Shown here piece by piece: positions 1-64,000 of a stretch of DNA of 64,000 bases. The stretch is from Acidobacteriota bacterium. Lineage in GTDB: Bacteria; Acidobacteriota; Holophagae; Holophagales; Holophagaceae. The stretch covers positions 124,001 through 188,000 of the forward strand of contig JACQZU010000019.1 of assembly GCA_016213735.1 (NCBI GenBank), given 5' to 3'. How positions within the stretch are numbered: the stretch's first letter is position 1; every line of letters begins with the position of its first letter. The notes beneath the pieces are model-generated. The model was not told where the DNA came from. It saw only the letters and a program-made list of their open reading frames with translations, and did no database searches. A program made the translations under genes and the position numbers.

Positions 1-1289
1 TCGGCCACGATGAGGTCCCCACGCCGGAAGACCAGGCTGGCCTGGACGCGGGTGCGGAAGCCTGGATACGGCTCCCACACCTCCCCGAGGCTGGAGCGGA
101 CCTCCCGCTCCGGACCGGAGGGGTCCACCACGGCCACGTCGGCGTCGGAGCCCGGGGCCAGGGAACCCTTGCGGGGCCAGAGGCCCGCCACCCGGGCGGG
201 ATTCTCCGCGGCCCGCCGGGCCAGCTCCAGGGCGGCCCGGTCGGGGTCCTCCTCGAAGAGACGCCAAAAGAGCGGGAGGAGGGCGCCGAGCCCCGGGAGA
301 CCGTTGGCCACGCTCCGGACATCCCGGCGGTCCCAGTCGTCCTTGTCCCCGCGGCAGAAGGGGCAGTGGTCGGTGGCGAAAACGTCGAAGGCGCCGGAAC
401 GGGCCAGGTCCCGGAATTCCTCCCGGTCCTCCCGGAGGGGCGGGCTGCAGATCCAGCGGTGACCGTCCTCCCGCCTCAGCCAAGCCGGATCCAGCCAGAG
501 GTACTGAGGACAGGTCTCGCAGGTAATGCCGTGGTCGCCCTCCCGGGCCGGAGCAAGGGCGCGGGCCGCCGCGGCGGTGGAGACGTGCACCACGTGGAGC
601 CGGGCCCGGTTCGCCCGGGCAAGGCCGAGAACCTTCCGCACCGCCGTGAGCTCCGCAAGGGGAGGCCGCAGGTCGGCGTGGGCTTGAGGACCTGCGGAAG
701 GGTCCGCGTCGGCGCCGGAGATCAGGTCGTCGTCCTCGCAGTGCACCAGGAAGCCGAAGCCCGCGGGGCCCAGGGTCCGGAAGAGGTCCCCGATCCTGGA
801 ATCGTCCGAGCAGATCCCGGCCTCCCGGTAGGTGGTGTAGAGCTTGATCGTGTGCCAGCCCAGGGCCGGAAGGGTCGCCAGGAAGGCCCGGTCCCGGGCC
901 TCGAAGGTGGTGGGCGTCAGGTGCCATTGGAGGTCGCAGTGGGTTCCCCGGGCCGCCCGTTCCCGAGCGTCCCTCATGGCCTGGGGCAGGCTGCGGCAAC
1001 GGTCCTGGGTGATGAAACTGCAGAGGGTGGTGATCCCGTTCTGGGCGGCGATCCGGGACCCCCCCAGGTAGGAGTCCGCCAACTCGAAGCGCCCGATCTG
1101 GTCGTCCAGGTGGACGTGCAGGTCCACCAGGCCGGGGAGAATGTAGGCGCCCTTCAGGTCGAAGACGCGCTCCGCATTTCCAGAAAGCTCAGGCCCTGCG
1201 GCCACGATCCGCTCCCCGTCCATGAGGAGGTTCCCGGGCCCCACGCGGCCTCCCGCCGCCAGCCGCCCGTTCCGAAGGAGTGTGCGCAT
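1..1289 (-). CDS. Dihydropyrimidinase/dihydroorotase-like amidohydrolase (C-terminus outside window)
   Basis: A cyclic amide hydrolase of the dihydropyrimidinase/hydantoinase/dihydroorotase superfamily. About 429 residues are visible and the frame runs off the window edge without a stop. Visible signatures are LVDLHVHLDD (the HxH metal pair), a lysine in TIKLYTTYREAG where the family carries a carboxylated lysine, the later metal histidines in LVHCEDDD and HVVHVSTA, and the aspartate in FATDHCPF. The KLYTTY segment looks more like dihydropyrimidinases than classical PyrC. The ATG lies 25 bases after the lipA stop on the same strand, so the two are probably co-transcribed. The exact substrate cannot be read from sequence. 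Confidence 0.85.
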   Translation of the reverse strand, partial: MRTLLRNGRLAAGGRVGPGNLLMDGERIVAAGPELSGNAERVFDLKGAYILPGLVDLHVHLDDQIGRFELADSYLGGSRIAAQNGITTLCSFITQDRCRSLPQAMRDARERAARGTHCDLQWHLTPTTFEARDRAFLATLPALGWHTIKLYTTYREAGICSDDSRIGDLFRTLGPAGFGFLVHCEDDDLISGADADPSAGPQAHADLRPPLAELTAVRKVLGLARANRARLHVVHVSTAAAARALAPAREGDHGITCETCPQYLWLDPAWLRREDGHRWICSPPLREDREEFRDLARSGAFDVFATDHCPFCRGDKDDWDRRDVRSVANGLPGLGALLPLFWRLFEEDPDRAALELARRAAENPARVAGLWPRKGSLAPGSDADVAVVDPSGPEREVRSSLGEVWEPYPGFRTRVQASLVFRRGDLIVA

Positions 1290-1314
1290 GGTCCCTGGAT
1301 TCTACCCGCCGCGA

Positions 1315-2241
1315 TCAGGGAAGGAGGCGCAGGCCGTCCCCCCGGGTCACTTCGTGGGCATTGAAGCTGCTGCGGACCAGGGGACCGGCGTAGACCGTGC
1401 GGAAGCCGAAATCCTTCGCCCGCCGGCCCAGCGACTCGAATTCCTCGGGGGGGAGGTAACGCCGGACGGGGAGCTGGTGGCGGGTGGGGCGCAGGTACTG
1501 GCCCAGGGTGAGGATGTCCACGCCGACGCCTGCAAGGGCATGGAAGGCTTCGAAGAGCTGGGCCTCGGTCTCTCCCAGGCCCAGCATGAGGCCGCTCTTG
1601 GTCCGGAATCCGGGTCCGAACAGGGCCTGTCCCGTCCGTCGGGCTGCGGCCAGGACCTCCAGGCTGCGCTCGAAGCGGGCGGCCGGGCGGACCTCTGAGT
1701 AGAGGGCGGGGACAGTTTCCACGTTGTGGTTGAACACCACGGGCCCGGAGGCCACCACCCGGGCCACGGCCTCGGGATCGCCCTGGAAATCCGGCACCAG
1801 GACCTCCACCTCGGCGGTGCTGCGGGCCCGGATGGCGCGGACGGTGGTGGCGAAATGGGCGGAGCCCCCGTCGGGCAGATCGTCGCGATCCACGCTGGTG
1901 AGCACCGCATAGCGAAGCCCGAGGGCCGCCACCCGGGCGGCCACCTCCTCCGGCTCCGCGGGGTCCAGGGGGGCGGGGCGGCCGCTGGCGATGCTGCAGA
2001 ACCCGCAAGCGCGGGTGCAGGTGTCGCCCATGAGCAGGAAGGTGGCGGTCCCCTGAGAGAAACAGTGGCCGCGGTTGGGGCACCTGGCCTCCTCGCAGAC
2101 GGTGTGGAGCCCGGATTCCCGCAGCCCCCGTTTCATGCCGTGCAACTCCGCGAGGCGGAGGGGCTCCTTCACGATCCAAGGAGGGAGGCGGGGGTGCCGG
2201 TCCAGGACCTCGCGGCCCGCGCGGTGGGGGAATCGGGGCAT
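1315..2241 (-). CDS. lipA: Lipoyl synthase
   Basis: Radical-SAM enzyme that inserts two sulfurs into octanoyl groups on lipoyl-dependent proteins. The 308-residue protein has both cluster motifs: the auxiliary cluster cysteines in CEEARCPNRGHC (C-x4-C-x5-C) and the radical-SAM motif CTRACGFC (C-x3-C-x2-C). Family segments VLTSVDRDDL, FNHNVETVP and RSSFNAHE are also present. The ATG at 2241 gives an N-terminus (MPRFPHRAG) of normal family length; longer open frames upstream read through non-coding sequence. No lipB is visible nearby. Confidence 0.96.
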   Translation of the reverse strand: MPRFPHRAGREVLDRHPRLPPWIVKEPLRLAELHGMKRGLRESGLHTVCEEARCPNRGHCFSQGTATFLLMGDTCTRACGFCSIASGRPAPLDPAEPEEVAARVAALGLRYAVLTSVDRDDLPDGGSAHFATTVRAIRARSTAEVEVLVPDFQGDPEAVARVVASGPVVFNHNVETVPALYSEVRPAARFERSLEVLAAARRTGQALFGPGFRTKSGLMLGLGETEAQLFEAFHALAGVGVDILTLGQYLRPTRHQLPVRRYLPPEEFESLGRRAKDFGFRTVYAGPLVRSSFNAHEVTRGDGLRLLP

Positions 2242-2319
2242 GGTTTCTCCAGGGGCATTCTCCCATCCCTGGGGTCTATGCTGGGCCATGGTGGCGGCTG
2301 AGGTTTCTGGAGCGGTGGC

Positions 2320-3237
2320 GTGAAGGGAACGAGGAGGCTGCGGCGGCTCCTCGCCGGGGAACAGAGGGGGTTTCTCGCGCGGGACCGCGAAAACTGGGGA
2401 GACCACCTTTCGCGGGTGCGGGCCTTCCTGGGGGCCGGCCTGGCGGCCAGTGGATGCCGGCCGGCCTTGATCCTCGGGGCCGGAGCGGGTCTGGAGATCC
2501 CGTGGGCCGCGGCGCCCCGGGGAACCATGGGATGGGACGCGGATCCCTGGAGCAGGGCCTGGACCTTGCTCAGGCACCACCGATGGGCCCCCTGGTGTTT
2601 CGAGGATCTGACCGGGGGCCTGGCGGACCTGGACGACCTCGCCCGCCGCTGCCTTCGACAGCCCTGGGGCCGGGGACTGGAACGGCCCCGCGACCGGGCC
2701 ATCCGACGCCTCGCGGCTCTTCTGGCCTCCGCACGCCCCTGGCCCCGCCACCTGGAGTTGCGGTTGGCGGAGCTGAGGCCCGGGGCCGTGCTGTCCGCCA
2801 ATGTGTTGGGCCAGCTCGGGGTGGTGGCCCAGCGCCTGCTGGAATTCCACCTGGGGCCCTGGCCCTGGATCCTCTTTCCCAGGGGTGAGGATCCCGTCTC
2901 CGAGGCCCTGGAGGAATGGATCGCCCACGCGGTCCGGGCTCAACTCAAGGTCCTCGCGGCCTCCGCCGCCCCGCTGTGGCTGATACACGACCGGGCGGTG
3001 ATCCACGGATCCCAGGATGTTTCCCTGGGGCCCCTCCGGGAGCCCTGGGAGGAACAGCTGGAAGGGGGGGGGTCCGCTGAACTGGAGGACGCCCTGGCCG
3101 GTGTGGACGTTCGGGCCGAACTTCAGCTCGCCGCTCCCGGAAGGGAGCTTCTCCGGCACGAGCGTTGGCTCTGGCCGGTGGCCCCAGGCCAGCTGCACCT
3201 GGTGGAAGCCGTCGCCCTGGGTCCCCCGACCGGGTAG
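2320..3237 (+). CDS. Conserved-looking hypothetical protein with a Rossmann-like glycine motif
   Basis: A 305-residue protein I do not recognise. It starts at a GTG (2320), divergent from lipA, and ends 10 bases before the permease ATG, so it may be co-transcribed with it. Near residue 50 it has a hydrophobic strand followed by ILGAGAGLEIP and then GWDADPWSR. This resembles the SAM-binding motif I and acidic loop of a class I methyltransferase fold. No methyltransferase catalytic motif is evident later. The protein is rich in Arg, Leu and Trp and has no signal peptide or membrane segment. A methyltransferase-like role is only a suggestion. Confidence 0.6.
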   Translation: MKGTRRLRRLLAGEQRGFLARDRENWGDHLSRVRAFLGAGLAASGCRPALILGAGAGLEIPWAAAPRGTMGWDADPWSRAWTLLRHHRWAPWCFEDLTGGLADLDDLARRCLRQPWGRGLERPRDRAIRRLAALLASARPWPRHLELRLAELRPGAVLSANVLGQLGVVAQRLLEFHLGPWPWILFPRGEDPVSEALEEWIAHAVRAQLKVLAASAAPLWLIHDRAVIHGSQDVSLGPLREPWEEQLEGGGSAELEDALAGVDVRAELQLAAPGRELLRHERWLWPVAPGQLHLVEAVALGPPTG

Positions 3238-3247
3238 GATCGTCCGG

Positions 3248-5209
3248 ATGTTCGATCTCAAGCGCCTCCTGCTGGGCCGCCGACTGGCCTCCGGAGAAAT
3301 CCACCACACCCGGGTGAACAATTTCATCGGGCTTTCGGTGTTCAGTTCGGACGCCCTCTCCTCCGTGGCCTACGCCACGCAGGAGATCATGGCGGCCCTC
3401 AGCACCAGCCTGCATCACGCGGGGATCGCGGCCATCGCCGCGGGCGTGGCCCACCCCCTGTTCGGTCTTTCGGTGCCCGTGGCCTTCGGGATCGTCGGGC
3501 TCCTGGTGGTCCTGGGGATCAGCTACCGGCAGACGATCATGGCCTACCCCACCGGGGGCGGGGCCTACATCGTCGCCAAGGAGAACCTCGGGGAGATCGC
3601 GGCCCTTGTGGCGGGGGCCAGCCTGCTGGTGGACTACATCCTCACGGTGTCGGTGTCCGCCTCCGCCGGAGTTGCCAACATCACCAGCGCCTTCAGCCCC
3701 CTCCAGGGTCACGAAGTGTTTCTCACCCTGGTGGCCATCACCGTCATCGCCCTGGCCAACCTGCGTGGCGTGAAGGAGTCGGGCGCCTTCTTCGCGGTCC
3801 CCACCTACGGGTTCATCACCATGATGATGCTCCTGCTGGCCGTGGGGGTCGTCCGGGCCGTGGTGTCGGGCGGTCCCAGCCCGGCCCAGGTCCACACCTC
3901 GGTGGAGACCGCGAAGTCCATCTCGGGGTTCGCCCTGGTGATGGTCTTCATGAAGGCCTTCAGCTCGGGCTGCACGGCCCTGACCGGGGTGGAGGCCATC
4001 TCCAACGGCATCCAGGCCTTCCAGGTTCCCGCGGAGAAGAACGCCTCCAAGACGATGATCTGGATGGTGCTCCTGCTGGGAACGATGTTCCTGGGCATCA
4101 CCCTGCTCTCCAGCCGCTTCGGGATCGTCTATGCCCACAGCGCCGACGCGGCCCAGGTGGCCGAGACCCTCCTGTCCAAGCTGGCCAAGGCAGTCTACGG
4201 GGACGTGGCCCACGGCCTGCCGAAATTGCTCTACTACCTCACGCAGGGCTTCACCTTCCTGATCCTCGTGGTGGCCGCCAACACCGCCTATGCAGACTTC
4301 CCGCGCCTGTCCGCCCTCATGGGGCGGGACGCCTACCTCCCCAAACAGATGGCCAGCCAGGGAGACCGCCTGGTCTTCAGCAACGGCATCATCATCCTCA
4401 CGGCGGTCAGCGGCCTGCTCGTCTGGATGCTCCACGCCAACACGGACCTGCTGCTGCCCCTCTACGCCCTGGGCGTCTTCACGGGCTTCACGCTCAGCCA
4501 GGCTGGAATGGTCATGCACTGGTGGCGGCTGAGGACGGAGGACCCGCGATGGGCCGCCAAGGCCGCCGTCAACGGGATCGGCACGCTCACCACCGCCGTG
4601 GTGTGGCTGGACATCGTCGTCAACAAGTTCAAGACCGAGGGCGGTTTCGGGGGGGTGTGGATCATCCTGCTGCTGATCCCCTTGATGGTCTGGACCTTCC
4701 TGCTGATCCACCGGCACTACATCCGGGTCAACGCCATCCTGGCGGGAAGCCGCACGGACGACATCTACCAGCGGAAACAGCGGGTCGTGGTCCTGGTGTC
4801 GGGCATCCATCGGGGCGTGATCGAGGCCCTCCAGTACGCCAAGGCCATCGCGGGCCGAGGGGAGGTCGAAGCCTGGAGCATCGACTTCACCGACGAACAC
4901 GGGCACGAGAGCCGCGCCATGGAGAAGCTCCGCCGGGACTGGCACCGCTACTGCGAAGGGACGCCCCTGATCCCCATCGAGAGCCCCTTCCGGAAGATCG
5001 TGGAGCCCGTGGTGGAGAGGCTGGATCAGATCCGCCGCCACGAGCCGGAATACACCATCACGGTGATCCTCCCCGAGTTCGTCACAGGCCACTGGTGGGA
5101 GAACCTGCTCCACAACCAGACCGCCCTTCGGCTCAAGGCCGTCCTGATGACCAAGCCCAAAGTGGTGGTGATCAGCATCCCCTACCACCTGCAGCCGGAC
5201 CTGGAGTAG
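3248..5209 (+). CDS. APC-superfamily amino acid permease with C-terminal cytoplasmic domain
   Basis: A 653-residue integral membrane transporter. The N-terminal region contains the APC hallmark FIGLSVFSSDALSSVAYA followed by about twelve hydrophobic segments to roughly residue 500, including YPTGGGAYIVAKENLG and TALTGVEAISNGI. The last ~150 residues are hydrophilic (VVVLVSGIHRGVIEAL onward) and look like the USP-like cytoplasmic domain found on large bacterial APC permeases. The ATG at 3248 was chosen because it begins the conserved N-terminus; the frame stays open upstream through the preceding gene. The substrate is probably an amino acid or similar compound but cannot be specified. Confidence 0.9.
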   Translation: MFDLKRLLLGRRLASGEIHHTRVNNFIGLSVFSSDALSSVAYATQEIMAALSTSLHHAGIAAIAAGVAHPLFGLSVPVAFGIVGLLVVLGISYRQTIMAYPTGGGAYIVAKENLGEIAALVAGASLLVDYILTVSVSASAGVANITSAFSPLQGHEVFLTLVAITVIALANLRGVKESGAFFAVPTYGFITMMMLLLAVGVVRAVVSGGPSPAQVHTSVETAKSISGFALVMVFMKAFSSGCTALTGVEAISNGIQAFQVPAEKNASKTMIWMVLLLGTMFLGITLLSSRFGIVYAHSADAAQVAETLLSKLAKAVYGDVAHGLPKLLYYLTQGFTFLILVVAANTAYADFPRLSALMGRDAYLPKQMASQGDRLVFSNGIIILTAVSGLLVWMLHANTDLLLPLYALGVFTGFTLSQAGMVMHWWRLRTEDPRWAAKAAVNGIGTLTTAVVWLDIVVNKFKTEGGFGGVWIILLLIPLMVWTFLLIHRHYIRVNAILAGSRTDDIYQRKQRVVVLVSGIHRGVIEALQYAKAIAGRGEVEAWSIDFTDEHGHESRAMEKLRRDWHRYCEGTPLIPIESPFRKIVEPVVERLDQIRRHEPEYTITVILPEFVTGHWWENLLHNQTALRLKAVLMTKPKVVVISIPYHLQPDLE

Positions 5210-5246
5210 ACGGGTTCCTTTCCCTTTTTCAGAGGGCCGCGGGCGC

Positions 5247-5954
5247 TCAGGCCGGGCGGCCTCGCGCCAGAATCTCCTGCCCCGTGAGCAGCTCGGCCAG
5301 GGTCCGGTGGTTCGGGGTGAGCACCATGCAGAGGAAGGAAAGCGGGAAGAACGTCACGGAGAGCAGGTGGAAGAGGCTGAAGGCCATGCGGCGCTCGGGT
5401 TGTTCCGAAGCAAGGCCCACGCCCTGGAACACCATGAGGGGGGACTGGCCCAGGGTCACAAGGGGAACCATCAGAAGGGCCCAGGAAAGGATGAAATGGA
5501 TCGGGAGCAGGAAGGGCCAGAGCTGGGTGTAGGCGCGCGCCGGGGGGACGCCCAGAAGCAGGATGGACAGGAGCGCGACCAAAGCATGGGCCCCCCCGAG
5601 GACGAGGGCTTCCCCAAGCTCCACCTGCACCAGGGGCCAGAAGGACGACTGGGGTGCATCCTCCGGTTCTTCCAGTCCACCGCCGCGGGCCGAGAGGGTC
5701 CGAAGCGCACCTTCCGGCGGAGGTTCGGCCTCGGCAAGCCCGGACACCCGGACCGGAGTCACCCGCCCCAGGGCTGGAGTGGCGATGGCGGCGGGAGGAG
5801 GCCCGGGCCTCCCCCCGGTCTGGAGGGCGCTGGCCTGGAACAAGAGAGGTCGAGGAAGGGCCGGGCGTTCCAGGGAGAGCCCACAAACGGGACACTCCGT
5901 GGCGAGGGGGGAGAGGCGGTGCTGGCAGCTGGGGCAGCTTCGTCGGGTGGACAT
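5247..5954 (-). CDS. Zinc-ribbon protein with C-terminal RDD-like membrane domain
   Basis: A 235-residue protein. The N-terminus is a zinc ribbon with CPSC and CPVC knuckles at about residues 8 and 21. A Pro/Ala-rich linker follows, then three or four hydrophobic segments from about residue 105. The C-terminal part (GQSPLMVFQGVGLAS, then LTPNHRTLAELLTG) matches the second half of RDD-family membrane proteins. The usual Arg/Asp signature in the first membrane helix is not evident, so the RDD call is partial. It is the last gene of a tightly packed minus-strand run, beginning 4 bases after the TPR gene stop. Confidence 0.7.
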   Translation of the reverse strand: MSTRRSCPSCQHRLSPLATECPVCGLSLERPALPRPLLFQASALQTGGRPGPPPAAIATPALGRVTPVRVSGLAEAEPPPEGALRTLSARGGGLEEPEDAPQSSFWPLVQVELGEALVLGGAHALVALLSILLLGVPPARAYTQLWPFLLPIHFILSWALLMVPLVTLGQSPLMVFQGVGLASEQPERRMAFSLFHLLSVTFFPLSFLCMVLTPNHRTLAELLTGQEILARGRPA

Positions 5955-5958
5955 GGGC

Positions 5959-7929
5959 TCAACCCAGCAGGGGAATCCAGCCCCCCCGTTCGGTCTTGGG
6001 GAGCCCCTGGATCTTCTCCAACAGGATGAGCTTCGCCCGCCAGCCGCTGTCCTGGGGGAAGAGGGCCCGCCCCTTCAGCAGGCAGTTCTTCGCCTCGCTC
6101 CACTCGCCCTTGGACGCATGAAGGCCCGCCAGGGTGGCATTGAGGCGTGCGGCCCTGGCCATCAAATCCGAGTCCTCGGGCCGCGCGCGGAGCAGGGCGT
6201 CCAGGGCGCGGTCGGCGCCCTCCAGGTCTCCCGCGGCGAGCAGGCGATTGCATTCCGACATGGACACCCCGGCCACGGGATCCGAACTCAGCGCGGTCCG
6301 CCCCTTTTCCAGCAGCGCGGCGGCCACCGCGTCCTCCGGATTCCGGCGGAGGAGTTCCCGGGCGCGGTGATAGGCCCGGACGGGGTCGTAGGCCAGGACG
6401 GATTCCGCCTCCTGGCGGATGGCGGCGGAGGTCTCGGACAGGTCCGGTGCCTGAGCGCGGTTGGCCACCGGCGCCACGGCGGACTCCCTCGCCCGCACCA
6501 CCGCGCTCCTGAGCCGGGCGTCCTTGCGCTGCTCCCGGAGAAAGTAGCCCCCTATTCCCAGGATCACGATGAGGACCAGGCCTCCGACGAGCACGCCGGT
6601 GGAACCCAGGAAGGGGTGCTGGGCGAGGTCCTGGAAGGACCTCGGCATTTCCGGTCCGGTTCGTTCCGGGGAAGCCGGGGCGGTGAGGGTGGCGGGCGGC
6701 TGCACTGGGGCTGGCTGAGGGGGAGGAGGGGCTGCGGGAGGGGGGGAGAGCCCGGGCAAGGTCTCATCACGGAGGAGCCGGTGTTCCGTTGCCGGGGGAG
6801 GAACCGGGCGGGTCCCTGTCGTGGCGAATTCCAGCCCCTTGACGGCCCGGCCCTCCCCAGGGGAGAGCGTCAGGGCCATCTGGAAGGCGAAACCCGCCTC
6901 CTCGAAGCGCCCCAGCCGGAGCAGGCGCTCGCCCTGCTGGAGCTTTTGTTCGAGGCCTTCCTTCGGATCCAGGCCGGGCCTGGAGATGAAGCCGCTGGTC
7001 CTCTCCGGGGCGGGGGCGGGGCCGGTGGGCCTCGACACGGGAGGAGGAGGGGAGGGGCGCGGAGGGACCGGAGCGGCGCCGGTTTGAGAGGCTGGGACAG
7101 GGACAGGAAGGGGCTGGGGGGCCGGCGGGGTGGGGGCGGCGGGCGGGGGCGGGGCTGCGGGGGTGGCCTGCTCCAGTTCGCGCCGGGCCAGTTCCCGGAA
7201 GCGTACAGCGTCGGTGTGGCCCGGCTCCCGTTCCAGGAGTTCGTCCAGGGAGGCGATGCACTGCTCCAGGGAGCCCATTTCGTAGAGCTGGGAGGCGCGC
7301 TGGAGCATGGTTTCCACGTCCAGGGGGGCGGCGGCCTGGGGCGGGGCGGCAGGCCGGGGTGAAGGCGCCAGAAGGTGCATGGGCTGGGAGCGTCCGAGGT
7401 CCCGCCGGGCCTGGAGGATGTAGTCCTTGGCAAGGGGGTGGTGGGGGGAGCGTTCGAGGATCTGTTCCCACTTCTGGAGGGCGTCCTCAACTTGGCCCAT
7501 GTCGTAGAGCGTGCAGCCCTCCTTCAGGAGCTTCTCGACCGGATCGGGCTCCTCCTCGTCAAAGGGGGCGGCCGCTTCCGATTCGGGCAGGCTGGGCTCA
7601 GGCGCCTCGGGCTCGGCCTCCATCTCCGGTTCAACGATGGGAGGGGCCGGTTGGGGGGCAGGGAAGGGCTTGTAGGGCACAGTGGCCTTGGGGGGCCGGG
7701 AAGGGAGCCCGGGGTCCGGGGGAGGCGGCGGGGGCGGCGAAGGGGCCGCGGCCTTGGCCTTTCGGGCTTCCAGCCAGAGTTTCACCTTCAGCAGCCCCGC
7801 CCTGGCCTCGGCGTGGTCCGCCTGTCGTTTCAGGATGGCCTGCCAGATCTGGCCCGCCTGGAGCACTTCCCCCGACCGGAAGAGTTCCTGGGCCCGCTGA
7901 AGGTGGGTGGCGAAGGGATCCTGGCTCAT
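5959..7929 (-). CDS. Single-pass membrane TPR protein with proline-rich linkers
   Basis: A 656-residue protein of TPR-like helical repeats separated by long Pro/Ala-rich linkers. Repeats lie near residues 1-55, 140-190, 205-250, 330-365 and again after residue 490. One membrane segment (VLVGGLVLIVILGIGGYF) sits at about residues 440-463. About 440 residues would therefore lie on one side of the inner membrane, probably the cytoplasm, with a C-terminal TPR domain on the other. It begins 3 bases after the FHA gene stop. It is probably a scaffold in an envelope-associated assembly with its zinc-ribbon, FHA and LolA-like neighbours; its partners are unknown. Confidence 0.75.
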   Translation of the reverse strand: MSQDPFATHLQRAQELFRSGEVLQAGQIWQAILKRQADHAEARAGLLKVKLWLEARKAKAAAPSPPPPPPPDPGLPSRPPKATVPYKPFPAPQPAPPIVEPEMEAEPEAPEPSLPESEAAAPFDEEEPDPVEKLLKEGCTLYDMGQVEDALQKWEQILERSPHHPLAKDYILQARRDLGRSQPMHLLAPSPRPAAPPQAAAPLDVETMLQRASQLYEMGSLEQCIASLDELLEREPGHTDAVRFRELARRELEQATPAAPPPPAAPTPPAPQPLPVPVPASQTGAAPVPPRPSPPPPVSRPTGPAPAPERTSGFISRPGLDPKEGLEQKLQQGERLLRLGRFEEAGFAFQMALTLSPGEGRAVKGLEFATTGTRPVPPPATEHRLLRDETLPGLSPPPAAPPPPQPAPVQPPATLTAPASPERTGPEMPRSFQDLAQHPFLGSTGVLVGGLVLIVILGIGGYFLREQRKDARLRSAVVRARESAVAPVANRAQAPDLSETSAAIRQEAESVLAYDPVRAYHRARELLRRNPEDAVAAALLEKGRTALSSDPVAGVSMSECNRLLAAGDLEGADRALDALLRARPEDSDLMARAARLNATLAGLHASKGEWSEAKNCLLKGRALFPQDSGWRAKLILLEKIQGLPKTERGGWIPLLG

Positions 7930-7932
7930 CCC

Positions 7933-8619
7933 TCACCCGAGCCCGAAGGGGTCGTCCTCGCGGATCATCATCATGAACGTGCTTCGGCCGCACATGAACT
8001 CCGTGCGGTCGTGGAGCCGGGTCCGCTCCGTGATCAGGGCCCCATCCACGTACACGCCGTTCGTCGAGTTGAGATCCGTGATCCAGGCGCTGCCGTCGGT
8101 CTGGATCTCGATCACGGCGTGGCGGCGGGAACTTTCGGGATCCATGGTGACGATGTCACCCTCCTCGCGCCCGATGAGGACCCGCGCCTGGTCGATGACC
8201 TTGACCGTGGAGGCGTGGGGCCCGCTCAGGAAGGCCACGGAGAAGCGGAAGCCCTGGGGCAGGCTGCCGATGCCCGCCTCGCCCAGCAGGGCGGCGCGGT
8301 TGCGCTTGGCGGTGGTGTCCCCGGTGTGGTCCGCGGGTTCGGGGGGCGGCAGGGGCGGAAGATCCGCCGGGAAAGGGTTGGCCCCGGTGGGAGGGGCCGG
8401 AGGCGGCACGAACTCCTCCGCGACCGGGACCTGGCCGAGCTTGTGCTGGGAGGTGGCGCCGGGGCGCAGGAGGGTGGACAGGTCGATGGGGAGCGTGGGA
8501 TTGGAGACTTCGAAGACGTGGCTGCACTTGGGGCAGCGGAAACGCTTGGAGTGAAGGTCCTTGAACCGCGATTCGTCGTACTGGAATCGCGACGCGCAGG
8601 ATGGGCAGGTCACGACCAT
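7933..8619 (-). CDS. MJ0042-type zinc ribbon plus FHA domain protein
   Basis: A 228-residue protein. It opens with a two-knuckle zinc ribbon (CPSCASRFQYDESRF, then FRCPKCSHVFEV) of the MJ0042/thioredoxin-like zinc-finger type. A Pro-rich linker follows. A C-terminal forkhead-associated domain spans about residues 125-225, with IGREEGDIV, SRRHAVIE and LNSTNGVYVDG, the residues that bind phosphothreonine peptides. It therefore probably reads Ser/Thr phosphorylation in the cytoplasm. The only Ser/Thr kinase seen here lies far away at 41-43 kb. Adjacent to the membrane TPR gene downstream. Confidence 0.85.
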   Translation of the reverse strand: MVVTCPSCASRFQYDESRFKDLHSKRFRCPKCSHVFEVSNPTLPIDLSTLLRPGATSQHKLGQVPVAEEFVPPPAPPTGANPFPADLPPLPPPEPADHTGDTTAKRNRAALLGEAGIGSLPQGFRFSVAFLSGPHASTVKVIDQARVLIGREEGDIVTMDPESSRRHAVIEIQTDGSAWITDLNSTNGVYVDGALITERTRLHDRTEFMCGRSTFMMMIREDDPFGLG

Positions 8620-8648
8620 GGGGATCCTCGGTGACCCAGTTTAGATAT

Positions 8649-9326
8649 TTATTTCTTCTTCGTCGCGAAGAAGCTGAAGTCCGGCCGGGGAACGATGCCC
8701 TCCGGGAGATGGAATCCCGTCACCCCGGCCGGCAGCGCCTGGTTGAGCGTCAGGGGGCCCAGTTCGAGGTTCCAGATGTCCCCGCTGCGTTCGGTCCAGC
8801 GCACTTGGCGGGGCAGGTAGCTGCCCTGGTCCACCCAGATCTGGAGGGACTGCATGCGCTTCCGGAGCCCCAGGGTCTTGGGCTGGAGGACCAGGAAGAC
8901 GCTGCCGGGCACTTCCCGGGATTCACCCAGGAGGATGTCGAAGTACCCGGAGAGGTAGGAAAGTTTCTGGCCGAGTCCAAGGAATTTCCGATCCGCATTC
9001 CGGATGAACCCGATCTTGAGGAGTTCTCCCTCCTTGGCCGCGGGGCTGTAGGAGACGAGGGCCTTGGGCGTGATGTGGAGGAGCAGGTCCTCAGGGGGGG
9101 AGAATGCGAAGTGGACGAACTCCGACCCCTTGAGGTACAGGGTCCCCTTGGTGACCGTGGGGGTGCGAAGCATCGCGCGACGGAGGGTCAGGGTGAAGGG
9201 CGCCTGGGCGCTCTCCACCCGGGCCTGGGCGGCGTCGAAGCGCTCCACCACCTCCCGAAGAGAGGCCTGAGGCGCCTGGGCCAGCAGGGCCGGGGCAAGA
9301 ATGAGCCAGGGGGCCGACCTCTTCAT
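8649..9326 (-). CDS. LolA-like outer-membrane lipoprotein carrier homologue
   Basis: A 225-residue periplasmic protein with an N-terminal signal peptide (WLILAPALLAQA). The body resembles the LolA/LolB-like half-barrel family, with TLTLRRAMLRTPTVTKGTLY, a central LQIWVDQGSYLPRQVRW segment and a C-terminal strand ending in TKKK. The family carries lipoproteins across the periplasm; several acidobacterial and deltaproteobacterial paralogues serve unknown lipid-related roles. The ATG at 9326 overlaps the stop of the upstream barrel gene (ATGA), indicating translational coupling. Confidence 0.75.
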   Translation of the reverse strand: MKRSAPWLILAPALLAQAPQASLREVVERFDAAQARVESAQAPFTLTLRRAMLRTPTVTKGTLYLKGSEFVHFAFSPPEDLLLHITPKALVSYSPAAKEGELLKIGFIRNADRKFLGLGQKLSYLSGYFDILLGESREVPGSVFLVLQPKTLGLRKRMQSLQIWVDQGSYLPRQVRWTERSGDIWNLELGPLTLNQALPAGVTGFHLPEGIVPRPDFSFFATKKK

Positions 9327-10387
9327 TCGAAGCGGAAGCCGAGCCCGGTGAGAGGGCGGTCCTGCCCGAAACGCATGCCCGCGCCAATATGGAAGGCCCC
9401 GGCGCGCAGCAGCAGGGTGGTGCCGAAGGAAGTGCTGGAGGCCCGGCCCACCGTGCGCCGCTCGGCGCCCAACAGCCACAGGAGGGAAGCTCCGACCGGA
9501 ATGCGGAGGGAGGCCGAGGTGCTGCGCTGCTTCTCCGCCACGGGCACCCGGACTGCCTCATTGAGATCCGCTTCCCCGGAGACGGCCAGGCCGCCCCCGA
9601 GATCAACCTGCAGGCCGACCCGGGTTTGAGGCTGCTCCTTCAGATCCCCCAGGGTCGCCGAGACCACGCGGTCCACCAGGGCACCCAGGCGCAGCCCCGG
9701 GGCCAGTTGGAAGACGACCCCGGCATCCAGGGTGGCGGCAAAGCGTTTCCCTTCGGTCCTCGAGAAGTCCAGAAGTCGGTCGGGGTCCCCGAAGCCGATC
9801 GGCCCAAGGGGGGGGTTCAGGGGAATCCGGTTGGACCCGTACCGCCAGTTCTCCGCACGAAGGGACACGCCGTAGGCGGTGCCGCCCTCCATGCTGCCCA
9901 CGCCCATCACCAGCCGGTCCACCTGGAAGCGGCGCTGCTCCAGGAAGGTGGTGTTCAGGGCGGTGGCGGCGGGAGCGCCGCGGTGGGCTGGGTCCAGGTC
10001 CACGACGGCCAGCAACCCCGTGAGGGACTCCCGGGTGTAGGACCCGTGAACTCCGCCGGCCAGGGAAAGGCTGAGCCCCGCGGACCCCCTTCGCACGGCC
10101 CAGGGGTTCTCCCCCAGCTTGGAGAGGGCCTGGGCCTGCAGGGTGGCGTCCGAAGGGAAGCCCCCCCGGAACGGCTCCATGGCGGCGGTCTGGTCCTTGG
10201 GTTTGAGGTCCCCCCGGATGACCCCTACGTACCAGCCCGGGGGGGCCTGGTCGAAGCAGGCGCTGTTCCCCAGGGGGCTGTATCCCTGGGAGAAGACCCT
10301 GGAACCCCCGAAGGCCGGGTCGTCCGGAAACCCCTGGGCGAGGGCCGGAAGGGCGAGGGCAAGGAGGAGGGGAAGGCTTGGGCGCAT
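9323..10387 (-). CDS. Predicted outer-membrane beta-barrel protein (TraF-like)
   Basis: A 354-residue secreted protein with a clear signal peptide (PLLLALALPALAQG). The rest has alternating hydrophobic strand character and ends in a terminal phenylalanine (LTGLGFRFE), typical of outer-membrane barrels recognised by BamA. Its layout resembles conjugal-transfer TraF/long-chain-fatty-acid-like barrels, but I see no decisive motif. It overlaps the LolA-like gene by 4 bases and follows the MBL-fold gene by 10 bases, placing it in the same transcription unit. Confidence 0.65.
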   Translation of the reverse strand: MRPSLPLLLALALPALAQGFPDDPAFGGSRVFSQGYSPLGNSACFDQAPPGWYVGVIRGDLKPKDQTAAMEPFRGGFPSDATLQAQALSKLGENPWAVRRGSAGLSLSLAGGVHGSYTRESLTGLLAVVDLDPAHRGAPAATALNTTFLEQRRFQVDRLVMGVGSMEGGTAYGVSLRAENWRYGSNRIPLNPPLGPIGFGDPDRLLDFSRTEGKRFAATLDAGVVFQLAPGLRLGALVDRVVSATLGDLKEQPQTRVGLQVDLGGGLAVSGEADLNEAVRVPVAEKQRSTSASLRIPVGASLLWLLGAERRTVGRASSTSFGTTLLLRAGAFHIGAGMRFGQDRPLTGLGFRFE

Positions 10388-10397
10388 GGGGTCACCG

Positions 10398-11177
10398 TCA
10401 GGATGCGAGGCTGAGGGCCTGGGGTTCCCGCTGGCAGGCCACGGATAGGCCGCAGCCCGGGGTGGGGCCCAGGGCCTCCTCGGCGGCGAGGCGGGCCAGG
10501 GCGGGATCGTTGTTCTGTTCGCTGAGGTGGGCCAGGACCAGGTGGCGCAGGCGAGGGCCCAGGGCCTGCGAAAGGAGCTCCGCCATGGAGGCGTTGCTGA
10601 GGTGACCCACCCTGCTGAGGATGCGGGCCTTCAGGGCCGGAGGGTAGGGACCCTCCCGCAGCATCTCCAGATCGTGGTTTGCCTCCAGGACCAACAGGTC
10701 CAGGTCCCGCAGGTGGTCCGCCACCAGGGCCGTGGGGTGGCCCAGGTCCGTCACCACCGCCGCCTGCAGGCCGCCGACCTCCACCCGGAAGGCCACGGGG
10801 TCGGCGGCATCGTGGGGAAGCGAAAAGGGCAGCAGGCGCCACCCCTCCCAATTCGTCGGCCGGCCGGCCCGCAGGGGAATCCACCGGTTCCCCGGGATCT
10901 CCACGCCGCGGCAGGCTTCCACCGCGGCCTTGGTCTCAGGGGTGGCCAGGATCGTCCAGTCCGTGCGGCGGAGGATGACATCCACCGACCCCACGTGGTC
11001 GCTGTGCTCGTGGGTGAGGGCCAGGGCCTGGACCCGGCCGTGGTCCCAATCCAAATGCTCCAGGGCCAAGCGGATGCGACGCAAGGAAATGCCCGCGTCC
11101 AGGAGCAGGATCCGCTCGCCGTCCCCCAGGGCGTGGCAGTTGCCCTTGGAGCCCGAGGCCAGCGAGGCGTAGTGCAT
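10398..11177 (-). CDS. MBL-fold metallohydrolase (YycJ/WalJ-like)
   Basis: A 259-residue metallo-beta-lactamase-fold hydrolase. The N-terminus (YASLASGSKGNC) and the metal site THEHSDHVGSVD match the YycJ/WalJ group, as do VLEANHDLEML and VGHLSNASMAELL. Members are predicted phosphodiesterases or nucleases linked to cell-wall and DNA metabolism. It is the first gene of a six-gene minus-strand run leading into envelope and signalling genes. Confidence 0.88.
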   Translation of the reverse strand: MHYASLASGSKGNCHALGDGERILLLDAGISLRRIRLALEHLDWDHGRVQALALTHEHSDHVGSVDVILRRTDWTILATPETKAAVEACRGVEIPGNRWIPLRAGRPTNWEGWRLLPFSLPHDAADPVAFRVEVGGLQAAVVTDLGHPTALVADHLRDLDLLVLEANHDLEMLREGPYPPALKARILSRVGHLSNASMAELLSQALGPRLRHLVLAHLSEQNNDPALARLAAEEALGPTPGCGLSVACQREPQALSLAS

Positions 11178-11285
11178 GACCCCATGATGGCACGGCCCTT
11201 CCGGGAGGCCGCCCGGCCGGGGCTCTCGCCCAGGTCCGGGACCCCCGCGCGCATCTCCCCGCCCACTCCGGTGAGAGAATGGCCC

Positions 11286-11786
11286 ATGGAAGCCATCCTG
11301 CGTTCTTCAGGACCCCAGGACCTCGAGACCCACGTCGCCCATCGCGCGGCCATGTTCCGCGACATGGACATGGGGGACGAGGAGGGAATCCGGCGAATGG
11401 CGGGAGCCTTCCGGGAACGCCTGCGCACCTGGATGGCCCTGGGGGAGGCCCACGGCTGGATCGCAGAGCTCGGAGGCAGGCCCGTGGGGGGCGCCCTGCT
11501 CTTTCTCAAGGAGAGTCTCCCGGTCCCGCATCTCCCCGTGAACGTCCGCGGCTACCTGGCCAATGTCTACGTGGAACCCCCCTGCCGCGGCCAGGGGCTG
11601 GCCCGGCGCCTCGCGGAGGCCGCCATCGCCTGCAGCCGGGAGCATGGCCTGCCCGTGTTGGAGTTGCACGCGAGCCTCGCGTCGGAGCCCCTGTTCCAGA
11701 GCCTGGGCTTCATGCCCACCAGCGAATACCGCCTGGTCCTGGATCCTGGGGTGGCGGTGCCCCGGCAATGGCGGGATCGCCGCTGA
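11286..11786 (+). CDS. GNAT-family N-acetyltransferase
   Basis: A 166-residue acetyltransferase. The GNAT acetyl-CoA-binding motif is visible as NVYVEPPCRGQGLARRLAEA, followed by a beta strand VLELHAS and the typical LFQSLGFMPTSEYRL end. The ATG at 11286 starts the conserved domain; the frame is open upstream without coding character. Its substrate is unknown. It lies divergent from the MBL-fold gene and upstream of the two-component pair. Confidence 0.88.
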   Translation: MEAILRSSGPQDLETHVAHRAAMFRDMDMGDEEGIRRMAGAFRERLRTWMALGEAHGWIAELGGRPVGGALLFLKESLPVPHLPVNVRGYLANVYVEPPCRGQGLARRLAEAAIACSREHGLPVLELHASLASEPLFQSLGFMPTSEYRLVLDPGVAVPRQWRDRR

Positions 11787-11928
11787 AGAAAGGGGCCCGA
11801 ACCGGAACGACAAGGCTCACGCCGGTCCTGCTCGCTTCGGGTGGCCCGGGGCCCCTGCCCGGCATCGAAAAGCCACCCCGGACCACAACGAACAGGATGT
11901 TAATGTCATGTAAACCGTCGAGGCCCGC

Positions 11929-12606
11929 GTGGCTCCTCCTCCCTGCCTCCTGATCCTGGAAGACGACGATGCCCAGCGGCTCCTCCTGGGAGAATTGTTG
12001 CGCCAGGGTGGCTACACCGTGCTCGAGGCAGATTCCCTGGCCCGGGCCGAGGAATGGCTGCGGCGGGAGACCCCCGACCTTGTCCTCCTGGACCTGGGGC
12101 TGCCCGACGGGGACGGCCTGGACCTGGGCCGGCGCCTGATCTCCCGGGGCATCCCCGTCATGGTGGTCTCCTGCCACGAGAGGGAGCGCCTCAAGGCCCT
12201 GGAGCTCGGAGCCGACGACTACCTGGGCAAGCCCTACCAGCCGCGGGAACTGCTCGCCCGGGTGCAGAACCTCCTTCGCAGGACCCACGGACCAGCGGCG
12301 AACGACCAGATCCGCATCGGAACGCTCATGCTCCACCCCGGCCGGAGAGAACTGAGGGATTCGGCCGGGCAGCAAGTGTTCCTCACCCGGGGCGAATTCG
12401 ACCTGCTCCTGGAACTGGCCACGGCCCAAGGCCGCGTGCGGGGCCGGGAGGAGTTGTCCGAGGTGGTGAGTCCTGGGCGGGACGCGGCCTCCTGGCGCAG
12501 CGTGGACGTCCTGGTGTCCCGGCTGCGCCAGAAGATCGAGGAGGATCCTCGGGTGCCGCGCCTGATCCTGACGGCCCCGGGTCACGGCTACCGCCTGCGC
12601 GCCTGA
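11929..12606 (+). CDS. OmpR-family response regulator
   Basis: A 225-residue DNA-binding response regulator starting at a GTG. The receiver domain (residues 1-~120) has the acidic pair EDDD, the phosphoacceptor Asp55 in LLDLGLPDGDG and the lysine in GKPYQPRELL. The C-terminal winged helix (~130-225) carries LTRGEFDLL, SVDVLVSRLRQKI and GHGYRLRA. Its stop is 12 bases before the hybrid kinase start, so the two form one unit. The output genes are unknown. Confidence 0.93.
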   Translation: MAPPPCLLILEDDDAQRLLLGELLRQGGYTVLEADSLARAEEWLRRETPDLVLLDLGLPDGDGLDLGRRLISRGIPVMVVSCHERERLKALELGADDYLGKPYQPRELLARVQNLLRRTHGPAANDQIRIGTLMLHPGRRELRDSAGQQVFLTRGEFDLLLELATAQGRVRGREELSEVVSPGRDAASWRSVDVLVSRLRQKIEEDPRVPRLILTAPGHGYRLRA

Positions 12607-12617
12607 GGTCGGAGGCC

Positions 12618-14696
12618 GTGGACTTCGAACCGCGAAGTTGGACTGGGGAATTCCGGGACCCGGCCCTCGAGGAGGGGCTCCGGGAGGATGCCTGGCCACG
12701 GGCCGCCTGGCAGCTGCGGATGGTGGTCGCGGTGGAAGGCCTCCTGTACCTGGGGGCGGGGGCCCTGGACTGGCATTGGTTCGGTCCGGGCCCCAGGCTG
12801 GCCCTCCTGGGAGGGTTGCGGGCGCTGGTGGGGGGCCTCTGCCTGGCCGCCTACCTGCACAGCTTCCGCTGGACGGACTGGAGGAAGGCAGAGTGGTTCG
12901 CCTGGACCACGGGTCTGGTCGTGGCGTTGACGGAATTGCTCGAGTACCACTTCCTGACCGCCGCCTCCGGGGCCTCCAGGCTCCAGGAAGCCCCCTTCCT
13001 GGTGGTGATCCACCTGGTTTCCTACGCGGCGATGCCCATCCGCCTGAACCTGCTCCTGGGGGTGAACCTCGCGGGAAGCGCGGCCTTCCTCGCCTTCGGG
13101 CTCTGGGAGGGGGTCTCGGGATCCCCGGGCTTCCTGGCCCTCCTCCTGTACTTCTCCCTGGCCAATGGGGCGGGCTTCGCGTTCCGCCGCGCCTGGAATC
13201 TGGCCTTGCGCCGGGAATTCGAGTTGCGGGGGTCCCTGCAAAGGGAAGTGCGGGACCGCGAGCGGGCGGAACAGGCGGCGCGACGGGCCGGGGAGGCGAA
13301 ACACCGGTTCGCGGCGGCCGTGAGCCACGAGGTTCGGACCACCCTGAACGCCGTGCTGGGAGGCGCCCGCTTGCTGGAGGGGGCCCGACTTCCTCCCGAC
13401 CAGCAGCGGGCCCTGGCCGTGGTGCAGGAAGGCGGACAGCAGTTGGCCAGGCTGCTGGACGATGTCCTGGAGTTGGCCCGCCTGGAATCCGGCCGGATGG
13501 ACCTGAGGCGGGAGCCCTTCGAGCCTGCCGGCATTCTGGAGGCGGTGCGCACCGTGGCCTGGCCCCTGGCGGAAGCGAAGGGACTGAAGCTGCGAGTGGA
13601 GACGGAGCCCGGGATCCCGGCGCTCGAGGGAGACCCCATCCGGATCCGTCAGGTGCTCCTCCACCTGACCTGCAATGCGGTGAAATACACACCCCGGGGG
13701 GAGGTGATCCTGGGGTTGGCCCTGGAGGGACCCGCCGGAGCCGGGCGCTGCCGATTCGAGGTCCGGGACACGGGCCCCGGATTCTCCGCTGAGGAGCTGG
13801 GACGCCTCTTCGAACCGTTCCAGCGCCGGGAGGGCGGTGGCTTCCCCATCCAGGAAGGGGCCGGGCTGGGGCTCGCCATCAGCAGGGAGCTGGTGGCCGC
13901 GATGGGCGGGGTCCTGGAACTCCACAGCGAGCCCGGCCACGGGAGCGCCTTCGCCTTCACGCTGGCGCTTCCCCTTGCCCAGGGGAGGGCGGAGGCCGAT
14001 CCGGAAACACCGGTGGAGCGCCTCACCCTGTTGGTGGTGGACGATCTGGAGGCCAACCGGGTGGTGGCGGAGGGCCTTGCGCGGAGCCTGGGCCACCAGG
14101 CGAAAGGGGCGAGCTCGGCCGCGGAGGCCCTGGCGCTGCTGAAAACCGAGCCCTTCGACGCCATCCTGGCCGATCTCCAGATGCCGGGGATGGACGGCCT
14201 GGGTCTGCTCCGGGCCCTCCGCGCCCTCCCGGATTCCCGGGCCGCCTCCACCCCCCTGTTCCTTTCCACGGCTGGCGACCAGGGACCTCTGCCGGAGCCT
14301 CCGGAGGGTCCGGACGGCCTTCTGCCCAAACCTCTGACCCCCGCCAGGCTGGCCCAGGCCCTGGACCGGGTTCGAGACCTCCGGGAGCGCGAGCCGATCC
14401 TTGACCGGGCGCGGACCGCGGCGCTCCGGAGGGACCTGGGGCCGAGGGCCTGGGCCCTGGCGGTGGGGAGCTGCCGGACCTCAGCCCTGGCCTCCCTGGA
14501 GGATCTGGAGAGGCCCGGGGAGCGGGCGCGCGCCTTGCACAAACTGGCGGGGCTGGCGGCGAGCTACGGCCTGACCCGCCTTCACCGGGAAGCCCAGGGT
14601 GACAGCCCCCGTACCACGGAGTTCCGCGGGCTGGTGCTGCGCTCCCTGGAGGCCCTGGAGGAGACCGCGGAGCAGGCCCCAGTCCCCGGAGCCTGA
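12618..14696 (+). CDS. Hybrid sensor histidine kinase with REC and Hpt domains
   Basis: A 692-residue membrane kinase starting at GTG 12618. Residues ~35-190 hold about six hydrophobic segments. A coiled linker leads to the HisKA H-box SHEVRTTLNAVLGG with His237. The ATPase domain follows with HLTCNAVKYT, DTGPGFSAEELG and GAGLGLAIS. A receiver domain (~471-590) has VVDDLEANR, Asp519 in ILADLQMPGMDG and the conserved lysine in LLPKPLTP. The C-terminus looks like an Hpt domain, with His641 in ALHKLAGLAASYG. This is a full internal phosphorelay placed next to a simple OmpR-type regulator. Confidence 0.92.
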   Translation: MDFEPRSWTGEFRDPALEEGLREDAWPRAAWQLRMVVAVEGLLYLGAGALDWHWFGPGPRLALLGGLRALVGGLCLAAYLHSFRWTDWRKAEWFAWTTGLVVALTELLEYHFLTAASGASRLQEAPFLVVIHLVSYAAMPIRLNLLLGVNLAGSAAFLAFGLWEGVSGSPGFLALLLYFSLANGAGFAFRRAWNLALRREFELRGSLQREVRDRERAEQAARRAGEAKHRFAAAVSHEVRTTLNAVLGGARLLEGARLPPDQQRALAVVQEGGQQLARLLDDVLELARLESGRMDLRREPFEPAGILEAVRTVAWPLAEAKGLKLRVETEPGIPALEGDPIRIRQVLLHLTCNAVKYTPRGEVILGLALEGPAGAGRCRFEVRDTGPGFSAEELGRLFEPFQRREGGGFPIQEGAGLGLAISRELVAAMGGVLELHSEPGHGSAFAFTLALPLAQGRAEADPETPVERLTLLVVDDLEANRVVAEGLARSLGHQAKGASSAAEALALLKTEPFDAILADLQMPGMDGLGLLRALRALPDSRAASTPLFLSTAGDQGPLPEPPEGPDGLLPKPLTPARLAQALDRVRDLREREPILDRARTAALRRDLGPRAWALAVGSCRTSALASLEDLERPGERARALHKLAGLAASYGLTRLHREAQGDSPRTTEFRGLVLRSLEALEETAEQAPVPGA

Positions 14697-14761
14697 AGGG
14701 GCGGAAAGGTCCTGGCCCGGGGGAAGCCCGGGATCTGCAGCCACACCAGGAACCGGTGGGT

Positions 14762-15514
14762 TCAGGTCTGCACGGACCCCCCGTCCAGGGTGAGGCACTT
14801 GCCCACCATCATGGTGTTCGAGGGGTGAAGCAGCCAGGCCACGCCGTGGGCGATCTCCTCGGGCCGGAAGAACCGCTTGGCGGGTACGGCCCGCTCGGCC
14901 CTGCGCCTCGCTTCAGCCTCATCCACGCCCAGCGCCCTGGCCAGGTCCCGGATGCCCGTGACGGCCATGTCCGTGTCCACCCACCCAGGAGCGACGGCGT
15001 TCACGAATATGCCTCGATCCACCAGTTCCAGAGCCAGGGCCCGGGTGAGGCCCAGGAGGGCGGCCTTGGAGGCGCAGTAGGCCCCATAGGCCGGAACCCC
15101 GAAGTGTCCAAGCACGGAGGAGACCAGGGCAATGTGGCCTCCTTCCTTCATGCGGGGGGCGAAGGCCCGCACCGCGTTCCAGGCCCCCGTCACGTTGGTG
15201 CCCAGAATGGACTCGAAGCGGTCGTCGCAGTCCTTGTCCACGGGGGTGATGCCCGAGATCCCCGCGGCCGCCACGAGCGCGTCCACCTGGTCCAGGTCCC
15301 GGGCCAGGGTTTGGAGCCAGGTCCGGTCCCGCACGTCCCCCGCGGAGAATTCGGCGGTGCCCCCCGCGGCCCGCACCAGCCCCGCGCCCTCCTCCAGGTC
15401 CGCGGCCTTCCGACCCAGCAGGACCAGGTGGGCCCCCTCCGCTTTCGCCAGGTGGACGGCCACCGCGCGGCCGATGCCGCGGCTGGCCCCCGTGACGACG
15501 ATGCATCGTTTCAT
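14762..15514 (-). CDS. Short-chain dehydrogenase/reductase (FabG-like)
   Basis: A 250-residue NAD(P)-dependent oxidoreductase. It has the TGASRGIG cofactor motif at the N-terminus, the NVTGAW segment, the catalytic serine in LVSSVLGHFG, and the YGAYCASKAAL motif containing Tyr and Lys. The C-terminal LTLDGGS is typical of FabG/3-oxoacyl-reductase-like SDRs. The ATG overlaps the stop of the CPBP gene (ATGA). The substrate is unspecified. Confidence 0.92.
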   Translation of the reverse strand: MKRCIVVTGASRGIGRAVAVHLAKAEGAHLVLLGRKAADLEEGAGLVRAAGGTAEFSAGDVRDRTWLQTLARDLDQVDALVAAAGISGITPVDKDCDDRFESILGTNVTGAWNAVRAFAPRMKEGGHIALVSSVLGHFGVPAYGAYCASKAALLGLTRALALELVDRGIFVNAVAPGWVDTDMAVTGIRDLARALGVDEAEARRRAERAVPAKRFFRPEEIAHGVAWLLHPSNTMMVGKCLTLDGGSVQT

Positions 15515-16353
15515 GGCTCCTCCCGGGACTCCATCCTGGCAGGGGGCAGCGCCCGGTGCAGGATCCAGAAGGCGAGGACACAGGCCAGGGCGCAGGGCAG
15601 AGCCGCCTCCAGGCCGAAACTTCCACCGTGCATCCAGGCCTTCCCCTCGGGTGCCGAGGGCTGGAGGAACCCGAGCCCTGCGGTCCCGCTCACGCCGAAG
15701 CCCAGGAGGGGGCCCTGGACGAGGTTCCAGGCGAAGTGCATGCCCAGGGCGGGGGCAAGGGAACCGCTCCGGAGCCAGCTGTAGCCGAAGAGCAGCGCCG
15801 CGAGGCCGATGTTCAGGGTGGCCCAGACCCGGGTGCTGCCGCTCATGCCCGGGTTTCCCCAGTGGGCCCAGGCGAAGTAGGCGGCGAAGAGGAGCTGACC
15901 CGGCCAGGACCCCAGTCCCTGGACCAGGCGCTGGAAGGGGTAGCCCCGGAACTGCAGTTCTTCCAAAAGGGATACCGCCAGGTACAGCCACGCGCCCGCC
16001 AGGAAGCCGCCCCCGTCCAGGCCGCCCAGGGACCACCGGACACCGCCCAGGGTGGCCGCAAGGGCCGAAGCGAGGATGATCAGGGCACCCGTCAGGAGCC
16101 CCCGCAGGAACAGCCCCCACCAGGCCAGACTCCAGCCGAGGCCGATCGAGGAAAGGCCCCGGCCCTCCGTGCGAAGAAAGACCCAGGTGAGGAAAAGGGC
16201 GGCCAGGGCGCCGAAGGCTTCATGGGGCAGCCAGCGAGGCAGGTCGCGATGGGGGTCCACGCCTCCGTGGAGGAGCCAGGCCGTCTCGGAAACCAGGCGC
16301 GCGGCCAGGAGGTAGGCCGCGCTCCGCGCGATGAGGCTCCACCGCTCCCCCAC
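15511..16353 (-). CDS. CPBP-family intramembrane metalloprotease
   Basis: A 280-residue polytopic membrane protein with about eight hydrophobic segments. The catalytic motif of the CPBP/Rce1 (Abi) family is visible as LLEELQFRGYPFQ (EExxxR). Later conserved histidines lie in AYFAWAHWGNP and ALGMHFAWNLVQG. Members are glutamate intramembrane proteases. It starts 7 bases after the TPR gene stop and overlaps the SDR start by 4 bases. Confidence 0.9.
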   Translation of the reverse strand: MGERWSLIARSAAYLLAARLVSETAWLLHGGVDPHRDLPRWLPHEAFGALAALFLTWVFLRTEGRGLSSIGLGWSLAWWGLFLRGLLTGALIILASALAATLGGVRWSLGGLDGGGFLAGAWLYLAVSLLEELQFRGYPFQRLVQGLGSWPGQLLFAAYFAWAHWGNPGMSGSTRVWATLNIGLAALLFGYSWLRSGSLAPALGMHFAWNLVQGPLLGFGVSGTAGLGFLQPSAPEGKAWMHGGSFGLEAALPCALACVLAFWILHRALPPARMESREEP

Positions 16354-16360
16354 GCGGGGC

Positions 16361-16972
16361 TCAGAACACCGACTGGGTCTCGGTGAAGGCCCGCAGGATG
16401 TCCTGGTAGACCTTCTCCTCTTTGGGTTTCGAGGCCACGCCCCGGGCGAACCACTGGGCGGCCTTCTGCCGCTGTCCGCTCACGAGGTACGCCCGCCCGA
16501 AGGCCACGAAGGCCCTCCAGTCGTCCTTTTCAAGGGCGAGGTAGGCGGCACTGAACTTCTCGGCCTCGGCAGTCTGGCCCAGCTCGGCGAGGTCCACCGC
16601 GGAAGAGAGCAGGGCCTCCTTGTTCTTGGGATCCCGCTGGAGGATCAGGCGGTAGGTGCCGAAGGCCTCGTCGCGGTGGCCGTGCTTGAGCCAGGCCAGG
16701 CCGATCTGCCGGAGCAGCATCCCGTCCTTGGGATCCCGGGCCTCGGCGGCCTTGAACAGCTCCCGGGCCTTGGCCAGGTCCAGGGCTGCCAGGTGGGCCC
16801 GCGCGCAGTCGGCCATGTAGCGTGGGTCGTCGGGCTTCAGGGATCCGAGGCGGTCCGCCAGGGATTTGAGGATCTGGATCCGTTCCCGGTTGAAGAAAGC
16901 TTCGTCCAGGGCCGGAGGCGGATCGGCGGCCACGAGGGAGCAGGAAAGGAGCAGGGGAAGTGCGGGGTGCAT
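16361..16972 (-). CDS. Secreted TPR protein
   Basis: A 203-residue protein with a signal peptide (LPLLLSCSLVAADP) followed by four or five TPR-like helical pairs, such as ALDLAKARELFKAAEARDPK and GQRQKAAQWFARGVASKPKE. It is a paralogue of the next gene upstream, sharing the same repeat order and the motif KPxEEKVYxxI near the C-terminus. Probably a periplasmic scaffold; partners unknown. Confidence 0.8.
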   Translation of the reverse strand: MHPALPLLLSCSLVAADPPPALDEAFFNRERIQILKSLADRLGSLKPDDPRYMADCARAHLAALDLAKARELFKAAEARDPKDGMLLRQIGLAWLKHGHRDEAFGTYRLILQRDPKNKEALLSSAVDLAELGQTAEAEKFSAAYLALEKDDWRAFVAFGRAYLVSGQRQKAAQWFARGVASKPKEEKVYQDILRAFTETQSVF

Positions 16973-16981
16973 GGGGGCTCC

Positions 16982-17581
16982 TCAGCGGCCGCGATGCTCG
17001 GCCATGGCCCGTCCGATGCCCAGGTAGACCTTCTCCTCGGAGGGCTTGATCACGATGGCGCGCTGGAACCACGACGCGGCGCGGGTCCGGGCCCCCCCCT
17101 TCAGGTGGGCCGCGCCGAAGGCCACGAAGATGTCCCAGTCCCCGTTCTCCAGCAAGGCGTAGGCGTCCATGTAGCGCTCCGCCTCCTTCACGAGCCCGGC
17201 TTCGGCCAGGTCCATGCCGGCGTAGGCCAGGCCCTTGCGGGAGCCGCCGTCCTTCACCAGCACCTTGTCGTAGGCCGCCAGGGCCTCTTTGCGGCGTCCG
17301 GCCTTGAGGTAGGCCAGGCCCACCAGGCGGGCGACCTCGCGATCCTTGGGATCCATCATTTCGGCGAAGCGGAGCAAGTCCTCTCCCTTCCGGACGTTCC
17401 CCGCCAGCAACTGGAAACGGCCGGCCTCGGCCAGGTACTTCCCGTCCTTGGGCTTGAGCGCCTCCAGCCGGTCCGCGCACCCGGCCAGGGAGCCCCGCGG
17501 GTCCGTGGCCAGGGTGTTCTCGCCCAGTCCCTGGGCGGCCAGGGCTGAGCACAGGAAGGGGAGGAGGGCGAGGGTTCGCAT
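16982..17581 (-). CDS. Secreted TPR protein, paralogue of its downstream neighbour
   Basis: A 199-residue protein with a signal peptide (LALLPFLCSALAAQG) and TPR-like repeats such as LAYLKAGRRKEALAAYDKVL and ARTRAASWFQRAIVIKPSEE. It aligns along its length with the neighbouring TPR protein, so the pair looks like a tandem duplication. Only 9 bases separate the two genes. It opens a four-gene minus-strand unit (TPR, TPR, CPBP protease, SDR). Confidence 0.8.
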   Translation of the reverse strand: MRTLALLPFLCSALAAQGLGENTLATDPRGSLAGCADRLEALKPKDGKYLAEAGRFQLLAGNVRKGEDLLRFAEMMDPKDREVARLVGLAYLKAGRRKEALAAYDKVLVKDGGSRKGLAYAGMDLAEAGLVKEAERYMDAYALLENGDWDIFVAFGAAHLKGGARTRAASWFQRAIVIKPSEEKVYLGIGRAMAEHRGR

Positions 17582-17675
17582 GGGGGCTCCCGGGTCTCGA
17601 AGGGGAGTGTACTCCCGGCTCCGGGCCCGCGGGATGGGGCCCCGATCGAAAACCGACCATGGGAAACCGGAAGCC

Positions 17676-19214
<1,539 letters not shown>

Positions 19215-19235
19215 GGGGGCTCCGGAGGACGGGTG

Positions 19236-19241
19236 ATTATA
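19236..19241 (-). promoter_or_regulatory. Candidate -10 element for the carboxyltransferase gene
   Basis: A perfect TATAAT on the minus strand ends 21 bases before the ATG at 19214, in otherwise GC-rich sequence. No convincing -35 hexamer is seen at 16-18 bases, so this is a candidate only. It would give a very short leader carrying a CCGGAG ribosome-binding site. Confidence 0.4.
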
Positions 19242-19415
19242 GCGGGGGGCCTTCCGCGACCAGGGTCACACGACCCATGAGTCGTTTTTATGAATCCATA
19301 GCTTCCGTGCCCCGCCGCACCGCGTCGAGCCTCAGGTGCTTCCGCGGAGGACGGTGACCGGCCGCTCTTTCTCTTCGCACCTGGCGGTGCTCAGAAGGGC
19401 CCGGCGACCTCCTCC

Positions 19416-20063
19416 CTATCGGCCACTCTTTTTCCAGTCATTCAGGAAGGCCTCCACGCCCTTGTCCGTAAGGGGGTGCCTCAGCATCTGCTCGAAGACC
19501 TTGGTGGGGATCGTCGCCACGTGGGCGCCGGCCAGGGCCGCTTCCGTCACATGGCGGGGCTGGCGGATGCTGGCGGCCAGCACCTGGGTGTCGTAGCCGT
19601 AGTTCTCGTAGATGGCGACGATTTCGCGGATCAGCTCCATGCCGTCCAGGTTGATGTCGTCCAGGCGGCCCACGAAGGGGGAGACGTAGGTGGCCCCGGC
19701 CTTCGCGGCCATGAGGGCCTGGGTGCTGGAGAAACAGAGCGTGACATTGGTGCGGATGCCCTCGGCCTTGAAGGCCTTGGCCGCCTTGAGCCCCTCGCCG
19801 ATGAGGGGCACCTTGATGACCACGTTGGGGTGGATCTTGGCCAGCTTCCGACCTTCCTCGATCATGGCCGGGGCCTCCAGGGCCAGGACCTCGGCGCTGA
19901 TGGGGCCGTCCACCACCGCGCAGATCTCCGCGATGATCTGCTCGAAGGGCTTGCCGGATTCCTTGGCCACCAGGCTGGGGTTGGTGGTCACCCCGTCCAG
20001 GATCCCCAGGGAGGCGATGCGCTTGATCTCGTCAAGGTTGGCGGTGTCGAGGAAGAACTTCAT
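19416..20063 (-). CDS. Transaldolase, TalC/FSA-like short form
   Basis: A 215-residue single-domain TIM barrel of the short transaldolase group. Diagnostic segments are [27 protein letters not shown], the Schiff-base lysine in [39 protein letters not shown] and [12 protein letters not shown]. It interconverts sugar phosphates in the pentose phosphate pathway, or acts as a fructose-6-phosphate aldolase; sequence alone does not decide. The ATG at 20063 begins the conserved N-terminus. Confidence 0.95.
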
Positions 20064-20185
20064 GACGGCTCCTGGCCATGGCAGGGAACGCCCCGGGCCG
20101 TCCTGTCCACCCGGGGCGGCGTTCGCCTGCCAAGCCCTTCCATTCTCCCAGGGGGCGGGCAAAGCTGGAAGCCGGAGCCCCGCCC

Positions 20186-20860
20186 ATGCCTGAATCCTCC
20201 ATTCCCGTCCTGGACCGCGGCTTCGTGCGCCTCATCGACCACATGGGCACGGACCTGACCGTGGTCAACGCCGCCCGGGTGAGCTACGGGAAGAAGAAGG
20301 AGGCCTGGGACGAGAAGGACGAGGTGCTGATCCGTTTCCTGGCGGAACACGAGCACACCAGCCCCTTCCGCCACGCCTACCTCCAGTTCCACGCCAAGGC
20401 GCCCATCTTCGTCTTCCGCCAGTGGATGAAGCACCAGGTGGGCTGCAGCTGGAACGAGATCAGCGGGCGCTACGTGGAGTTCCCCGAGGACGAGTTCTAC
20501 GTTCCCACCGCCTTCCGCCAGCAGGCCAAGGTGAACAAGCAGGGCAGCGAGGGTGAGATCCTCCCCGAGCACCGCGAGGCCGCCGGCCGGCTCTACCTGG
20601 AGGGTTGCAAGGCGGCGGTCGCCACCTACAAGGAGCTGCTGGCCAAGGGGGTGTGCCGGGAGCAGGCCCGCTGTGTGCTGCCCCTCGCCCTCTACAGCGA
20701 GGTGTACTGGACCGTGAGCCTCCAGGCGGCGGCGCATTTCATCCGCCTGCGCACGGACGCCCATGCCCAGTGGGAGATCCAGCAGTACGCCCAGGCGGTC
20801 CGCAAACTGGTGGAGGGCGTGTACCCGGCGGGCCTGAAAGCGCTGATCCCGGAGCCCTGA
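20186..20860 (+). CDS. thyX: FAD-dependent thymidylate synthase
   Basis: A 224-residue ThyX protein that makes dTMP from dUMP with FAD. It has [20 protein letters not shown], the [16 protein letters not shown] segment and the dUMP-binding [15 protein letters not shown]. The signature normally written RHRx7S appears as [12 protein letters not shown], with both arginines replaced and one residue inserted. Everything else matches the family and the length is normal. Its stop overlaps the ATG of the aminotransferase gene (TGATG). Confidence 0.93.
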
Positions 20861-22074
20861 TGTCCCATCCTCCCCTGGATCCGGCCCTCTTCGACCTCGA
20901 CCCCTCCATCCTGTGGGTCATGCACTGCGCGGAGGGTCCCATCCCCCTGGCGACCGCCCGGGCGCTGGCGGGATTCTTGAAAAAGGAACTCCATCCCTGG
21001 GAGGTGGACTTCGCGGGAGACTTCCTGGGCAGCGCCGCCCGGGCCCGGGAGGAGGCCGCGTCCCTGATCGGCGTTCGCACCGAGGACGTCAGCCTGACCA
21101 TGAACACCACCACGGGCCTGGAAATCGTGGCCCAGGGCTTTCCCTGGCGGGAAGGGGACGAGGTGCTGTTGCCCCTGGGGGAGTTTCCCAGCAACGCGTG
21201 GCCCTGGAAGTCCCTGGAGGCCCGGGGGGTGAGTGTGCGGGAGGTGCCGCTGTGGCGCGGTCACCAGGCGGGGAGGGAGGCCTGGGACTCTCCTCCACCC
21301 ACCGTCGAGTGCGACCCTGAAGGGGCCCTGGCGGCGGCGATCTCGCCCAGGACCCGCCTGGTGGCCGCCTCCTGGGTGCGTTTCCAGGACGGCCTCCGGC
21401 TGGATCTGGCGCGGCTGGGCCAGGCTTGCGCCGCCCGGGGGCTGCCTCTGGTGGTGGACGGCATCCAGGGGGCCGGCACCCATCTTCCCGATCTCCGCTT
21501 CGCCTCGGCCTTCGCCACAGGCGGGCACAAGGGCCTCCTGACCCCCCAGGGCATCGGATTCCTCTGGACCCGGGAGGCCTTCCGCCAGGACCTGGTGCCC
21601 AGCGGAAGCTGGCTCTCGGTGGAGGACGGGAGCAACTTCGGCCGGGCCTCCACGGACTTCTCCAGGGCCTGGCTGAAGGATGGCCGGCGCCTGGAGGGTG
21701 GAGGCTACCCGGCCCTGGCCTGCACGGGCCTTCGCGAGTCCCTCCGGACCCTCAATGGCGCGGGGATCCCAGCCATTTCGGCCCATGTGGCTCGGCTCCA
21801 GGCGAATTTTCTGGAGGGGCTGGGGGGCCTGCCGCGATGGAAGGAGGAGGCCCGCCGCCTCGCGGAGCTTCTCGGAGCGGGGCGCCTGGGCCCCATCCTG
21901 GCCCTGCACCACCGGGGGCGCGGCCCCGAAGGCCTGAACGCCGCCCTCAAGGCCGGCTTCGCCCGGGGCATCCACGCCAGCGTGCGGGAGGGCTACCTGC
22001 GTCTGGCCTTCCACGGCTTCCACGCCGAAGGCGACCTGACCAGGCTTCTCGCCTGGCTTGCAGCCCTTTCCTAA
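20860..22074 (+). CDS. Class V PLP-dependent aminotransferase
   Basis: A 404-residue aminotransferase-fold enzyme, similar to NifS/isopenicillin-N-epimerase-like proteins. It has MNTTTGLEIVAQGF at the cofactor phosphate site, LVVDGIQGAGTHLPDL with the PLP aspartate, and FATGGHKGLLTPQGIGFLW containing the Schiff-base lysine. It lacks an obvious desulfurase cysteine loop, so epimerase or aminotransferase activity is more likely. Translationally coupled to thyX by a one-base overlap. Confidence 0.85.
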   Translation: MSHPPLDPALFDLDPSILWVMHCAEGPIPLATARALAGFLKKELHPWEVDFAGDFLGSAARAREEAASLIGVRTEDVSLTMNTTTGLEIVAQGFPWREGDEVLLPLGEFPSNAWPWKSLEARGVSVREVPLWRGHQAGREAWDSPPPTVECDPEGALAAAISPRTRLVAASWVRFQDGLRLDLARLGQACAARGLPLVVDGIQGAGTHLPDLRFASAFATGGHKGLLTPQGIGFLWTREAFRQDLVPSGSWLSVEDGSNFGRASTDFSRAWLKDGRRLEGGGYPALACTGLRESLRTLNGAGIPAISAHVARLQANFLEGLGGLPRWKEEARRLAELLGAGRLGPILALHHRGRGPEGLNAALKAGFARGIHASVREGYLRLAFHGFHAEGDLTRLLAWLAALS

Positions 22075-22115
22075 ACCACCGGGGCCTGGCCCGTAGCCCA
22101 GGGATCCATGGAGGG

Positions 22116-22865
22116 ATGATGCACGGCAGAGCCCTGCTCCTGATGGCGATGGCTGCCTTCCCGGCCCTGAGGGGGGACGCCCTGGGGGACCTTCGGAAGG
22201 CCCTTCAGGGACTTCGCGGCCTGGAGCCGGTCAAAGGGAATCTGGAATACCAGTTCAAGAGCCGGCAGGGGGACCCCAAGGCCCCCCGGGAAAGCCAGGG
22301 CAAAGCCGCGGCCTGGGTGGAGGAGGACCCCTCGGGTCTCCGCATCCAATGGAGCCGGGCCCTTCTGGACCAGTCCCAGGAGGAAGCCCTGGCCCGGGTG
22401 AAAGATCCCGAGAAGGAGGCCCCGACCCGCCGGGCCATGTCGAACCTGGACCCCGCCGAAGTGACCGAGGTCCTCAACGCCGGGGCCGGCCTTCTGCGGG
22501 CCCTGGAAGGCGCCCAGGTCCTGGAGGAGCGCGCCGAGGCCTACCAGGGACAGGCCGCGCGCTTCCTGAGCGTGAAGCTCCAGCCCCGGCTGTCCAAGAG
22601 GGACCAGAAGTACGTCAAGGAGTCCCAGGCCCAGGGACGCATCTGGGTGGGCTCCGACGGACTGCCCCTGGCGGCCCAGTTCGAGACCAGCATGAAAGGC
22701 CGGGCCTTCCTGGTGGTCAGCTTTGAACAGCGGGAGAAGAGTGAGTCCCGCTTCGCCCGGGTGGGCGGTCGGCTCGTCACGACCTACCACCGGTCGGAGC
22801 GGAGCGGTTCCGGCGGAGGGGAATCCGGGCAGACCACCAGCACCACCACCCTGGTCCTGCGTTAG
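22116..22865 (+). CDS. Secreted hypothetical protein
   Basis: A 249-residue protein with an N-terminal signal peptide (ALLLMAMAAFPALRG). I do not recognise a family. The body is hydrophilic and charged, with a run of predicted strands near LEYQFKSRQGD, SVKLQPRLSKRDQKY and RIWVGSDGLPLAAQFE. This resembles LolA/DUF4292-like periplasmic lipid-binding folds. The C-terminus ends in a Ser/Thr/Gly-rich stretch then TTTLVLR. It could start at either of two adjacent ATGs (22116 or 22119). Confidence 0.7.
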   Translation: MMHGRALLLMAMAAFPALRGDALGDLRKALQGLRGLEPVKGNLEYQFKSRQGDPKAPRESQGKAAAWVEEDPSGLRIQWSRALLDQSQEEALARVKDPEKEAPTRRAMSNLDPAEVTEVLNAGAGLLRALEGAQVLEERAEAYQGQAARFLSVKLQPRLSKRDQKYVKESQAQGRIWVGSDGLPLAAQFETSMKGRAFLVVSFEQREKSESRFARVGGRLVTTYHRSERSGSGGGESGQTTSTTTLVLR

Positions 22866-22877
22866 CCCCGCCTTCCC

Positions 22878-25331
22878 TCAGCGGAAAAGCCAGCTGAGCT
22901 TCACCTGGACGACATCGTCGCTGGGCAGGTGGCGCAGGTCGGTGAAGTCCACGAGGGGGCGGATGCTCGCCCGGGGGCTGAGCAGCGTGTCGCTGCGGGT
23001 GCCGTGGGTGTAGACCAGGAAGAGGGTGGAACCGGGCCTGAACTCCCAGCGGCCGATGAGGTTGAGGTTCCAGGTGCGGTAGCTGAAGGCCGTGTCCGCC
23101 TGGGCGGTGCCCGGCGGCAGACCGGCGGCGAGGGTGCGGTCGCCCGCGTAGTGCTGGAGGTCGCGGAAGGCCCAGCTCGCGATGAGCCACTGGGTGAAGG
23201 CCTGAAGGGTGAATTGGGGCGTGAAGGCGTAGCCGACGCGAATCACCTGGTTGAAGCTGTTCAGGCGTCGGAATCCCACCACGGGCGTTCCAGCGGACTG
23301 GCCAGGAAAAGGCCCCGGGTCGCTCCCGAAGGTGCCCAGGTAGCGGAGCTCCCCCCGGTCCCGCGTCCAGGCGCTGTCCAGCTGGAGGTCCAGGCGTTCC
23401 GTGGGCTTGATGGTCTGCTGCAGGGTAAAGTCCTGGCTCGGCCCCGCGGTGAACCTCTGGGCGTTGTACTGGAAGCGCAGGTACCAGGGTTTGTTGCCTG
23501 CGGTGTCGAAGCCCGCCCAGAGATAGGGGGCCGGGGCCACCTCAAGGTACTTCTTCCGGGAATCGGAGAATGTGCGCAGCTCCCGGTCGTCCTCGGCCCG
23601 GAAGGTGCTCCCCCCGCCCGCCCAGAGCCCCCAGAAATTGGAGAAGCTCGTGCGCACCTGGGCGTTCACCTCGGCGTGCGTCCGGTGTCCGGCCTGGTCC
23701 TCGTCCACCGACCCGTAGAGGCTGAGCTGCCCGTCCCGGAAGGGCCCGAGGGAGCGATCCCGCCATTTCTGGAGAAAGAATTCCGCGTGGCGGTTGTCCG
23801 GACTCTGGAAAAAGCCCAGGTCGTTGGGATCGAAACGGCGTCCGGCGTTGATCAGCCGCGTGTCCAGGCTCCAGTTCCCCGTCCAGGTGTGGACGTTTCG
23901 GATGCGCCCGTACCACCCCTCCGCAGGATCGGTCCGCGGCCCTTGGCGGCTGTGTTCCAGGGCCCACTCCACCCGGTTGCTTCGGTCCGCGGAAGCCACG
24001 GCCCCGTCCAGGGCCGCCACCACCGCCTCCCGTCCGGCGGGTCCCGCTTCCCGGGCGTGGGAGGCGAAGGCCCCCAGGAAACTGCCGTGGAGCCCCAGGA
24101 GTTGCTGGGCCCGGAGCACCGCGTAGCTCGTGTAGGGGGCGACCTCGAGGGTCCCCCGGCGCCCCTGGGCATCCTCGAACTTGGCCCTCCCGGGCTCCAC
24201 CCCCGCCGCCAGGAAGCCCAGGCTGAGCCGGCCGTCGAAACGGGCGGTGTATTTCGCCGCCGCGGCGATGTCCGCGGCCAGGGGGCGTTCCAGGAGGCGG
24301 CTGCCCGGATCGAGGTCGGGGGCCGAAAGGCTCCGGCCGATGCGCCGGCTGTAGAAGAGCTGGGGGCCGAGGGTCTGGAACAGGTCCGCCCCCTCCAGGA
24401 AGAAGGGGCGCTTCTCGGGGAAGAAGGTCTCGAGGGTGCTGAGGTTGAGGACGGCCTGGTCCACCTCCACCTGGCCGAAATCCGGGCGGATGCTCAGGTC
24501 CACCTGGGAATGGGTGTTGAGCGCCAGGCGGGCGTCCAGACCTGCCGCCCGGGTCCAGGCCCGGTCTTCGAAGGCCTCCCGGGTCTCGAATTTCCGGCGG
24601 GCGCTCAGGAAGGGGATCCACTCCCGGCGCGGGGCCGGCACCAGCCCCTCCAGCCCCACCAGTTCGGGGAAGCGGCTGACCCAGGCGTTCTCGGTGCGTG
24701 GCGGGACGAACCAGAAGGATTGCTCCCGGATGGGTCCCTGGGCCCCCCGCTGGAAATTGATGCCCCAGACGAGGGGACCCCCGCCGGAGGGGATGCGGAG
24801 CAGGGAAAGCGGGATCCGGATCTCGGCGGTCCAGCCTCCCCCGTCCAGGCGCACGGCGCTCTCCCAGACCCCGTCCCAGCTGGCGTCCGGGACATTCCCG
24901 TCGTTGGTCAGCACCCCGTCCCGCTGGACCCCTCCGGCATTCACGAAGAAGGCCACCGCCGAGCGCCGGTCGTGAAGCGTGTCGAGGAACACGCCGAACC
25001 AGTCGCCCTGACTGTCCTGGTCCCGGCGGTGGACCCGGCGGACGATGTCCCGCGCCCCTCCCGGCTGGTGCATCCGGGCTCCGATGTAGAGGGCCGCGTC
25101 GTCGTAGAGCACCCGCACTTCGGTGCGGAGCCGGGAGGGCTCCCCGAAGTCCGGCCACTGCCGTGTGAAACCCGTCGCGGCGGGGGCCTGCGCCCACGCG
25201 GCCTCGTCCAGGAGGCCATCCACCTTCACGGGGGCCTGAACCCGGACGGCCCGCAAGGGACCGGGAGGGCCCTGGACGGCAGAAAGAGGGGCCGCGAGCA
25301 GGGCGGCGAGCAGGAGCCAGGTTCGCGGCAC
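22878..25331 (-). CDS. DUF5916-family outer-membrane protein with N-terminal CBM9-like domain
   Basis: An 817-residue secreted protein with a signal peptide (LLLAALLAAPLSAVQG). Residues ~30-220 match the CBM9-like domain of this family: VDGLLDEAAWAQAP, VRVLYDDAALYIGARM, DWFGVFLDT and AEIRIPLSLLRI. A C-terminal barrel of many strands (DUF5916) begins near SVDLSIRPDFGQVE-type segments with FFPEKRPFFLEGADLF and ends in a terminal aromatic residue (KLSWLFR). The family is common in Bacteroidota and Acidobacteriota but its function is unknown. It is divergent from the DUF192 gene with only 70 bases between start codons. Confidence 0.88.
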   Translation of the reverse strand: MPRTWLLLAALLAAPLSAVQGPPGPLRAVRVQAPVKVDGLLDEAAWAQAPAATGFTRQWPDFGEPSRLRTEVRVLYDDAALYIGARMHQPGGARDIVRRVHRRDQDSQGDWFGVFLDTLHDRRSAVAFFVNAGGVQRDGVLTNDGNVPDASWDGVWESAVRLDGGGWTAEIRIPLSLLRIPSGGGPLVWGINFQRGAQGPIREQSFWFVPPRTENAWVSRFPELVGLEGLVPAPRREWIPFLSARRKFETREAFEDRAWTRAAGLDARLALNTHSQVDLSIRPDFGQVEVDQAVLNLSTLETFFPEKRPFFLEGADLFQTLGPQLFYSRRIGRSLSAPDLDPGSRLLERPLAADIAAAAKYTARFDGRLSLGFLAAGVEPGRAKFEDAQGRRGTLEVAPYTSYAVLRAQQLLGLHGSFLGAFASHAREAGPAGREAVVAALDGAVASADRSNRVEWALEHSRQGPRTDPAEGWYGRIRNVHTWTGNWSLDTRLINAGRRFDPNDLGFFQSPDNRHAEFFLQKWRDRSLGPFRDGQLSLYGSVDEDQAGHRTHAEVNAQVRTSFSNFWGLWAGGGSTFRAEDDRELRTFSDSRKKYLEVAPAPYLWAGFDTAGNKPWYLRFQYNAQRFTAGPSQDFTLQQTIKPTERLDLQLDSAWTRDRGELRYLGTFGSDPGPFPGQSAGTPVVGFRRLNSFNQVIRVGYAFTPQFTLQAFTQWLIASWAFRDLQHYAGDRTLAAGLPPGTAQADTAFSYRTWNLNLIGRWEFRPGSTLFLVYTHGTRSDTLLSPRASIRPLVDFTDLRHLPSDDVVQVKLSWLFR

Positions 25332-25401
25332 TCAGCCACTGTATCTGAATGCGATGCTTTCGGCCCGCCCCCCCGGGCTATCCTGGTCAGGGATCCTGCA
25401 G

Positions 25402-25911
25402 ATGCGTCCAGCCCTCATCGCCACCCTCCTCGTCGCCGCTTCCGCCGCCTTCGCCGGCGGGGGCGGGACGGTCCTGGCCAAGGGCCAGACCTTCCTGGCC
25501 GAGGTGGCCTCCACGGACCTGGAGCGGGCCCGGGGCCTGATGTACCGCCAGAACCTGCCCAAGGACCGCTGCATGATCTTCCTCTTCGAGGAGGACGGCC
25601 ACCGCCCCTTCTGGATGAAGAACTGCCTGATCTACCTGGACATGGTCTGGATCACGGCGGAGGGCCGGATCGTGGAGATGGCGGAGCGGGTGCCCCCGCC
25701 GGCCCTCATGTGGCGCGGAGCGGATTCGGACCTGCCCATGTACGGGGGGAAGGTGCTCGCCCGGCACGTGGTGGAATTCCAGGCCGGGACCGTCCGGCGC
25801 CTGGGCCTGAAGAACGGGGACCGCCTGGGCTGGGACCTCACCCTGGACGACGGCACCCCCGTGAAGGGGGGCGCCCCCTTCCCCAAGGGCGGGGGCCGGC
25901 GGAAGAAGTAG
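25402..25911 (+). CDS. DUF192-family secreted protein
   Basis: A 169-residue protein with a signal peptide (ALIATLLVAASAAFAGG). The mature part carries the DUF192 hallmarks: ERARGLMYRQNLPKDRCMIF, PFWMKNCLIYLDMVWI and HVVEFQAGTVRRLGLKNGD. The function of the family is unknown; it is usually exported or anchored. The start at 25402 was preferred over an upstream in-frame ATG because the signal peptide begins there. Confidence 0.88.
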   Translation: MRPALIATLLVAASAAFAGGGGTVLAKGQTFLAEVASTDLERARGLMYRQNLPKDRCMIFLFEEDGHRPFWMKNCLIYLDMVWITAEGRIVEMAERVPPPALMWRGADSDLPMYGGKVLARHVVEFQAGTVRRLGLKNGDRLGWDLTLDDGTPVKGGAPFPKGGGRRKK

Positions 25912-25914
25912 GCC

Positions 25915-26700
25915 TCAGTCCTCCTCGGCCACGGCGCTGGCCTTGGCCTTGAATTTCGCGGCGGGCCGGGTGATGGTGCGGAGCTGCTCAGGCGGTGAGG
26001 GCAGGGAGGGCAGGTCCAGCTCGCCGAAGCGCTCCCCCAGAAGCTTCCAGGCCCGGGCCTGGCGGGGCAGGCGCTCGGGCTGCATGACCTCCCAGCCCTG
26101 GGCGTAGGACACGAAGGGGGGCATCACCAGGGCGAAGCCCGTGTAGAGGAAGGCCGGGTGGCGCAGCCACTCCTCCTGGCCCGCGGGCCCCGGGGTGGGC
26201 AGGGCGAAGAGGGGGTGGAGGCCTCCGTTGATCCACAGGCCGTTGGGCGGGTCGTGGCGGGGGTACACGAAGATGCGCCGGCGGTGCATGAGGGTGAAAG
26301 TGCCGACCCGGTACTGCTCCACGGGCTGCAGGCCCGCGGCCTCCATCACGGGGCCGCCGCTGCGCTCGGGGTGGCCCACCACCTGCACGAGTTCCCGGCG
26401 CCCCCCGGCGAGCTTCTTCAGGATGGCGCGCAGTTCCTCGGCTTCGTCCCGGTCCAGGCTCCCCTGGGAGGGCTTCATGTCCCCCAGGATGGCGATGCGT
26501 TCCGGATCCAGGTCCGACAGGAGGCCCAGGAGGCGCTCCCAGATGTCGTGCTGCTGCCCCGAGGGAATGGTGTCGAAGCGCTTGCGCCGGGCCGCCCCCA
26601 GGCCGAAGAAGAGGTCCGCCAGGACCAGGGTGCGGTGGCGCGGGAGCCAGACCGCGCGGCGGGAGTCGAGGACGAGGTCATCGGAGAGGGGGATCTGCAT
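25915..26700 (-). CDS. Metallophosphoesterase-like protein, PdeM/YbbC type, with altered metal motifs
   Basis: A 261-residue protein that follows the layout of ligase-associated (PdeM-like) phosphoesterases: TLVLADLFFGLGAARRKRF, then a DIWERLLGLL helix, AILGDMKPSQG, VVGHPERSGG, FTLMHRR and GGLHPLF. The expected DxH is DLF, the GNHD is GHPE and GD is followed by MKPS, so several metal ligands are missing. It may be a non-catalytic homologue. Convergent with the DUF192 gene. Confidence 0.6.
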   Translation of the reverse strand: MQIPLSDDLVLDSRRAVWLPRHRTLVLADLFFGLGAARRKRFDTIPSGQQHDIWERLLGLLSDLDPERIAILGDMKPSQGSLDRDEAEELRAILKKLAGGRRELVQVVGHPERSGGPVMEAAGLQPVEQYRVGTFTLMHRRRIFVYPRHDPPNGLWINGGLHPLFALPTPGPAGQEEWLRHPAFLYTGFALVMPPFVSYAQGWEVMQPERLPRQARAWKLLGERFGELDLPSLPSPPEQLRTITRPAAKFKAKASAVAEED

Positions 26701-26778
26701 GGCATCCCCATTGGAACACGGCTCCTCCCACCCCAGGTCTGGCGGGGCAGGCGCCTCCCTCCCTCATAATGAAGCCCC

Positions 26779-27555
26779 ATGGTGGACGGGGCGCATCAGT
26801 TCCTGGCGGGCCTGGGCTCCGGCCTGGCCGGGGGCCTCCTGTCGGGGGCCTTCGGCATCGGCGGGGGCATCGTCCTGGTGCCGCTGCTGGCCCTGGCCCT
26901 CCACCTGGACCAGCACCGGGCCCAGGGGGTGACCCTGGCGGCCATGCTGCTGCCCAACAGCCTGCCGGCCGTGCTGCACTTCCGGCGGCAGGGGGTGGCC
27001 ATCCACTGGGGCCTGGTCGCCTGGATGACGGGGGGCTTCCTGCCCGGGCTGGTGGCGGGCTCCTTCGCGGCCAACGCGGTGCCCGGCCGGCCCCTGCGCC
27101 TGGGCTTCGCCTGCTTCCTCGTGCTCCTGGCGGCGGGGGTGTGGCGGAGCGCCTCCCGAGCCCCCTCCGCGCCGGGGGATTCCCAGGCCGGGCGCTTCCC
27201 GCCCCTGCCCGCGGCGGCCATCGGCTTGGCCGGCGGGGCCTGCGCGGGCCTCCTGGGCATCGGGGGCGGCGTGGTGGTGATTCCCCTGCTGCTCTGGGCC
27301 TTCCCCCTCTCCCAGCGGGAGGCCCAGCTCCAGAGCCTGGTCCTGCTGCTGCCCCCCCTGGGCCTGCCGGGGGTCCTGGTGTACGCGGCGTCCTCGGAGC
27401 TGCCCTGGCTGCTCCTGGGCGGAGTGGCCCTGGGCTTCGCGGCGGGCGCCGCCCTGGGGGCCCGGGCCACTTCCCGGATGCGCGGTCCCTGGCTCTCCCG
27501 GGGCTTCGCCCTCCTGCTGGTGGCCATGGCCGCCCTGCTCCTGCAGAAGACCTGA
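26779..27555 (+). CDS. TauE/SafE-family anion permease
   Basis: A 258-residue integral membrane protein with about eight hydrophobic segments. The twin family motifs are GAFGIGGGIVLVPLLAL near residue 25 and LLGIGGGVVVIPLLLW near residue 165, marking the internal repeat. The family exports sulfite, sulfoacetate or other organic anions; the substrate here is unknown. It ends about 140 bases before the convergent DUF1501 stop. Confidence 0.9.
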   Translation: MVDGAHQFLAGLGSGLAGGLLSGAFGIGGGIVLVPLLALALHLDQHRAQGVTLAAMLLPNSLPAVLHFRRQGVAIHWGLVAWMTGGFLPGLVAGSFAANAVPGRPLRLGFACFLVLLAAGVWRSASRAPSAPGDSQAGRFPPLPAAAIGLAGGACAGLLGIGGGVVVIPLLLWAFPLSQREAQLQSLVLLLPPLGLPGVLVYAASSELPWLLLGGVALGFAAGAALGARATSRMRGPWLSRGFALLLVAMAALLLQKT

Positions 27556-27590
27556 CCGGAAAGGCCCCCCGGGCCCAACTTTTCTCTCTT

Positions 27591-27613
27591 TGCGCCTTCG
27601 CGCCTTTGCGTTC
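27591..27613. repeat. Dispersed GCGCC-TTTGCG repeat, single copy between convergent genes
   Basis: A 23-base sequence beginning TGCGCCTTCG and ending CCTTTGCGTTC lies between the TauE/SafE and DUF1501 stops. It matches, with one difference, each arm of the inverted pair at 32895-32982. The flanking CGCGCCTTGG at about 27651 looks like a weaker echo. Confidence 0.55.
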
Positions 27614-27693
27614 CGCCCTTTTCCGGTCCGCGTACCCGCGTCCGGCCATCCGCGCCTTGGCCTTGTCCCCCCCCGCGCCTTCGCCCGAGGGGC

Positions 27694-29040
27694 TCAGCCC
27701 AGGAAGCCCAGGGGCGTGTAGGTGGCCCCCAGGACCGCCTTGCTGTCTCCCCCGAGGAACTTGTCGAGGAGGGTGGCGTAGAGCCCCCGGAAATCCGAGG
27801 TGGAGACCATGTTCCCGTTGGCGTCGGGCTTGGTGAGGTCGGGGTAGCCCCCCCCGTAGAAGCCGCCCCTGACCATGTTCCCGGCGCAGAAGCAGAGCAC
27901 GCTGGTGCCGTGGTCCGTGCCGCCGTTGTTCTCCTTGATGCGGCGGCCGAACTCGCTCCAGGCCATCATCAGCACCCGGTCCTGGGCCTTGACGGTCTTG
28001 CCGTCCACGGTGGTGTCGATGGTGGCGAGGTCGTCGTGGAAGGCCTTGATGGAGCCCCCCAGGGCGCCCATGAGGCGCGGGTAGTCGGTGGCCTCGTTGC
28101 TGTGGGTGTCGAAGCCCCCCAGGCGGACGGTGTAGACCTGGCAGGGAATGCCGGAGGCGATCATCTGGGCCACCAGCTTGAGCTGGCTGCTCAGCTGGCT
28201 GCTCAGGCGGGTGAGGTTGCGGGGATTGGTGAAGGACGCGTCGCCGGGGTAGGCGACGGAGGGGGTCCGGGCCTTGATGAGGGTGGAGAAGGTGGCCTGG
28301 GCGTCGTACCAGAGTTTGCCCTCGCTGGCGGCCAGGCCCGCCGCGGGGTCTCCCGCGGCCCCGTTGAGGCTGGCCAGGAAGCCCGTCTTGAGAAAGTTGG
28401 CGTCCGGGGGGGTGGCGGTGGATCGGAGGTAGGCGGGATAGACGAAGTCGCTGGTGTTCACCACGCTGACGAAATCCCTCTTCTTTCCGTGGACCATGAG
28501 CATGATGTCCGAGGTCACCGCGATGCCCCGGAGAATGTCGGAGGGGGCGAAGACCGCGTCGCCCCATCGTCCCAGCCAGCCGCTGCCGTCGGGCACCGCC
28601 GCGCCCTGGCCCCAGAGGTCCGTGGAGGTGAAGTGGCTCAGGTTGGGGTTGGGCATGCCGATCCCCGGGATCCAGGCGACCTTCCCCGCCGCGTGGAGGA
28701 CGTCCATGCCGAGCATGTCCTTGTTGAGGCCCACGTCCCCGGTCCCGGCCATGTTCAAGGGCGTCAGCTCGGACTCCGGGATCCCGATGGCGGGCCGGTT
28801 GCTGCGGTAGGCCCCGGCGTTGGCGCCCGTGAGCGGCGGGAGGGTGTTGAGCCAGTCGTTGCCGCCCTGGACCTGGATCACCACGAGGATGGGCCCGGAC
28901 ACCGCGGGTGGCGGGGGCGGGGGTGGGTTGCCGCCCCCGCCCGGGCTCGTGGAGCCTCCGCCGCCGCCACAGGCGGTGAGACCGCCGAGGGCCGCCGCCC
29001 CGGCGCCGAGGGTGCGAATGAATGAACGTCTCGAGGTCAT
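27694..29040 (-). CDS. DUF1501 domain protein, probable Tat-exported lipoprotein
   Basis: A 448-residue protein. The N-terminus has a twin-arginine motif (SRRSFIRTLG), a hydrophobic stretch and a lipobox cysteine (GLTACGGGGG), so it is probably exported folded and lipidated. The body is typical DUF1501: VIQVQGGNDWLNTLPPL, AWIPGIGMPNPNLSHF, MMAWSEFGRRIKENNG, GTDHGTSVLCFCAG and FLGGD near the end. DUF1501 belongs to the alkaline-phosphatase-like fold and is almost always coupled to DUF1800, as here; function unknown. Confidence 0.92.
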   Translation of the reverse strand: MTSRRSFIRTLGAGAAALGGLTACGGGGGSTSPGGGGNPPPPPPPAVSGPILVVIQVQGGNDWLNTLPPLTGANAGAYRSNRPAIGIPESELTPLNMAGTGDVGLNKDMLGMDVLHAAGKVAWIPGIGMPNPNLSHFTSTDLWGQGAAVPDGSGWLGRWGDAVFAPSDILRGIAVTSDIMLMVHGKKRDFVSVVNTSDFVYPAYLRSTATPPDANFLKTGFLASLNGAAGDPAAGLAASEGKLWYDAQATFSTLIKARTPSVAYPGDASFTNPRNLTRLSSQLSSQLKLVAQMIASGIPCQVYTVRLGGFDTHSNEATDYPRLMGALGGSIKAFHDDLATIDTTVDGKTVKAQDRVLMMAWSEFGRRIKENNGGTDHGTSVLCFCAGNMVRGGFYGGGYPDLTKPDANGNMVSTSDFRGLYATLLDKFLGGDSKAVLGATYTPLGFLG

Positions 29041-29097
29041 GGCGGCTCCCGGTGGAGGCAGGAACGACAGATGGAAGGCGGTGCCCCCCTGAAAATG

Positions 29098-30639
29098 TCA
29101 ATGCAACTGGGCGTAGGGGGAGCAGAGGACGAGGAAGGCCAGTTCGCGAACCTTCTGCTGGGTGCCGGAGCTGTTGTCCCAGGTGAAGGTGCTCCACAAA
29201 CCCGAGAGCCAGGCGTCCCGGACGCTGTTCGGGATGGGGGCGGGCTGGAGGAGGGCGACAAGCCGGTTGAACACCTCCACGGCGCTGGCCGGGGCGCTGG
29301 GGAACCAGGAGGCGACCGTGGAAGGGAAGATCTGGAGGCCGCTGGTGGTCTCCCCGAGGGCCAGGGCCGCCGCCAGCTTGCCGCGGTAGCGCATGGTGTT
29401 GCTGTTGATCCAGCCCCCGTGCTCCTTCCAGCCGTTGGGCCCGTCGGGATCCAGGACCGCCTGGCCGGCCTGGGAGAAGTAGGGATTGACCACCAGCCGC
29501 CAGGCCGCGAAGGCGGGCACGGGGGAGACCGCCGCGGCGGCCGCGAGGGTGGGGCACAGCATGCGCGCGGCGCGCACCGTCCAGGCCACCGGCCCCTCGT
29601 AGAGGTTGTAGCGGTTCTGGGGCGCGTAGAAGTACTGGGACTTGAAGACGGCTTTCAGCACCTTCCCCACGTCGAACCCCTGGGCCAGGATGAGGGCCTG
29701 CAGGTCCGCCAGGGGGGTCGCGGGAATGGCCGGATCCACGAAGAAGCGGAGCAGGCGGGTGGCCAGGAACTGTGCCGCGTTGGGACCCCGCAAGGTGAGG
29801 ATGGCCTGGGGGAGGTCCTGGCCGAAACGGGTGGGGGCCCCGATGTCGAAGCTCTGGCCCAGGAAGGTGATCGTCCCCGTCGCGTGGTAGGTGGAATTCA
29901 CCCGCCAGGAGGCGTCGTTGGGTGCCTGGTTGTTCGCATTGTTCGGGTCGGTCTGGACGTCCAGGGGGGTGAGCGTCCACCCGCTGAAGGCCCGCGCCAG
30001 GTTGGTGATGTCCTGCTGGTTGTAGCCGTTGTCCACGCCCAGGCTGTAGAGCTCCAGGATCTCCCGCGCGTAGTTCTCGTTGGCCACGTCGCTGCTGCCC
30101 GGACGGACCCGGTTCAGGATGGTGTCCAGCCAGATCATCATGGCCGGATCCTGGCTCACCGCCAGCAGCAGCGCCCCGAAGGGACCCCGGGCGGTGGCCG
30201 AACGGAAGAGGTCCACCTGCTTGGTGGTGAGGGCCGGATTGTCCACCTTCTCCGCGCCGGTGGCGAGCAACTGGTGCCAGAAGAGGGCAAGCTTCTCCTG
30301 CAGGGGGTTGGGGTTGTACTGCATGCGCCAGGCGAAGTGGGCCTGGGCGTTGGGAATGCCGGACTGCCGGCGCCACCCGTCCAGGCGGAAGGGATGGGGC
30401 GCGGGGTCGGCGGGGATGTTGCCGTTGGCTCCGGTGGGCACCACGTCCGCCCGGGGGAGGGCGGCGTTGAAGGCGTTCTTGTCCAGGGTGTCGTCCACCC
30501 AGGCGTCGATCACCGGGCCGGGCGCCTGGGCCGCCAGGGTCGAGGCCTGCTCGGGCGTGAGTCCGAAACCGGCCCTGCGCCCGAAGTGCTGGACGTCCGC
30601 CACGGTCCAGGAAGTGATCTGGGCGTCGAAGGTGGCCAT
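29098..30639 (-). CDS. DUF1800 domain protein
   Basis: A 513-residue protein with typical DUF1800 features: VQHFGRRAGFGLTPEQ at the N-terminus, FWHQLLATGAEKV, NENYAREILELYSLGVDNGY, and the C-terminal RLVALLQPAPIPNSVRD. It has no obvious signal peptide at the annotated start. It sits between the cytochrome-like lipoprotein and the DUF1501 protein, all minus strand with gaps of 34 and 57 bases, so they form one unit. The family function is unknown. Confidence 0.92.
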   Translation of the reverse strand: MATFDAQITSWTVADVQHFGRRAGFGLTPEQASTLAAQAPGPVIDAWVDDTLDKNAFNAALPRADVVPTGANGNIPADPAPHPFRLDGWRRQSGIPNAQAHFAWRMQYNPNPLQEKLALFWHQLLATGAEKVDNPALTTKQVDLFRSATARGPFGALLLAVSQDPAMMIWLDTILNRVRPGSSDVANENYAREILELYSLGVDNGYNQQDITNLARAFSGWTLTPLDVQTDPNNANNQAPNDASWRVNSTYHATGTITFLGQSFDIGAPTRFGQDLPQAILTLRGPNAAQFLATRLLRFFVDPAIPATPLADLQALILAQGFDVGKVLKAVFKSQYFYAPQNRYNLYEGPVAWTVRAARMLCPTLAAAAAVSPVPAFAAWRLVVNPYFSQAGQAVLDPDGPNGWKEHGGWINSNTMRYRGKLAAALALGETTSGLQIFPSTVASWFPSAPASAVEVFNRLVALLQPAPIPNSVRDAWLSGLWSTFTWDNSSGTQQKVRELAFLVLCSPYAQLH

Positions 30640-30673
30640 GGAAAACTCCCTGAGGAAGGGGCGCCGCCCGGGG

Positions 30674-31219
30674 TCAGAAGACGGGTCCCTGGGGCTGTTC
30701 GAACCAGTTGCGGAGCGTCTGGAGTGTGGTGCTCCGGAGCAGCCCCCCCAGGGGCATCTTGGCCCCCTGAGGGGTGGCTCCCTGAGCGGGACGGGGGTTG
30801 CATCCGTCCGCGGGCAACACCTTTTCCCGCACCCAGCTCTTCGCCGGATTGGAGGGGTTGACGTCCATCCATCCCACGGGGGCCCGGGTTGCGGCGGGGT
30901 CGGTCAGGTCGGCGTAGATCTGCTGGGCGGTCCGCTCAGGTCCCCAATGGATCCTCGAGTAGGGAGCGGCGGCGCCGTGGCAGTTGGCGGCGTCGGAGGC
31001 GCTGCCGCAACTGGCCTGCAGCACAGGCAGGATGTCGGTCGCGAAATGCGGATTGGCCACCACGGTGGTGGGAGGATCGTTGTAGGGGATGGTGACGCCG
31101 GGCGTGCAGGGATCCGTGCCGCTGTTCGGATTCCCCCCGCTGACGGGGGGCGTGCCGCCACCACCCCCGCCACAACTCAGGGTGGCAAGCAGGAGGAGGC
31201 TCGCGGTGGTCCGGAACAT
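30674..31219 (-). CDS. Lipoprotein with a cytochrome-c-like domain (unusual CX8CH)
   Basis: A 181-residue lipoprotein: the signal peptide ends in a lipobox (LLATLSC) followed by a Gly-rich linker. The core reads FATDILPVLQASC, then eight residues, then NCHG, and later AKMPLGGLL. This is the layout of class I cytochrome c domains, in which the heme motif is normally CX2CH and a distal Met follows. Here the two cysteines are eight residues apart. It leads the DUF1800-DUF1501 unit. Heme binding is an inference. Confidence 0.65.
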   Translation of the reverse strand: MFRTTASLLLLATLSCGGGGGGTPPVSGGNPNSGTDPCTPGVTIPYNDPPTTVVANPHFATDILPVLQASCGSASDAANCHGAAAPYSRIHWGPERTAQQIYADLTDPAATRAPVGWMDVNPSNPAKSWVREKVLPADGCNPRPAQGATPQGAKMPLGGLLRSTTLQTLRNWFEQPQGPVF

Positions 31220-31341
31220 GGGCAGATCCTAAGGTTCTGGCAAGGAGGAGCCGGGGGCAAGGATGTGGCTGAAGGGACCCGGCGAAAGGTCGAAGGTTTA
31301 GCCCGAGCGCCCGCGCCAGGCCTTCCCGGCAGGTGATTTTC

Positions 31342-31725
31342 ATGGACGGGAAGGTATGCTGGGCCCTGGAGGTGGGCGTGCCAGCGGAATCGTCCCCGCC
31401 CCTCTACCAGGGGGAGCGCCTCAAGAACCTGATCCTCTGCTATGCGGGGCCCTGGGCCTTCCTGCCCTACCTGCGCCACCGCGAGGATGAGGAACTTCAT
31501 TGGAACGCCCGGCAGGGCGTTCTCCTGGCCTTCGTGGAGGTGGTGGTCTCCTTAACCTTGATCTTCGTGGGGCTCTTCCCGATCTTCGGCTACCTGGCGC
31601 TCCGCATTCTCCTGCCGCTCTGGCTCCTCTGGTGCCTGGGGATGTCCGCCTCCTCGGTCCTTCAAGGCACCAAGGGCCGCAAGCACCGGATTCCGATCCT
31701 CCACCAGTTCGTGGATTACCTCTAG
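31342..31725 (+). CDS. Small membrane protein (DUF4870-like)
   Basis: A 127-residue membrane protein. It starts at an ATG preceded by AGGTG at suitable spacing; a GTG nine bases upstream is less likely. The motif DEELHWNARQGVLLA followed by two or three hydrophobic segments (LTLIFVGLFPIFGYLALRI, LLPLWLLWCLGMSA) resembles DUF4870-type proteins (HARQA-like motif). Function unknown. Convergent with queA. Confidence 0.65.
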   Translation: MDGKVCWALEVGVPAESSPPLYQGERLKNLILCYAGPWAFLPYLRHREDEELHWNARQGVLLAFVEVVVSLTLIFVGLFPIFGYLALRILLPLWLLWCLGMSASSVLQGTKGRKHRIPILHQFVDYL

Positions 31726-31785
31726 CTCCGGAAGGGCGGCGGAGGGCGCCTGGGCTGCCTGGCCCCCTTGGTAAGCGAGCCCTTG

Positions 31786-32862
31786 TCAGGGCTGCGCCCC
31801 ATCCTCCACGAAGGAGGGGATGAGCATGGCATCCCCGTAGCTGAAGAAGCGATAGCGCTCGCGGATCGCTTCGGCGTAGCAGGTCTTCGCGAAGTCCAGG
31901 CCGAGGAGGGTGGAGACCAGCACGAAGAGGGTGCTTTCAGGCAGGTGGAAATTGGTGAGGAGCAGGTTGGCCGTCCGGACGCGGTGGCCCGGCCTGATGA
32001 AGAGGCGCGTGTTCCCCGCCCGGCGCAGGGTGGACCCCTCCCAGGCGGCCTCGAGGGTCCGCAGGCTCGTCGTTCCGATGGCACACACCGGAGGACGGCC
32101 CAGGCGGAAGGCCTCCTCCAAGGGCTGCGCCGTCCCCTCCGGGATTTCGTAGCGCTCCTCATGCATCACGTGGTCCTCCAGGAGGTCGGCGCTCATGGGC
32201 CGGAAGGTCCCCAGGCCCACGTGGAGTCGCACCGGAAGCCAGGCGTGCCCGCGGGCGCGGAGGTTTTGGAGGAGGTTCGGGGTGAAATGGAGGCCCGCGG
32301 TGGGAGCCGCGACGGCTTCTCCGGCCCCGGCGTGGAAGGCCGTCTGGTAGCCGCGCTCGTCCTCGGGATCCGCAGGGTGGCGGATGTAGGGGGGAAGGGG
32401 CAGGCGGCCGATGCCGTCCACAGCGTCCCAGTCCAGGGGGGCCCCCTCCCGCAGCACCCGGACCCGGCGGAGTCCTTCCGGGAGGACGGCTTCCACCTCG
32501 AGGGTCGCGAGTTCCCGGCCATCCCGAGGATCCACCACGGTGGCGCGGCCACCGCTTCGCAGGCGAGCCCCGGGACGGAGGAGGGCCTCGAAGGCGCCCC
32601 CGTCCAGGGCCCGGAGGAGCAGGGCCTCCCCCGCGCCCCCCCCCTGACGCCGGAGAAGCAGGCGCGCGTGGCGGACCTTCACGTCGTTGGGAACGAGGAG
32701 GCACCCCGGAGGGAGGAGTGAGGGGAGATCCCGGATCTCGCGATGCCCGATGTGCCCCCGGAGGGGGTCGGCCACCAACAGTCGCGCGCCGTCCCGTTCG
32801 GGGAGGGGATGCTGGGCGATCAGCTCCGGGGGAAGGTCAAAGGCGAAGTCGGAGCGCTTCAT
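31786..32862 (-). CDS. queA: S-adenosylmethionine:tRNA ribosyltransferase-isomerase
   Basis: A 358-residue enzyme that transfers the ribosyl moiety of SAM to preQ1 at tRNA position 34 in queuosine synthesis. Motifs: FAFDLPPELIAQHPLPERD at the N-terminus, VPNDVKVRHARL, PTAGLHFTPNLL, LHVGLGTFRPM and TNFHLPESTLFVLVSTLLG. Length is normal for QueA. It is the last gene of the long minus-strand run and is separated from the ABC exporter by 134 bases containing an inverted repeat. No tgt is visible in the window. Confidence 0.96.
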   Translation of the reverse strand: MKRSDFAFDLPPELIAQHPLPERDGARLLVADPLRGHIGHREIRDLPSLLPPGCLLVPNDVKVRHARLLLRRQGGGAGEALLLRALDGGAFEALLRPGARLRSGGRATVVDPRDGRELATLEVEAVLPEGLRRVRVLREGAPLDWDAVDGIGRLPLPPYIRHPADPEDERGYQTAFHAGAGEAVAAPTAGLHFTPNLLQNLRARGHAWLPVRLHVGLGTFRPMSADLLEDHVMHEERYEIPEGTAQPLEEAFRLGRPPVCAIGTTSLRTLEAAWEGSTLRRAGNTRLFIRPGHRVRTANLLLTNFHLPESTLFVLVSTLLGLDFAKTCYAEAIRERYRFFSYGDAMLIPSFVEDGAQP

Positions 32863-32894
32863 GGGGCAGGTGGGAATCCGGGGGCCTTGGTTTC

Positions 32895-32982
32895 AACGCA
32901 AAGGCGCGGAGGCGCGAAGGCGGACAACAAGCAGGGCCCCGGGGTCCTCTATTCCTCCTCTGCGCCTCCGCGCCTTTGCGTT
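32895..32982. repeat. 21-bp perfect inverted repeat between the ABC exporter and queA
   Basis: Left arm 32895-32915 (AACGCAAAGGCGCGGAGGCG plus C) is the exact reverse complement of the right arm 32962-32982, with 46 bases between. Both arms belong to the same dispersed family as 27591-27613. In a queA-exporter transcript it would form a long stem. There is no T-tract, so it is not a classical terminator. Confidence 0.8.
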
Positions 32983-32996
32983 CGAGAAGCCCCGTT

Positions 32997-34832
<1,836 letters not shown>

Positions 34833-34876
34833 GGCTCCAGCTTACCCGCCGGAACGGGAGGGCCGTCCGGATCCGG

Positions 34877-35671
34877 CTACTCCACGAAGAGCCGGATGCT
34901 GCTCTCCTTGTCCTCCACCGAGAACAGCTCGCTGCCCTTGGGGGCGTTGAGGGCCTGGTCCATGAGGGTCTGGCTGTCGAATCCCTTTTTTCGCATCTGT
35001 TCCAGCTGGGCTTCCGAGAGGTAGCTGGAGACGGCCCGGGCCAGGCCCAGGGCGATCCGGATGGTCACCTCGTCGGGTTTGTCCTTGCCGCGGATCTTGA
35101 GCACCAGGAAGCGGCCCTGGGCGGGAAGCGCCTGGATGTCCGGGGGCACCCCCATCCCCTGGAGGGCCAGCCGGCAGGCCTCCGAGTATTGGGGAAGCGC
35201 CAGGCCCTTCTGGAGGGCGCCCACGGCCCGCCGGTCCCCCACCTTGGCCAGCTGCAGGGCCGCGGCCACCTGGATCTCGGGCTGGGGGTCCCGCAGGGCC
35301 TCCAGGAGCCCCGGGGTGGCCCCGGGGTTCTGCCCCTGCCGGATGCCCCAGCACTGGATCCTGTTCAGCCGGGCCTGCTTCCCGAAGAGGCGCTGGTCGG
35401 GATGGTGCCCCAGGAAATCCGTGAAGGCCTGGGCCGCCTCGTCCCAGCGCTGGTCCCCGAAGAGGGAGTCCGCCAGCCAGAAGCGAGCCTCCACGGCCCT
35501 GGGCCCCTGGGGTTGCTCGGCGAGGTAGCGGCGGTATCGGGCGGCGGCCTCGTACCAGCGGCCCTGGTAGCGAAGCTGCTTGGCCTCCCGGAAGGTGTCC
35601 TCCACGGGGAGGGACACCAGCGCCGCGGCTTCCGGCAGCCCGGGAAGGATTCCGAGCAGGGGCAGGAACAT
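34877..35671 (-). CDS. Secreted TPR/HEAT-repeat protein
   Basis: A 264-residue protein. A short hydrophobic N-terminus (FLPLLGILPGLPEAAALVSL) may be a signal or anchor. TPR-like pairs (YQGRWYEAAARYRRYL, WDEAAQAFTDFLG) are followed by a HEAT-like stretch (ALRDPQPEIQVAAALQLAKVGDR, cited as landmarks at about residues 120-145). The C-terminus has a predicted beta region. The ATG overlaps the stop of the anti-sigma-like gene by one base, so it belongs to the ECF sigma operon and may be part of its signalling or target set. Confidence 0.65.
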   Translation of the reverse strand: MFLPLLGILPGLPEAAALVSLPVEDTFREAKQLRYQGRWYEAAARYRRYLAEQPQGPRAVEARFWLADSLFGDQRWDEAAQAFTDFLGHHPDQRLFGKQARLNRIQCWGIRQGQNPGATPGLLEALRDPQPEIQVAAALQLAKVGDRRAVGALQKGLALPQYSEACRLALQGMGVPPDIQALPAQGRFLVLKIRGKDKPDEVTIRIALGLARAVSSYLSEAQLEQMRKKGFDSQTLMDQALNAPKGSELFSVEDKESSIRLFVE

Positions 35672-36324
35672 CAGGAGCCCTCTTCCTTGAGGAGCTTGCC
35701 CATCTTCCCGGCCTGGTCCTCCAGGTGGTGGGTCGAAGCCCACTTCCGGAGTTCGTCGGCGCGCGCGGGGGTGAGGCAGCCGTCCTCGAGGCTCAGCTCC
35801 GTGAGCCAGGGGTGGAGGGTGGTCCGGATTTTCTCGGCCTCGGGAACCGGGGCCCCCTGGGCCGCCAACTGATGGCTCACGGCCAGCAGCAGGCTGGCGG
35901 TTTCGCGCTCGGCGTTGCGGTCCTCGTTCTTGGTGCCGCAAATGCTGGGATTCTTGTGGAATTCCTGGATCAGGCCGGAAGCCTGGGTGAAGAAGTCGGA
36001 CCAGAGCCGGTCCTGGGCGCGCCTGCGGGCCTCCTGGTCCACGAGCCGCACTTCCGCCCTAAGGCTGGATTGGCGGAAGACATAGACGGAGGGGAGGAGG
36101 GCCAGGAGGGCGGCGGCGGCGGCCAGGAGCCAGGGGGCGGGACGGAAGCGCCGGGGCCGGAGGGATTCCGAGATTTCCTCGCCGTGGGCCGAGAGGGCGA
36201 GGTGCAATTCAAGGAGCCCGGCAAGTTCGGCCTGGGCCGCGGGATCCTCGGGCCAGTCCTCGGGCCGGGCCAGGAGGTCGAATTTGTCGTGTTCGGAGAG
36301 CTGACGGTATTCATTCGTGGTCAT
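35671..36324 (-). CDS. Probable membrane anti-sigma factor
   Basis: A 217-residue protein directly downstream of, and overlapping, the ECF sigma gene by 14 bases. The cytoplasmic N-terminus (YRQLSEHDKFDLLARPEDW) is followed by one membrane segment (APWLLAAAAALLALLPSVYVF) near residue 65. The remainder is a helical, presumably periplasmic domain. It has no zinc-binding HxxxCxxC motif, so it is not a ZAS-type factor. The role is inferred from position and topology. A start at 36333 (three codons longer) is possible. Confidence 0.55.
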   Translation of the reverse strand: MTTNEYRQLSEHDKFDLLARPEDWPEDPAAQAELAGLLELHLALSAHGEEISESLRPRRFRPAPWLLAAAAALLALLPSVYVFRQSSLRAEVRLVDQEARRRAQDRLWSDFFTQASGLIQEFHKNPSICGTKNEDRNAERETASLLLAVSHQLAAQGAPVPEAEKIRTTLHPWLTELSLEDGCLTPARADELRKWASTHHLEDQAGKMGKLLKEEGS

Positions 36325-36904
36325 GGGGCACATCCAGGAATTTGCGAAGCTTGGCGAGGCTCTGGAAGAGGGTGGCCTTGACGGTTCCCTCGGCACACTT
36401 GAAGTCCACCGCGATCCGCTTCACGGGATGTTCCTGGACGTAGTAGGCCAGGACCATCCCGCGCTGGCGCGGGGTCAGGCCCTCCAGGGCTTCCTGGAGG
36501 GCCTTGATTCGCCGGCCCTGGTCCACCTGCTCCCAGGGCGAGGGATGATGGGGGTCGGCGGCGTCAAAGGACTCGGGAGGGGTGATCTCCCGCCCCCGTC
36601 TACGGAGGTGGTCGGTGGCTGCATTAGCCGCAAGGGTGAAGAGCCAGGCAGCCACCGGCCGGCCCTCCTCGAATCGTTGGCAATGCTGGAGGCATTTGAG
36701 AAACACCTCCTGGGTAAGTTCCTGGACGACCCCGGTTTCGGTGCCAAGGCGGCGATGGAGGAAGGCGAACACCGGACGCTCGAAGCGGGCCATGAGGTAG
36801 GCGAGGGCCTCCTCCCGGCCGGCCTTGAGCTGGGACATCCAGAGTTCGGGCGTCTCTCCCTCGGGGAAGGCCCCGGGGGGAAGGGTGGCCGCCAGGGGGC
36901 TCAT
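36311..36904 (-). CDS. ECF (group 4) RNA polymerase sigma factor
   Basis: A 197-residue sigma-70-family factor with only regions 2 and 4. Region 2: ALAYLMARFERPVFAFLHRR, QELTQEVFLKCLQ and AAWLFTLAANAATDHLRRR. Region 4: LQEALEGLTPRQRGMVLAYY and HPVKRIAVDFKCAEGTVKATL, the recognition helix region. Its ATG overlaps the stop of the lipoprotein gene (ATGA) and its end overlaps the probable anti-sigma gene. Confidence 0.92.
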   Translation of the reverse strand: MSPLAATLPPGAFPEGETPELWMSQLKAGREEALAYLMARFERPVFAFLHRRLGTETGVVQELTQEVFLKCLQHCQRFEEGRPVAAWLFTLAANAATDHLRRRGREITPPESFDAADPHHPSPWEQVDQGRRIKALQEALEGLTPRQRGMVLAYYVQEHPVKRIAVDFKCAEGTVKATLFQSLAKLRKFLDVPHDHE

Positions 36905-37878
36905 GCCTTCGGCCCGGGGCCCACCCGGAAGGCGGGCTGGCCGAGCTTGGCCATCAGGCTGTTGAGCTGTTCCTGGTTCAGGCTGCAGCGGATGCCCGCC
37001 CGGTCCTTCTCCTGGATCAATTCCGCGACCTGGCGGGCGTTGGGGTCCAGGGAATTGGAAATGGCCACCAGGCGCTGGAGCCACGGCACGGTCTGGGAGA
37101 TTCCATCGGGGCTCCCGGCCACGGCGAGCTCCAGGCGATGCGGGGCCTTGGGATCCGCGGCGGGCTGGATGCTCCAGGCGAGGGCTTCCAGCCCCTTGGG
37201 GAGTTCGGACGACCAGCCCTTGGGCAACCGGTCCACCGGGAGGCGGGCGAGGAGGCTGTCCGGAAGCAGGAATCCCTGGAAGGCAGCGGAAGGGTTCACC
37301 CATTCCCCGGCCCGGCGCAGGGGGCTCCTGGGGCCCGGGGCCTTGGCCCCGAGGGTGGCGAGGGCCCGGATGTCCCCGATCCAGATGGGCCCGTCGGGGT
37401 CGGCCAGGGCCCGGATGTTGAACTGATTCACATCCATGATCATGTGCAGGGGAAGATCCTTGCCCCCGGCGCGAAGGCTGCCTTCGGCGGGGAAGGAGTC
37501 GGCGAGCGCGATGTAGAGGTTCTTCGGATTCTTGAACCCGCTCAGGCGGATGAGGAAGGCCTTCCCCAGGTCCGAAGTGTTCGGCTTATCCAGGGTGGGA
37601 AGGTCCAGGACGAAGAAGGTGATCCGCCCGGTCTCCAGGTGGGGGGCGATGCGGGCGCGGCTCAGGAACAGGTCCAAAGCCTGTTCCGCCAGCTTGGACT
37701 GGGCCATGAGGGTCTGGAATTCCTTGTGCTCCAGAAGCCATCGGGCCTCGGCGGAAAAGGCCACCTGGCACCCCCGGGGAGCGGACTGGAGCCATTCGGG
37801 CCCCGGTGAAACCCTGGACCGGCAACCCGCGACGGGGATCAGCGTCGCGAGGAGGGCGGGAATCAGGAGTCGTCGCAT
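36901..37878 (-). CDS. Predicted lipoprotein of unknown function
   Basis: A 325-residue protein beginning MRRLLIPALLATLIPVAGC, a signal peptide with lipobox. An in-frame ATG at 37896 would add six residues. The mature protein has no recognised domain; segments such as RITFFVLDLPTL and KAFLIRLSGFKNPKNLY alternate strands and helices. It overlaps the ECF sigma start by 4 bases, so it is translated with the sigma operon and could be an envelope sensor input; that is inference. Confidence 0.7.
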   Translation of the reverse strand: MRRLLIPALLATLIPVAGCRSRVSPGPEWLQSAPRGCQVAFSAEARWLLEHKEFQTLMAQSKLAEQALDLFLSRARIAPHLETGRITFFVLDLPTLDKPNTSDLGKAFLIRLSGFKNPKNLYIALADSFPAEGSLRAGGKDLPLHMIMDVNQFNIRALADPDGPIWIGDIRALATLGAKAPGPRSPLRRAGEWVNPSAAFQGFLLPDSLLARLPVDRLPKGWSSELPKGLEALAWSIQPAADPKAPHRLELAVAGSPDGISQTVPWLQRLVAISNSLDPNARQVAELIQEKDRAGIRCSLNQEQLNSLMAKLGQPAFRVGPGPKA

Positions 37879-37922
37879 CGGGTGAGTCCGGGGCATGGGC
37901 TACGGCCAGGCAGACCAGGGGT

Positions 37923-39719
37923 TTACACCGACCCCGCCAGGTTCCGGAGGGGGGCCGGCAGGTGGGGGCTGCGCAGGAGGAGTTGCTGCTCGCTCTCGGA
38001 GAGGAGTCCCCAGATCCGAATGGCGGATTCCCTGGGGGTCTTGGGGTTGAGCAGGAGCTCCTGCATGATCGCGGGGTGGGCCAGCAGGATCGGGTGAACG
38101 GCGATCTGCTCGAGAATGGAGCGGTGGGTCTGCTTGTTCCGGGCGAGGCGGAGCAGGATGCTCGGGTCCAGCTGCCGGTCCGAGACCATGGTCCGCAGGG
38201 TGTCCACATCCTGGAGCACCTCCTGGGGAAGGTGTCGGATCAGTTCGCCGCCGGTGGCCCGGAGGGTGACGATCCGGTGCTGGGAGTCCATGCCCAGGTA
38301 AAGGGCGCGGAGCTTTTCCAGGGCCTGGCGTTTCAGCTCCAGGTGGGTGATGCGGGCGTCCCGAAGCAGGTCCAGGAGCGGTCGGGTGGAGGACAGGGGG
38401 ACCAGCAGCCGCAGGGCGGTGGACTCCCCGAGGTGGGGGTTGTGGAGGAGGGCCTCCTGGATGGCCGGGTTCTCTCCCCAGGCGTGGTGGTTGGCCAGTT
38501 TCTCCGCCCTGAAGCGGTCCATTCCAGGGATCGCGGCGAGGAGTTCACGGGGGGTGAGGGCCGGGTTCTCCAGGACAACCATGAACACCTGCGGGTCCGG
38601 GTCGTTGAGGGAGGCGATGAATTGTTCGGGTTGGTTGGCCTGGTTGGCCAGGAAGACGCGCTCTTCGAGGGAGGCCCAGCGGCCCTCTCCCGGATGCGAC
38701 GGCATCCCGCTGGCTTGGCTCGCCCGCCGGCGCTGGAGGCGGTCGTAGAAGTACTTGATCACCCGGAGCAGGTTGGGGTTCTCGCGCTTCGCCCAGAAGG
38801 TGACGAACTGGAATTCCGACTCGTCGAGCTGGGAAAAGAGAGAGGTGATCCTCCGGAGAGCCCGGATGTCCCGGGATCCCTGGGCCAGGAGCCCCACCAG
38901 GTGATGGGCGATGCCGATCTTCCGGGTGAGCCCCTGAGGGCTCGCGGGGGCCTCGAGAATGGCGTTCCGGATGGCCTCCCGGAAATACCAGCGCGCCTCG
39001 GCGTACACCTCCTCGAAGAGCTCCGGGACCGGGCAGGCGGGCAGCACGCTCTGGAGCAGGTCCTCGGAGATCAGGGGATTCTTGAGAGCTGCCTGGCGGA
39101 TTTCCCCGTCCGCATCCACCAGGAGGGAGCACAGTTCGTCCACCTGGTGGGTTCCCTTGGCCCGTTCCAGGAGTTCCGCGCGCGGCACGGCCGGCGGCTG
39201 CACGACCAGGGGCTCCTCCATGACCGGGGGGGCCGTGAGGGCCTCCCAATCCTGGAGGTCGGTGGGCAGGGGGGGCAACTCGGCGGTGTGGCCGGAGGGC
39301 ACCACGGACCGGGCCAGCTGCTTGGAGATGGCCTTCACGATGGGCTTCAGGCCCGGGGGCAGCTGCTGGTAGAGGCTGCGGACCGTTCGGGAGATCTCGT
39401 CCTTCTCCTCTCCGTGGGCCCGGTCGAGGTCCCGCATGAGATCGAAGAGAGAGACCGCCATTTCCAGGTCCCTGCGGATGGCCCCGGGGGTGTGCTCGTT
39501 CTCGGCCAGGGCCTGGAGCACGGGGCCCTGGGCCAGCCAGTGGGGTGTCCGGGCGATCAAGGTCAGCAGCCGGGGGGCCCTGAGGCTCCTGCTCAGCCCT
39601 TCCACCAGTTGCAGCTGGGACTCGGAGGGCAGCATGGAGCGGATCCGGGACAGCGTCCCGAAATGGATCCGCTCCTGTTCATTGAATTCCGCCAGGAAAG
39701 GGGGATCCGGGAGTTCCAC
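37923..39719 (-). CDS. Large helical-repeat protein (LRV/HEAT-like)
   Basis: A 598-residue cytoplasmic protein without signal or membrane segment. It consists of recurring short helical units, often containing NP-x-L/T turns, for example LKNPLISEDLLQSVLP, LENPALTPRELLAAIP, LHNPHLGESTALRLL and LLNPKTPRESAIRIW. These resemble leucine-rich-repeat-variant or HEAT solenoids. GTG 39719 is preferred as start because TGAGGGGGG precedes it at good spacing and the HisA-like gene stops 10 bases upstream. Function unknown; probably a protein-binding scaffold. Confidence 0.7.
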   Translation of the reverse strand: MELPDPPFLAEFNEQERIHFGTLSRIRSMLPSESQLQLVEGLSRSLRAPRLLTLIARTPHWLAQGPVLQALAENEHTPGAIRRDLEMAVSLFDLMRDLDRAHGEEKDEISRTVRSLYQQLPPGLKPIVKAISKQLARSVVPSGHTAELPPLPTDLQDWEALTAPPVMEEPLVVQPPAVPRAELLERAKGTHQVDELCSLLVDADGEIRQAALKNPLISEDLLQSVLPACPVPELFEEVYAEARWYFREAIRNAILEAPASPQGLTRKIGIAHHLVGLLAQGSRDIRALRRITSLFSQLDESEFQFVTFWAKRENPNLLRVIKYFYDRLQRRRASQASGMPSHPGEGRWASLEERVFLANQANQPEQFIASLNDPDPQVFMVVLENPALTPRELLAAIPGMDRFRAEKLANHHAWGENPAIQEALLHNPHLGESTALRLLVPLSSTRPLLDLLRDARITHLELKRQALEKLRALYLGMDSQHRIVTLRATGGELIRHLPQEVLQDVDTLRTMVSDRQLDPSILLRLARNKQTHRSILEQIAVHPILLAHPAIMQELLLNPKTPRESAIRIWGLLSESEQQLLLRSPHLPAPLRNLAGSV

Positions 39720-39729
39720 CTGGCCCCCC

Positions 39730-40446
39730 TCAGGAGCAGCCGGAGGCGGGAAGGCACTCCACCATGCGGGGATCGCGGGCGAAGAGGAGGGCGTCCACCA
39801 GCACGCCCTGGAGCCCCGGGATCTCCCGGGCCCTGCGGAGGTCCTCGGGGCACAGGAGGCTGCCCCCCATGAGCATGGGAAGGCGGGCGCTCTCCCCGAT
39901 GCGGCGCGCGGTCTCGAAATCAGGCCCGGTGGCTGCGTCCTCCGGAAGGTCCACGAAGAGCACCCGCTTGAATCCGTCGCCGTGGACCCTTTTCGCGAGG
40001 TCCTCGGCACGCGTGCCGGTCTTCTCGAGCCACCCGGAGTGGTGCACCGCACCTCCCCGGGCGTCGATGGCCGCGGTGAGGTGCTTCTGGAAGCGCGCCA
40101 GGAGCTGTTCCACCACGAGGGGGGACTTGTGCAGGAGGGTTCCCACCACCAGCCAGGCCGCGCCGTGGTCCACGAAAAACTGGGCCTGGTCGCTGGAACG
40201 GATGCCCCCGGCGACCTGGACGCAGACCCCGTGATAGGACACGCGGGTCCGGCGCAGGATCCGGCCCATCAGCTCCCGGTTGTTGCCCCGGCCGTGGGCC
40301 GCGTCCACGTCCACCAGGGCCATGTGTCCAACCCCGCGTGAAAGAAGCTGTTCCACGATTTCGAGGGGATCCTGGCCCGGGGAGGGCTCACCGAAGGTGG
40401 GGACCGCCCGGCCGTTCTCAATGTTGAGGGTTGGGAATACCTTCAC
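39730..40446 (-). CDS. HisA/HisF-like TIM-barrel protein with altered catalytic residues
   Basis: A 238-residue relative of phosphoribosyl-formimino isomerase HisA. It keeps ALVDVDAAHGRGNN, VQVAGGIRSSDQAQ, AAIDARGGAVHHSGW (the second catalytic Asp) and the C-terminal phosphate-binding region MLMGGSLLCPEDL. The first catalytic Asp (PAID in HisA) is Asn here (PTLNIENG), and the TEI/TDI segment is VDL. No other histidine biosynthesis gene is nearby. It may have a changed or lost activity. Confidence 0.7.
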   Translation of the reverse strand: MKVFPTLNIENGRAVPTFGEPSPGQDPLEIVEQLLSRGVGHMALVDVDAAHGRGNNRELMGRILRRTRVSYHGVCVQVAGGIRSSDQAQFFVDHGAAWLVVGTLLHKSPLVVEQLLARFQKHLTAAIDARGGAVHHSGWLEKTGTRAEDLAKRVHGDGFKRVLFVDLPEDAATGPDFETARRIGESARLPMLMGGSLLCPEDLRRAREIPGLQGVLVDALLFARDPRMVECLPASGCS

Positions 40447-40479
40447 CCGCCGGACCTTTCCCCGAAGCGCTTTGGAAAT

Positions 40480-41229
40480 TTACCCAGGGTCGGAGGACGA
40501 AGACAAGGCCCCCGCGTTCTCCAGATCCGCCAGGAGGCGACGGGCCGCTTCCCTCTCCGCCTCCTTGATGGTTCCCGCTTCCGCCTCCACCCGATGTCCC
40601 GCAAGCTCCGCCTGGACGCGGTAACGCGGCGCGTGGTCGGGACCCTGCCGGGCCAGGAGGGAATAAGTGGGAGGCGCCAGGTTGATTCGGGCGGCGGTTT
40701 CCTGGAGCGCGGTCTTGCTGTCCTGCGCCCACAGGACGCCTGGCTCCGCAAGGCGGATGAAATCCCCGAAGCGGTGCTCCGCGATGCGGACCACGAGGCC
40801 GAAGGCGTCGTCACCCACGGCCTCCGCGTCCAGGAAACAGGCGGCGAGGACGGCCTCCATGGCGTCGGCCAGGGCCTTCCTCCGCGCGGACGGCCCCGGA
40901 TCCCCCTTAGGCGAGCGGGGCCCTCGGCGGAGTTTCAGGGCCAGATCGCCGGCCCAGTCGCAGAGGGCTCCGGTGCAGACGCAGAGCCCGCGAAGCTTGG
41001 ACATGTCCCCTTCGTTCCAGCCCGGCTGCTCCCGATGGATGAGCAGGGCCACCGCCGCGTTGAGGAGGCCGTCCCCCAGGAATTCCAGGCGCTGGTTGGT
41101 CGGGGAGAGCCCCGAGGAAGGGGGGGTGAGGGCCTCTTCGAGGAGGCGGGAATTCCGGAAGGTGTGGCCCAGGGCCGCCTCGAGGGGAGAGACGCGGGGC
41201 GGCGGGGAGGGCCGTGCGGAAGGGGTCAC
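40480..41229 (-). CDS. rnc: Ribonuclease III
   Basis: A 249-residue double-strand-specific RNase. The nuclease signature reads QRLEFLGDGLLNAAVA, with the catalytic Glu and Asp, and the second acidic pair lies in LADAMEAVLAACFLD. A C-terminal dsRNA-binding domain starts at DSKTALQETAARI and continues to AEREAARRLLADL. The sequence is divergent from typical Rnc (Gly and Asn replace usual small residues). GTG 41229 overlaps the kinase stop (GTGA). Confidence 0.88.
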   Translation of the reverse strand: MTPSARPSPPPRVSPLEAALGHTFRNSRLLEEALTPPSSGLSPTNQRLEFLGDGLLNAAVALLIHREQPGWNEGDMSKLRGLCVCTGALCDWAGDLALKLRRGPRSPKGDPGPSARRKALADAMEAVLAACFLDAEAVGDDAFGLVVRIAEHRFGDFIRLAEPGVLWAQDSKTALQETAARINLAPPTYSLLARQGPDHAPRYRVQAELAGHRVEAEAGTIKEAEREAARRLLADLENAGALSSSSDPG

Positions 41230-42998
41230 CCGGGAATCTTGCGGTTGAAGCTCTCGGTGTCCATCACCCGCTTGAACATGGCGTTGCGCATCATTTCCGA
41301 GGTGCTGACCCCATGCGCCCGGGCCTTGTTGAGGACGTCCCGGCACTCCTGGAAACGGCCCTGCCGGTAGAGGATGACCACGGCCCATGCGTAGGGGCGC
41401 GAATCGTTGGGATTGGCGGCGATGGACTTCTTGAGCAGTTCAAGGGCGCGGGGAGGATCGCTTTCCTGGAGGGCCGTGGCCTCGCTCAGGATGTTCATGC
41501 CGGCGTTCCTTCGCTGGGCCCCGTCCATGCCGTCGAACCCGTAGGGATCGGCAGGGGCGCGACCCTCCTCCGCTCGGGAATCCTCCCTGCCCGCGGTGGC
41601 CCTTTCCCGTGTGGGCGACGGAGCGCCCTCAAAGGATGGTTCACTCCCCCGGGTTCCCTTGGGGGTTCGACCCTTCCCTGGGACGGCCGGCCCGGATGGA
41701 CCTTGGGGAGTGGCTGGGGAAGAAGCCGGTCCCCGTTCGGCATCCTGGGAGGCGGGCTCTGGCGGGGGCTGGGCGGGAGGGGGGGTGTCCCTGGGCGCAT
41801 CCGCCGCGGGGGGGAGTCCGGAGGCCGGGACGCCTCCCGCCTGGGCGGGCGCGGCCTGGCCCTGCTTCCAGCGCCAAAAGGCAAAGCCGCCTCCCGCCAG
41901 GAGGAGCAACGCCAGGCCGCCGACCACTCCGACCACCAACCCGGTATTGGAACGGGTGGCCTTGGCCGGGGCGGGCGGGGGGAGCGTGGGGGGGATTCCC
42001 GCCGCCACGGGCCCTGTGGGTTGGAGCTGGACGGTGCCGGGAAGGACCTGCTGCGCGGCGGTGGGACCCGCCTGGGGCAGCACCACCGTGGCGCCGGCCT
42101 GCGGAAGGGTGACGGTGGGTCCCGCGGAGGGGAGCAGCACCGTCCCATCCCCCTGGGCCCCCTGGGCGTGGCCGGTCCAGGTGGGGTCCTTGGCGGCCCG
42201 AAGGGCCTTGGCGAGTTCCTCGGCAGTCTGGTAGCGGGTGTCTGGATTCTTGTCCAGGGCGCGGTCGAGCACACTGCGGATGGCCGGACTGATCCCCTGC
42301 AGCTGGCTGAGGTCAATGGGTTCCGGGGCCTCGTTGACGATCTTGTAGAGGATCGTGGGGGTCGTGTCGCCACTGAAGGGTTTCCGCCCGGACAGCGCCT
42401 CGTACAGCATCACGCCGATGGCGAAGAGGTCGCTGCGGGGGTCGGGCCTGCCGGTCTTGATGTACTCCGGCGCCATGTAGCTCACCGTGCCCATCACCAT
42501 CCCGGTGGCGGTCATCTCGGAGTTGCCCACCCGGGCCACGCCGAAATCCATCACCTTGGCCTGGATCCGCTTCCCGTCCCGGAGGACCCGGACGTTGGAG
42601 GGCTTGATGTCCCTGTGGACGATGTGGTTCTGGTGGGCGAAGGCCAGCCCATCACAGACCTGGGCCAGGATCTCCAGGGCCTCCGAACGGGCCAGGGCCT
42701 GGTCCCGGAGGAGCTCCTCGAGGTCGTGGCCCCGGACGAACTCCATGGCGATGTACATCACCCCCTGGTCCTCGCCAAATTCATAGATGGTCACGAGGTT
42801 GGGATGGTTCAGGACCCCGGCGGCCTTGGCCTCCCGCTCGAAACGGGCCTTGGCCTCGGCGCCCGAGGCGGCGCTGGGGAGGATGGTCTTGATGGCCACC
42901 TCCCTGCCGATGCCGGGATCCACCCCCAGGTAGACTTCGCCCATGGCGCCCTGGCCCAGAACCCGCTTGATGTCGAACTTGCCAAGTTTTTCAAACAT
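41226..42998 (-). CDS. Membrane Ser/Thr protein kinase (Hanks type) with C-terminal repeat domain
   Basis: A 590-residue kinase. The N-terminal catalytic domain has the glycine loop LGQGAMGEVYLG, the lysine in VAIKTIL, HRDIKPSNV, DFG in VMDFGVARV, and YMAPEYIKTG. A long Pro/Ala/Thr linker leads to one membrane segment (GLVVGVVGGLALLLLAGG) near residues 355-378. A second Pro-rich stretch and a TPR-like C-terminus (ALELLKKSIAANPNDSRPY) lie outside. ATG 42998 has an AGGGG upstream; a start at 43040 lacks one. First gene of the long minus-strand run. Confidence 0.92.
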   Translation of the reverse strand: MFEKLGKFDIKRVLGQGAMGEVYLGVDPGIGREVAIKTILPSAASGAEAKARFEREAKAAGVLNHPNLVTIYEFGEDQGVMYIAMEFVRGHDLEELLRDQALARSEALEILAQVCDGLAFAHQNHIVHRDIKPSNVRVLRDGKRIQAKVMDFGVARVGNSEMTATGMVMGTVSYMAPEYIKTGRPDPRSDLFAIGVMLYEALSGRKPFSGDTTPTILYKIVNEAPEPIDLSQLQGISPAIRSVLDRALDKNPDTRYQTAEELAKALRAAKDPTWTGHAQGAQGDGTVLLPSAGPTVTLPQAGATVVLPQAGPTAAQQVLPGTVQLQPTGPVAAGIPPTLPPPAPAKATRSNTGLVVGVVGGLALLLLAGGGFAFWRWKQGQAAPAQAGGVPASGLPPAADAPRDTPPPAQPPPEPASQDAERGPASSPATPQGPSGPAVPGKGRTPKGTRGSEPSFEGAPSPTRERATAGREDSRAEEGRAPADPYGFDGMDGAQRRNAGMNILSEATALQESDPPRALELLKKSIAANPNDSRPYAWAVVILYRQGRFQECRDVLNKARAHGVSTSEMMRNAMFKRVMDTESFNRKIPG

Positions 42999-43089
42999 GG
43001 GTCGAGCCCCTGCGTGGAAGAATTGGGTGGATCTAAGCATAGGTTGCTCTGGTCAATCGGCCAAGATGCGGGGTAGGATTCCCCCACGC

Positions 43090-43109
43090 CGAAGTCCCCT
43101 AGAACTTCG
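43090..43109. promoter_or_regulatory. Inverted repeat in the divergent kinase/DUF4388 promoter region
   Basis: CGAAGT (43090-43095) and ACTTCG (43104-43109) form a perfect 6-bp inverted repeat with 8 bases between, 23 bases before the DUF4388 start. It could be an operator or a leader hairpin. A weak sigma-70-like pair (TGGTCA, 18 bases, TAGGAT at 43072-43077) lies just upstream. Confidence 0.35.
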
Positions 43110-43132
43110 ATATTTTCAGCCCGAACTCCACG

Positions 43133-44695
43133 ATGGCCCCTGAGGAGGTGGGGGTGCCCGAATCCATCACGAGCAAGCTCCTGCCGGCCGTCATTGGCGC
43201 CCTCCATCAGGAGCGCGCCGAGGGGGAGCTCGTCCTGGAACAGAACGACGGCTGCCGCCGTCTCTACTGGTGGGGGGGGGACCTGATCTACCTCAAGAGC
43301 GAGGTGGCGGGAGAGCAGTTCGGGAACTACCTCCTCCGGCAGGGCGTGCTGGACCTGCCGGCCCTCCAGGAACTCCTGGCCCCGGGAGAGGGCCCGCGCT
43401 TCGGCGAGAAGGTGGTGCAGTGGGGCCTGCTCACCGTGGAGGAGAGGGACAACCACCTCCGTTCCCTCATGACGCAGATCCTCCTTCACGCGCTGGAGCA
43501 TCCGGTGGTGACGGTGAAGTGGGATCCCTGCCTCATCGGGGACCGGCTCGGGGCCGACCTCTACTTCACCCTCCAGCACCGGCAGCTCGTCTGGTCCTGT
43601 TTCCAGGAGATGCGCAACCTGGCGGAGCTCTCGGACCACCTCTACGCCCAGGGGAGCTGGCGCTGGAAGGCCCCCTCAGACCTTCTCCTGACCCTCCACG
43701 ACCTGCCGCTCAATCCCACCATCGCCTACTCGCTCACCTTCCTCGGGCCCGAACCCATCGGCTTCGAGACCTTCCTTGGCCTCACCGGCATCGGTGAGGA
43801 GGAGACCGCCCGCCTCCTGCTCGCCCTCTGGGCCCTGGGAGGGCTGGAGCTGATCGAAGGGGAGCTGCCCATCCATACCCGGCGCCAGGACGGTCCGGCG
43901 CCGCTGCCTCCCCCCTCCGCCCGGCCGCCCTCCCCTCTCCCCATTCCACCCCAGCCGGTCCGCACGGAGGCTCCGAAGGCCGCGCCGACCCCCCCGCGGT
44001 TCGCTCCGCCCCCCCCCACCCGAAGCCCAACTCCGCCCCCTCCCCCTCCTCCGCCTGCTCCGTCCTCCGCAGCACCTCCGGAAGCCCCGGCGCCGGCGCC
44101 CCCCGTCCCGGGCGACGCCCCCCCGGACGCACCCATCAGCATCGAGCTCGCGGATGATCCTGCCGAGCAGATCGATTTCGCCGTCTCCGGCGTCCTTCCC
44201 CCACCCATGGATGCTTCGGGCCCTGAGGACGAGGAGAGCCTCAGCCCGCTTCGAAAGGCGCGGAGACTCTTCAAGCGGGCCAAGATCTACATCATGCAGG
44301 AGCGGGCCTCCGAGGCCATCCGCTCCCTGGAGCAGTGCCTGAAGCTGGATCCCGATTCCCCCCAGGCCTACGAGGCCTGGCTGCTCCTGGGGAAGCTCCG
44401 CCTTGGGAACCCCGCCTGGTCCACCCGGGCCATCGAGGCGCTTCAGGCGGCCGCCCGCCTCCAGCCCAAGGCCGGGGAGCCCTGGGCCCTGATGGGGGAC
44501 CTCTACCTTCGGAAGGGATTCAAGGCCAACGCCCAGGGCTGCTACAAGAAGGCGCTGGAACTGGATCCTTCCGTTCCCCTTCCGGCGGACCTGGATCCGG
44601 AGGAGGCGGTCGGGGAGATCAAGGAACCGACGACCCTCATCAACCGGCTCGGCACAGGCCTCAAGGCCATGCTCGGGCGCGGCGACCGGAGCTGA
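43133..44695 (+). CDS. DUF4388 (PATAN)-TPR protein
   Basis: A 520-residue cytoplasmic protein. The N-terminus (residues ~10-120) resembles DUF4388/PATAN domains found in two-component and gliding-related proteins: GALHQERAEGELVLEQND and LYWWGGDLIYLKSEVAGEQ. A Pro-rich linker spans about residues 250-330. C-terminal TPRs follow: KIYIMQERASEAIRSLEQCL, STRAIEALQAAARLQPKAGE and FKANAQGCYKKALELDPS. It is divergent from the Ser/Thr kinase, suggesting a linked role in signalling. Confidence 0.8.
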   Translation: MAPEEVGVPESITSKLLPAVIGALHQERAEGELVLEQNDGCRRLYWWGGDLIYLKSEVAGEQFGNYLLRQGVLDLPALQELLAPGEGPRFGEKVVQWGLLTVEERDNHLRSLMTQILLHALEHPVVTVKWDPCLIGDRLGADLYFTLQHRQLVWSCFQEMRNLAELSDHLYAQGSWRWKAPSDLLLTLHDLPLNPTIAYSLTFLGPEPIGFETFLGLTGIGEEETARLLLALWALGGLELIEGELPIHTRRQDGPAPLPPPSARPPSPLPIPPQPVRTEAPKAAPTPPRFAPPPPTRSPTPPPPPPPPAPSSAAPPEAPAPAPPVPGDAPPDAPISIELADDPAEQIDFAVSGVLPPPMDASGPEDEESLSPLRKARRLFKRAKIYIMQERASEAIRSLEQCLKLDPDSPQAYEAWLLLGKLRLGNPAWSTRAIEALQAAARLQPKAGEPWALMGDLYLRKGFKANAQGCYKKALELDPSVPLPADLDPEEAVGEIKEPTTLINRLGTGLKAMLGRGDRS

Positions 44696-46012
44696 TCACC
44701 CCCCGCCGAACTTGGATCGCATCGCGGCGAGGTCGGGATCCCCGGGGAAGGTGCGGAGGCCCAGGTCCACGAGGGCGTTGCCCTCCTTCGTCCGTCCGGA
44801 TTGGTAGAGCGACAGCGCCACCAGACGGTGCCAGGTGCCGCGGCCTCCCGAAGGGCACCGTCGGATGGCTTGCCAGGCCAGGGCGGCGGCCTGAATGAGG
44901 TCTCCCCCTTCCGAGGCCAGTTGCACCATGGCATGCCAGAGGACGGGATCGGCCGGGTTCTCCGCAAGGCCCCGCTCCAGCGCCCGGCGGGCCTCCTCGG
45001 GACGGCCCAGCTGACCCTCGAGCTCGGCGAGGTTGACGTGGGGAGCGATGAAGGATGGTTGGACCGCGATGGCCTCGAGGAGGCGCTCCCTGGCCTCCTC
45101 CGTGCGACCCAGGGCCGCCAGGGAGATGCCCGCCCGGGTCAGGGTTGCGGGATGCCGCGGCTGCTCGGCGAGGATGCTGGCGAAGTGGCCCAGGGCCTCT
45201 TCATGGTGACCCTGGGCCTGGAGGGCCATGCCGGCCCCGAGGGGCACGAGGATGGGAACCCGGGCCTCCATCTCCATGTAGCGCCGGGCCGCCTCCAGGA
45301 CCAAGGTCCACTCCGAGGCCACCACGGCCTGTTGGAGCAGGTTGAACCAGCACTGGTGATCCCCCGGCCGGGCCCGGGCTTCCCGCTCGGCCAGGCGGAG
45401 GTAATTTTGCCGCTTCTCAGCCTCCCGCTCGGGGAAGGTCTTCCCGAAGTGGTGGACGACCGCATCCAGGTTCTCCACCGGCAGCCCCCGGACGGCGAAG
45501 AAGGGATCCAGCAGTTCATGGATGGCCCCCTGGAAGGCCAGTCCGTCCATCCTCCGGCAGAGACGGAGGCCGCGTCCCTCGGCGAAATAGGGGAAGGCGG
45601 AGCCCTCGGAATAAGGGCTGTCATTGCGTCGGGCGGCCTCGTCGAGGGTGGTCTGGTTCCCGTCCTGGAAGTAGTTCCGGAGGATGACCCGGAAGGCAGG
45701 GGCCGTCCCCTCCGCGATGGCCCTACGGATCACCGGGTGATCGAGGGCGTCAATGGTTTCGTCGGCGTCCAGGACCAGCACCCACTCCCCCGAGCACAAC
45801 CTCAGGCTCTCGTTTCGCGCCGCCGCGAAATCATCGATCCAGTGGAATTCGCCCACGCGGGCTCCGTGGCTCCTGGCCAGCTCGGGGGTCCCGTCCCGGG
45901 AGCCCGTGTCCACGACCACCATTTCGTCCACCAGGCCCCGGACCGAGGCGAGGCAATGTCCCAGGATCTTCGCCTCGTCCTTCACGATCATGGCCAGGGA
46001 CAGTGTGGGCAT
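44696..46012 (-). CDS. Family 2 glycosyltransferase with C-terminal TPRs
   Basis: A 438-residue protein. The N-terminal GT2 domain has LSLAMIVKDEAKILGHCL, EMVVVDTGSRDGT and the metal/nucleotide-sugar motif VLVLDADE at about residue 88. TPR-like repeats occupy residues ~210-430 (HHEEALGHFASILAEQPRHP, LGRPEEARRALERGL). It is a close paralogue of the divergently transcribed next gene and lies upstream of the flagellins, suggesting a filament glycosylation role. ATG 46012 matches the paralogue's start (MPxLSLAM). Confidence 0.88.
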   Translation of the reverse strand: MPTLSLAMIVKDEAKILGHCLASVRGLVDEMVVVDTGSRDGTPELARSHGARVGEFHWIDDFAAARNESLRLCSGEWVLVLDADETIDALDHPVIRRAIAEGTAPAFRVILRNYFQDGNQTTLDEAARRNDSPYSEGSAFPYFAEGRGLRLCRRMDGLAFQGAIHELLDPFFAVRGLPVENLDAVVHHFGKTFPEREAEKRQNYLRLAEREARARPGDHQCWFNLLQQAVVASEWTLVLEAARRYMEMEARVPILVPLGAGMALQAQGHHEEALGHFASILAEQPRHPATLTRAGISLAALGRTEEARERLLEAIAVQPSFIAPHVNLAELEGQLGRPEEARRALERGLAENPADPVLWHAMVQLASEGGDLIQAAALAWQAIRRCPSGGRGTWHRLVALSLYQSGRTKEGNALVDLGLRTFPGDPDLAAMRSKFGGG

Positions 46013-46103
46013 GGGCTGAGGATAGCCGCAGGCCCCCGAGGATCGGTCCGGGACCTCCACGATGGATTGACCTGGACGCCGGGGGCTGTGATTTCATATC
46101 GCC

Positions 46104-47423
46104 ATGCCTAGCCTGTCGCTCGCGATGATCGTGAAGAACGAGGAAGCCAGGTTGTCCCATTGCCTGGGCTCGGTCCGGGGCCTGGTGGACGAAATGGTGG
46201 TCGTGGACACGGGCTCGAACGACGGTACCGTCGCCTTGGCGGAGTCCTTCGGGGCCCGGGTGGGCCATTTCGTCTGGTGCAACGACTTCGCCGCGGCGCG
46301 CAACGCCGCCCTGGATCTCTGCACCGGGGAGTGGGTGCTGGTCCTGGACGCCGACGAGGCCGTGGACCCCCTCGATCACCCCGTGATCCGCGGCGCGATG
46401 GAGCGGAAGGGGCCCCCCGCCTTTCGGGTCACGCTGCGCAACTACCTTCCCCACGGCGCCATGACGCTCATGGACGAGACCCCCCGGCGGAACACCACCC
46501 GATACACCGAAGGGTCCTCCTGCGCCTACTATGCGGACCACCCGGCCCTGCGCCTGTGCCGCCGGCTGCCAGGCCTGGCCTACCGTGGCGTGGTGCACGA
46601 GCTTCTGGATCCCTTCTTCCAGGAACGGGGAATGAAGATCGGGACCTGCCGGGCGGTGGTCCACCACTTCGGGAAAATGGACCGGGGGGGGGAGGTGTCC
46701 AAGCAGCCGGTCTATCTTCAGATGGCCCGGCGGGAGGCCGAACAACACCCCGGGGAGCTCCAGGCCCACTTCAACCTCATGATCCAGGCCCAGCAGGTGG
46801 GGGAGCTGGAGGAGGCTCTTCGGGCCGCCCAGGCCTGCCTGCGGTTGAATCCGAATTCCCCGCGCCTGGTGTCCTTGACGGCGGCCCAGGTGCTGCGTGA
46901 GCTGGGCCGCCCGAAGGAGGCCCTGCCCTGGCTCGAAAAACTGCTGAAGGCCTTCCCCGACCACGGGCCCTGTCTTCTGCTTCGGGCCCAGATCCTGTCC
47001 GACCTGGGACAGGAGGGGGAAGCCCTGACGGTGCTGCGGCGGGCGGTGCGGCGGAATCCCGACTGGGCCCTCCTTTCGATCACCCTTGCCGAGAAGGAGT
47101 CGAAGCTGGGCGAATTCGAGGCAGCCCGAGCCACCCTCCTGGAGAGCATCCGGCACCACCCGGGGCAGGAGCTCCTGCTCGAAGCCCTCGTTCGCCTCGA
47201 CCTGGATCACGATCGGCGGGACCAGGCCCTGGGGGACGCGGCCCTGGCGATCCGGCAGTGCCCCTCGGGAGGGAACGGGATCTGGCACTGGGTGGTGGGG
47301 ACGGAGCTCTGGGCCGCCGGGCGGCTGGCCCATGCCCGGGCCGCCGTGCAGGACGGCCTCAGGGTATTTCCCGGGCACGAAGGCCTCCAGGCCCTGGCGG
47401 TCAAGCTCGGGGACGCTTCCTGA
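46104..47423 (+). CDS. Family 2 glycosyltransferase with C-terminal TPRs (paralogue)
   Basis: A 439-residue paralogue of the divergent gene. It has the same order: LSLAMIVKNEEARLSHCL, EMVVVDTGSNDGTV, VLVLDADEAVD, then TPR-like repeats (ELEEALRAAQACLRLNPNSP, LGEFEAARATLLESIRHHPG). It ends 45 bases before the sigma-28-like promoter of the first flagellin gene. A soluble GT fused to TPRs beside flagellin is reminiscent of O-linked flagellin glycosyltransferases; acceptor and sugar are unknown. Confidence 0.88.
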   Translation: MPSLSLAMIVKNEEARLSHCLGSVRGLVDEMVVVDTGSNDGTVALAESFGARVGHFVWCNDFAAARNAALDLCTGEWVLVLDADEAVDPLDHPVIRGAMERKGPPAFRVTLRNYLPHGAMTLMDETPRRNTTRYTEGSSCAYYADHPALRLCRRLPGLAYRGVVHELLDPFFQERGMKIGTCRAVVHHFGKMDRGGEVSKQPVYLQMARREAEQHPGELQAHFNLMIQAQQVGELEEALRAAQACLRLNPNSPRLVSLTAAQVLRELGRPKEALPWLEKLLKAFPDHGPCLLLRAQILSDLGQEGEALTVLRRAVRRNPDWALLSITLAEKESKLGEFEAARATLLESIRHHPGQELLLEALVRLDLDHDRRDQALGDAALAIRQCPSGGNGIWHWVVGTELWAAGRLAHARAAVQDGLRVFPGHEGLQALAVKLGDAS

Positions 47424-47467
47424 GGGAACTTCCGCCCGGGGTCGAGGGCCCGGCCCGAAAAAACACT

Positions 47468-47495
47468 TAAAGATCTCCGGGCCCCTTGCCGAACA
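47468..47495 (+). promoter_or_regulatory. Sigma-28 (FliA)-like promoter, flagellin 1
   Basis: TAAAGATC (47468-47475), 12 bases, GCCGAACA (47488-47495), against the FliA consensus TAAAGTTT-N11-GCCGATAA. The predicted start is about 47502, giving a leader of about 73 bases. The GCCGAA box lies 87 bases before the ATG, almost the same distance as in the second flagellin gene (86). Confidence 0.7.
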
Positions 47496-47534
47496 GTCCC
47501 CTGTCGGGGGGCGCTCCCTGGCGACCCAACCCTG

Positions 47535-47567
47535 GACAGCACGGATGCTGTCTGTACGCATCACGGA
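47535..47567 (+). promoter_or_regulatory. Conserved flagellin leader hairpin with two ACGGA sites (candidate CsrA targets), copy 1
   Basis: gacagcacggatgctgtc (47535-47552) is a perfect 6-bp stem with hexaloop ACGGAT. A second ACGGA (47563-47567) overlaps the GGAGG ribosome-binding site of the ATG at 47575. ANGGA in a hairpin loop and ANGGA at the Shine-Dalgarno are the hallmarks of CsrA-repressed leaders, as known for Bacillus hag. CsrA binding is an inference. The arrangement is repeated with the same spacing before the second flagellin gene. Confidence 0.6.
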
Positions 47568-47574
47568 GGATGCA

Positions 47575-48303
47575 ATGCCTAGTATTCTCAATAATGTCGC
47601 GGCCCTTGGAGCCACCCGCCAGCTGGGGATCACCAACCTGGGCCTGCAGCGCACCATCGAGCGTCTGACCACGGGCAAGCGGATCAACCGCGCCAACGAC
47701 GACGCCGCCGGCCTGTCCATCGCGAACAGCCTCGGGGCTTCCGTCCGCGTGGAAACCCAGGCCCGGCGCAATGCCAATGACGGCTACTTCCAGCTCCAGA
47801 CCATGGACGGCTACCTGGAAGAGGCCACCCAGCTGGCCACCCGCGCCGCCGAGCTGGAGTCCGCTTATAAAGGCGCCAATGCCGCGGGCCAGACGGCCAT
47901 CAACGCGGAATACACCCAGATCGGGGCCGCCCTGACCGCCATCGACGGCCAGCGCGCCACTGTCACCGCCGACGCCGGGGCCTACGGCACCGTCACCGCC
48001 ACCAAGACCGCCCTCACCGCCCTGGCGGGCAGCGCGGCGGCGGGGAATTCCGCCACGGTCCTCACCAACATCGCCACGGAGCGAGGCAATTACGGGGCCT
48101 ACATGGCCCAGCTCAGCAGTTACGCCAACGTCCTGGGCATTTCTTCCGAAAACAAGACCGCCCAGAGAAGCCAGATCATGGACGCCGACGTGGGCACCGA
48201 AGTGGTGAACCTCTCCAAGTGGCAGATCCTGAACCAGAGCGGTATCAGCGCCTTGGCCCAGGCCAACTCCGCCGGCCAGGCGGTCCTGGCCCTCCTCCGG
48301 TAA
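47575..48303 (+). CDS. Flagellin, short form (copy 1)
   Basis: A 242-residue filament subunit. The N-terminal D0/D1 helix region is canonical (MPSILNNVAALGATRQLG, TTGKRINRANDDAAGLSIA). The C-terminal D1/D0 region contains ENKTAQRSQIMDADVGTEV and ends ANSAGQAVLALLR. Only about 80 residues lie between, so D2/D3 outer domains are absent. ATG 47575 follows CACGGAGGATGCA. An in-frame ATG ten codons upstream lies in the leader hairpin and would add MLSVRITEDA; the canonical N-terminus argues against it. Terminator downstream. Confidence 0.96.
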   Translation: MPSILNNVAALGATRQLGITNLGLQRTIERLTTGKRINRANDDAAGLSIANSLGASVRVETQARRNANDGYFQLQTMDGYLEEATQLATRAAELESAYKGANAAGQTAINAEYTQIGAALTAIDGQRATVTADAGAYGTVTATKTALTALAGSAAAGNSATVLTNIATERGNYGAYMAQLSSYANVLGISSENKTAQRSQIMDADVGTEVVNLSKWQILNQSGISALAQANSAGQAVLALLR

Positions 48304-48325
48304 TCCGGGTGGGCTGTTTTTTCTG

Positions 48326-48349
48326 GGGGCCGGGAAACCGGCCCCTTTT
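48326..48349 (+). terminator. Rho-independent terminator after flagellin 1
   Basis: A perfect 8-bp stem GGGGCCGG / CCGGCCCC with a GAAA tetraloop (48326-48345) is followed by TTTT. It lies 22 bases after the flagellin stop and separates the two flagellin transcripts. Confidence 0.85.
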
Positions 48350-48441
48350 GGCGTCCAGGAAGGACTCTGCCCCCTTCCCGCGTTCCCCCGGGTCCCGGCC
48401 CCCGATGCCCCAACCGGCGCGCTGATTTCCCATTTCGGGCT

Positions 48442-48468
48442 TCAGGTTTGCCGGAGATCTGCCGAATA
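48442..48468 (+). promoter_or_regulatory. Sigma-28 (FliA)-like promoter, flagellin 2
   Basis: TCAGGTTT (48442-48449), 11 bases, GCCGAATA (48461-48468), each box matching 6 of 8 consensus positions. Predicted start near 48475. The 11-base spacer matches the FliA consensus, whereas copy 1 has 12. Confidence 0.7.
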
Positions 48469-48506
48469 GATTGAGGTCGGGGAGCGCCACCCGGCACCCG
48501 AACCAG

Positions 48507-48539
48507 GACAGCACGGATGCTGTCTTCACGCATCACGGA
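48507..48539 (+). promoter_or_regulatory. Conserved flagellin leader hairpin with two ACGGA sites (candidate CsrA targets), copy 2
   Basis: The same 18-base hairpin gacagcacggatgctgtc occupies 48507-48524, with loop ACGGA at 48513-48517. A second ACGGA (48535-48539) overlaps the ribosome-binding site. The distance between the two sites is 22 bases, as in copy 1. The upstream non-coding sequences otherwise differ, so this element has been selectively kept or recently duplicated. Confidence 0.6.
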
Positions 48540-48546
48540 GGATGCA

Positions 48547-49275
48547 ATGCCTAGTATTCTCAATAACGTCGCGGCCCTCGGCGCCACCCGGCAGCTGGGG
48601 ATCACCAACCTGGGCCTCCAGCGGACCATCGAGCGCCTGACGACCGGCAAACGGATCAACAGGGCCAACGACGATGCCGCCGGCCTGTCCATCGCGAACA
48701 GTCTGACGGCCAGCGTCCGGGTGGATACCCAGGCCCGGCGCAACGCCAACGACGGCTACTTCCAGCTGCAGACCATGGACGGCTACCTTGAGGAGGCCAC
48801 GCAGTTGGCCACCCGGGCGGCCGAACTGGAGTCCGCCTACAAGGGCGCCAACGGCGCCGGCCAGACCGCCATCGACGCGGAATACGCGCAGATCAAGACC
48901 GCGCTCTCCGCCATCGACGGCCAGCGGGCGACGGTGGCCTCGGACGCCGGCGCCTATGGCACCGTCACCGCCACCAAGACGGCCCTCACCGCCCTCAGCA
49001 CCACCGCCGCCACCGGCAACGCCGGCACGGTTCTCGGTGACATCGCCACCGAGCGCGGGAAGTACGGGGCCTACATGTCCCAGCTTTCGAGCTACGCCAA
49101 CGTCCTCGGCATCGCCGCGGAGAACAAGACAGCCCAGGCGAGCCAGATCATGGACGCCGACGTCGGAACGGAGGTGGTGAATCTTTCCAAGTGGCAGATT
49201 CTGAACCAGAGCGGCATCAGCGCGCTGGCCCAGGCCAACTCCGCGGGTCAGGCAGTCCTGGCCCTCCTCCGGTAA
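48547..49275 (+). CDS. Flagellin, short form (copy 2)
   Basis: A 242-residue flagellin that differs from copy 1 at about 23 positions, nearly all in the central ~100 residues (for example EYAQIKTALSAI, STTAATGNAGTV). The terminal D0/D1 helices are almost identical. It has its own sigma-28-like promoter, leader hairpin and ribosome-binding site. It begins 243 bases after copy 1 and precedes flaG-fliD-fliS. Both probably polymerise into the filament outside the cell. Confidence 0.96.
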   Translation: MPSILNNVAALGATRQLGITNLGLQRTIERLTTGKRINRANDDAAGLSIANSLTASVRVDTQARRNANDGYFQLQTMDGYLEEATQLATRAAELESAYKGANGAGQTAIDAEYAQIKTALSAIDGQRATVASDAGAYGTVTATKTALTALSTTAATGNAGTVLGDIATERGKYGAYMSQLSSYANVLGIAAENKTAQASQIMDADVGTEVVNLSKWQILNQSGISALAQANSAGQAVLALLR

Positions 49276-49291
49276 CGGGATTCGCTGATCC

Positions 49292-49322
49292 CCCGGGGGG
49301 CGGGCAAAAACCGCCTCCCGGG
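49292..49322 (+). terminator. Strong hairpin after flagellin 2 (possible attenuator or terminator)
   Basis: CCCGGGGGGCGG (49292-49303) pairs with CCGCCTCCCGGG (49311-49322), 12 bp with one G-U, across loop GCAAAAA. There is no T-tract. It lies between flagellin 2 and flaG and could reduce read-through or stabilise the flagellin message. Confidence 0.5.
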
Positions 49323-49343
49323 TGACCGGTGAGGAGCGCTGTC

Positions 49344-49736
49344 GTGGCCGATCTCATTCAACCAGCGGGCGGCATCACGTCCGGAATCGCTGCGGCCTTC
49401 ATGGTCCCGGCGAAGTCTCGGCAGGCCCCGGATGCGTCCCGCCCGGCCAAGGACACCCAGCCCCAGCGACCGGAGGGCGGGAGGGTCGAATCCGGCCCGC
49501 CATCTCTCGAATCCGCCGCGAAGGACCTACAAGCACGCGTGCAGAAGGCCGACTCCGAACTCAAGTTCGTGGTGGACAAGAGCACGGGACGAACCTATTT
49601 CAAAGTGGTCAATCCCCAGACGGGAGAAGTGCTTATCCAGATTCCTCCGGAGGAGATCCTTTCCGCGGCCCGGAAGTTGCGTGAACTCGCCGCGCCGAAG
49701 GAGGCCGCAGGCCTCCTGCTGGACAAGAAGGGCTGA
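49344..49736 (+). CDS. flaG: FlaG-family flagellar protein
   Basis: A 130-residue protein whose C-terminal ~80 residues match FlaG: ARVQKADSELKFVVDKSTG, YFKVVNPQTGEVLIQIPPEE and ILSAARKLREL. FlaG influences filament length. GTG 49344 is preferred because GAGGAGC precedes it by 6 bases; a GTG at 49329 would add five residues. It lies between flagellin 2 and fliD, as in many flagellar loci. Confidence 0.88.
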   Translation: MADLIQPAGGITSGIAAAFMVPAKSRQAPDASRPAKDTQPQRPEGGRVESGPPSLESAAKDLQARVQKADSELKFVVDKSTGRTYFKVVNPQTGEVLIQIPPEEILSAARKLRELAAPKEAAGLLLDKKG

Positions 49737-49760
49737 GCCCTTCGGGGGTGGAGGTATTCC

Positions 49761-51461
49761 ATGGCATCCGCAGTCAGCTTCCAGGGGCTCTCGTCCGGCA
49801 TCCAGACGGACCAACTCGTGGCCGCGATCCTCCAATCGGAGAGCGGCACCCTGAACCGCCTGCAGGACCGCCAGACCCGCAACACGCTGCGGACCACGGC
49901 ACTCACCTCCCTCAAGACCAACATGACCCTGCTGGCGAGCAGCCTGGCCAGCCTGAGCAACACGAGCTTCGACGCCCGCAGCGTCTCCAGCACGGATGCC
50001 AACGGTACCTACGCCACGGCCACCGCCGCCGGGGCCGCTGCGGGCACCTACGACCTCCAGGTCGCCCGGGTGGCCACCAAGGGACGGATCTCGCCGACCC
50101 TGGACCTGGCCGGAAACCCGACGAATCTCGCCGTCGCCGACCCCCTCGCCACCCCGGTATTCACCGGGGCCTCCGCCACCTTCGCGGTCCAGGGCACGGA
50201 CGGCACCATCAAGACCCTCACCCTCGGGGCAGGCAGCAACAGCCTGAACGGATTGAGGGATGCCATCAACTCCTCCGGTGCAGGGGTGGTGGCCACGGTG
50301 GTCAACACCGGAAAGGCCGTGAACCCCTACCAGCTCGTGGTGACGGCCAAGGACACGGGCACGGGGACCACCGGGGGCCTGGTCACGCTGGCCGACGTCA
50401 CGGCCGGGGGCGCGGTCAACACCCTGGGAATCACCGCCGGAACGGTGAATGACCTGGTGAATCCCACCACCCTCACCGGGGGCCTCCAGTCCGCCACCGC
50501 GGCGGTGGACGCTCTCTTCACCCTCAACGGGATCGAGCTCACCCGCAAGAGCAACGTGGTGACGGACGCCGTGGAGGGCATGACCATCACCCTGAAACAG
50601 GGAAACCAGACCGGGACCACCACCTTTACCGTGGCCCAGGACAAGGGCGCGGTGACTACCGCACTCCAGGACGTCATCAGCAAATTCAACGCCCTCCTCC
50701 AGGCCTACAAGAACGGCGCGGCGGTGACCACGGACAGCTCCGGGAACAAGAAGCCGGGGGTGTTCACGGGGGACTCCCAGACCCGGGGCCTCCTTGAGAA
50801 GATCCGGGGCGCCCTCACGGGGGTCCCCGCGGGCCTTCCCGGAACGGCGCCCTTCCAGGGGACCGCGGACCTGGGGATCAAAACCAACCCCGACGGAACC
50901 CTCTCCCTGGACGTGACCAAATTCCAGGCCGCCCTGGACCAGGACCCGGCCGCGGTGAAGCGGATCTTCGCCTTCACGGGAAGCAGCACCAACAGTGCGG
51001 TCTCCTTCGCCTCCGGGGGCGCCGCGACGGTGACCGGGGACGTGGCCTTCGACATCACCAGCTACACTCCAGGGGGGAGCGTCTCCGGGACCTTCACGGT
51101 CGGCGGGGTCCCCTATTCCCTGACCGGGACCAACGGGGTGCTCCAGGGAGGGTCCGGAACCCCCCTGGAGGGGCTCATCCTCAACGTCCAGGGGACCGGG
51201 ACGGGGACCCTGACCCTCACCCGCGGGGTGGCCCAGGCCGCCCGGGACGCGGTCTCCGAGATCACCACGGCCGTGACCGGCAGCATGTCCAAGGCCCTCC
51301 AGCGGATCTCGGACGACAATCGGGCCCTGTCGGACCAGATCTACACGCAGCAACAGCGCCTGGCCAAGCGCAAGGAGTTTCTCCAGGCGGAATTCTCGCG
51401 GATGGAATCGGTGATCAGCCAGCTCCAGTCCGCGGGTTCCAGCTTGACCAACCTCGGCTGA
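49761..51461 (+). CDS. fliD: Flagellar cap protein FliD
   Basis: A 566-residue filament cap that folds flagellin at the growing tip. The N-terminus is typical (SFQGLSSGIQTDQLVAAILQ). The body has Ala/Gly/Thr-rich strand segments, including LGAGSNSLNGLRDAINSSGAGV. The C-terminal coiled coil (DQIYTQQQRLAKRKEFLQAE) is followed by FSRMESVISQLQSAGSSL, the conserved FliD end. Length is within the family range. Starts 24 bases after flaG. Confidence 0.95.
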   Translation: MASAVSFQGLSSGIQTDQLVAAILQSESGTLNRLQDRQTRNTLRTTALTSLKTNMTLLASSLASLSNTSFDARSVSSTDANGTYATATAAGAAAGTYDLQVARVATKGRISPTLDLAGNPTNLAVADPLATPVFTGASATFAVQGTDGTIKTLTLGAGSNSLNGLRDAINSSGAGVVATVVNTGKAVNPYQLVVTAKDTGTGTTGGLVTLADVTAGGAVNTLGITAGTVNDLVNPTTLTGGLQSATAAVDALFTLNGIELTRKSNVVTDAVEGMTITLKQGNQTGTTTFTVAQDKGAVTTALQDVISKFNALLQAYKNGAAVTTDSSGNKKPGVFTGDSQTRGLLEKIRGALTGVPAGLPGTAPFQGTADLGIKTNPDGTLSLDVTKFQAALDQDPAAVKRIFAFTGSSTNSAVSFASGGAATVTGDVAFDITSYTPGGSVSGTFTVGGVPYSLTGTNGVLQGGSGTPLEGLILNVQGTGTGTLTLTRGVAQAARDAVSEITTAVTGSMSKALQRISDDNRALSDQIYTQQQRLAKRKEFLQAEFSRMESVISQLQSAGSSLTNLG

Positions 51462-51507
51462 ATTCCAGTCGGCGGCGCCCACGCCCGATACAGAATCCGG
51501 ACATCCC

Positions 51508-51936
51508 ATGACTCCCCCCACCAAGGCCACCGACCAGTACCTCGCCCAGCGGGTGGCCGGAGCCTCCCCCGAGGAGCTCCACGCCATGCTCCTGGAGGCT
51601 GGCCAGCGGTACCTGGGCAAGGCCATCCGGTCGATCCAGCGGAAAGATCTGGCCGCCAAGACCCAGGAGCTGAACCGGGTGCTCAGCATCATCGAGGAAC
51701 TCACCGTCCGCCTGAACCTGGACCAGGGAGGGGACCTGGTGATGAACCTGGTCCGGATCTACGAATGGTGGAACCGGGAGATCCTGCAGGCGAGCATGAG
51801 CCTCGAAACGGCCCCCCTTGAACGGGTCAGCCGTTTCATGGGCGAGATGCGCCAGACCTGGATGACCCTGCACCAACAGCGGTGCGCGGTGGCCTCCGAA
51901 CCTGCCGCGAGCCTTGCCGCGGACCTCGCGGGGTGA
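51508..51936 (+). CDS. fliS: Flagellin export chaperone FliS
   Basis: A 142-residue helical chaperone that binds the flagellin C-terminus in the cytoplasm. Features: DQYLAQRVAGASPEELHAML, a helix AGQRYLGKAIRSIQRKD, ELTVRLNLDQGGDLVMNLV, and YEWWNREILQASMS where classical FliS has Y-x-Y/W-x3-L. It is followed by a second FliS-like gene of the same length. Confidence 0.88.
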   Translation: MTPPTKATDQYLAQRVAGASPEELHAMLLEAGQRYLGKAIRSIQRKDLAAKTQELNRVLSIIEELTVRLNLDQGGDLVMNLVRIYEWWNREILQASMSLETAPLERVSRFMGEMRQTWMTLHQQRCAVASEPAASLAADLAG

Positions 51937-52018
51937 TCCTGGCTCTCCGGGCCCGGGACTCCCGCGGGGCGGGGGCCGGGAAGTGGACCTCCAGGCCCCG
52001 GACCTGCTACAGAGGGAC

Positions 52019-52444
52019 ATGAGCACCCCGCCCGAGGAACCCGGACGAGCGGATCCGATGGATCCGGCCTCCCTCGGGGGCTCGCCGGCGGAGGTTTCCG
52101 CCCGGCTCCTCGAAGGAGGGCAGCGGGCCCTCGAGGACCTCATGGCGGCGATCCGTCGGCAAGACCCCGCGGCGAGGGAAAGGCTGATCCCCCGGGCCTC
52201 GGCCTGGATCGAGGAGATGATGGTGCGCCTGGACCACGAGGCTGGCGGAGAACTTGTCCAGAACCTCTCCCGGGTCTACGAGTGGTGGCTCCACGAGCTC
52301 CTTGAGGGGGCTCCCCGGAACGAGCTGGCACGCCTGGACCGGATCGCCGGACAGATGGGCGCGATGCGGGAGGCCTGGGTCCAGAAGGCCCGGGAAGACG
52401 CCGCCCCCCTCCTGCCCGGGCGTCCGGTGGACGGAGAGGCATGA
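52019..52444 (+). CDS. Second FliS-like protein
   Basis: A 141-residue paralogue of the preceding fliS. Matching landmarks are SPAEVSARLLEGGQRALEDL, IEEMMVRLDHEAGGELVQNL and YEWWLHELLEGAPRNELARL. It lacks the usual N-terminal Y-x-x-N/V segment seen in FliS, so its client may differ. AGAGGG precedes the ATG at 52019. The stop overlaps the next gene by 4 bases. Confidence 0.75.
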   Translation: MSTPPEEPGRADPMDPASLGGSPAEVSARLLEGGQRALEDLMAAIRRQDPAARERLIPRASAWIEEMMVRLDHEAGGELVQNLSRVYEWWLHELLEGAPRNELARLDRIAGQMGAMREAWVQKAREDAAPLLPGRPVDGEA

Positions 52445-52743
52445 TGTCGGACGAAGAAGTCCTCCGCCTCATCCAGGTCCTGGAGGATCGCCTGGCGGAT
52501 GACGCGTGGATTCCGGACCCCGAATGGCTCCAGGGATGGAACGAAGGCTTCCTTCGCGCGGTGGGATCCGCCCGGCGCGGGCCGGGGTGGGAAGGGATTC
52601 TGGGCCGGGCCCACGCCCTGGGGGCCCGGCTCCCGAAGGTGGTGGAGGCGTGGAGGGAGTCTGCGGAGGAAGTCCGCCGCGAACTGACGGACCAGGCCCG
52701 GGGAAACCGGGCCTTGAAGGGGTACGGATCCCAGACCCGTTGA
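52441..52743 (+). CDS. Small helical protein in the FliT position
   Basis: A 100-residue all-helical, charged protein with no recognised family. It starts with adjacent ATG codons and overlaps the second FliS-like gene (ATGA). In many flagellar operons the order fliD-fliS is followed by fliT, a small FliD chaperone. Position and size fit that role; sequence does not prove it. Landmarks: VLRLIQVLEDRLADDAW and VVEAWRESAEEVRREL. Confidence 0.6.
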   Translation: MMSDEEVLRLIQVLEDRLADDAWIPDPEWLQGWNEGFLRAVGSARRGPGWEGILGRAHALGARLPKVVEAWRESAEEVRRELTDQARGNRALKGYGSQTR

Positions 52744-52780
52744 TCCGGGCCCCGGAAGGTGCGCGGTGGGGGTCAGGGCC

Positions 52781-53407
52781 TCAGGTGGTTCCGAATAGGC
52801 GGTCCCCGGCGTCCCCAAGGCCGGGAAGGATGTATCCCTTGTCGTTGAGCTGCCGATCCACCGCACCCACCACCACCGCCAGATCAGGATGGTCAGAACC
52901 CAGACGGTCCAGCCCCTCGGGGGCGGCCAGGACCGAGACCAGGGTGAGCATGCGGGCGCCCGCGGACTTGAGCTGCCGGACGGCCTCGGAAGCGCTGCCC
53001 CCGGTGGCGAGCATGGGGTCCAGCACGAGGACGGGGCGCTCCTCCAGCAGAGGAGGGAAGTTCCGGTAGTAGGGCACCGGGACGAGGGAGTGATGGTCCC
53101 TGTACAGGCCGAGGTGGCCCACCTTCGCGGTGGGGAGGAGCCGCTGGAAGGGGGGAAGGAGTCCCAGGCCGGCGCGCAACACCGGGACCAGCACCGGGTC
53201 GAGGGACCTCAGGCGGCGGCCCTGGGTGCGCTCGAGGGGCGTCTCCACGACGATGGTTTCGGTGGCCAGAGCGCGGGTGGCCTCCACCGCGAGGATGGTC
53301 CCGAGCTCATCCACGAGATCCCGGAAAAGGCTCCCGGGCGTCTTGCGATCCCGCAGCAGCGCGAGTTTGTGATGCGCGAGCGGGTGGTCGATGACGTGAA
53401 GTTCCAT
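52781..53407 (-). CDS. upp: Uracil phosphoribosyltransferase
   Basis: A 208-residue salvage enzyme converting uracil and PRPP to UMP. Motifs: HPLAHHKLALLRDRKT at the N-terminus, VPVLRAGLGLL, GHLGLYRDH, the PRPP loop LVLDPMLATGGSASEA, and the uracil-binding C-terminal LNDKGYILPGLGDAGDRLFGT. Length normal. Convergent with the flagellar genes and divergent from the TrpC-like gene. Confidence 0.96.
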   Translation of the reverse strand: MELHVIDHPLAHHKLALLRDRKTPGSLFRDLVDELGTILAVEATRALATETIVVETPLERTQGRRLRSLDPVLVPVLRAGLGLLPPFQRLLPTAKVGHLGLYRDHHSLVPVPYYRNFPPLLEERPVLVLDPMLATGGSASEAVRQLKSAGARMLTLVSVLAAPEGLDRLGSDHPDLAVVVGAVDRQLNDKGYILPGLGDAGDRLFGTT

Positions 53408-53553
53408 GACGTTTTCCCCCGATTGTTCCACGCTCGCAAAGGCCCGACTGGCGCGGCTCCGCGAGTGCACTTAAATTGTGGGGGTAGTCCCGGGCCCGGG
53501 AAAGCAGAAGGTGCGCGGTGGAACAAAACACCCTCCAACATGCAACAAAATTG

Positions 53554-53582
53554 TTGACCCACCGAAAATCGCTGGTTTAGTT
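53554..53582 (+). promoter_or_regulatory. Candidate sigma-70 promoter for the TrpC-like/H1 frame
   Basis: TTGACC (53554-53559), 17 bases, TTAGTT (53577-53582) in a locally AT-rich stretch that stands out from the surrounding GC-rich DNA. It would give a leader of about 65 bases to the ATG at 53652. Confidence 0.35.
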
Positions 53583-53651
53583 GGAATCCATAGGCAATTC
53601 TCAGTCACGCACGAATCGCACGCAGTGGAGGAGCAATGGGAGGCCGGAACG

Positions 53652-56488
<2,837 letters not shown>

Positions 56489-56492
56489 TGCC

Positions 56493-56804
56493 ATGAACAA
56501 CGGCGCCTGGCTGCTCCGCTCCTCCACCCTCTGGGGTGTGCTGGTGTGTTCGGGCCTTCTTTCCGCCGCCATCCTTTGGATCTCCCCTGACGGCTTTCCC
56601 AGCCTGGGCCGGCGCAGGGCGGAGCTTCGACAGTACCGGAACGAATTGATCGAGAAGTCGCGGAGGAACAGGGAAATCCTGGAAGAAGTCCGGAAACTGG
56701 CACGGCAGGATCCCGATTTGATGGAGGCCCTGGCCCGCCGCCAGGGATTCGCCCGGCCCGGGGAGACGGTGTTCACCTTCCGGGACCGCGGCGAGGCGCG
56801 CTGA
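56493..56804 (+). CDS. FtsB/DivIC-like septum formation initiator
   Basis: A 103-residue bitopic membrane protein: a short cytoplasmic N-terminus, one membrane helix (GVLVCSGLLSAAILWI), then a coiled coil (RRAELRQYRNELIEKSRR, REILEEVRKLARQDP) and RQGFARPGETVFTF, the typical end of FtsB/DivIC proteins. It sits four bases after enolase; an eno-ftsB order is common in many bacteria. It links late division proteins in the periplasm. Confidence 0.85.
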   Translation: MNNGAWLLRSSTLWGVLVCSGLLSAAILWISPDGFPSLGRRRAELRQYRNELIEKSRRNREILEEVRKLARQDPDLMEALARRQGFARPGETVFTFRDRGEAR

Positions 56805-56812
56805 AGGCCTGC

Positions 56813-57619
56813 ATGGTCCCGGAATTCCACCTGGCTTCCGCGTCGGGCAACGCCTTCGCCTACCTGTGGGCCCGGGAGGCTCCGGAAGGCTTCGAGGGTC
56901 CCCGATGGGCGCGCGGCCTCTGCGCCCCGGGCAGGGGCCTGGCCCTGGATGGGCTCTTCCTCCTGCAGACGCCCCGTCCCGGCGCGCGCTGGGCCATGGA
57001 GCACTGGGACGCGGACGGTTCGGCGAGTTTCTGCAGCAATGGCACCCGCGCGGCCTTGGCCGTTCCCGGCGCACCGGAGCGTGACGAGGTCCTGGCCACC
57101 TCGAACGGAATGGAGGTCCACCTGAGGCGGAACGGTCTCCTCGCCGGAATCCGCATGCCGGAAGGGCCGGACTTCGGCCTCCGCCCGGTGAGCCTGGACC
57201 TTCCCGAACCCCACACCTACGGGTGGATCGGGAACCCCCAGCTGGTGGTGGAGCGAAGCGGAGTCGCCGCGCTGGACCTGGGGGCCTTCGCGCGGCCCCT
57301 CCGCCGACATCCAGGATTCAAGGAAGGCACGAATGTCAACGTGGTGGAGGTCCTGGACCGGGGGCGGGCCCGCATCCGTTCCTGGGAACGGGGCGTGGAG
57401 GGCGAGACCCTCTGCTGTGGCACCGGCTGCGCGGTGGCCGGCGCCTGGCTCTCCTCCAGGACGGGGCAATCCGAGTGGGTCTTCGAAACCGCCGGGGGGG
57501 AAGCCGTGCGCGTGACAGCGGAGGCCGTGACGGAGGGGGCATGGCGGGGGCTTTGGCTGCAGGGGCCCGTCCATCTGGCCGGAGCCTTCCGTCCGGGCCC
57601 GTCCGGGGTCCCCTGGTAG
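56813..57619 (+). CDS. dapF: Diaminopimelate epimerase
   Basis: A 268-residue cofactor-independent racemase producing meso-diaminopimelate for lysine and peptidoglycan. Both catalytic cysteine sites are visible: SASFCSNGTRAAL (usually CGNGxRC) and ETLCCGTGCAVAGAW, plus NPQLVVE and NVNVVEVLD. The first motif is atypical (CSNG instead of CGNG). Length normal. It begins eight bases after the FtsB-like stop and is part of an eno-ftsB-dapF unit. Confidence 0.88.
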   Translation: MVPEFHLASASGNAFAYLWAREAPEGFEGPRWARGLCAPGRGLALDGLFLLQTPRPGARWAMEHWDADGSASFCSNGTRAALAVPGAPERDEVLATSNGMEVHLRRNGLLAGIRMPEGPDFGLRPVSLDLPEPHTYGWIGNPQLVVERSGVAALDLGAFARPLRRHPGFKEGTNVNVVEVLDRGRARIRSWERGVEGETLCCGTGCAVAGAWLSSRTGQSEWVFETAGGEAVRVTAEAVTEGAWRGLWLQGPVHLAGAFRPGPSGVPW

Positions 57620-57623
57620 GCCC

Positions 57624-59084
57624 ATGACCGGCGGTCCCCCGAAAGAATGGATCCAGGAAGCCCTGGCCCGCCAGGCGCAAGGTCATCATGCCGCCGCCCT
57701 GCTGGCCTTCCGGAAGCTCCTCAGCCGCCACCCCGATTCAGGAGAAGCCTGGTGCAACCTCTCAGCGCTCCTGAGGGAACTGGGGCGCGGCGAAGAGGCC
57801 CTGGAGGCCGCCCGGAAGGCGGTGGGACTCCTTCCAGCCCATCCGGACGCCCTCGCCAATCTCGGGAATGCCTTGGGCGACCTGGGGCACTGGGGGGAGG
57901 CCGTCTCGGCCTTCCGGAAAGCCCTCTCGCAGGCGGAGGGGCATCCCGGGGCCCAGGTGAACCTGCCCGGGGCCCTCCAGCGCTGCGGGCAGTTGGAAGA
58001 GGCCCTGGCGGCCGCGGAGGAGGCGCTCGAAGCCTGGCCGGCACGGCCCGAAACCCATGTCAACCGCGGCCACATTCTCCTGAAGCTTGGCCGCCTGGAG
58101 GAGGCGGAGGCCGGCTTCCTCCGCGCCCTGGCCCTGCAAGAGGACAACCCCTTCGCCCGGTGGAACCTGTCCTTCGTTCGCCTCCTGCAGGGGAGGTGGA
58201 CCGAAGCCTGGCCCGATTTCGATGCCCGCCTTCGTCTCCCCGAGGCCCGGGCCCACGATCCCGGCCTTCGGGAGCCCACCTGGAAGGGCGAACCCTTCCC
58301 GGGGAGGACCTTGCTGGTATGGGCCGAGCAGGGCCAGGGCGACACCCTTCAATTCGTCCGCTTCCTGCCCAGGGTTCGCCACCTGGGCGGCCGGGTCCTT
58401 CTCCGCGCCCAGACCCCGCTGCTGGGCGTGCTGGCCACCTGCCAAGGCGTGGACCAGGTCCTCGGGGAACACGAGGCGCTGCCCCCATTCGATCTGCAGA
58501 TCCCCCTTCTGTCCCTCGCGGCGGTGCTGGGGCCCAGGCCCGAGGAGCTCTCCTGGGAGGGGCCCTACTTGTCCGCGCCGTCGGCGCCCGGGGTCCAGGT
58601 CCCCCCGGGGCTTGCGGCCAGCCTCCAGGAGGCCCCTGGCCGGAAGGTCGGCCTCGCCTGGGCGGGGAATCCCCGGCAACGGGACGACGCCTCCCGCTCC
58701 CTGGACCCCGCCATCCTCGCGCCCCTCGCCGCCCTTCGAGGGGTCTCCTGGTTCTCCCTCCAGAAGCCCATGCCCGGCATGACCCCCGGCGGCCTCCCAC
58801 CGGGCTTCGGGGCCGTGGACCTGGCCCCCTTCCTGACCACTTTCAGCGAAACGGCGTGGGTCATGGAGCGTCTGGACTTCCTCATCACGGTGGACAGCGC
58901 CCCGGCGCACCTGGCCGGGGCCCTGGGCCTGCCCACGGCCTGCCTCCTCTCCTACAGCCCGGACTGGCGTTGGCTCTGGGGCCGGGAGGACTGTCCCTGG
59001 TACCCCAGCCTGCGGCTGGTCCGGCAGAGCCGTCCCGGAGACTGGCAGGGGGTCGTCGCCCGCCTCGCGTCCGAGCTGGCCTGA
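57624..59084 (+). CDS. TPR protein with C-terminal glycosyltransferase-like domain
   Basis: A 486-residue protein. The N-terminal ~200 residues are five or six TPRs (HHAAALLAFRKLLSRHPDSG, LGHWGEAVSAFRKALSQAEG, LGRLEEAEAGFLRALALQED). The C-terminal ~280 residues carry LLVWAEQGQGDTLQFVRFLP, KVGLAWAGNP and FLITVDSAPAHLAGALGLPT. These match the ADP-heptose/GT9-like (GT-B) domain that often follows TPRs in SPINDLY-related bacterial proteins. A glycosyltransferase role is likely; the acceptor is unknown. Confidence 0.85.
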   Translation: MTGGPPKEWIQEALARQAQGHHAAALLAFRKLLSRHPDSGEAWCNLSALLRELGRGEEALEAARKAVGLLPAHPDALANLGNALGDLGHWGEAVSAFRKALSQAEGHPGAQVNLPGALQRCGQLEEALAAAEEALEAWPARPETHVNRGHILLKLGRLEEAEAGFLRALALQEDNPFARWNLSFVRLLQGRWTEAWPDFDARLRLPEARAHDPGLREPTWKGEPFPGRTLLVWAEQGQGDTLQFVRFLPRVRHLGGRVLLRAQTPLLGVLATCQGVDQVLGEHEALPPFDLQIPLLSLAAVLGPRPEELSWEGPYLSAPSAPGVQVPPGLAASLQEAPGRKVGLAWAGNPRQRDDASRSLDPAILAPLAALRGVSWFSLQKPMPGMTPGGLPPGFGAVDLAPFLTTFSETAWVMERLDFLITVDSAPAHLAGALGLPTACLLSYSPDWRWLWGREDCPWYPSLRLVRQSRPGDWQGVVARLASELA

Positions 59085-59089
59085 CGCGC

Positions 59090-59123
59090 CGTGGAACCCC
59101 CTGCTAAGCTGGGATGTTCCACG
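59090..59123. promoter_or_regulatory. parS-half-like inverted repeat upstream of parA
   Basis: CGTGGAAC (59090-59097) and GTTCCACG (59116-59123) form a perfect 8-bp inverted repeat with 18 bases between, 62 bases before parA. Each arm equals half of a GTTCCACGTGGAAC-type parS, but in outward order. It could be a ParB-bound or autoregulatory site, or simply a hairpin. Confidence 0.35.
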
Positions 59124-59184
59124 CCCGAGGTCCCCCGTTGGATATGAGCCACGCCTGCCACCGCACTGCCCGAACGAGCCCCGC

Positions 59185-59967
59185 ATGACGGCTCGCATCA
59201 CGGCCGTGGCCAACCAGAAGGGCGGGGTGGGGAAGACCACCACGGCGATCAACCTGGCGGCCTCCCTCGCCATGATGGAAAAGCTCGTGCTCCTCGTGGA
59301 TTTCGATCCCCAGGGACACAGCAGCACGGGCCTGGGTTTCGCCAAGCCGGACCATCGCGCCGGAGCCTATGCCCTCATGAAGGGCGCCCCGGCGGAAGCC
59401 CTGGTGCTCTCCACCGAGGTGCCCATGCTGCAGGTGATCCCCGCGGGGAAGGACCTCGCCCAGCTGGAGTTCGAGCTCTTCGAGCTGCCCCAGCTCCAAG
59501 TCCTGCGGCAGGCCCTGGAGCCCCTGATGGACCGCTTCGACCACATCCTCATCGACAGCCCTCCGGCCCTGGGGATGATCACCCTCAACGCCCTCACCGC
59601 CGCCGACGACGTGCTCGTGCCCATGCCCTGCGAATTCTTCGCCCTGGACGGCCTCGCGGAACTCATGGAGACCATCCGCCGCATCCAGAAGGGGCCCAAC
59701 CCCCGGCTCCAGCTCGCCGGGGTGCTCCTCACCATGGCGGAGGAGAGGACCAACCTGGGCTCGGCGGTGGCCGCGGAGGTTCGGCAGGCCTTCCCCGGCA
59801 AGGTGTTCCAGACCAGCATCCCCCGGAACATCAGGCTCGCGGAGGCACCCAGCCACGGCCGTCCCGTGGCGTTCTACGATCTCAAGAGCAAGGGGGCCCA
59901 GGCCTACCTGAGCCTCGCACGGGAATGGCTCGGCCAGGAGGAAGCCATGAAGGAGGGCGCCAGATGA
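59185..59967 (+). CDS. parA: Chromosome-partitioning ATPase ParA (Soj)
   Basis: A 260-residue Walker-type ATPase. The deviant Walker A is KGGVGKTTTAINLAA, then LLVDFDPQGHSSTGLG, DHILIDSPPALGMITLNAL and MPCEFFALDGLAEL. It moves ParB-bound origins over the nucleoid. It overlaps parB by 4 bases (ATGA). A chromosomal parAB pair suggests the replication origin may not be far away, although gidA/B and dnaA are not in the window. Confidence 0.96.
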   Translation: MTARITAVANQKGGVGKTTTAINLAASLAMMEKLVLLVDFDPQGHSSTGLGFAKPDHRAGAYALMKGAPAEALVLSTEVPMLQVIPAGKDLAQLEFELFELPQLQVLRQALEPLMDRFDHILIDSPPALGMITLNALTAADDVLVPMPCEFFALDGLAELMETIRRIQKGPNPRLQLAGVLLTMAEERTNLGSAVAAEVRQAFPGKVFQTSIPRNIRLAEAPSHGRPVAFYDLKSKGAQAYLSLAREWLGQEEAMKEGAR

Positions 59968-60836
59968 ACACCACGGCCAAGCGTCCGGCCCTGGGCCGCG
60001 GCCTCACCTCCCTCATGTCCCAGATGGCGCCGGAGGAGACCGCGCAGCGGGAGCTGCCCGTGGGCTCCCTCGTGCCCAACCGCCAGCAGCCCCGCACGCA
60101 CTTCGACGAGGAGGCCCTCGAGGAACTGGCCGCCAGCCTTCGGAACCACGGAATGGTGCAACCCATCGTGGTGCGGAAGGTAGGCCCCAAGTTCGAGATC
60201 ATCGCCGGAGAACGGCGCTGGCGCGCCGCCCGGAAGGCCGGCCTGGCCATGGTCCCGGTGGTCATCAAGGAGGTCCCCGACGACCGCCTCCTGGAGTTCG
60301 CCCTGGTGGAAAACATCCAGCGCCAGGAGCTGAACCCCATCGAGGAGGCCCGGGCCTACTGGCAACTGGGGGAGCACCTGCGCCTGACCCAGGAGCAGGT
60401 GGCCGACCGGGTGGGCAAGTCCCGGCCCCAGGTGGCCAACACCCTCCGGCTGCTCAGGCTCTCCAGCCACATCCAGGACCTGGTGGCCGGCGGAAGGGTG
60501 AGCACCGGGCACGCCAAGGTGCTCCTGGGGGTGGAGGATTCCCGGATGCAGGAGCAACTGGCTGAAGAGATCCTCCGCAACCAGATCAGCGTCCGGACCC
60601 TGGAGGCCAAGGTGGCCCACCTGGCCAAGGCGCGGAAGCCGCGGGTGAAGCGGAAGCACCCCCACCACCTCTTCATCAAGGCCGCGGCCGAGGAGCTGAC
60701 CCAGGCCTGGTCCACGCGGGTCGAGATCAAGCCTCGGGGCAAGGGGGGTTCCCTGGCCTTCCACTACGGCGGGGAGGCCGAGCTGGACCGCCTCTTCGAG
60801 GCCCTGAAGGCCGGCCCCAAGGGGAAGCGGGCGTGA
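59964..60836 (+). CDS. parB: Chromosome-partitioning protein ParB (Spo0J)
   Basis: A 290-residue CTPase/DNA-binding protein. N-terminus RPALGRGLTSLM; the ParB nuclease-like/CTP fold with PNRQQPRTHFDEEALEELA and the GERRWRAARKAGL box; the ENIQRQELNPIEEARAY segment; a helix-turn-helix TQEQVADRVGKSRPQVANTL; and a C-terminal dimerisation domain. It spreads from parS sites and partners ParA. Confidence 0.96.
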   Translation: MNTTAKRPALGRGLTSLMSQMAPEETAQRELPVGSLVPNRQQPRTHFDEEALEELAASLRNHGMVQPIVVRKVGPKFEIIAGERRWRAARKAGLAMVPVVIKEVPDDRLLEFALVENIQRQELNPIEEARAYWQLGEHLRLTQEQVADRVGKSRPQVANTLRLLRLSSHIQDLVAGGRVSTGHAKVLLGVEDSRMQEQLAEEILRNQISVRTLEAKVAHLAKARKPRVKRKHPHHLFIKAAAEELTQAWSTRVEIKPRGKGGSLAFHYGGEAELDRLFEALKAGPKGKRA

Positions 60837-60891
60837 TGAACCGGACTCGAAAACCGCCCTTCGACCTTCGACATTCTCCATAGGGTTTCCC

Positions 60892-61755
60892 ATGTCTTGG
60901 TTCATCAAGAAGCGCCAGCAGAAGACCGCGGTGGAGGCCAGGACGGTCCGGGTGCCCGAGGGCCTCTGGATCAAGTGCGACGCCTGCCGGGAGCTGATCT
61001 ACAGGGCCGAGCTGGTCAACACCCGGAATGTATGCCCCAAATGCGGCTACCACTTCCGCATCGGGGTGGAGGAGCGCCTGGCCAGCCTCCTGGACCCGGG
61101 CTGGACCGTCCTCTTCTCCCACCTCCGGAGCGTGGACCCGCTGGGCTTCGTGGCAGCCAAGTCCTACGCCGAGCAGCTCCGGAAGCTGGTGGAATCCGGT
61201 CAGACCGAGGAGGCCGTGGTGGTGGTGGAAGGCCGCCTGGAAGGCCGGGAGGTGGTGCTGGCGGCGATGAACTGGGATTTCCTCGCGGCATCCATGGGCA
61301 GCGTCGTGGGAGAGAAGCTGCGCTTGGGTGCCGAACGGGCCCTGGAGAAGGCCTGCCCCTACCTGATCGTCAGCTGCAGCGGGGGCGCCCGGATGCAGGA
61401 GGGCACCCTTTCCCTGATGCAGATGGCCAAGGTGAGCGCGGCCCTGGCGAAGCTGGACCGGGCCGGGATCCCCTACCTCTCCATTCTCACCGATCCCACC
61501 ACCGGCGGGGTCAGCGCCTCCTACGCCATGCTGGGGGACCTCAACATCGCGGAACCCAAGGCCCTCATCGGCTTCGCCGGTCCCCGGGTGATCGAACAGA
61601 CCATCAAGCAGACCCTGCCCGACGGATTCCAGCGCTCCGAGTTCCTCCAGGCCCACGGAATGGTCGACAAGGTGGTGACCCGCACCGAACTGCGCCGATT
61701 CCTGGCCCTCACCCTGGCCTGGATGGCCGGTGAAGGGGCTCCGGCGGCGGAGTAG
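60892..61755 (+). CDS. accD: Acetyl-CoA carboxylase carboxyltransferase subunit beta
   Basis: A 287-residue subunit that, with AccA, transfers carboxyl from biotin to acetyl-CoA in fatty-acid synthesis. The N-terminal zinc ribbon (CDACRELIY, CPKCGYHF) is typical. The crotonase-like domain shows SCSGGARMQEGTLSLMQMAK, LTDPTTGGVSASYAMLGD and IGFAGPRVIEQT. No accA is visible here. The start at 60892 is preceded by a short gap after parB. Confidence 0.96.
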   Translation: MSWFIKKRQQKTAVEARTVRVPEGLWIKCDACRELIYRAELVNTRNVCPKCGYHFRIGVEERLASLLDPGWTVLFSHLRSVDPLGFVAAKSYAEQLRKLVESGQTEEAVVVVEGRLEGREVVLAAMNWDFLAASMGSVVGEKLRLGAERALEKACPYLIVSCSGGARMQEGTLSLMQMAKVSAALAKLDRAGIPYLSILTDPTTGGVSASYAMLGDLNIAEPKALIGFAGPRVIEQTIKQTLPDGFQRSEFLQAHGMVDKVVTRTELRRFLALTLAWMAGEGAPAAE

Positions 61756-62619
61756 CTACCCCTCGAGGCCGGCCGCGTAGGTGAGGTTCAGCAGGGCCAT
61801 GGCCCGGGTGACCTTGCCGATGCTGTTCTTGGTCGTGTCCGTGTAGGGGATGCCCCGGGCCGCCAAGGCTTCGTAGTCGAAGTTCCCCTGGCCGCTGAGG
61901 TCGAAGCACAAGGCCCCGTCCTTGATCCATTCGGTGCGGATCTGGTAGCCCGCGGCCGGCACGGCGCTCACGACGACGTCCGCCAGCTTGATGAAGTGGG
62001 CCAGGTGCTCCTGGTTGGTGTGGGCATGACAGATGATGGGGGTGGCCTTCATGTTGGCCACCATGGCGTTGAGGGGCCGTCCGATGCGCAGGCTGTCGTT
62101 GATGATGAGGACGGTCTTCCCCACCAGCCAGTCGTCGCCGAAGCCCCGCTTCAGCGTCTTCACCACCGCGCGGGCGGTGCAGGGTGTCATGCAGCGGTGC
62201 TGGCTGCCCTCGTCCAGGCGTTTCCGGTACTTGTTCAGGTAGCCGATGTTGATGGAATGCAGCCCCTCGATGTCCTTGCCGGGGTCCACCAGGTCCATGA
62301 TCTCGTCGTCCTTGAGCTCGGGATAGCGCAGGGGATAGAAGATGAAGATCCCGTGGGTCTTGTCGTCCTGGTTGAGCCGGGCGATGGTCTTGACCAGTTG
62401 GATCCCGTTCTCCACGCGGATGTCGCGGGCGTCGATCCCCAGCTCCTCGCAGTCCTTCATGAGGTAGCGCTGGTAGACGACGCAGCCCAGGTCGTCGCAG
62501 CCCAGGATCACTCCGACTCCGGGAGAAAAGCCCAGCTTCTGGATGTTCTTGAGCACCAGGGCACGGTAGTGCCCAGCGGTTTCCTGGCAGTCCAGCTTCC
62601 GGGTCATGATCGAAGGCAT
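61756..62619 (-). CDS. FolD/MTD1-like methylenetetrahydrofolate dehydrogenase
   Basis: A 287-residue protein with the FolD two-domain layout. The NAD(P) domain has VLIINDSLRIGRPLNAMVANM. It differs from bacterial FolD: by alignment to CEELGI, the catalytic lysine of YxxxK is Leu, and the usual PVPGGVGPMT is replaced by TDTTKNSIGKVTRAMALL. The central KDIEGLHSINIGYLNKY and MTPCTARAVVKTL segments resemble yeast MTD1, an NAD-dependent dehydrogenase lacking cyclohydrolase. ATG 62619 is preferred; 62607 is possible. Confidence 0.8.
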   Translation of the reverse strand: MPSIMTRKLDCQETAGHYRALVLKNIQKLGFSPGVGVILGCDDLGCVVYQRYLMKDCEELGIDARDIRVENGIQLVKTIARLNQDDKTHGIFIFYPLRYPELKDDEIMDLVDPGKDIEGLHSINIGYLNKYRKRLDEGSQHRCMTPCTARAVVKTLKRGFGDDWLVGKTVLIINDSLRIGRPLNAMVANMKATPIICHAHTNQEHLAHFIKLADVVVSAVPAAGYQIRTEWIKDGALCFDLSGQGNFDYEALAARGIPYTDTTKNSIGKVTRAMALLNLTYAAGLEG

Positions 62620-62689
62620 TACCCACCCCACGGGCCATTCTATCCAGGGGTCCTGTCCCTCCGGCCGGGCCATGGCCCACAATGAGGCG

Positions 62690-63415
62690 ATGCGGTGGAC
62701 GCGGGGCAGGGTCCGGAAACTCCAGGAGGCGCTGGACACGGCGTACCCTGACGCCCGCTGCGCCCTGGCCCACGAGGACCCTTTCCAGTTGGTGGTGGCG
62801 ACCATCCTCAGCGCCCAGTGCACGGATGCCCGGGTGAACCTGGTCACCCCCGCCCTCTTCCTGCGTTACCCGGACCCGGTGGCCCTCGCCGGGGCCTCCC
62901 TGCCCGACCTGGAAGCCCTGATCCACTCCACCGGCTTCTTCCGCAACAAGGCGCGGAACCTTGTCGGCATGGCCCGGGCCCTGGTGGAACGGCACGGGGG
63001 CGCCGTGCCTTCCGATCCCCTGGCCCTTTCGGCCCTGCCCGGCGTGGGACAGAAGACCGCCAACGTGGTCCTCGCCAACGCTTTCGGCGTGCCCGCGCTG
63101 GCGGTGGACACCCACATTTTCCGCGTGGCCCGGCGTCTGGGCCTCTCCGAGGCCCGAACCCCTGAAAAGGTGGAGGCCGATCTCTGCGCGGTGATTCCCC
63201 GGGAGGATTGGATCCCCCTCCACCACCAACTGATTTTCCACGGGCGGCAGGTCTGCGCCGCTCAGCGACCCCGTTGCGCGGACTGCCCCCTGCTCCGGTT
63301 GTGTCCCACGGGAAAGGGAGAATGCGCCGATCCCCACAGCGGGGAGACCCTTCCCGCCCTGCTCCGATCCCCGAAAACGCGGGCGGGACGGGGCGCCCCT
63401 GCCGGGCGGTCGTGA
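62690..63415 (+). CDS. nth: Endonuclease III (HhH-GPD DNA glycosylase)
   Basis: A 241-residue base-excision repair enzyme removing oxidised pyrimidines. Features: FQLVVATILSAQCTDARVN, the helix-hairpin-helix LPGVGQKTANVVLANAFG with the catalytic Lys, DTHIFRVARRLGL with the catalytic Asp, and the iron-sulfur motif C-x6-C-x2-C-x5-C at CAAQRPRCADCPLLRLC. The C-terminus is a little extended. ATG 62690 gives the canonical N-terminus; 62672 is an alternative. Divergent from the FolD-like gene. Confidence 0.95.
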   Translation: MRWTRGRVRKLQEALDTAYPDARCALAHEDPFQLVVATILSAQCTDARVNLVTPALFLRYPDPVALAGASLPDLEALIHSTGFFRNKARNLVGMARALVERHGGAVPSDPLALSALPGVGQKTANVVLANAFGVPALAVDTHIFRVARRLGLSEARTPEKVEADLCAVIPREDWIPLHHQLIFHGRQVCAAQRPRCADCPLLRLCPTGKGECADPHSGETLPALLRSPKTRAGRGAPAGRS

Positions 63416-63479
63416 TTCATCCTCGCGGAAATCAGGGAGTTCGGGCATCCTGATACCTTCGGGTCCGCCCGGAGTTCCT

Positions 63480-64000
63480 GTGATCGACTGGCTCTCGTTC
63501 AAGCACCACATGCTGGTGCACTTCCCGGTTGCGGCGGCCCTCCTGGCGCCCCTGGCGCTGCTTGCAGCCCAACGGGCGGGCCGGGGCATCCGGCCCTGGT
63601 GGACGGCCGCCCGCTTCCTCATCCTGGCGGGCAGCATCGTGGGCCTCTTCGCGGTGTTCACCGGGCTCGCCATGGCCCGGAAGACCGCCCTGATCCCCCC
63701 GGGCGGGTGGCTGGTGCCCGGGAACCCGGTTTCCGGCAGCCTGAATTGGATCGCCCGTCGCCATCAATTCCTGGCCCTGGCGAGCGTGGCGGTGGGCTGG
63801 GTGGCGCTCAAGGCGGCCCATCGCCAGCGGAAGGACCACCAGGGAATCGGAATCCTGGCCCTCCTGGCCGGCCTGCTCTGGGCGGGCCTCACGGGAGCCG
63901 CCGGGTACTACGGCGGGCAGCTCGCCCACGCGGGGCCGAGCCAGGACACCGAAGGCCAGAAGGCTGCAGAGCCGCCGCCTCCCCCGCCGGATCCCGAGGC
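63480..64000 (+). CDS. DUF2231-like membrane protein (C-terminus outside window)
   Basis: At least 173 residues are visible; the frame runs off the window end. It starts at GTG 63480 with GGAG upstream. KHHMLVHFPVAAALLAPLAL at the N-terminus matches the HHxLVHFPIAL motif of DUF2231 proteins. Three or four membrane segments follow (FLILAGSIVGLFAVFTGLAM, FLALASVAVGWVALKA, GILALLAGLLWAGLTGAAGY) and then YYGGQLAHAG and a Pro-rich tail. Members are thought to bind heme or act near cytochromes. Confidence 0.75.
   Translation, partial: MIDWLSFKHHMLVHFPVAAALLAPLALLAAQRAGRGIRPWWTAARFLILAGSIVGLFAVFTGLAMARKTALIPPGGWLVPGNPVSGSLNWIARRHQFLALASVAVGWVALKAAHRQRKDHQGIGILALLAGLLWAGLTGAAGYYGGQLAHAGPSQDTEGQKAAEPPPPPPDPE

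Follow-up and report, generated by a model that had tools for sequence, protein, structure and literature searches.

Two flagellin leaders with a double hairpin

Two tandem flagellin genes in the window, the 64 kb stretch of Acidobacteriota DNA analysed here, are preceded by the same short hairpin, raising the question of what the shared leader does and why it has stayed alike. The features of the locus are as follows.

47467..47495, plus strand: sigma-28-type promoter of flagellin 1 (TTAAAG ... GCCGAACA), from sequence; TTAAAG/CCGAA are equally placed in most related leaders
47535..47552, plus strand: SL1 of flagellin 1, putative CsrA site 1, from sequence and covariation among relatives
47558..47573, plus strand: SL2 of flagellin 1 with the Shine-Dalgarno sequence in its loop, putative CsrA site 2, from sequence and covariation among relatives
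47575..48303, plus strand: flagellin 1, 242 aa, with Flagellin_N and Flagellin_C
48441..48468, plus strand: sigma-28-type promoter of flagellin 2 (TTCAGGTTT ... GCCGAATA), from sequence and the pattern in relatives
48507..48524, plus strand: SL1 of flagellin 2, putative CsrA site 1, from sequence
48530..48545, plus strand: SL2 of flagellin 2 with the Shine-Dalgarno sequence in its loop, putative CsrA site 2, from sequence
48547..49275, plus strand: flagellin 2, 242 aa, paralogue of flagellin 1, with Flagellin_N and Flagellin_C, from domains and protein identity
49344..49736, plus strand: flaG, the next gene, by domain match
49761..51461, plus strand: fliD, filament cap, by domain match
51508..51936, plus strand: fliS, flagellin chaperone, by domain match

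The first-pass annotation had described an identical perfect hairpin with the loop ACGGAT in each flagellin leader and a second ACGGA over the Shine-Dalgarno sequence 22 bases further on. Both are present at both sites. SL1 reads GACAGC[ACGGAT]GCTGTC (loop in brackets), with the first ACGGA starting at 47541 and 48513. The second ACGGA starts at 47563 and 48535, giving a loop-to-loop distance of exactly 22 nt in each leader, and lies 12 nt ahead of the ATG start codons at 47575 and 48547. The proposed architecture, ANGGA in a loop plus ANGGA over the Shine-Dalgarno sequence, thus stands but was incomplete: the second site is itself held in a perfect hairpin, SL2 (GCATC[ACGGAG]GATGC), whose loop is the Shine-Dalgarno sequence (ACGGAGG) of both genes. 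The whole element covers 43 nt (47535-47577 and 48507-48549). A hairpin scan of the window found no comparable pair upstream of the flaG start, and an Rfam scan of the 64 kb gave no family match at the gathering score.

Each leader therefore has two GGA sites, one overlapping the Shine-Dalgarno sequence, and a flagellin gene follows in both window copies, as expected of flagellin leaders controlled by CsrA and FliW. The other hallmarks are GGA displayed in an ANGGA(N) hairpin loop, found across 57 leaders with two exceptions and with N variable, and csrA and fliW in the same genome, where both were found. Judging from its sequence and from analogous systems, the hairpin pair almost certainly binds the repressor CsrA.

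Chance, gene duplication and selection

Hairpins with an ANGGAN hexaloop and a perfect stem of at least 5 bp number seven on both strands of the 64 kb window, against a mean of 1.13 in Markov-shuffled windows. Two pairs of such hairpins within 40 nt were found in the real window, both at flagellin starts, versus none in 30 shuffled windows. The remaining three hairpins do not lie at gene starts. A chance origin of the window's hairpin pairs is excluded. Genome-wide counts were obtained by covariance-model and pattern searches. Over the 3.59 Mb genome the covariance model scored only the two flagellin sites above background (62.5 and 61.7 bits, the next at 23), and the pattern CATCANGGAGGRTGN{0,2}ATG occurred solely at the two flagellin starts.

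Could the match between the leaders be a mere residue of recent gene duplication or gene conversion? The genes are tandem paralogues with 90% amino-acid identity, and their first ten codons are nearly identical as well. However, the 43-nt element is identical between copies at 40 of 43 positions, compared with 78 of 125 four-fold sites (62%) in the genes (p = 5e-5, Fisher's test), and the DNA 5' of it is unrelated (21 of 77 positions identical, ungapped). The earlier statement that the sequence is otherwise unrelated holds upstream of the element and fails for the genes. Its companion, that the element looks selectively conserved, agrees with these counts, which point to an element kept by selection, with local gene conversion as the less simple alternative. 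Since the same element with covarying stems is found in some 50 other genomes, duplication is excluded as a sufficient cause, and we regard a mere residue as highly improbable.

Conservation and covariation across Holophagaceae

The nearest named matches of the locus, Geothrix and Holophagaceae, put the genome in an acidobacterial family, as the first-pass annotation had supposed, and related flagellin loci were drawn from that family. A covariance-model search found the double hairpin in 51 of 77 Holophagaceae genomes, one of which (G037) has it only before a small-protein gene. The element is not peculiar to this gene pair but is family-wide in sequence comparison. Among 57 aligned flagellin leaders, the first loop shows ANGGA in 56, as ACGGAT, ACGGAC, AAGGAT, AAGGAC, ATGGAT or ACGGAA, the exception being one CAGGAT. 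The second loop shows ANGGAG in all but one, which has a single-base gap, as ACGGAG, AAGGAG, ATGGAG or AGGGAG. The N of ANGGA is thus free to be C, A, T or G. The invariant loop letters are those read by CsrA, which does not require the variable one, and ANGGAN is the hexaloop of RsmE-RNA structures (reviewed in PMC7652899).

Stem positions were paired in 98.5% of cells across the 57 leaders. Compensatory changes affecting both sides were seen at 7 of the 11 stem pairs, in 44 cells compared with 11.3 in shuffles, and none of 500 shuffles scored as high; alignment A3 was fitted to the structure, a point counted against the best explanation. When 22 leaders were aligned with no structure model, the consensus fold consisted of both hairpins, with covariation at four pairs (15 cells versus 3.7). 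The relatives' leaders, to which the first-pass annotation had pointed as a check, accordingly keep both ANGGA loops on stems with compensatory changes. Tandem flagellin arrays in two genomes (L087 and L107, in G041 and G049; three genes in L087) have an element of their own before each gene. Their stems are the most diverged of all, yet still compensated.

Outside Holophagaceae, a phylum-wide search returned only three weak matches, two of which are not flagellin starts. The other, in a distant acidobacterium (L091; G079:C180:28194-28245; 31.9 bits), is a true flagellin start that keeps SL1 as CGCGGC[ACGGAT]GCCGCG, followed by AGGGAGG before the start codon and with a weak SL2. This sequence is a hint that the layout may be older than Holophagaceae.

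Promoters and flagellins without the element

Element leaders mostly lie behind sigma-28-type sites (TTAAAG...CCGAA), the exception being the inner genes of tandem arrays, and SL1 starts some 20-45 bp past the -10. This arrangement bears on whether the inverted repeats instead act at the DNA level, as operators bound by a transcription factor that controls flagellar genes, a reading that palindromic arms near promoters might suggest. In the leaders the arms covary whilst the asymmetric loops stay fixed, the reverse of operator behaviour, and one copy always ends beside the start codon and contains the Shine-Dalgarno sequence. The distance of the first site from the -10 also speaks against an operator, a reading we consider extremely unlikely.

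Flagellin loci without the element differ in their promoters. A sigma-54-type site (TGGCAC-N5-(A/T)TGC) lies within 200 nt in five of six such loci, two of which (L003 and L035) are very alike, compared with none of 62 element leaders. The third flagellin of the window's genome (C15:195209) belongs here, having a sigma-54-type site and no element. The flaB gene of C. jejuni is a sigma-54 flagellin gene. The combination of a sigma-28 flagellin that carries the double hairpin and a sigma-54 flagellin that lacks it is reminiscent of the flaA/flaB pair of C. jejuni (for flaA, PMC4894983).

A GC-rich hairpin 5' of SL1 is common in relatives (mean z of -1.6 against shuffles). It was rejected as a component of the switch, since genus g11 lacks it and the window shows only a weak version.

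csrA and fliW accompany the flagellins

The genome contains one csrA (E = 5e-21) and one fliW (E = 1e-33). The two are adjacent, with fliW directly upstream, and share a contig with the flagellins at a distance of about 155 kb, so the pair of genes that the first-pass annotation made decisive is there. Among solved structures, CsrA is matched best by the CsrA chain of entry 5dmb, a FliW-CsrA complex. The protein retains the MLVITR start and a VHRRE stretch with R44, a critical RNA-binding residue of CsrA (PMC7652899), and is extended at its C-terminus. FliW in turn matches chain A of 5dmb, the FliW chain. By similarity to this complex, FliW is predicted to act as a partner switch that binds both CsrA and flagellin.

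In 48 good-quality Holophagaceae genomes, the element was present in 31 of the 33 that encode csrA and absent from all 15 that do not (p = 1e-10). The losses of csrA, fliW and flagellin coincide, however, so on these counts a link to CsrA cannot be told apart from a link to flagella. Across the family the three are present or absent together (csrA/fliW table 53, 0, 1, 23). On this distribution, CsrA seems bound up with the flagellum in Holophagaceae.

Single-domain FliW is found in the window's genome and in nearly all of genus g3. Two other genomes (G064 and G065; L085 and L086) encode a FliW-FliW tandem fusion of about 260 aa, with two Pfam FliW stretches, directly before csrA. Tandem FliW also occurs in genera g4, g7, g9, g10 and g11. 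No paper on tandem FliW was found in our literature search.

Proposed mechanism and a competing fold

From the sequence and known systems, it is very probable that CsrA bound across SL1 and SL2 shuts out the ribosome, that FliW lifts this block by taking up CsrA, and that flagellin feeds back via FliW. The leader, transcribed from its sigma-28-type promoter, would offer two CsrA sites as ANGGA hexaloops on short stems. A CsrA dimer would use SL1 as anchor site and SL2, with its Shine-Dalgarno loop, as blocking site, keeping the 30S subunit off and so repressing both flagellins together. Binding of CsrA by FliW would free the leaders. Cytoplasmic flagellin would compete for FliW, such that unexported flagellin piling up would re-arm repression and flagellin would be made only when needed. 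The evidence in hand comprises the covarying hairpins, their conserved ANGGA, csrA and fliW in the genome and the co-occurrence across the family. CsrA binding, translational repression and the partner switch between FliW and flagellin we infer from C. jejuni and B. subtilis, with comparative evidence behind the first step, the bridging of the two hairpins by CsrA.

Folding with 36 nt of coding sequence included gave a competing structure. In both window leaders, SL2 is predicted to give way to pairing of GAGGAUGC with GUAUUCUC in codons 3-5, at mean probabilities of 0.88 and 0.96 for this Shine-Dalgarno-codon pairing. SL2 had a mean probability of 0.52 over 55 leaders in single-sequence folds. 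As the codon pairing outcompetes SL2 in the window predictions, SL2 may need CsrA for its capture. In these models, CsrA may pick SL2 from an equilibrium of the two folds, or the Shine-Dalgarno-codon helix may be a second, protein-free brake.

Another possibility is that SL2 and this helix form a protein-free translational switch, responding for instance to temperature or ribosome occupancy, with SL1 as a 5' stabiliser. The two pairings are mutually exclusive and of similar predicted weight. Moreover, 46 of 54 element genes have ATT as the Ile codon directly behind the start, compared with ATT at 51 of 695 Ile codons elsewhere in them, and ATC CTC, the perfect anti-Shine-Dalgarno to GAGGAT, never follows the start in these genes, so pairing there seems constrained (in the window, 47575-47600 and 48547-48570). 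We considered the fixed ATT codon as a possible third element on this sequence pattern. However, the codon is also found in an element-less flagellin (L003), and a protein-free switch gives no reason for the SL1 loop to keep ANGGA while its stem varies and leaves the link to csrA and fliW unexplained. We judge it unlikely as the main explanation, and continue to favour repression by CsrA released by FliW.

A possible wider regulon

The double hairpin also precedes orphan genes for small proteins in six genomes (L073, L074, L079, L080, L081 and L082, in G043, G018, G031, G047, G069 and G037, respectively). These proteins have 36-86 aa, most start with MS.I.G(V/L)S, and a CCGAT/CCGAA (sigma-28-like) box lies upstream of their genes. 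They had no Pfam match and their gene neighbourhoods differ. These sequence features make the genes candidate additional members of the CsrA-controlled flagellar set. GGA has been lost from the first loop in L075, L076, L078 and L082.

It is possible, if somewhat short of an even chance, that Holophagaceae CsrA is a dedicated flagellar regulator with a tiny regulon of sigma-28 flagellins and orphan small proteins, lost with the flagella, that sigma-54 flagellins escape it, and that several genera place it under FliW-FliW control.

Comparison with known systems

Acidobacteria appear in one survey as a phylum that may use FliW (PMC4682653). Our literature search found no relevant paper on Geothrix flagellin regulation and no description of this flagellin switch in Holophagaceae. 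The flagellin checkpoint by CsrA and FliW, familiar from Firmicutes and Campylobacterota, is now placed in Acidobacteriota as well by strong comparative evidence. The covariance model lets CsrA targets be sought in a group with little experimental genetics.

The precedent first named was hag of Bacillus. In B. subtilis, the CsrA sites of hag were demonstrated by binding and mutants (Yakhnin 2007, Mukherjee 2011, reviewed in PMC7652899). Shared with hag are two CsrA sites, putative here, in a flagellin leader, one over the Shine-Dalgarno sequence, and FliW as predicted CsrA antagonist. The type of switch first assigned is supported, but both sites here lie in ANGGA hexaloops with family-wide covariation and, because the Shine-Dalgarno site is also in a hairpin, the nearest precedent is C. 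jejuni flaA. There, footprints and mutants established two ANGGA stem-loops, of which the second covers the ribosome-binding site (Dugar et al. 2016, PMC4894983), and relatives likewise show compensatory changes. Both systems serve a major flagellin with sigma-28 transcription and a short leader, with fliW in the genome. Differences from flaA are the phylum, the presence of the element on two adjacent genes, a longer leader (an estimated 70-75 nt versus 45 nt), the 5' GC hairpin of most relatives and the adjacency of csrA and fliW; the Holophagaceae switch is also one predicted from sequence. Finding nearly the same two-hairpin layout in Acidobacteriota makes its age and mobility testable. Each single site also resembles the RsmE/RsmA sites of Pseudomonas hcnA in its ANGGAN hexaloop and stem-loop form, whilst hcnA is of a different gene class and its type of control works through sRNAs, not FliW. 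The proposed switch is of a known kind, here followed through a whole family, the Holophagaceae.
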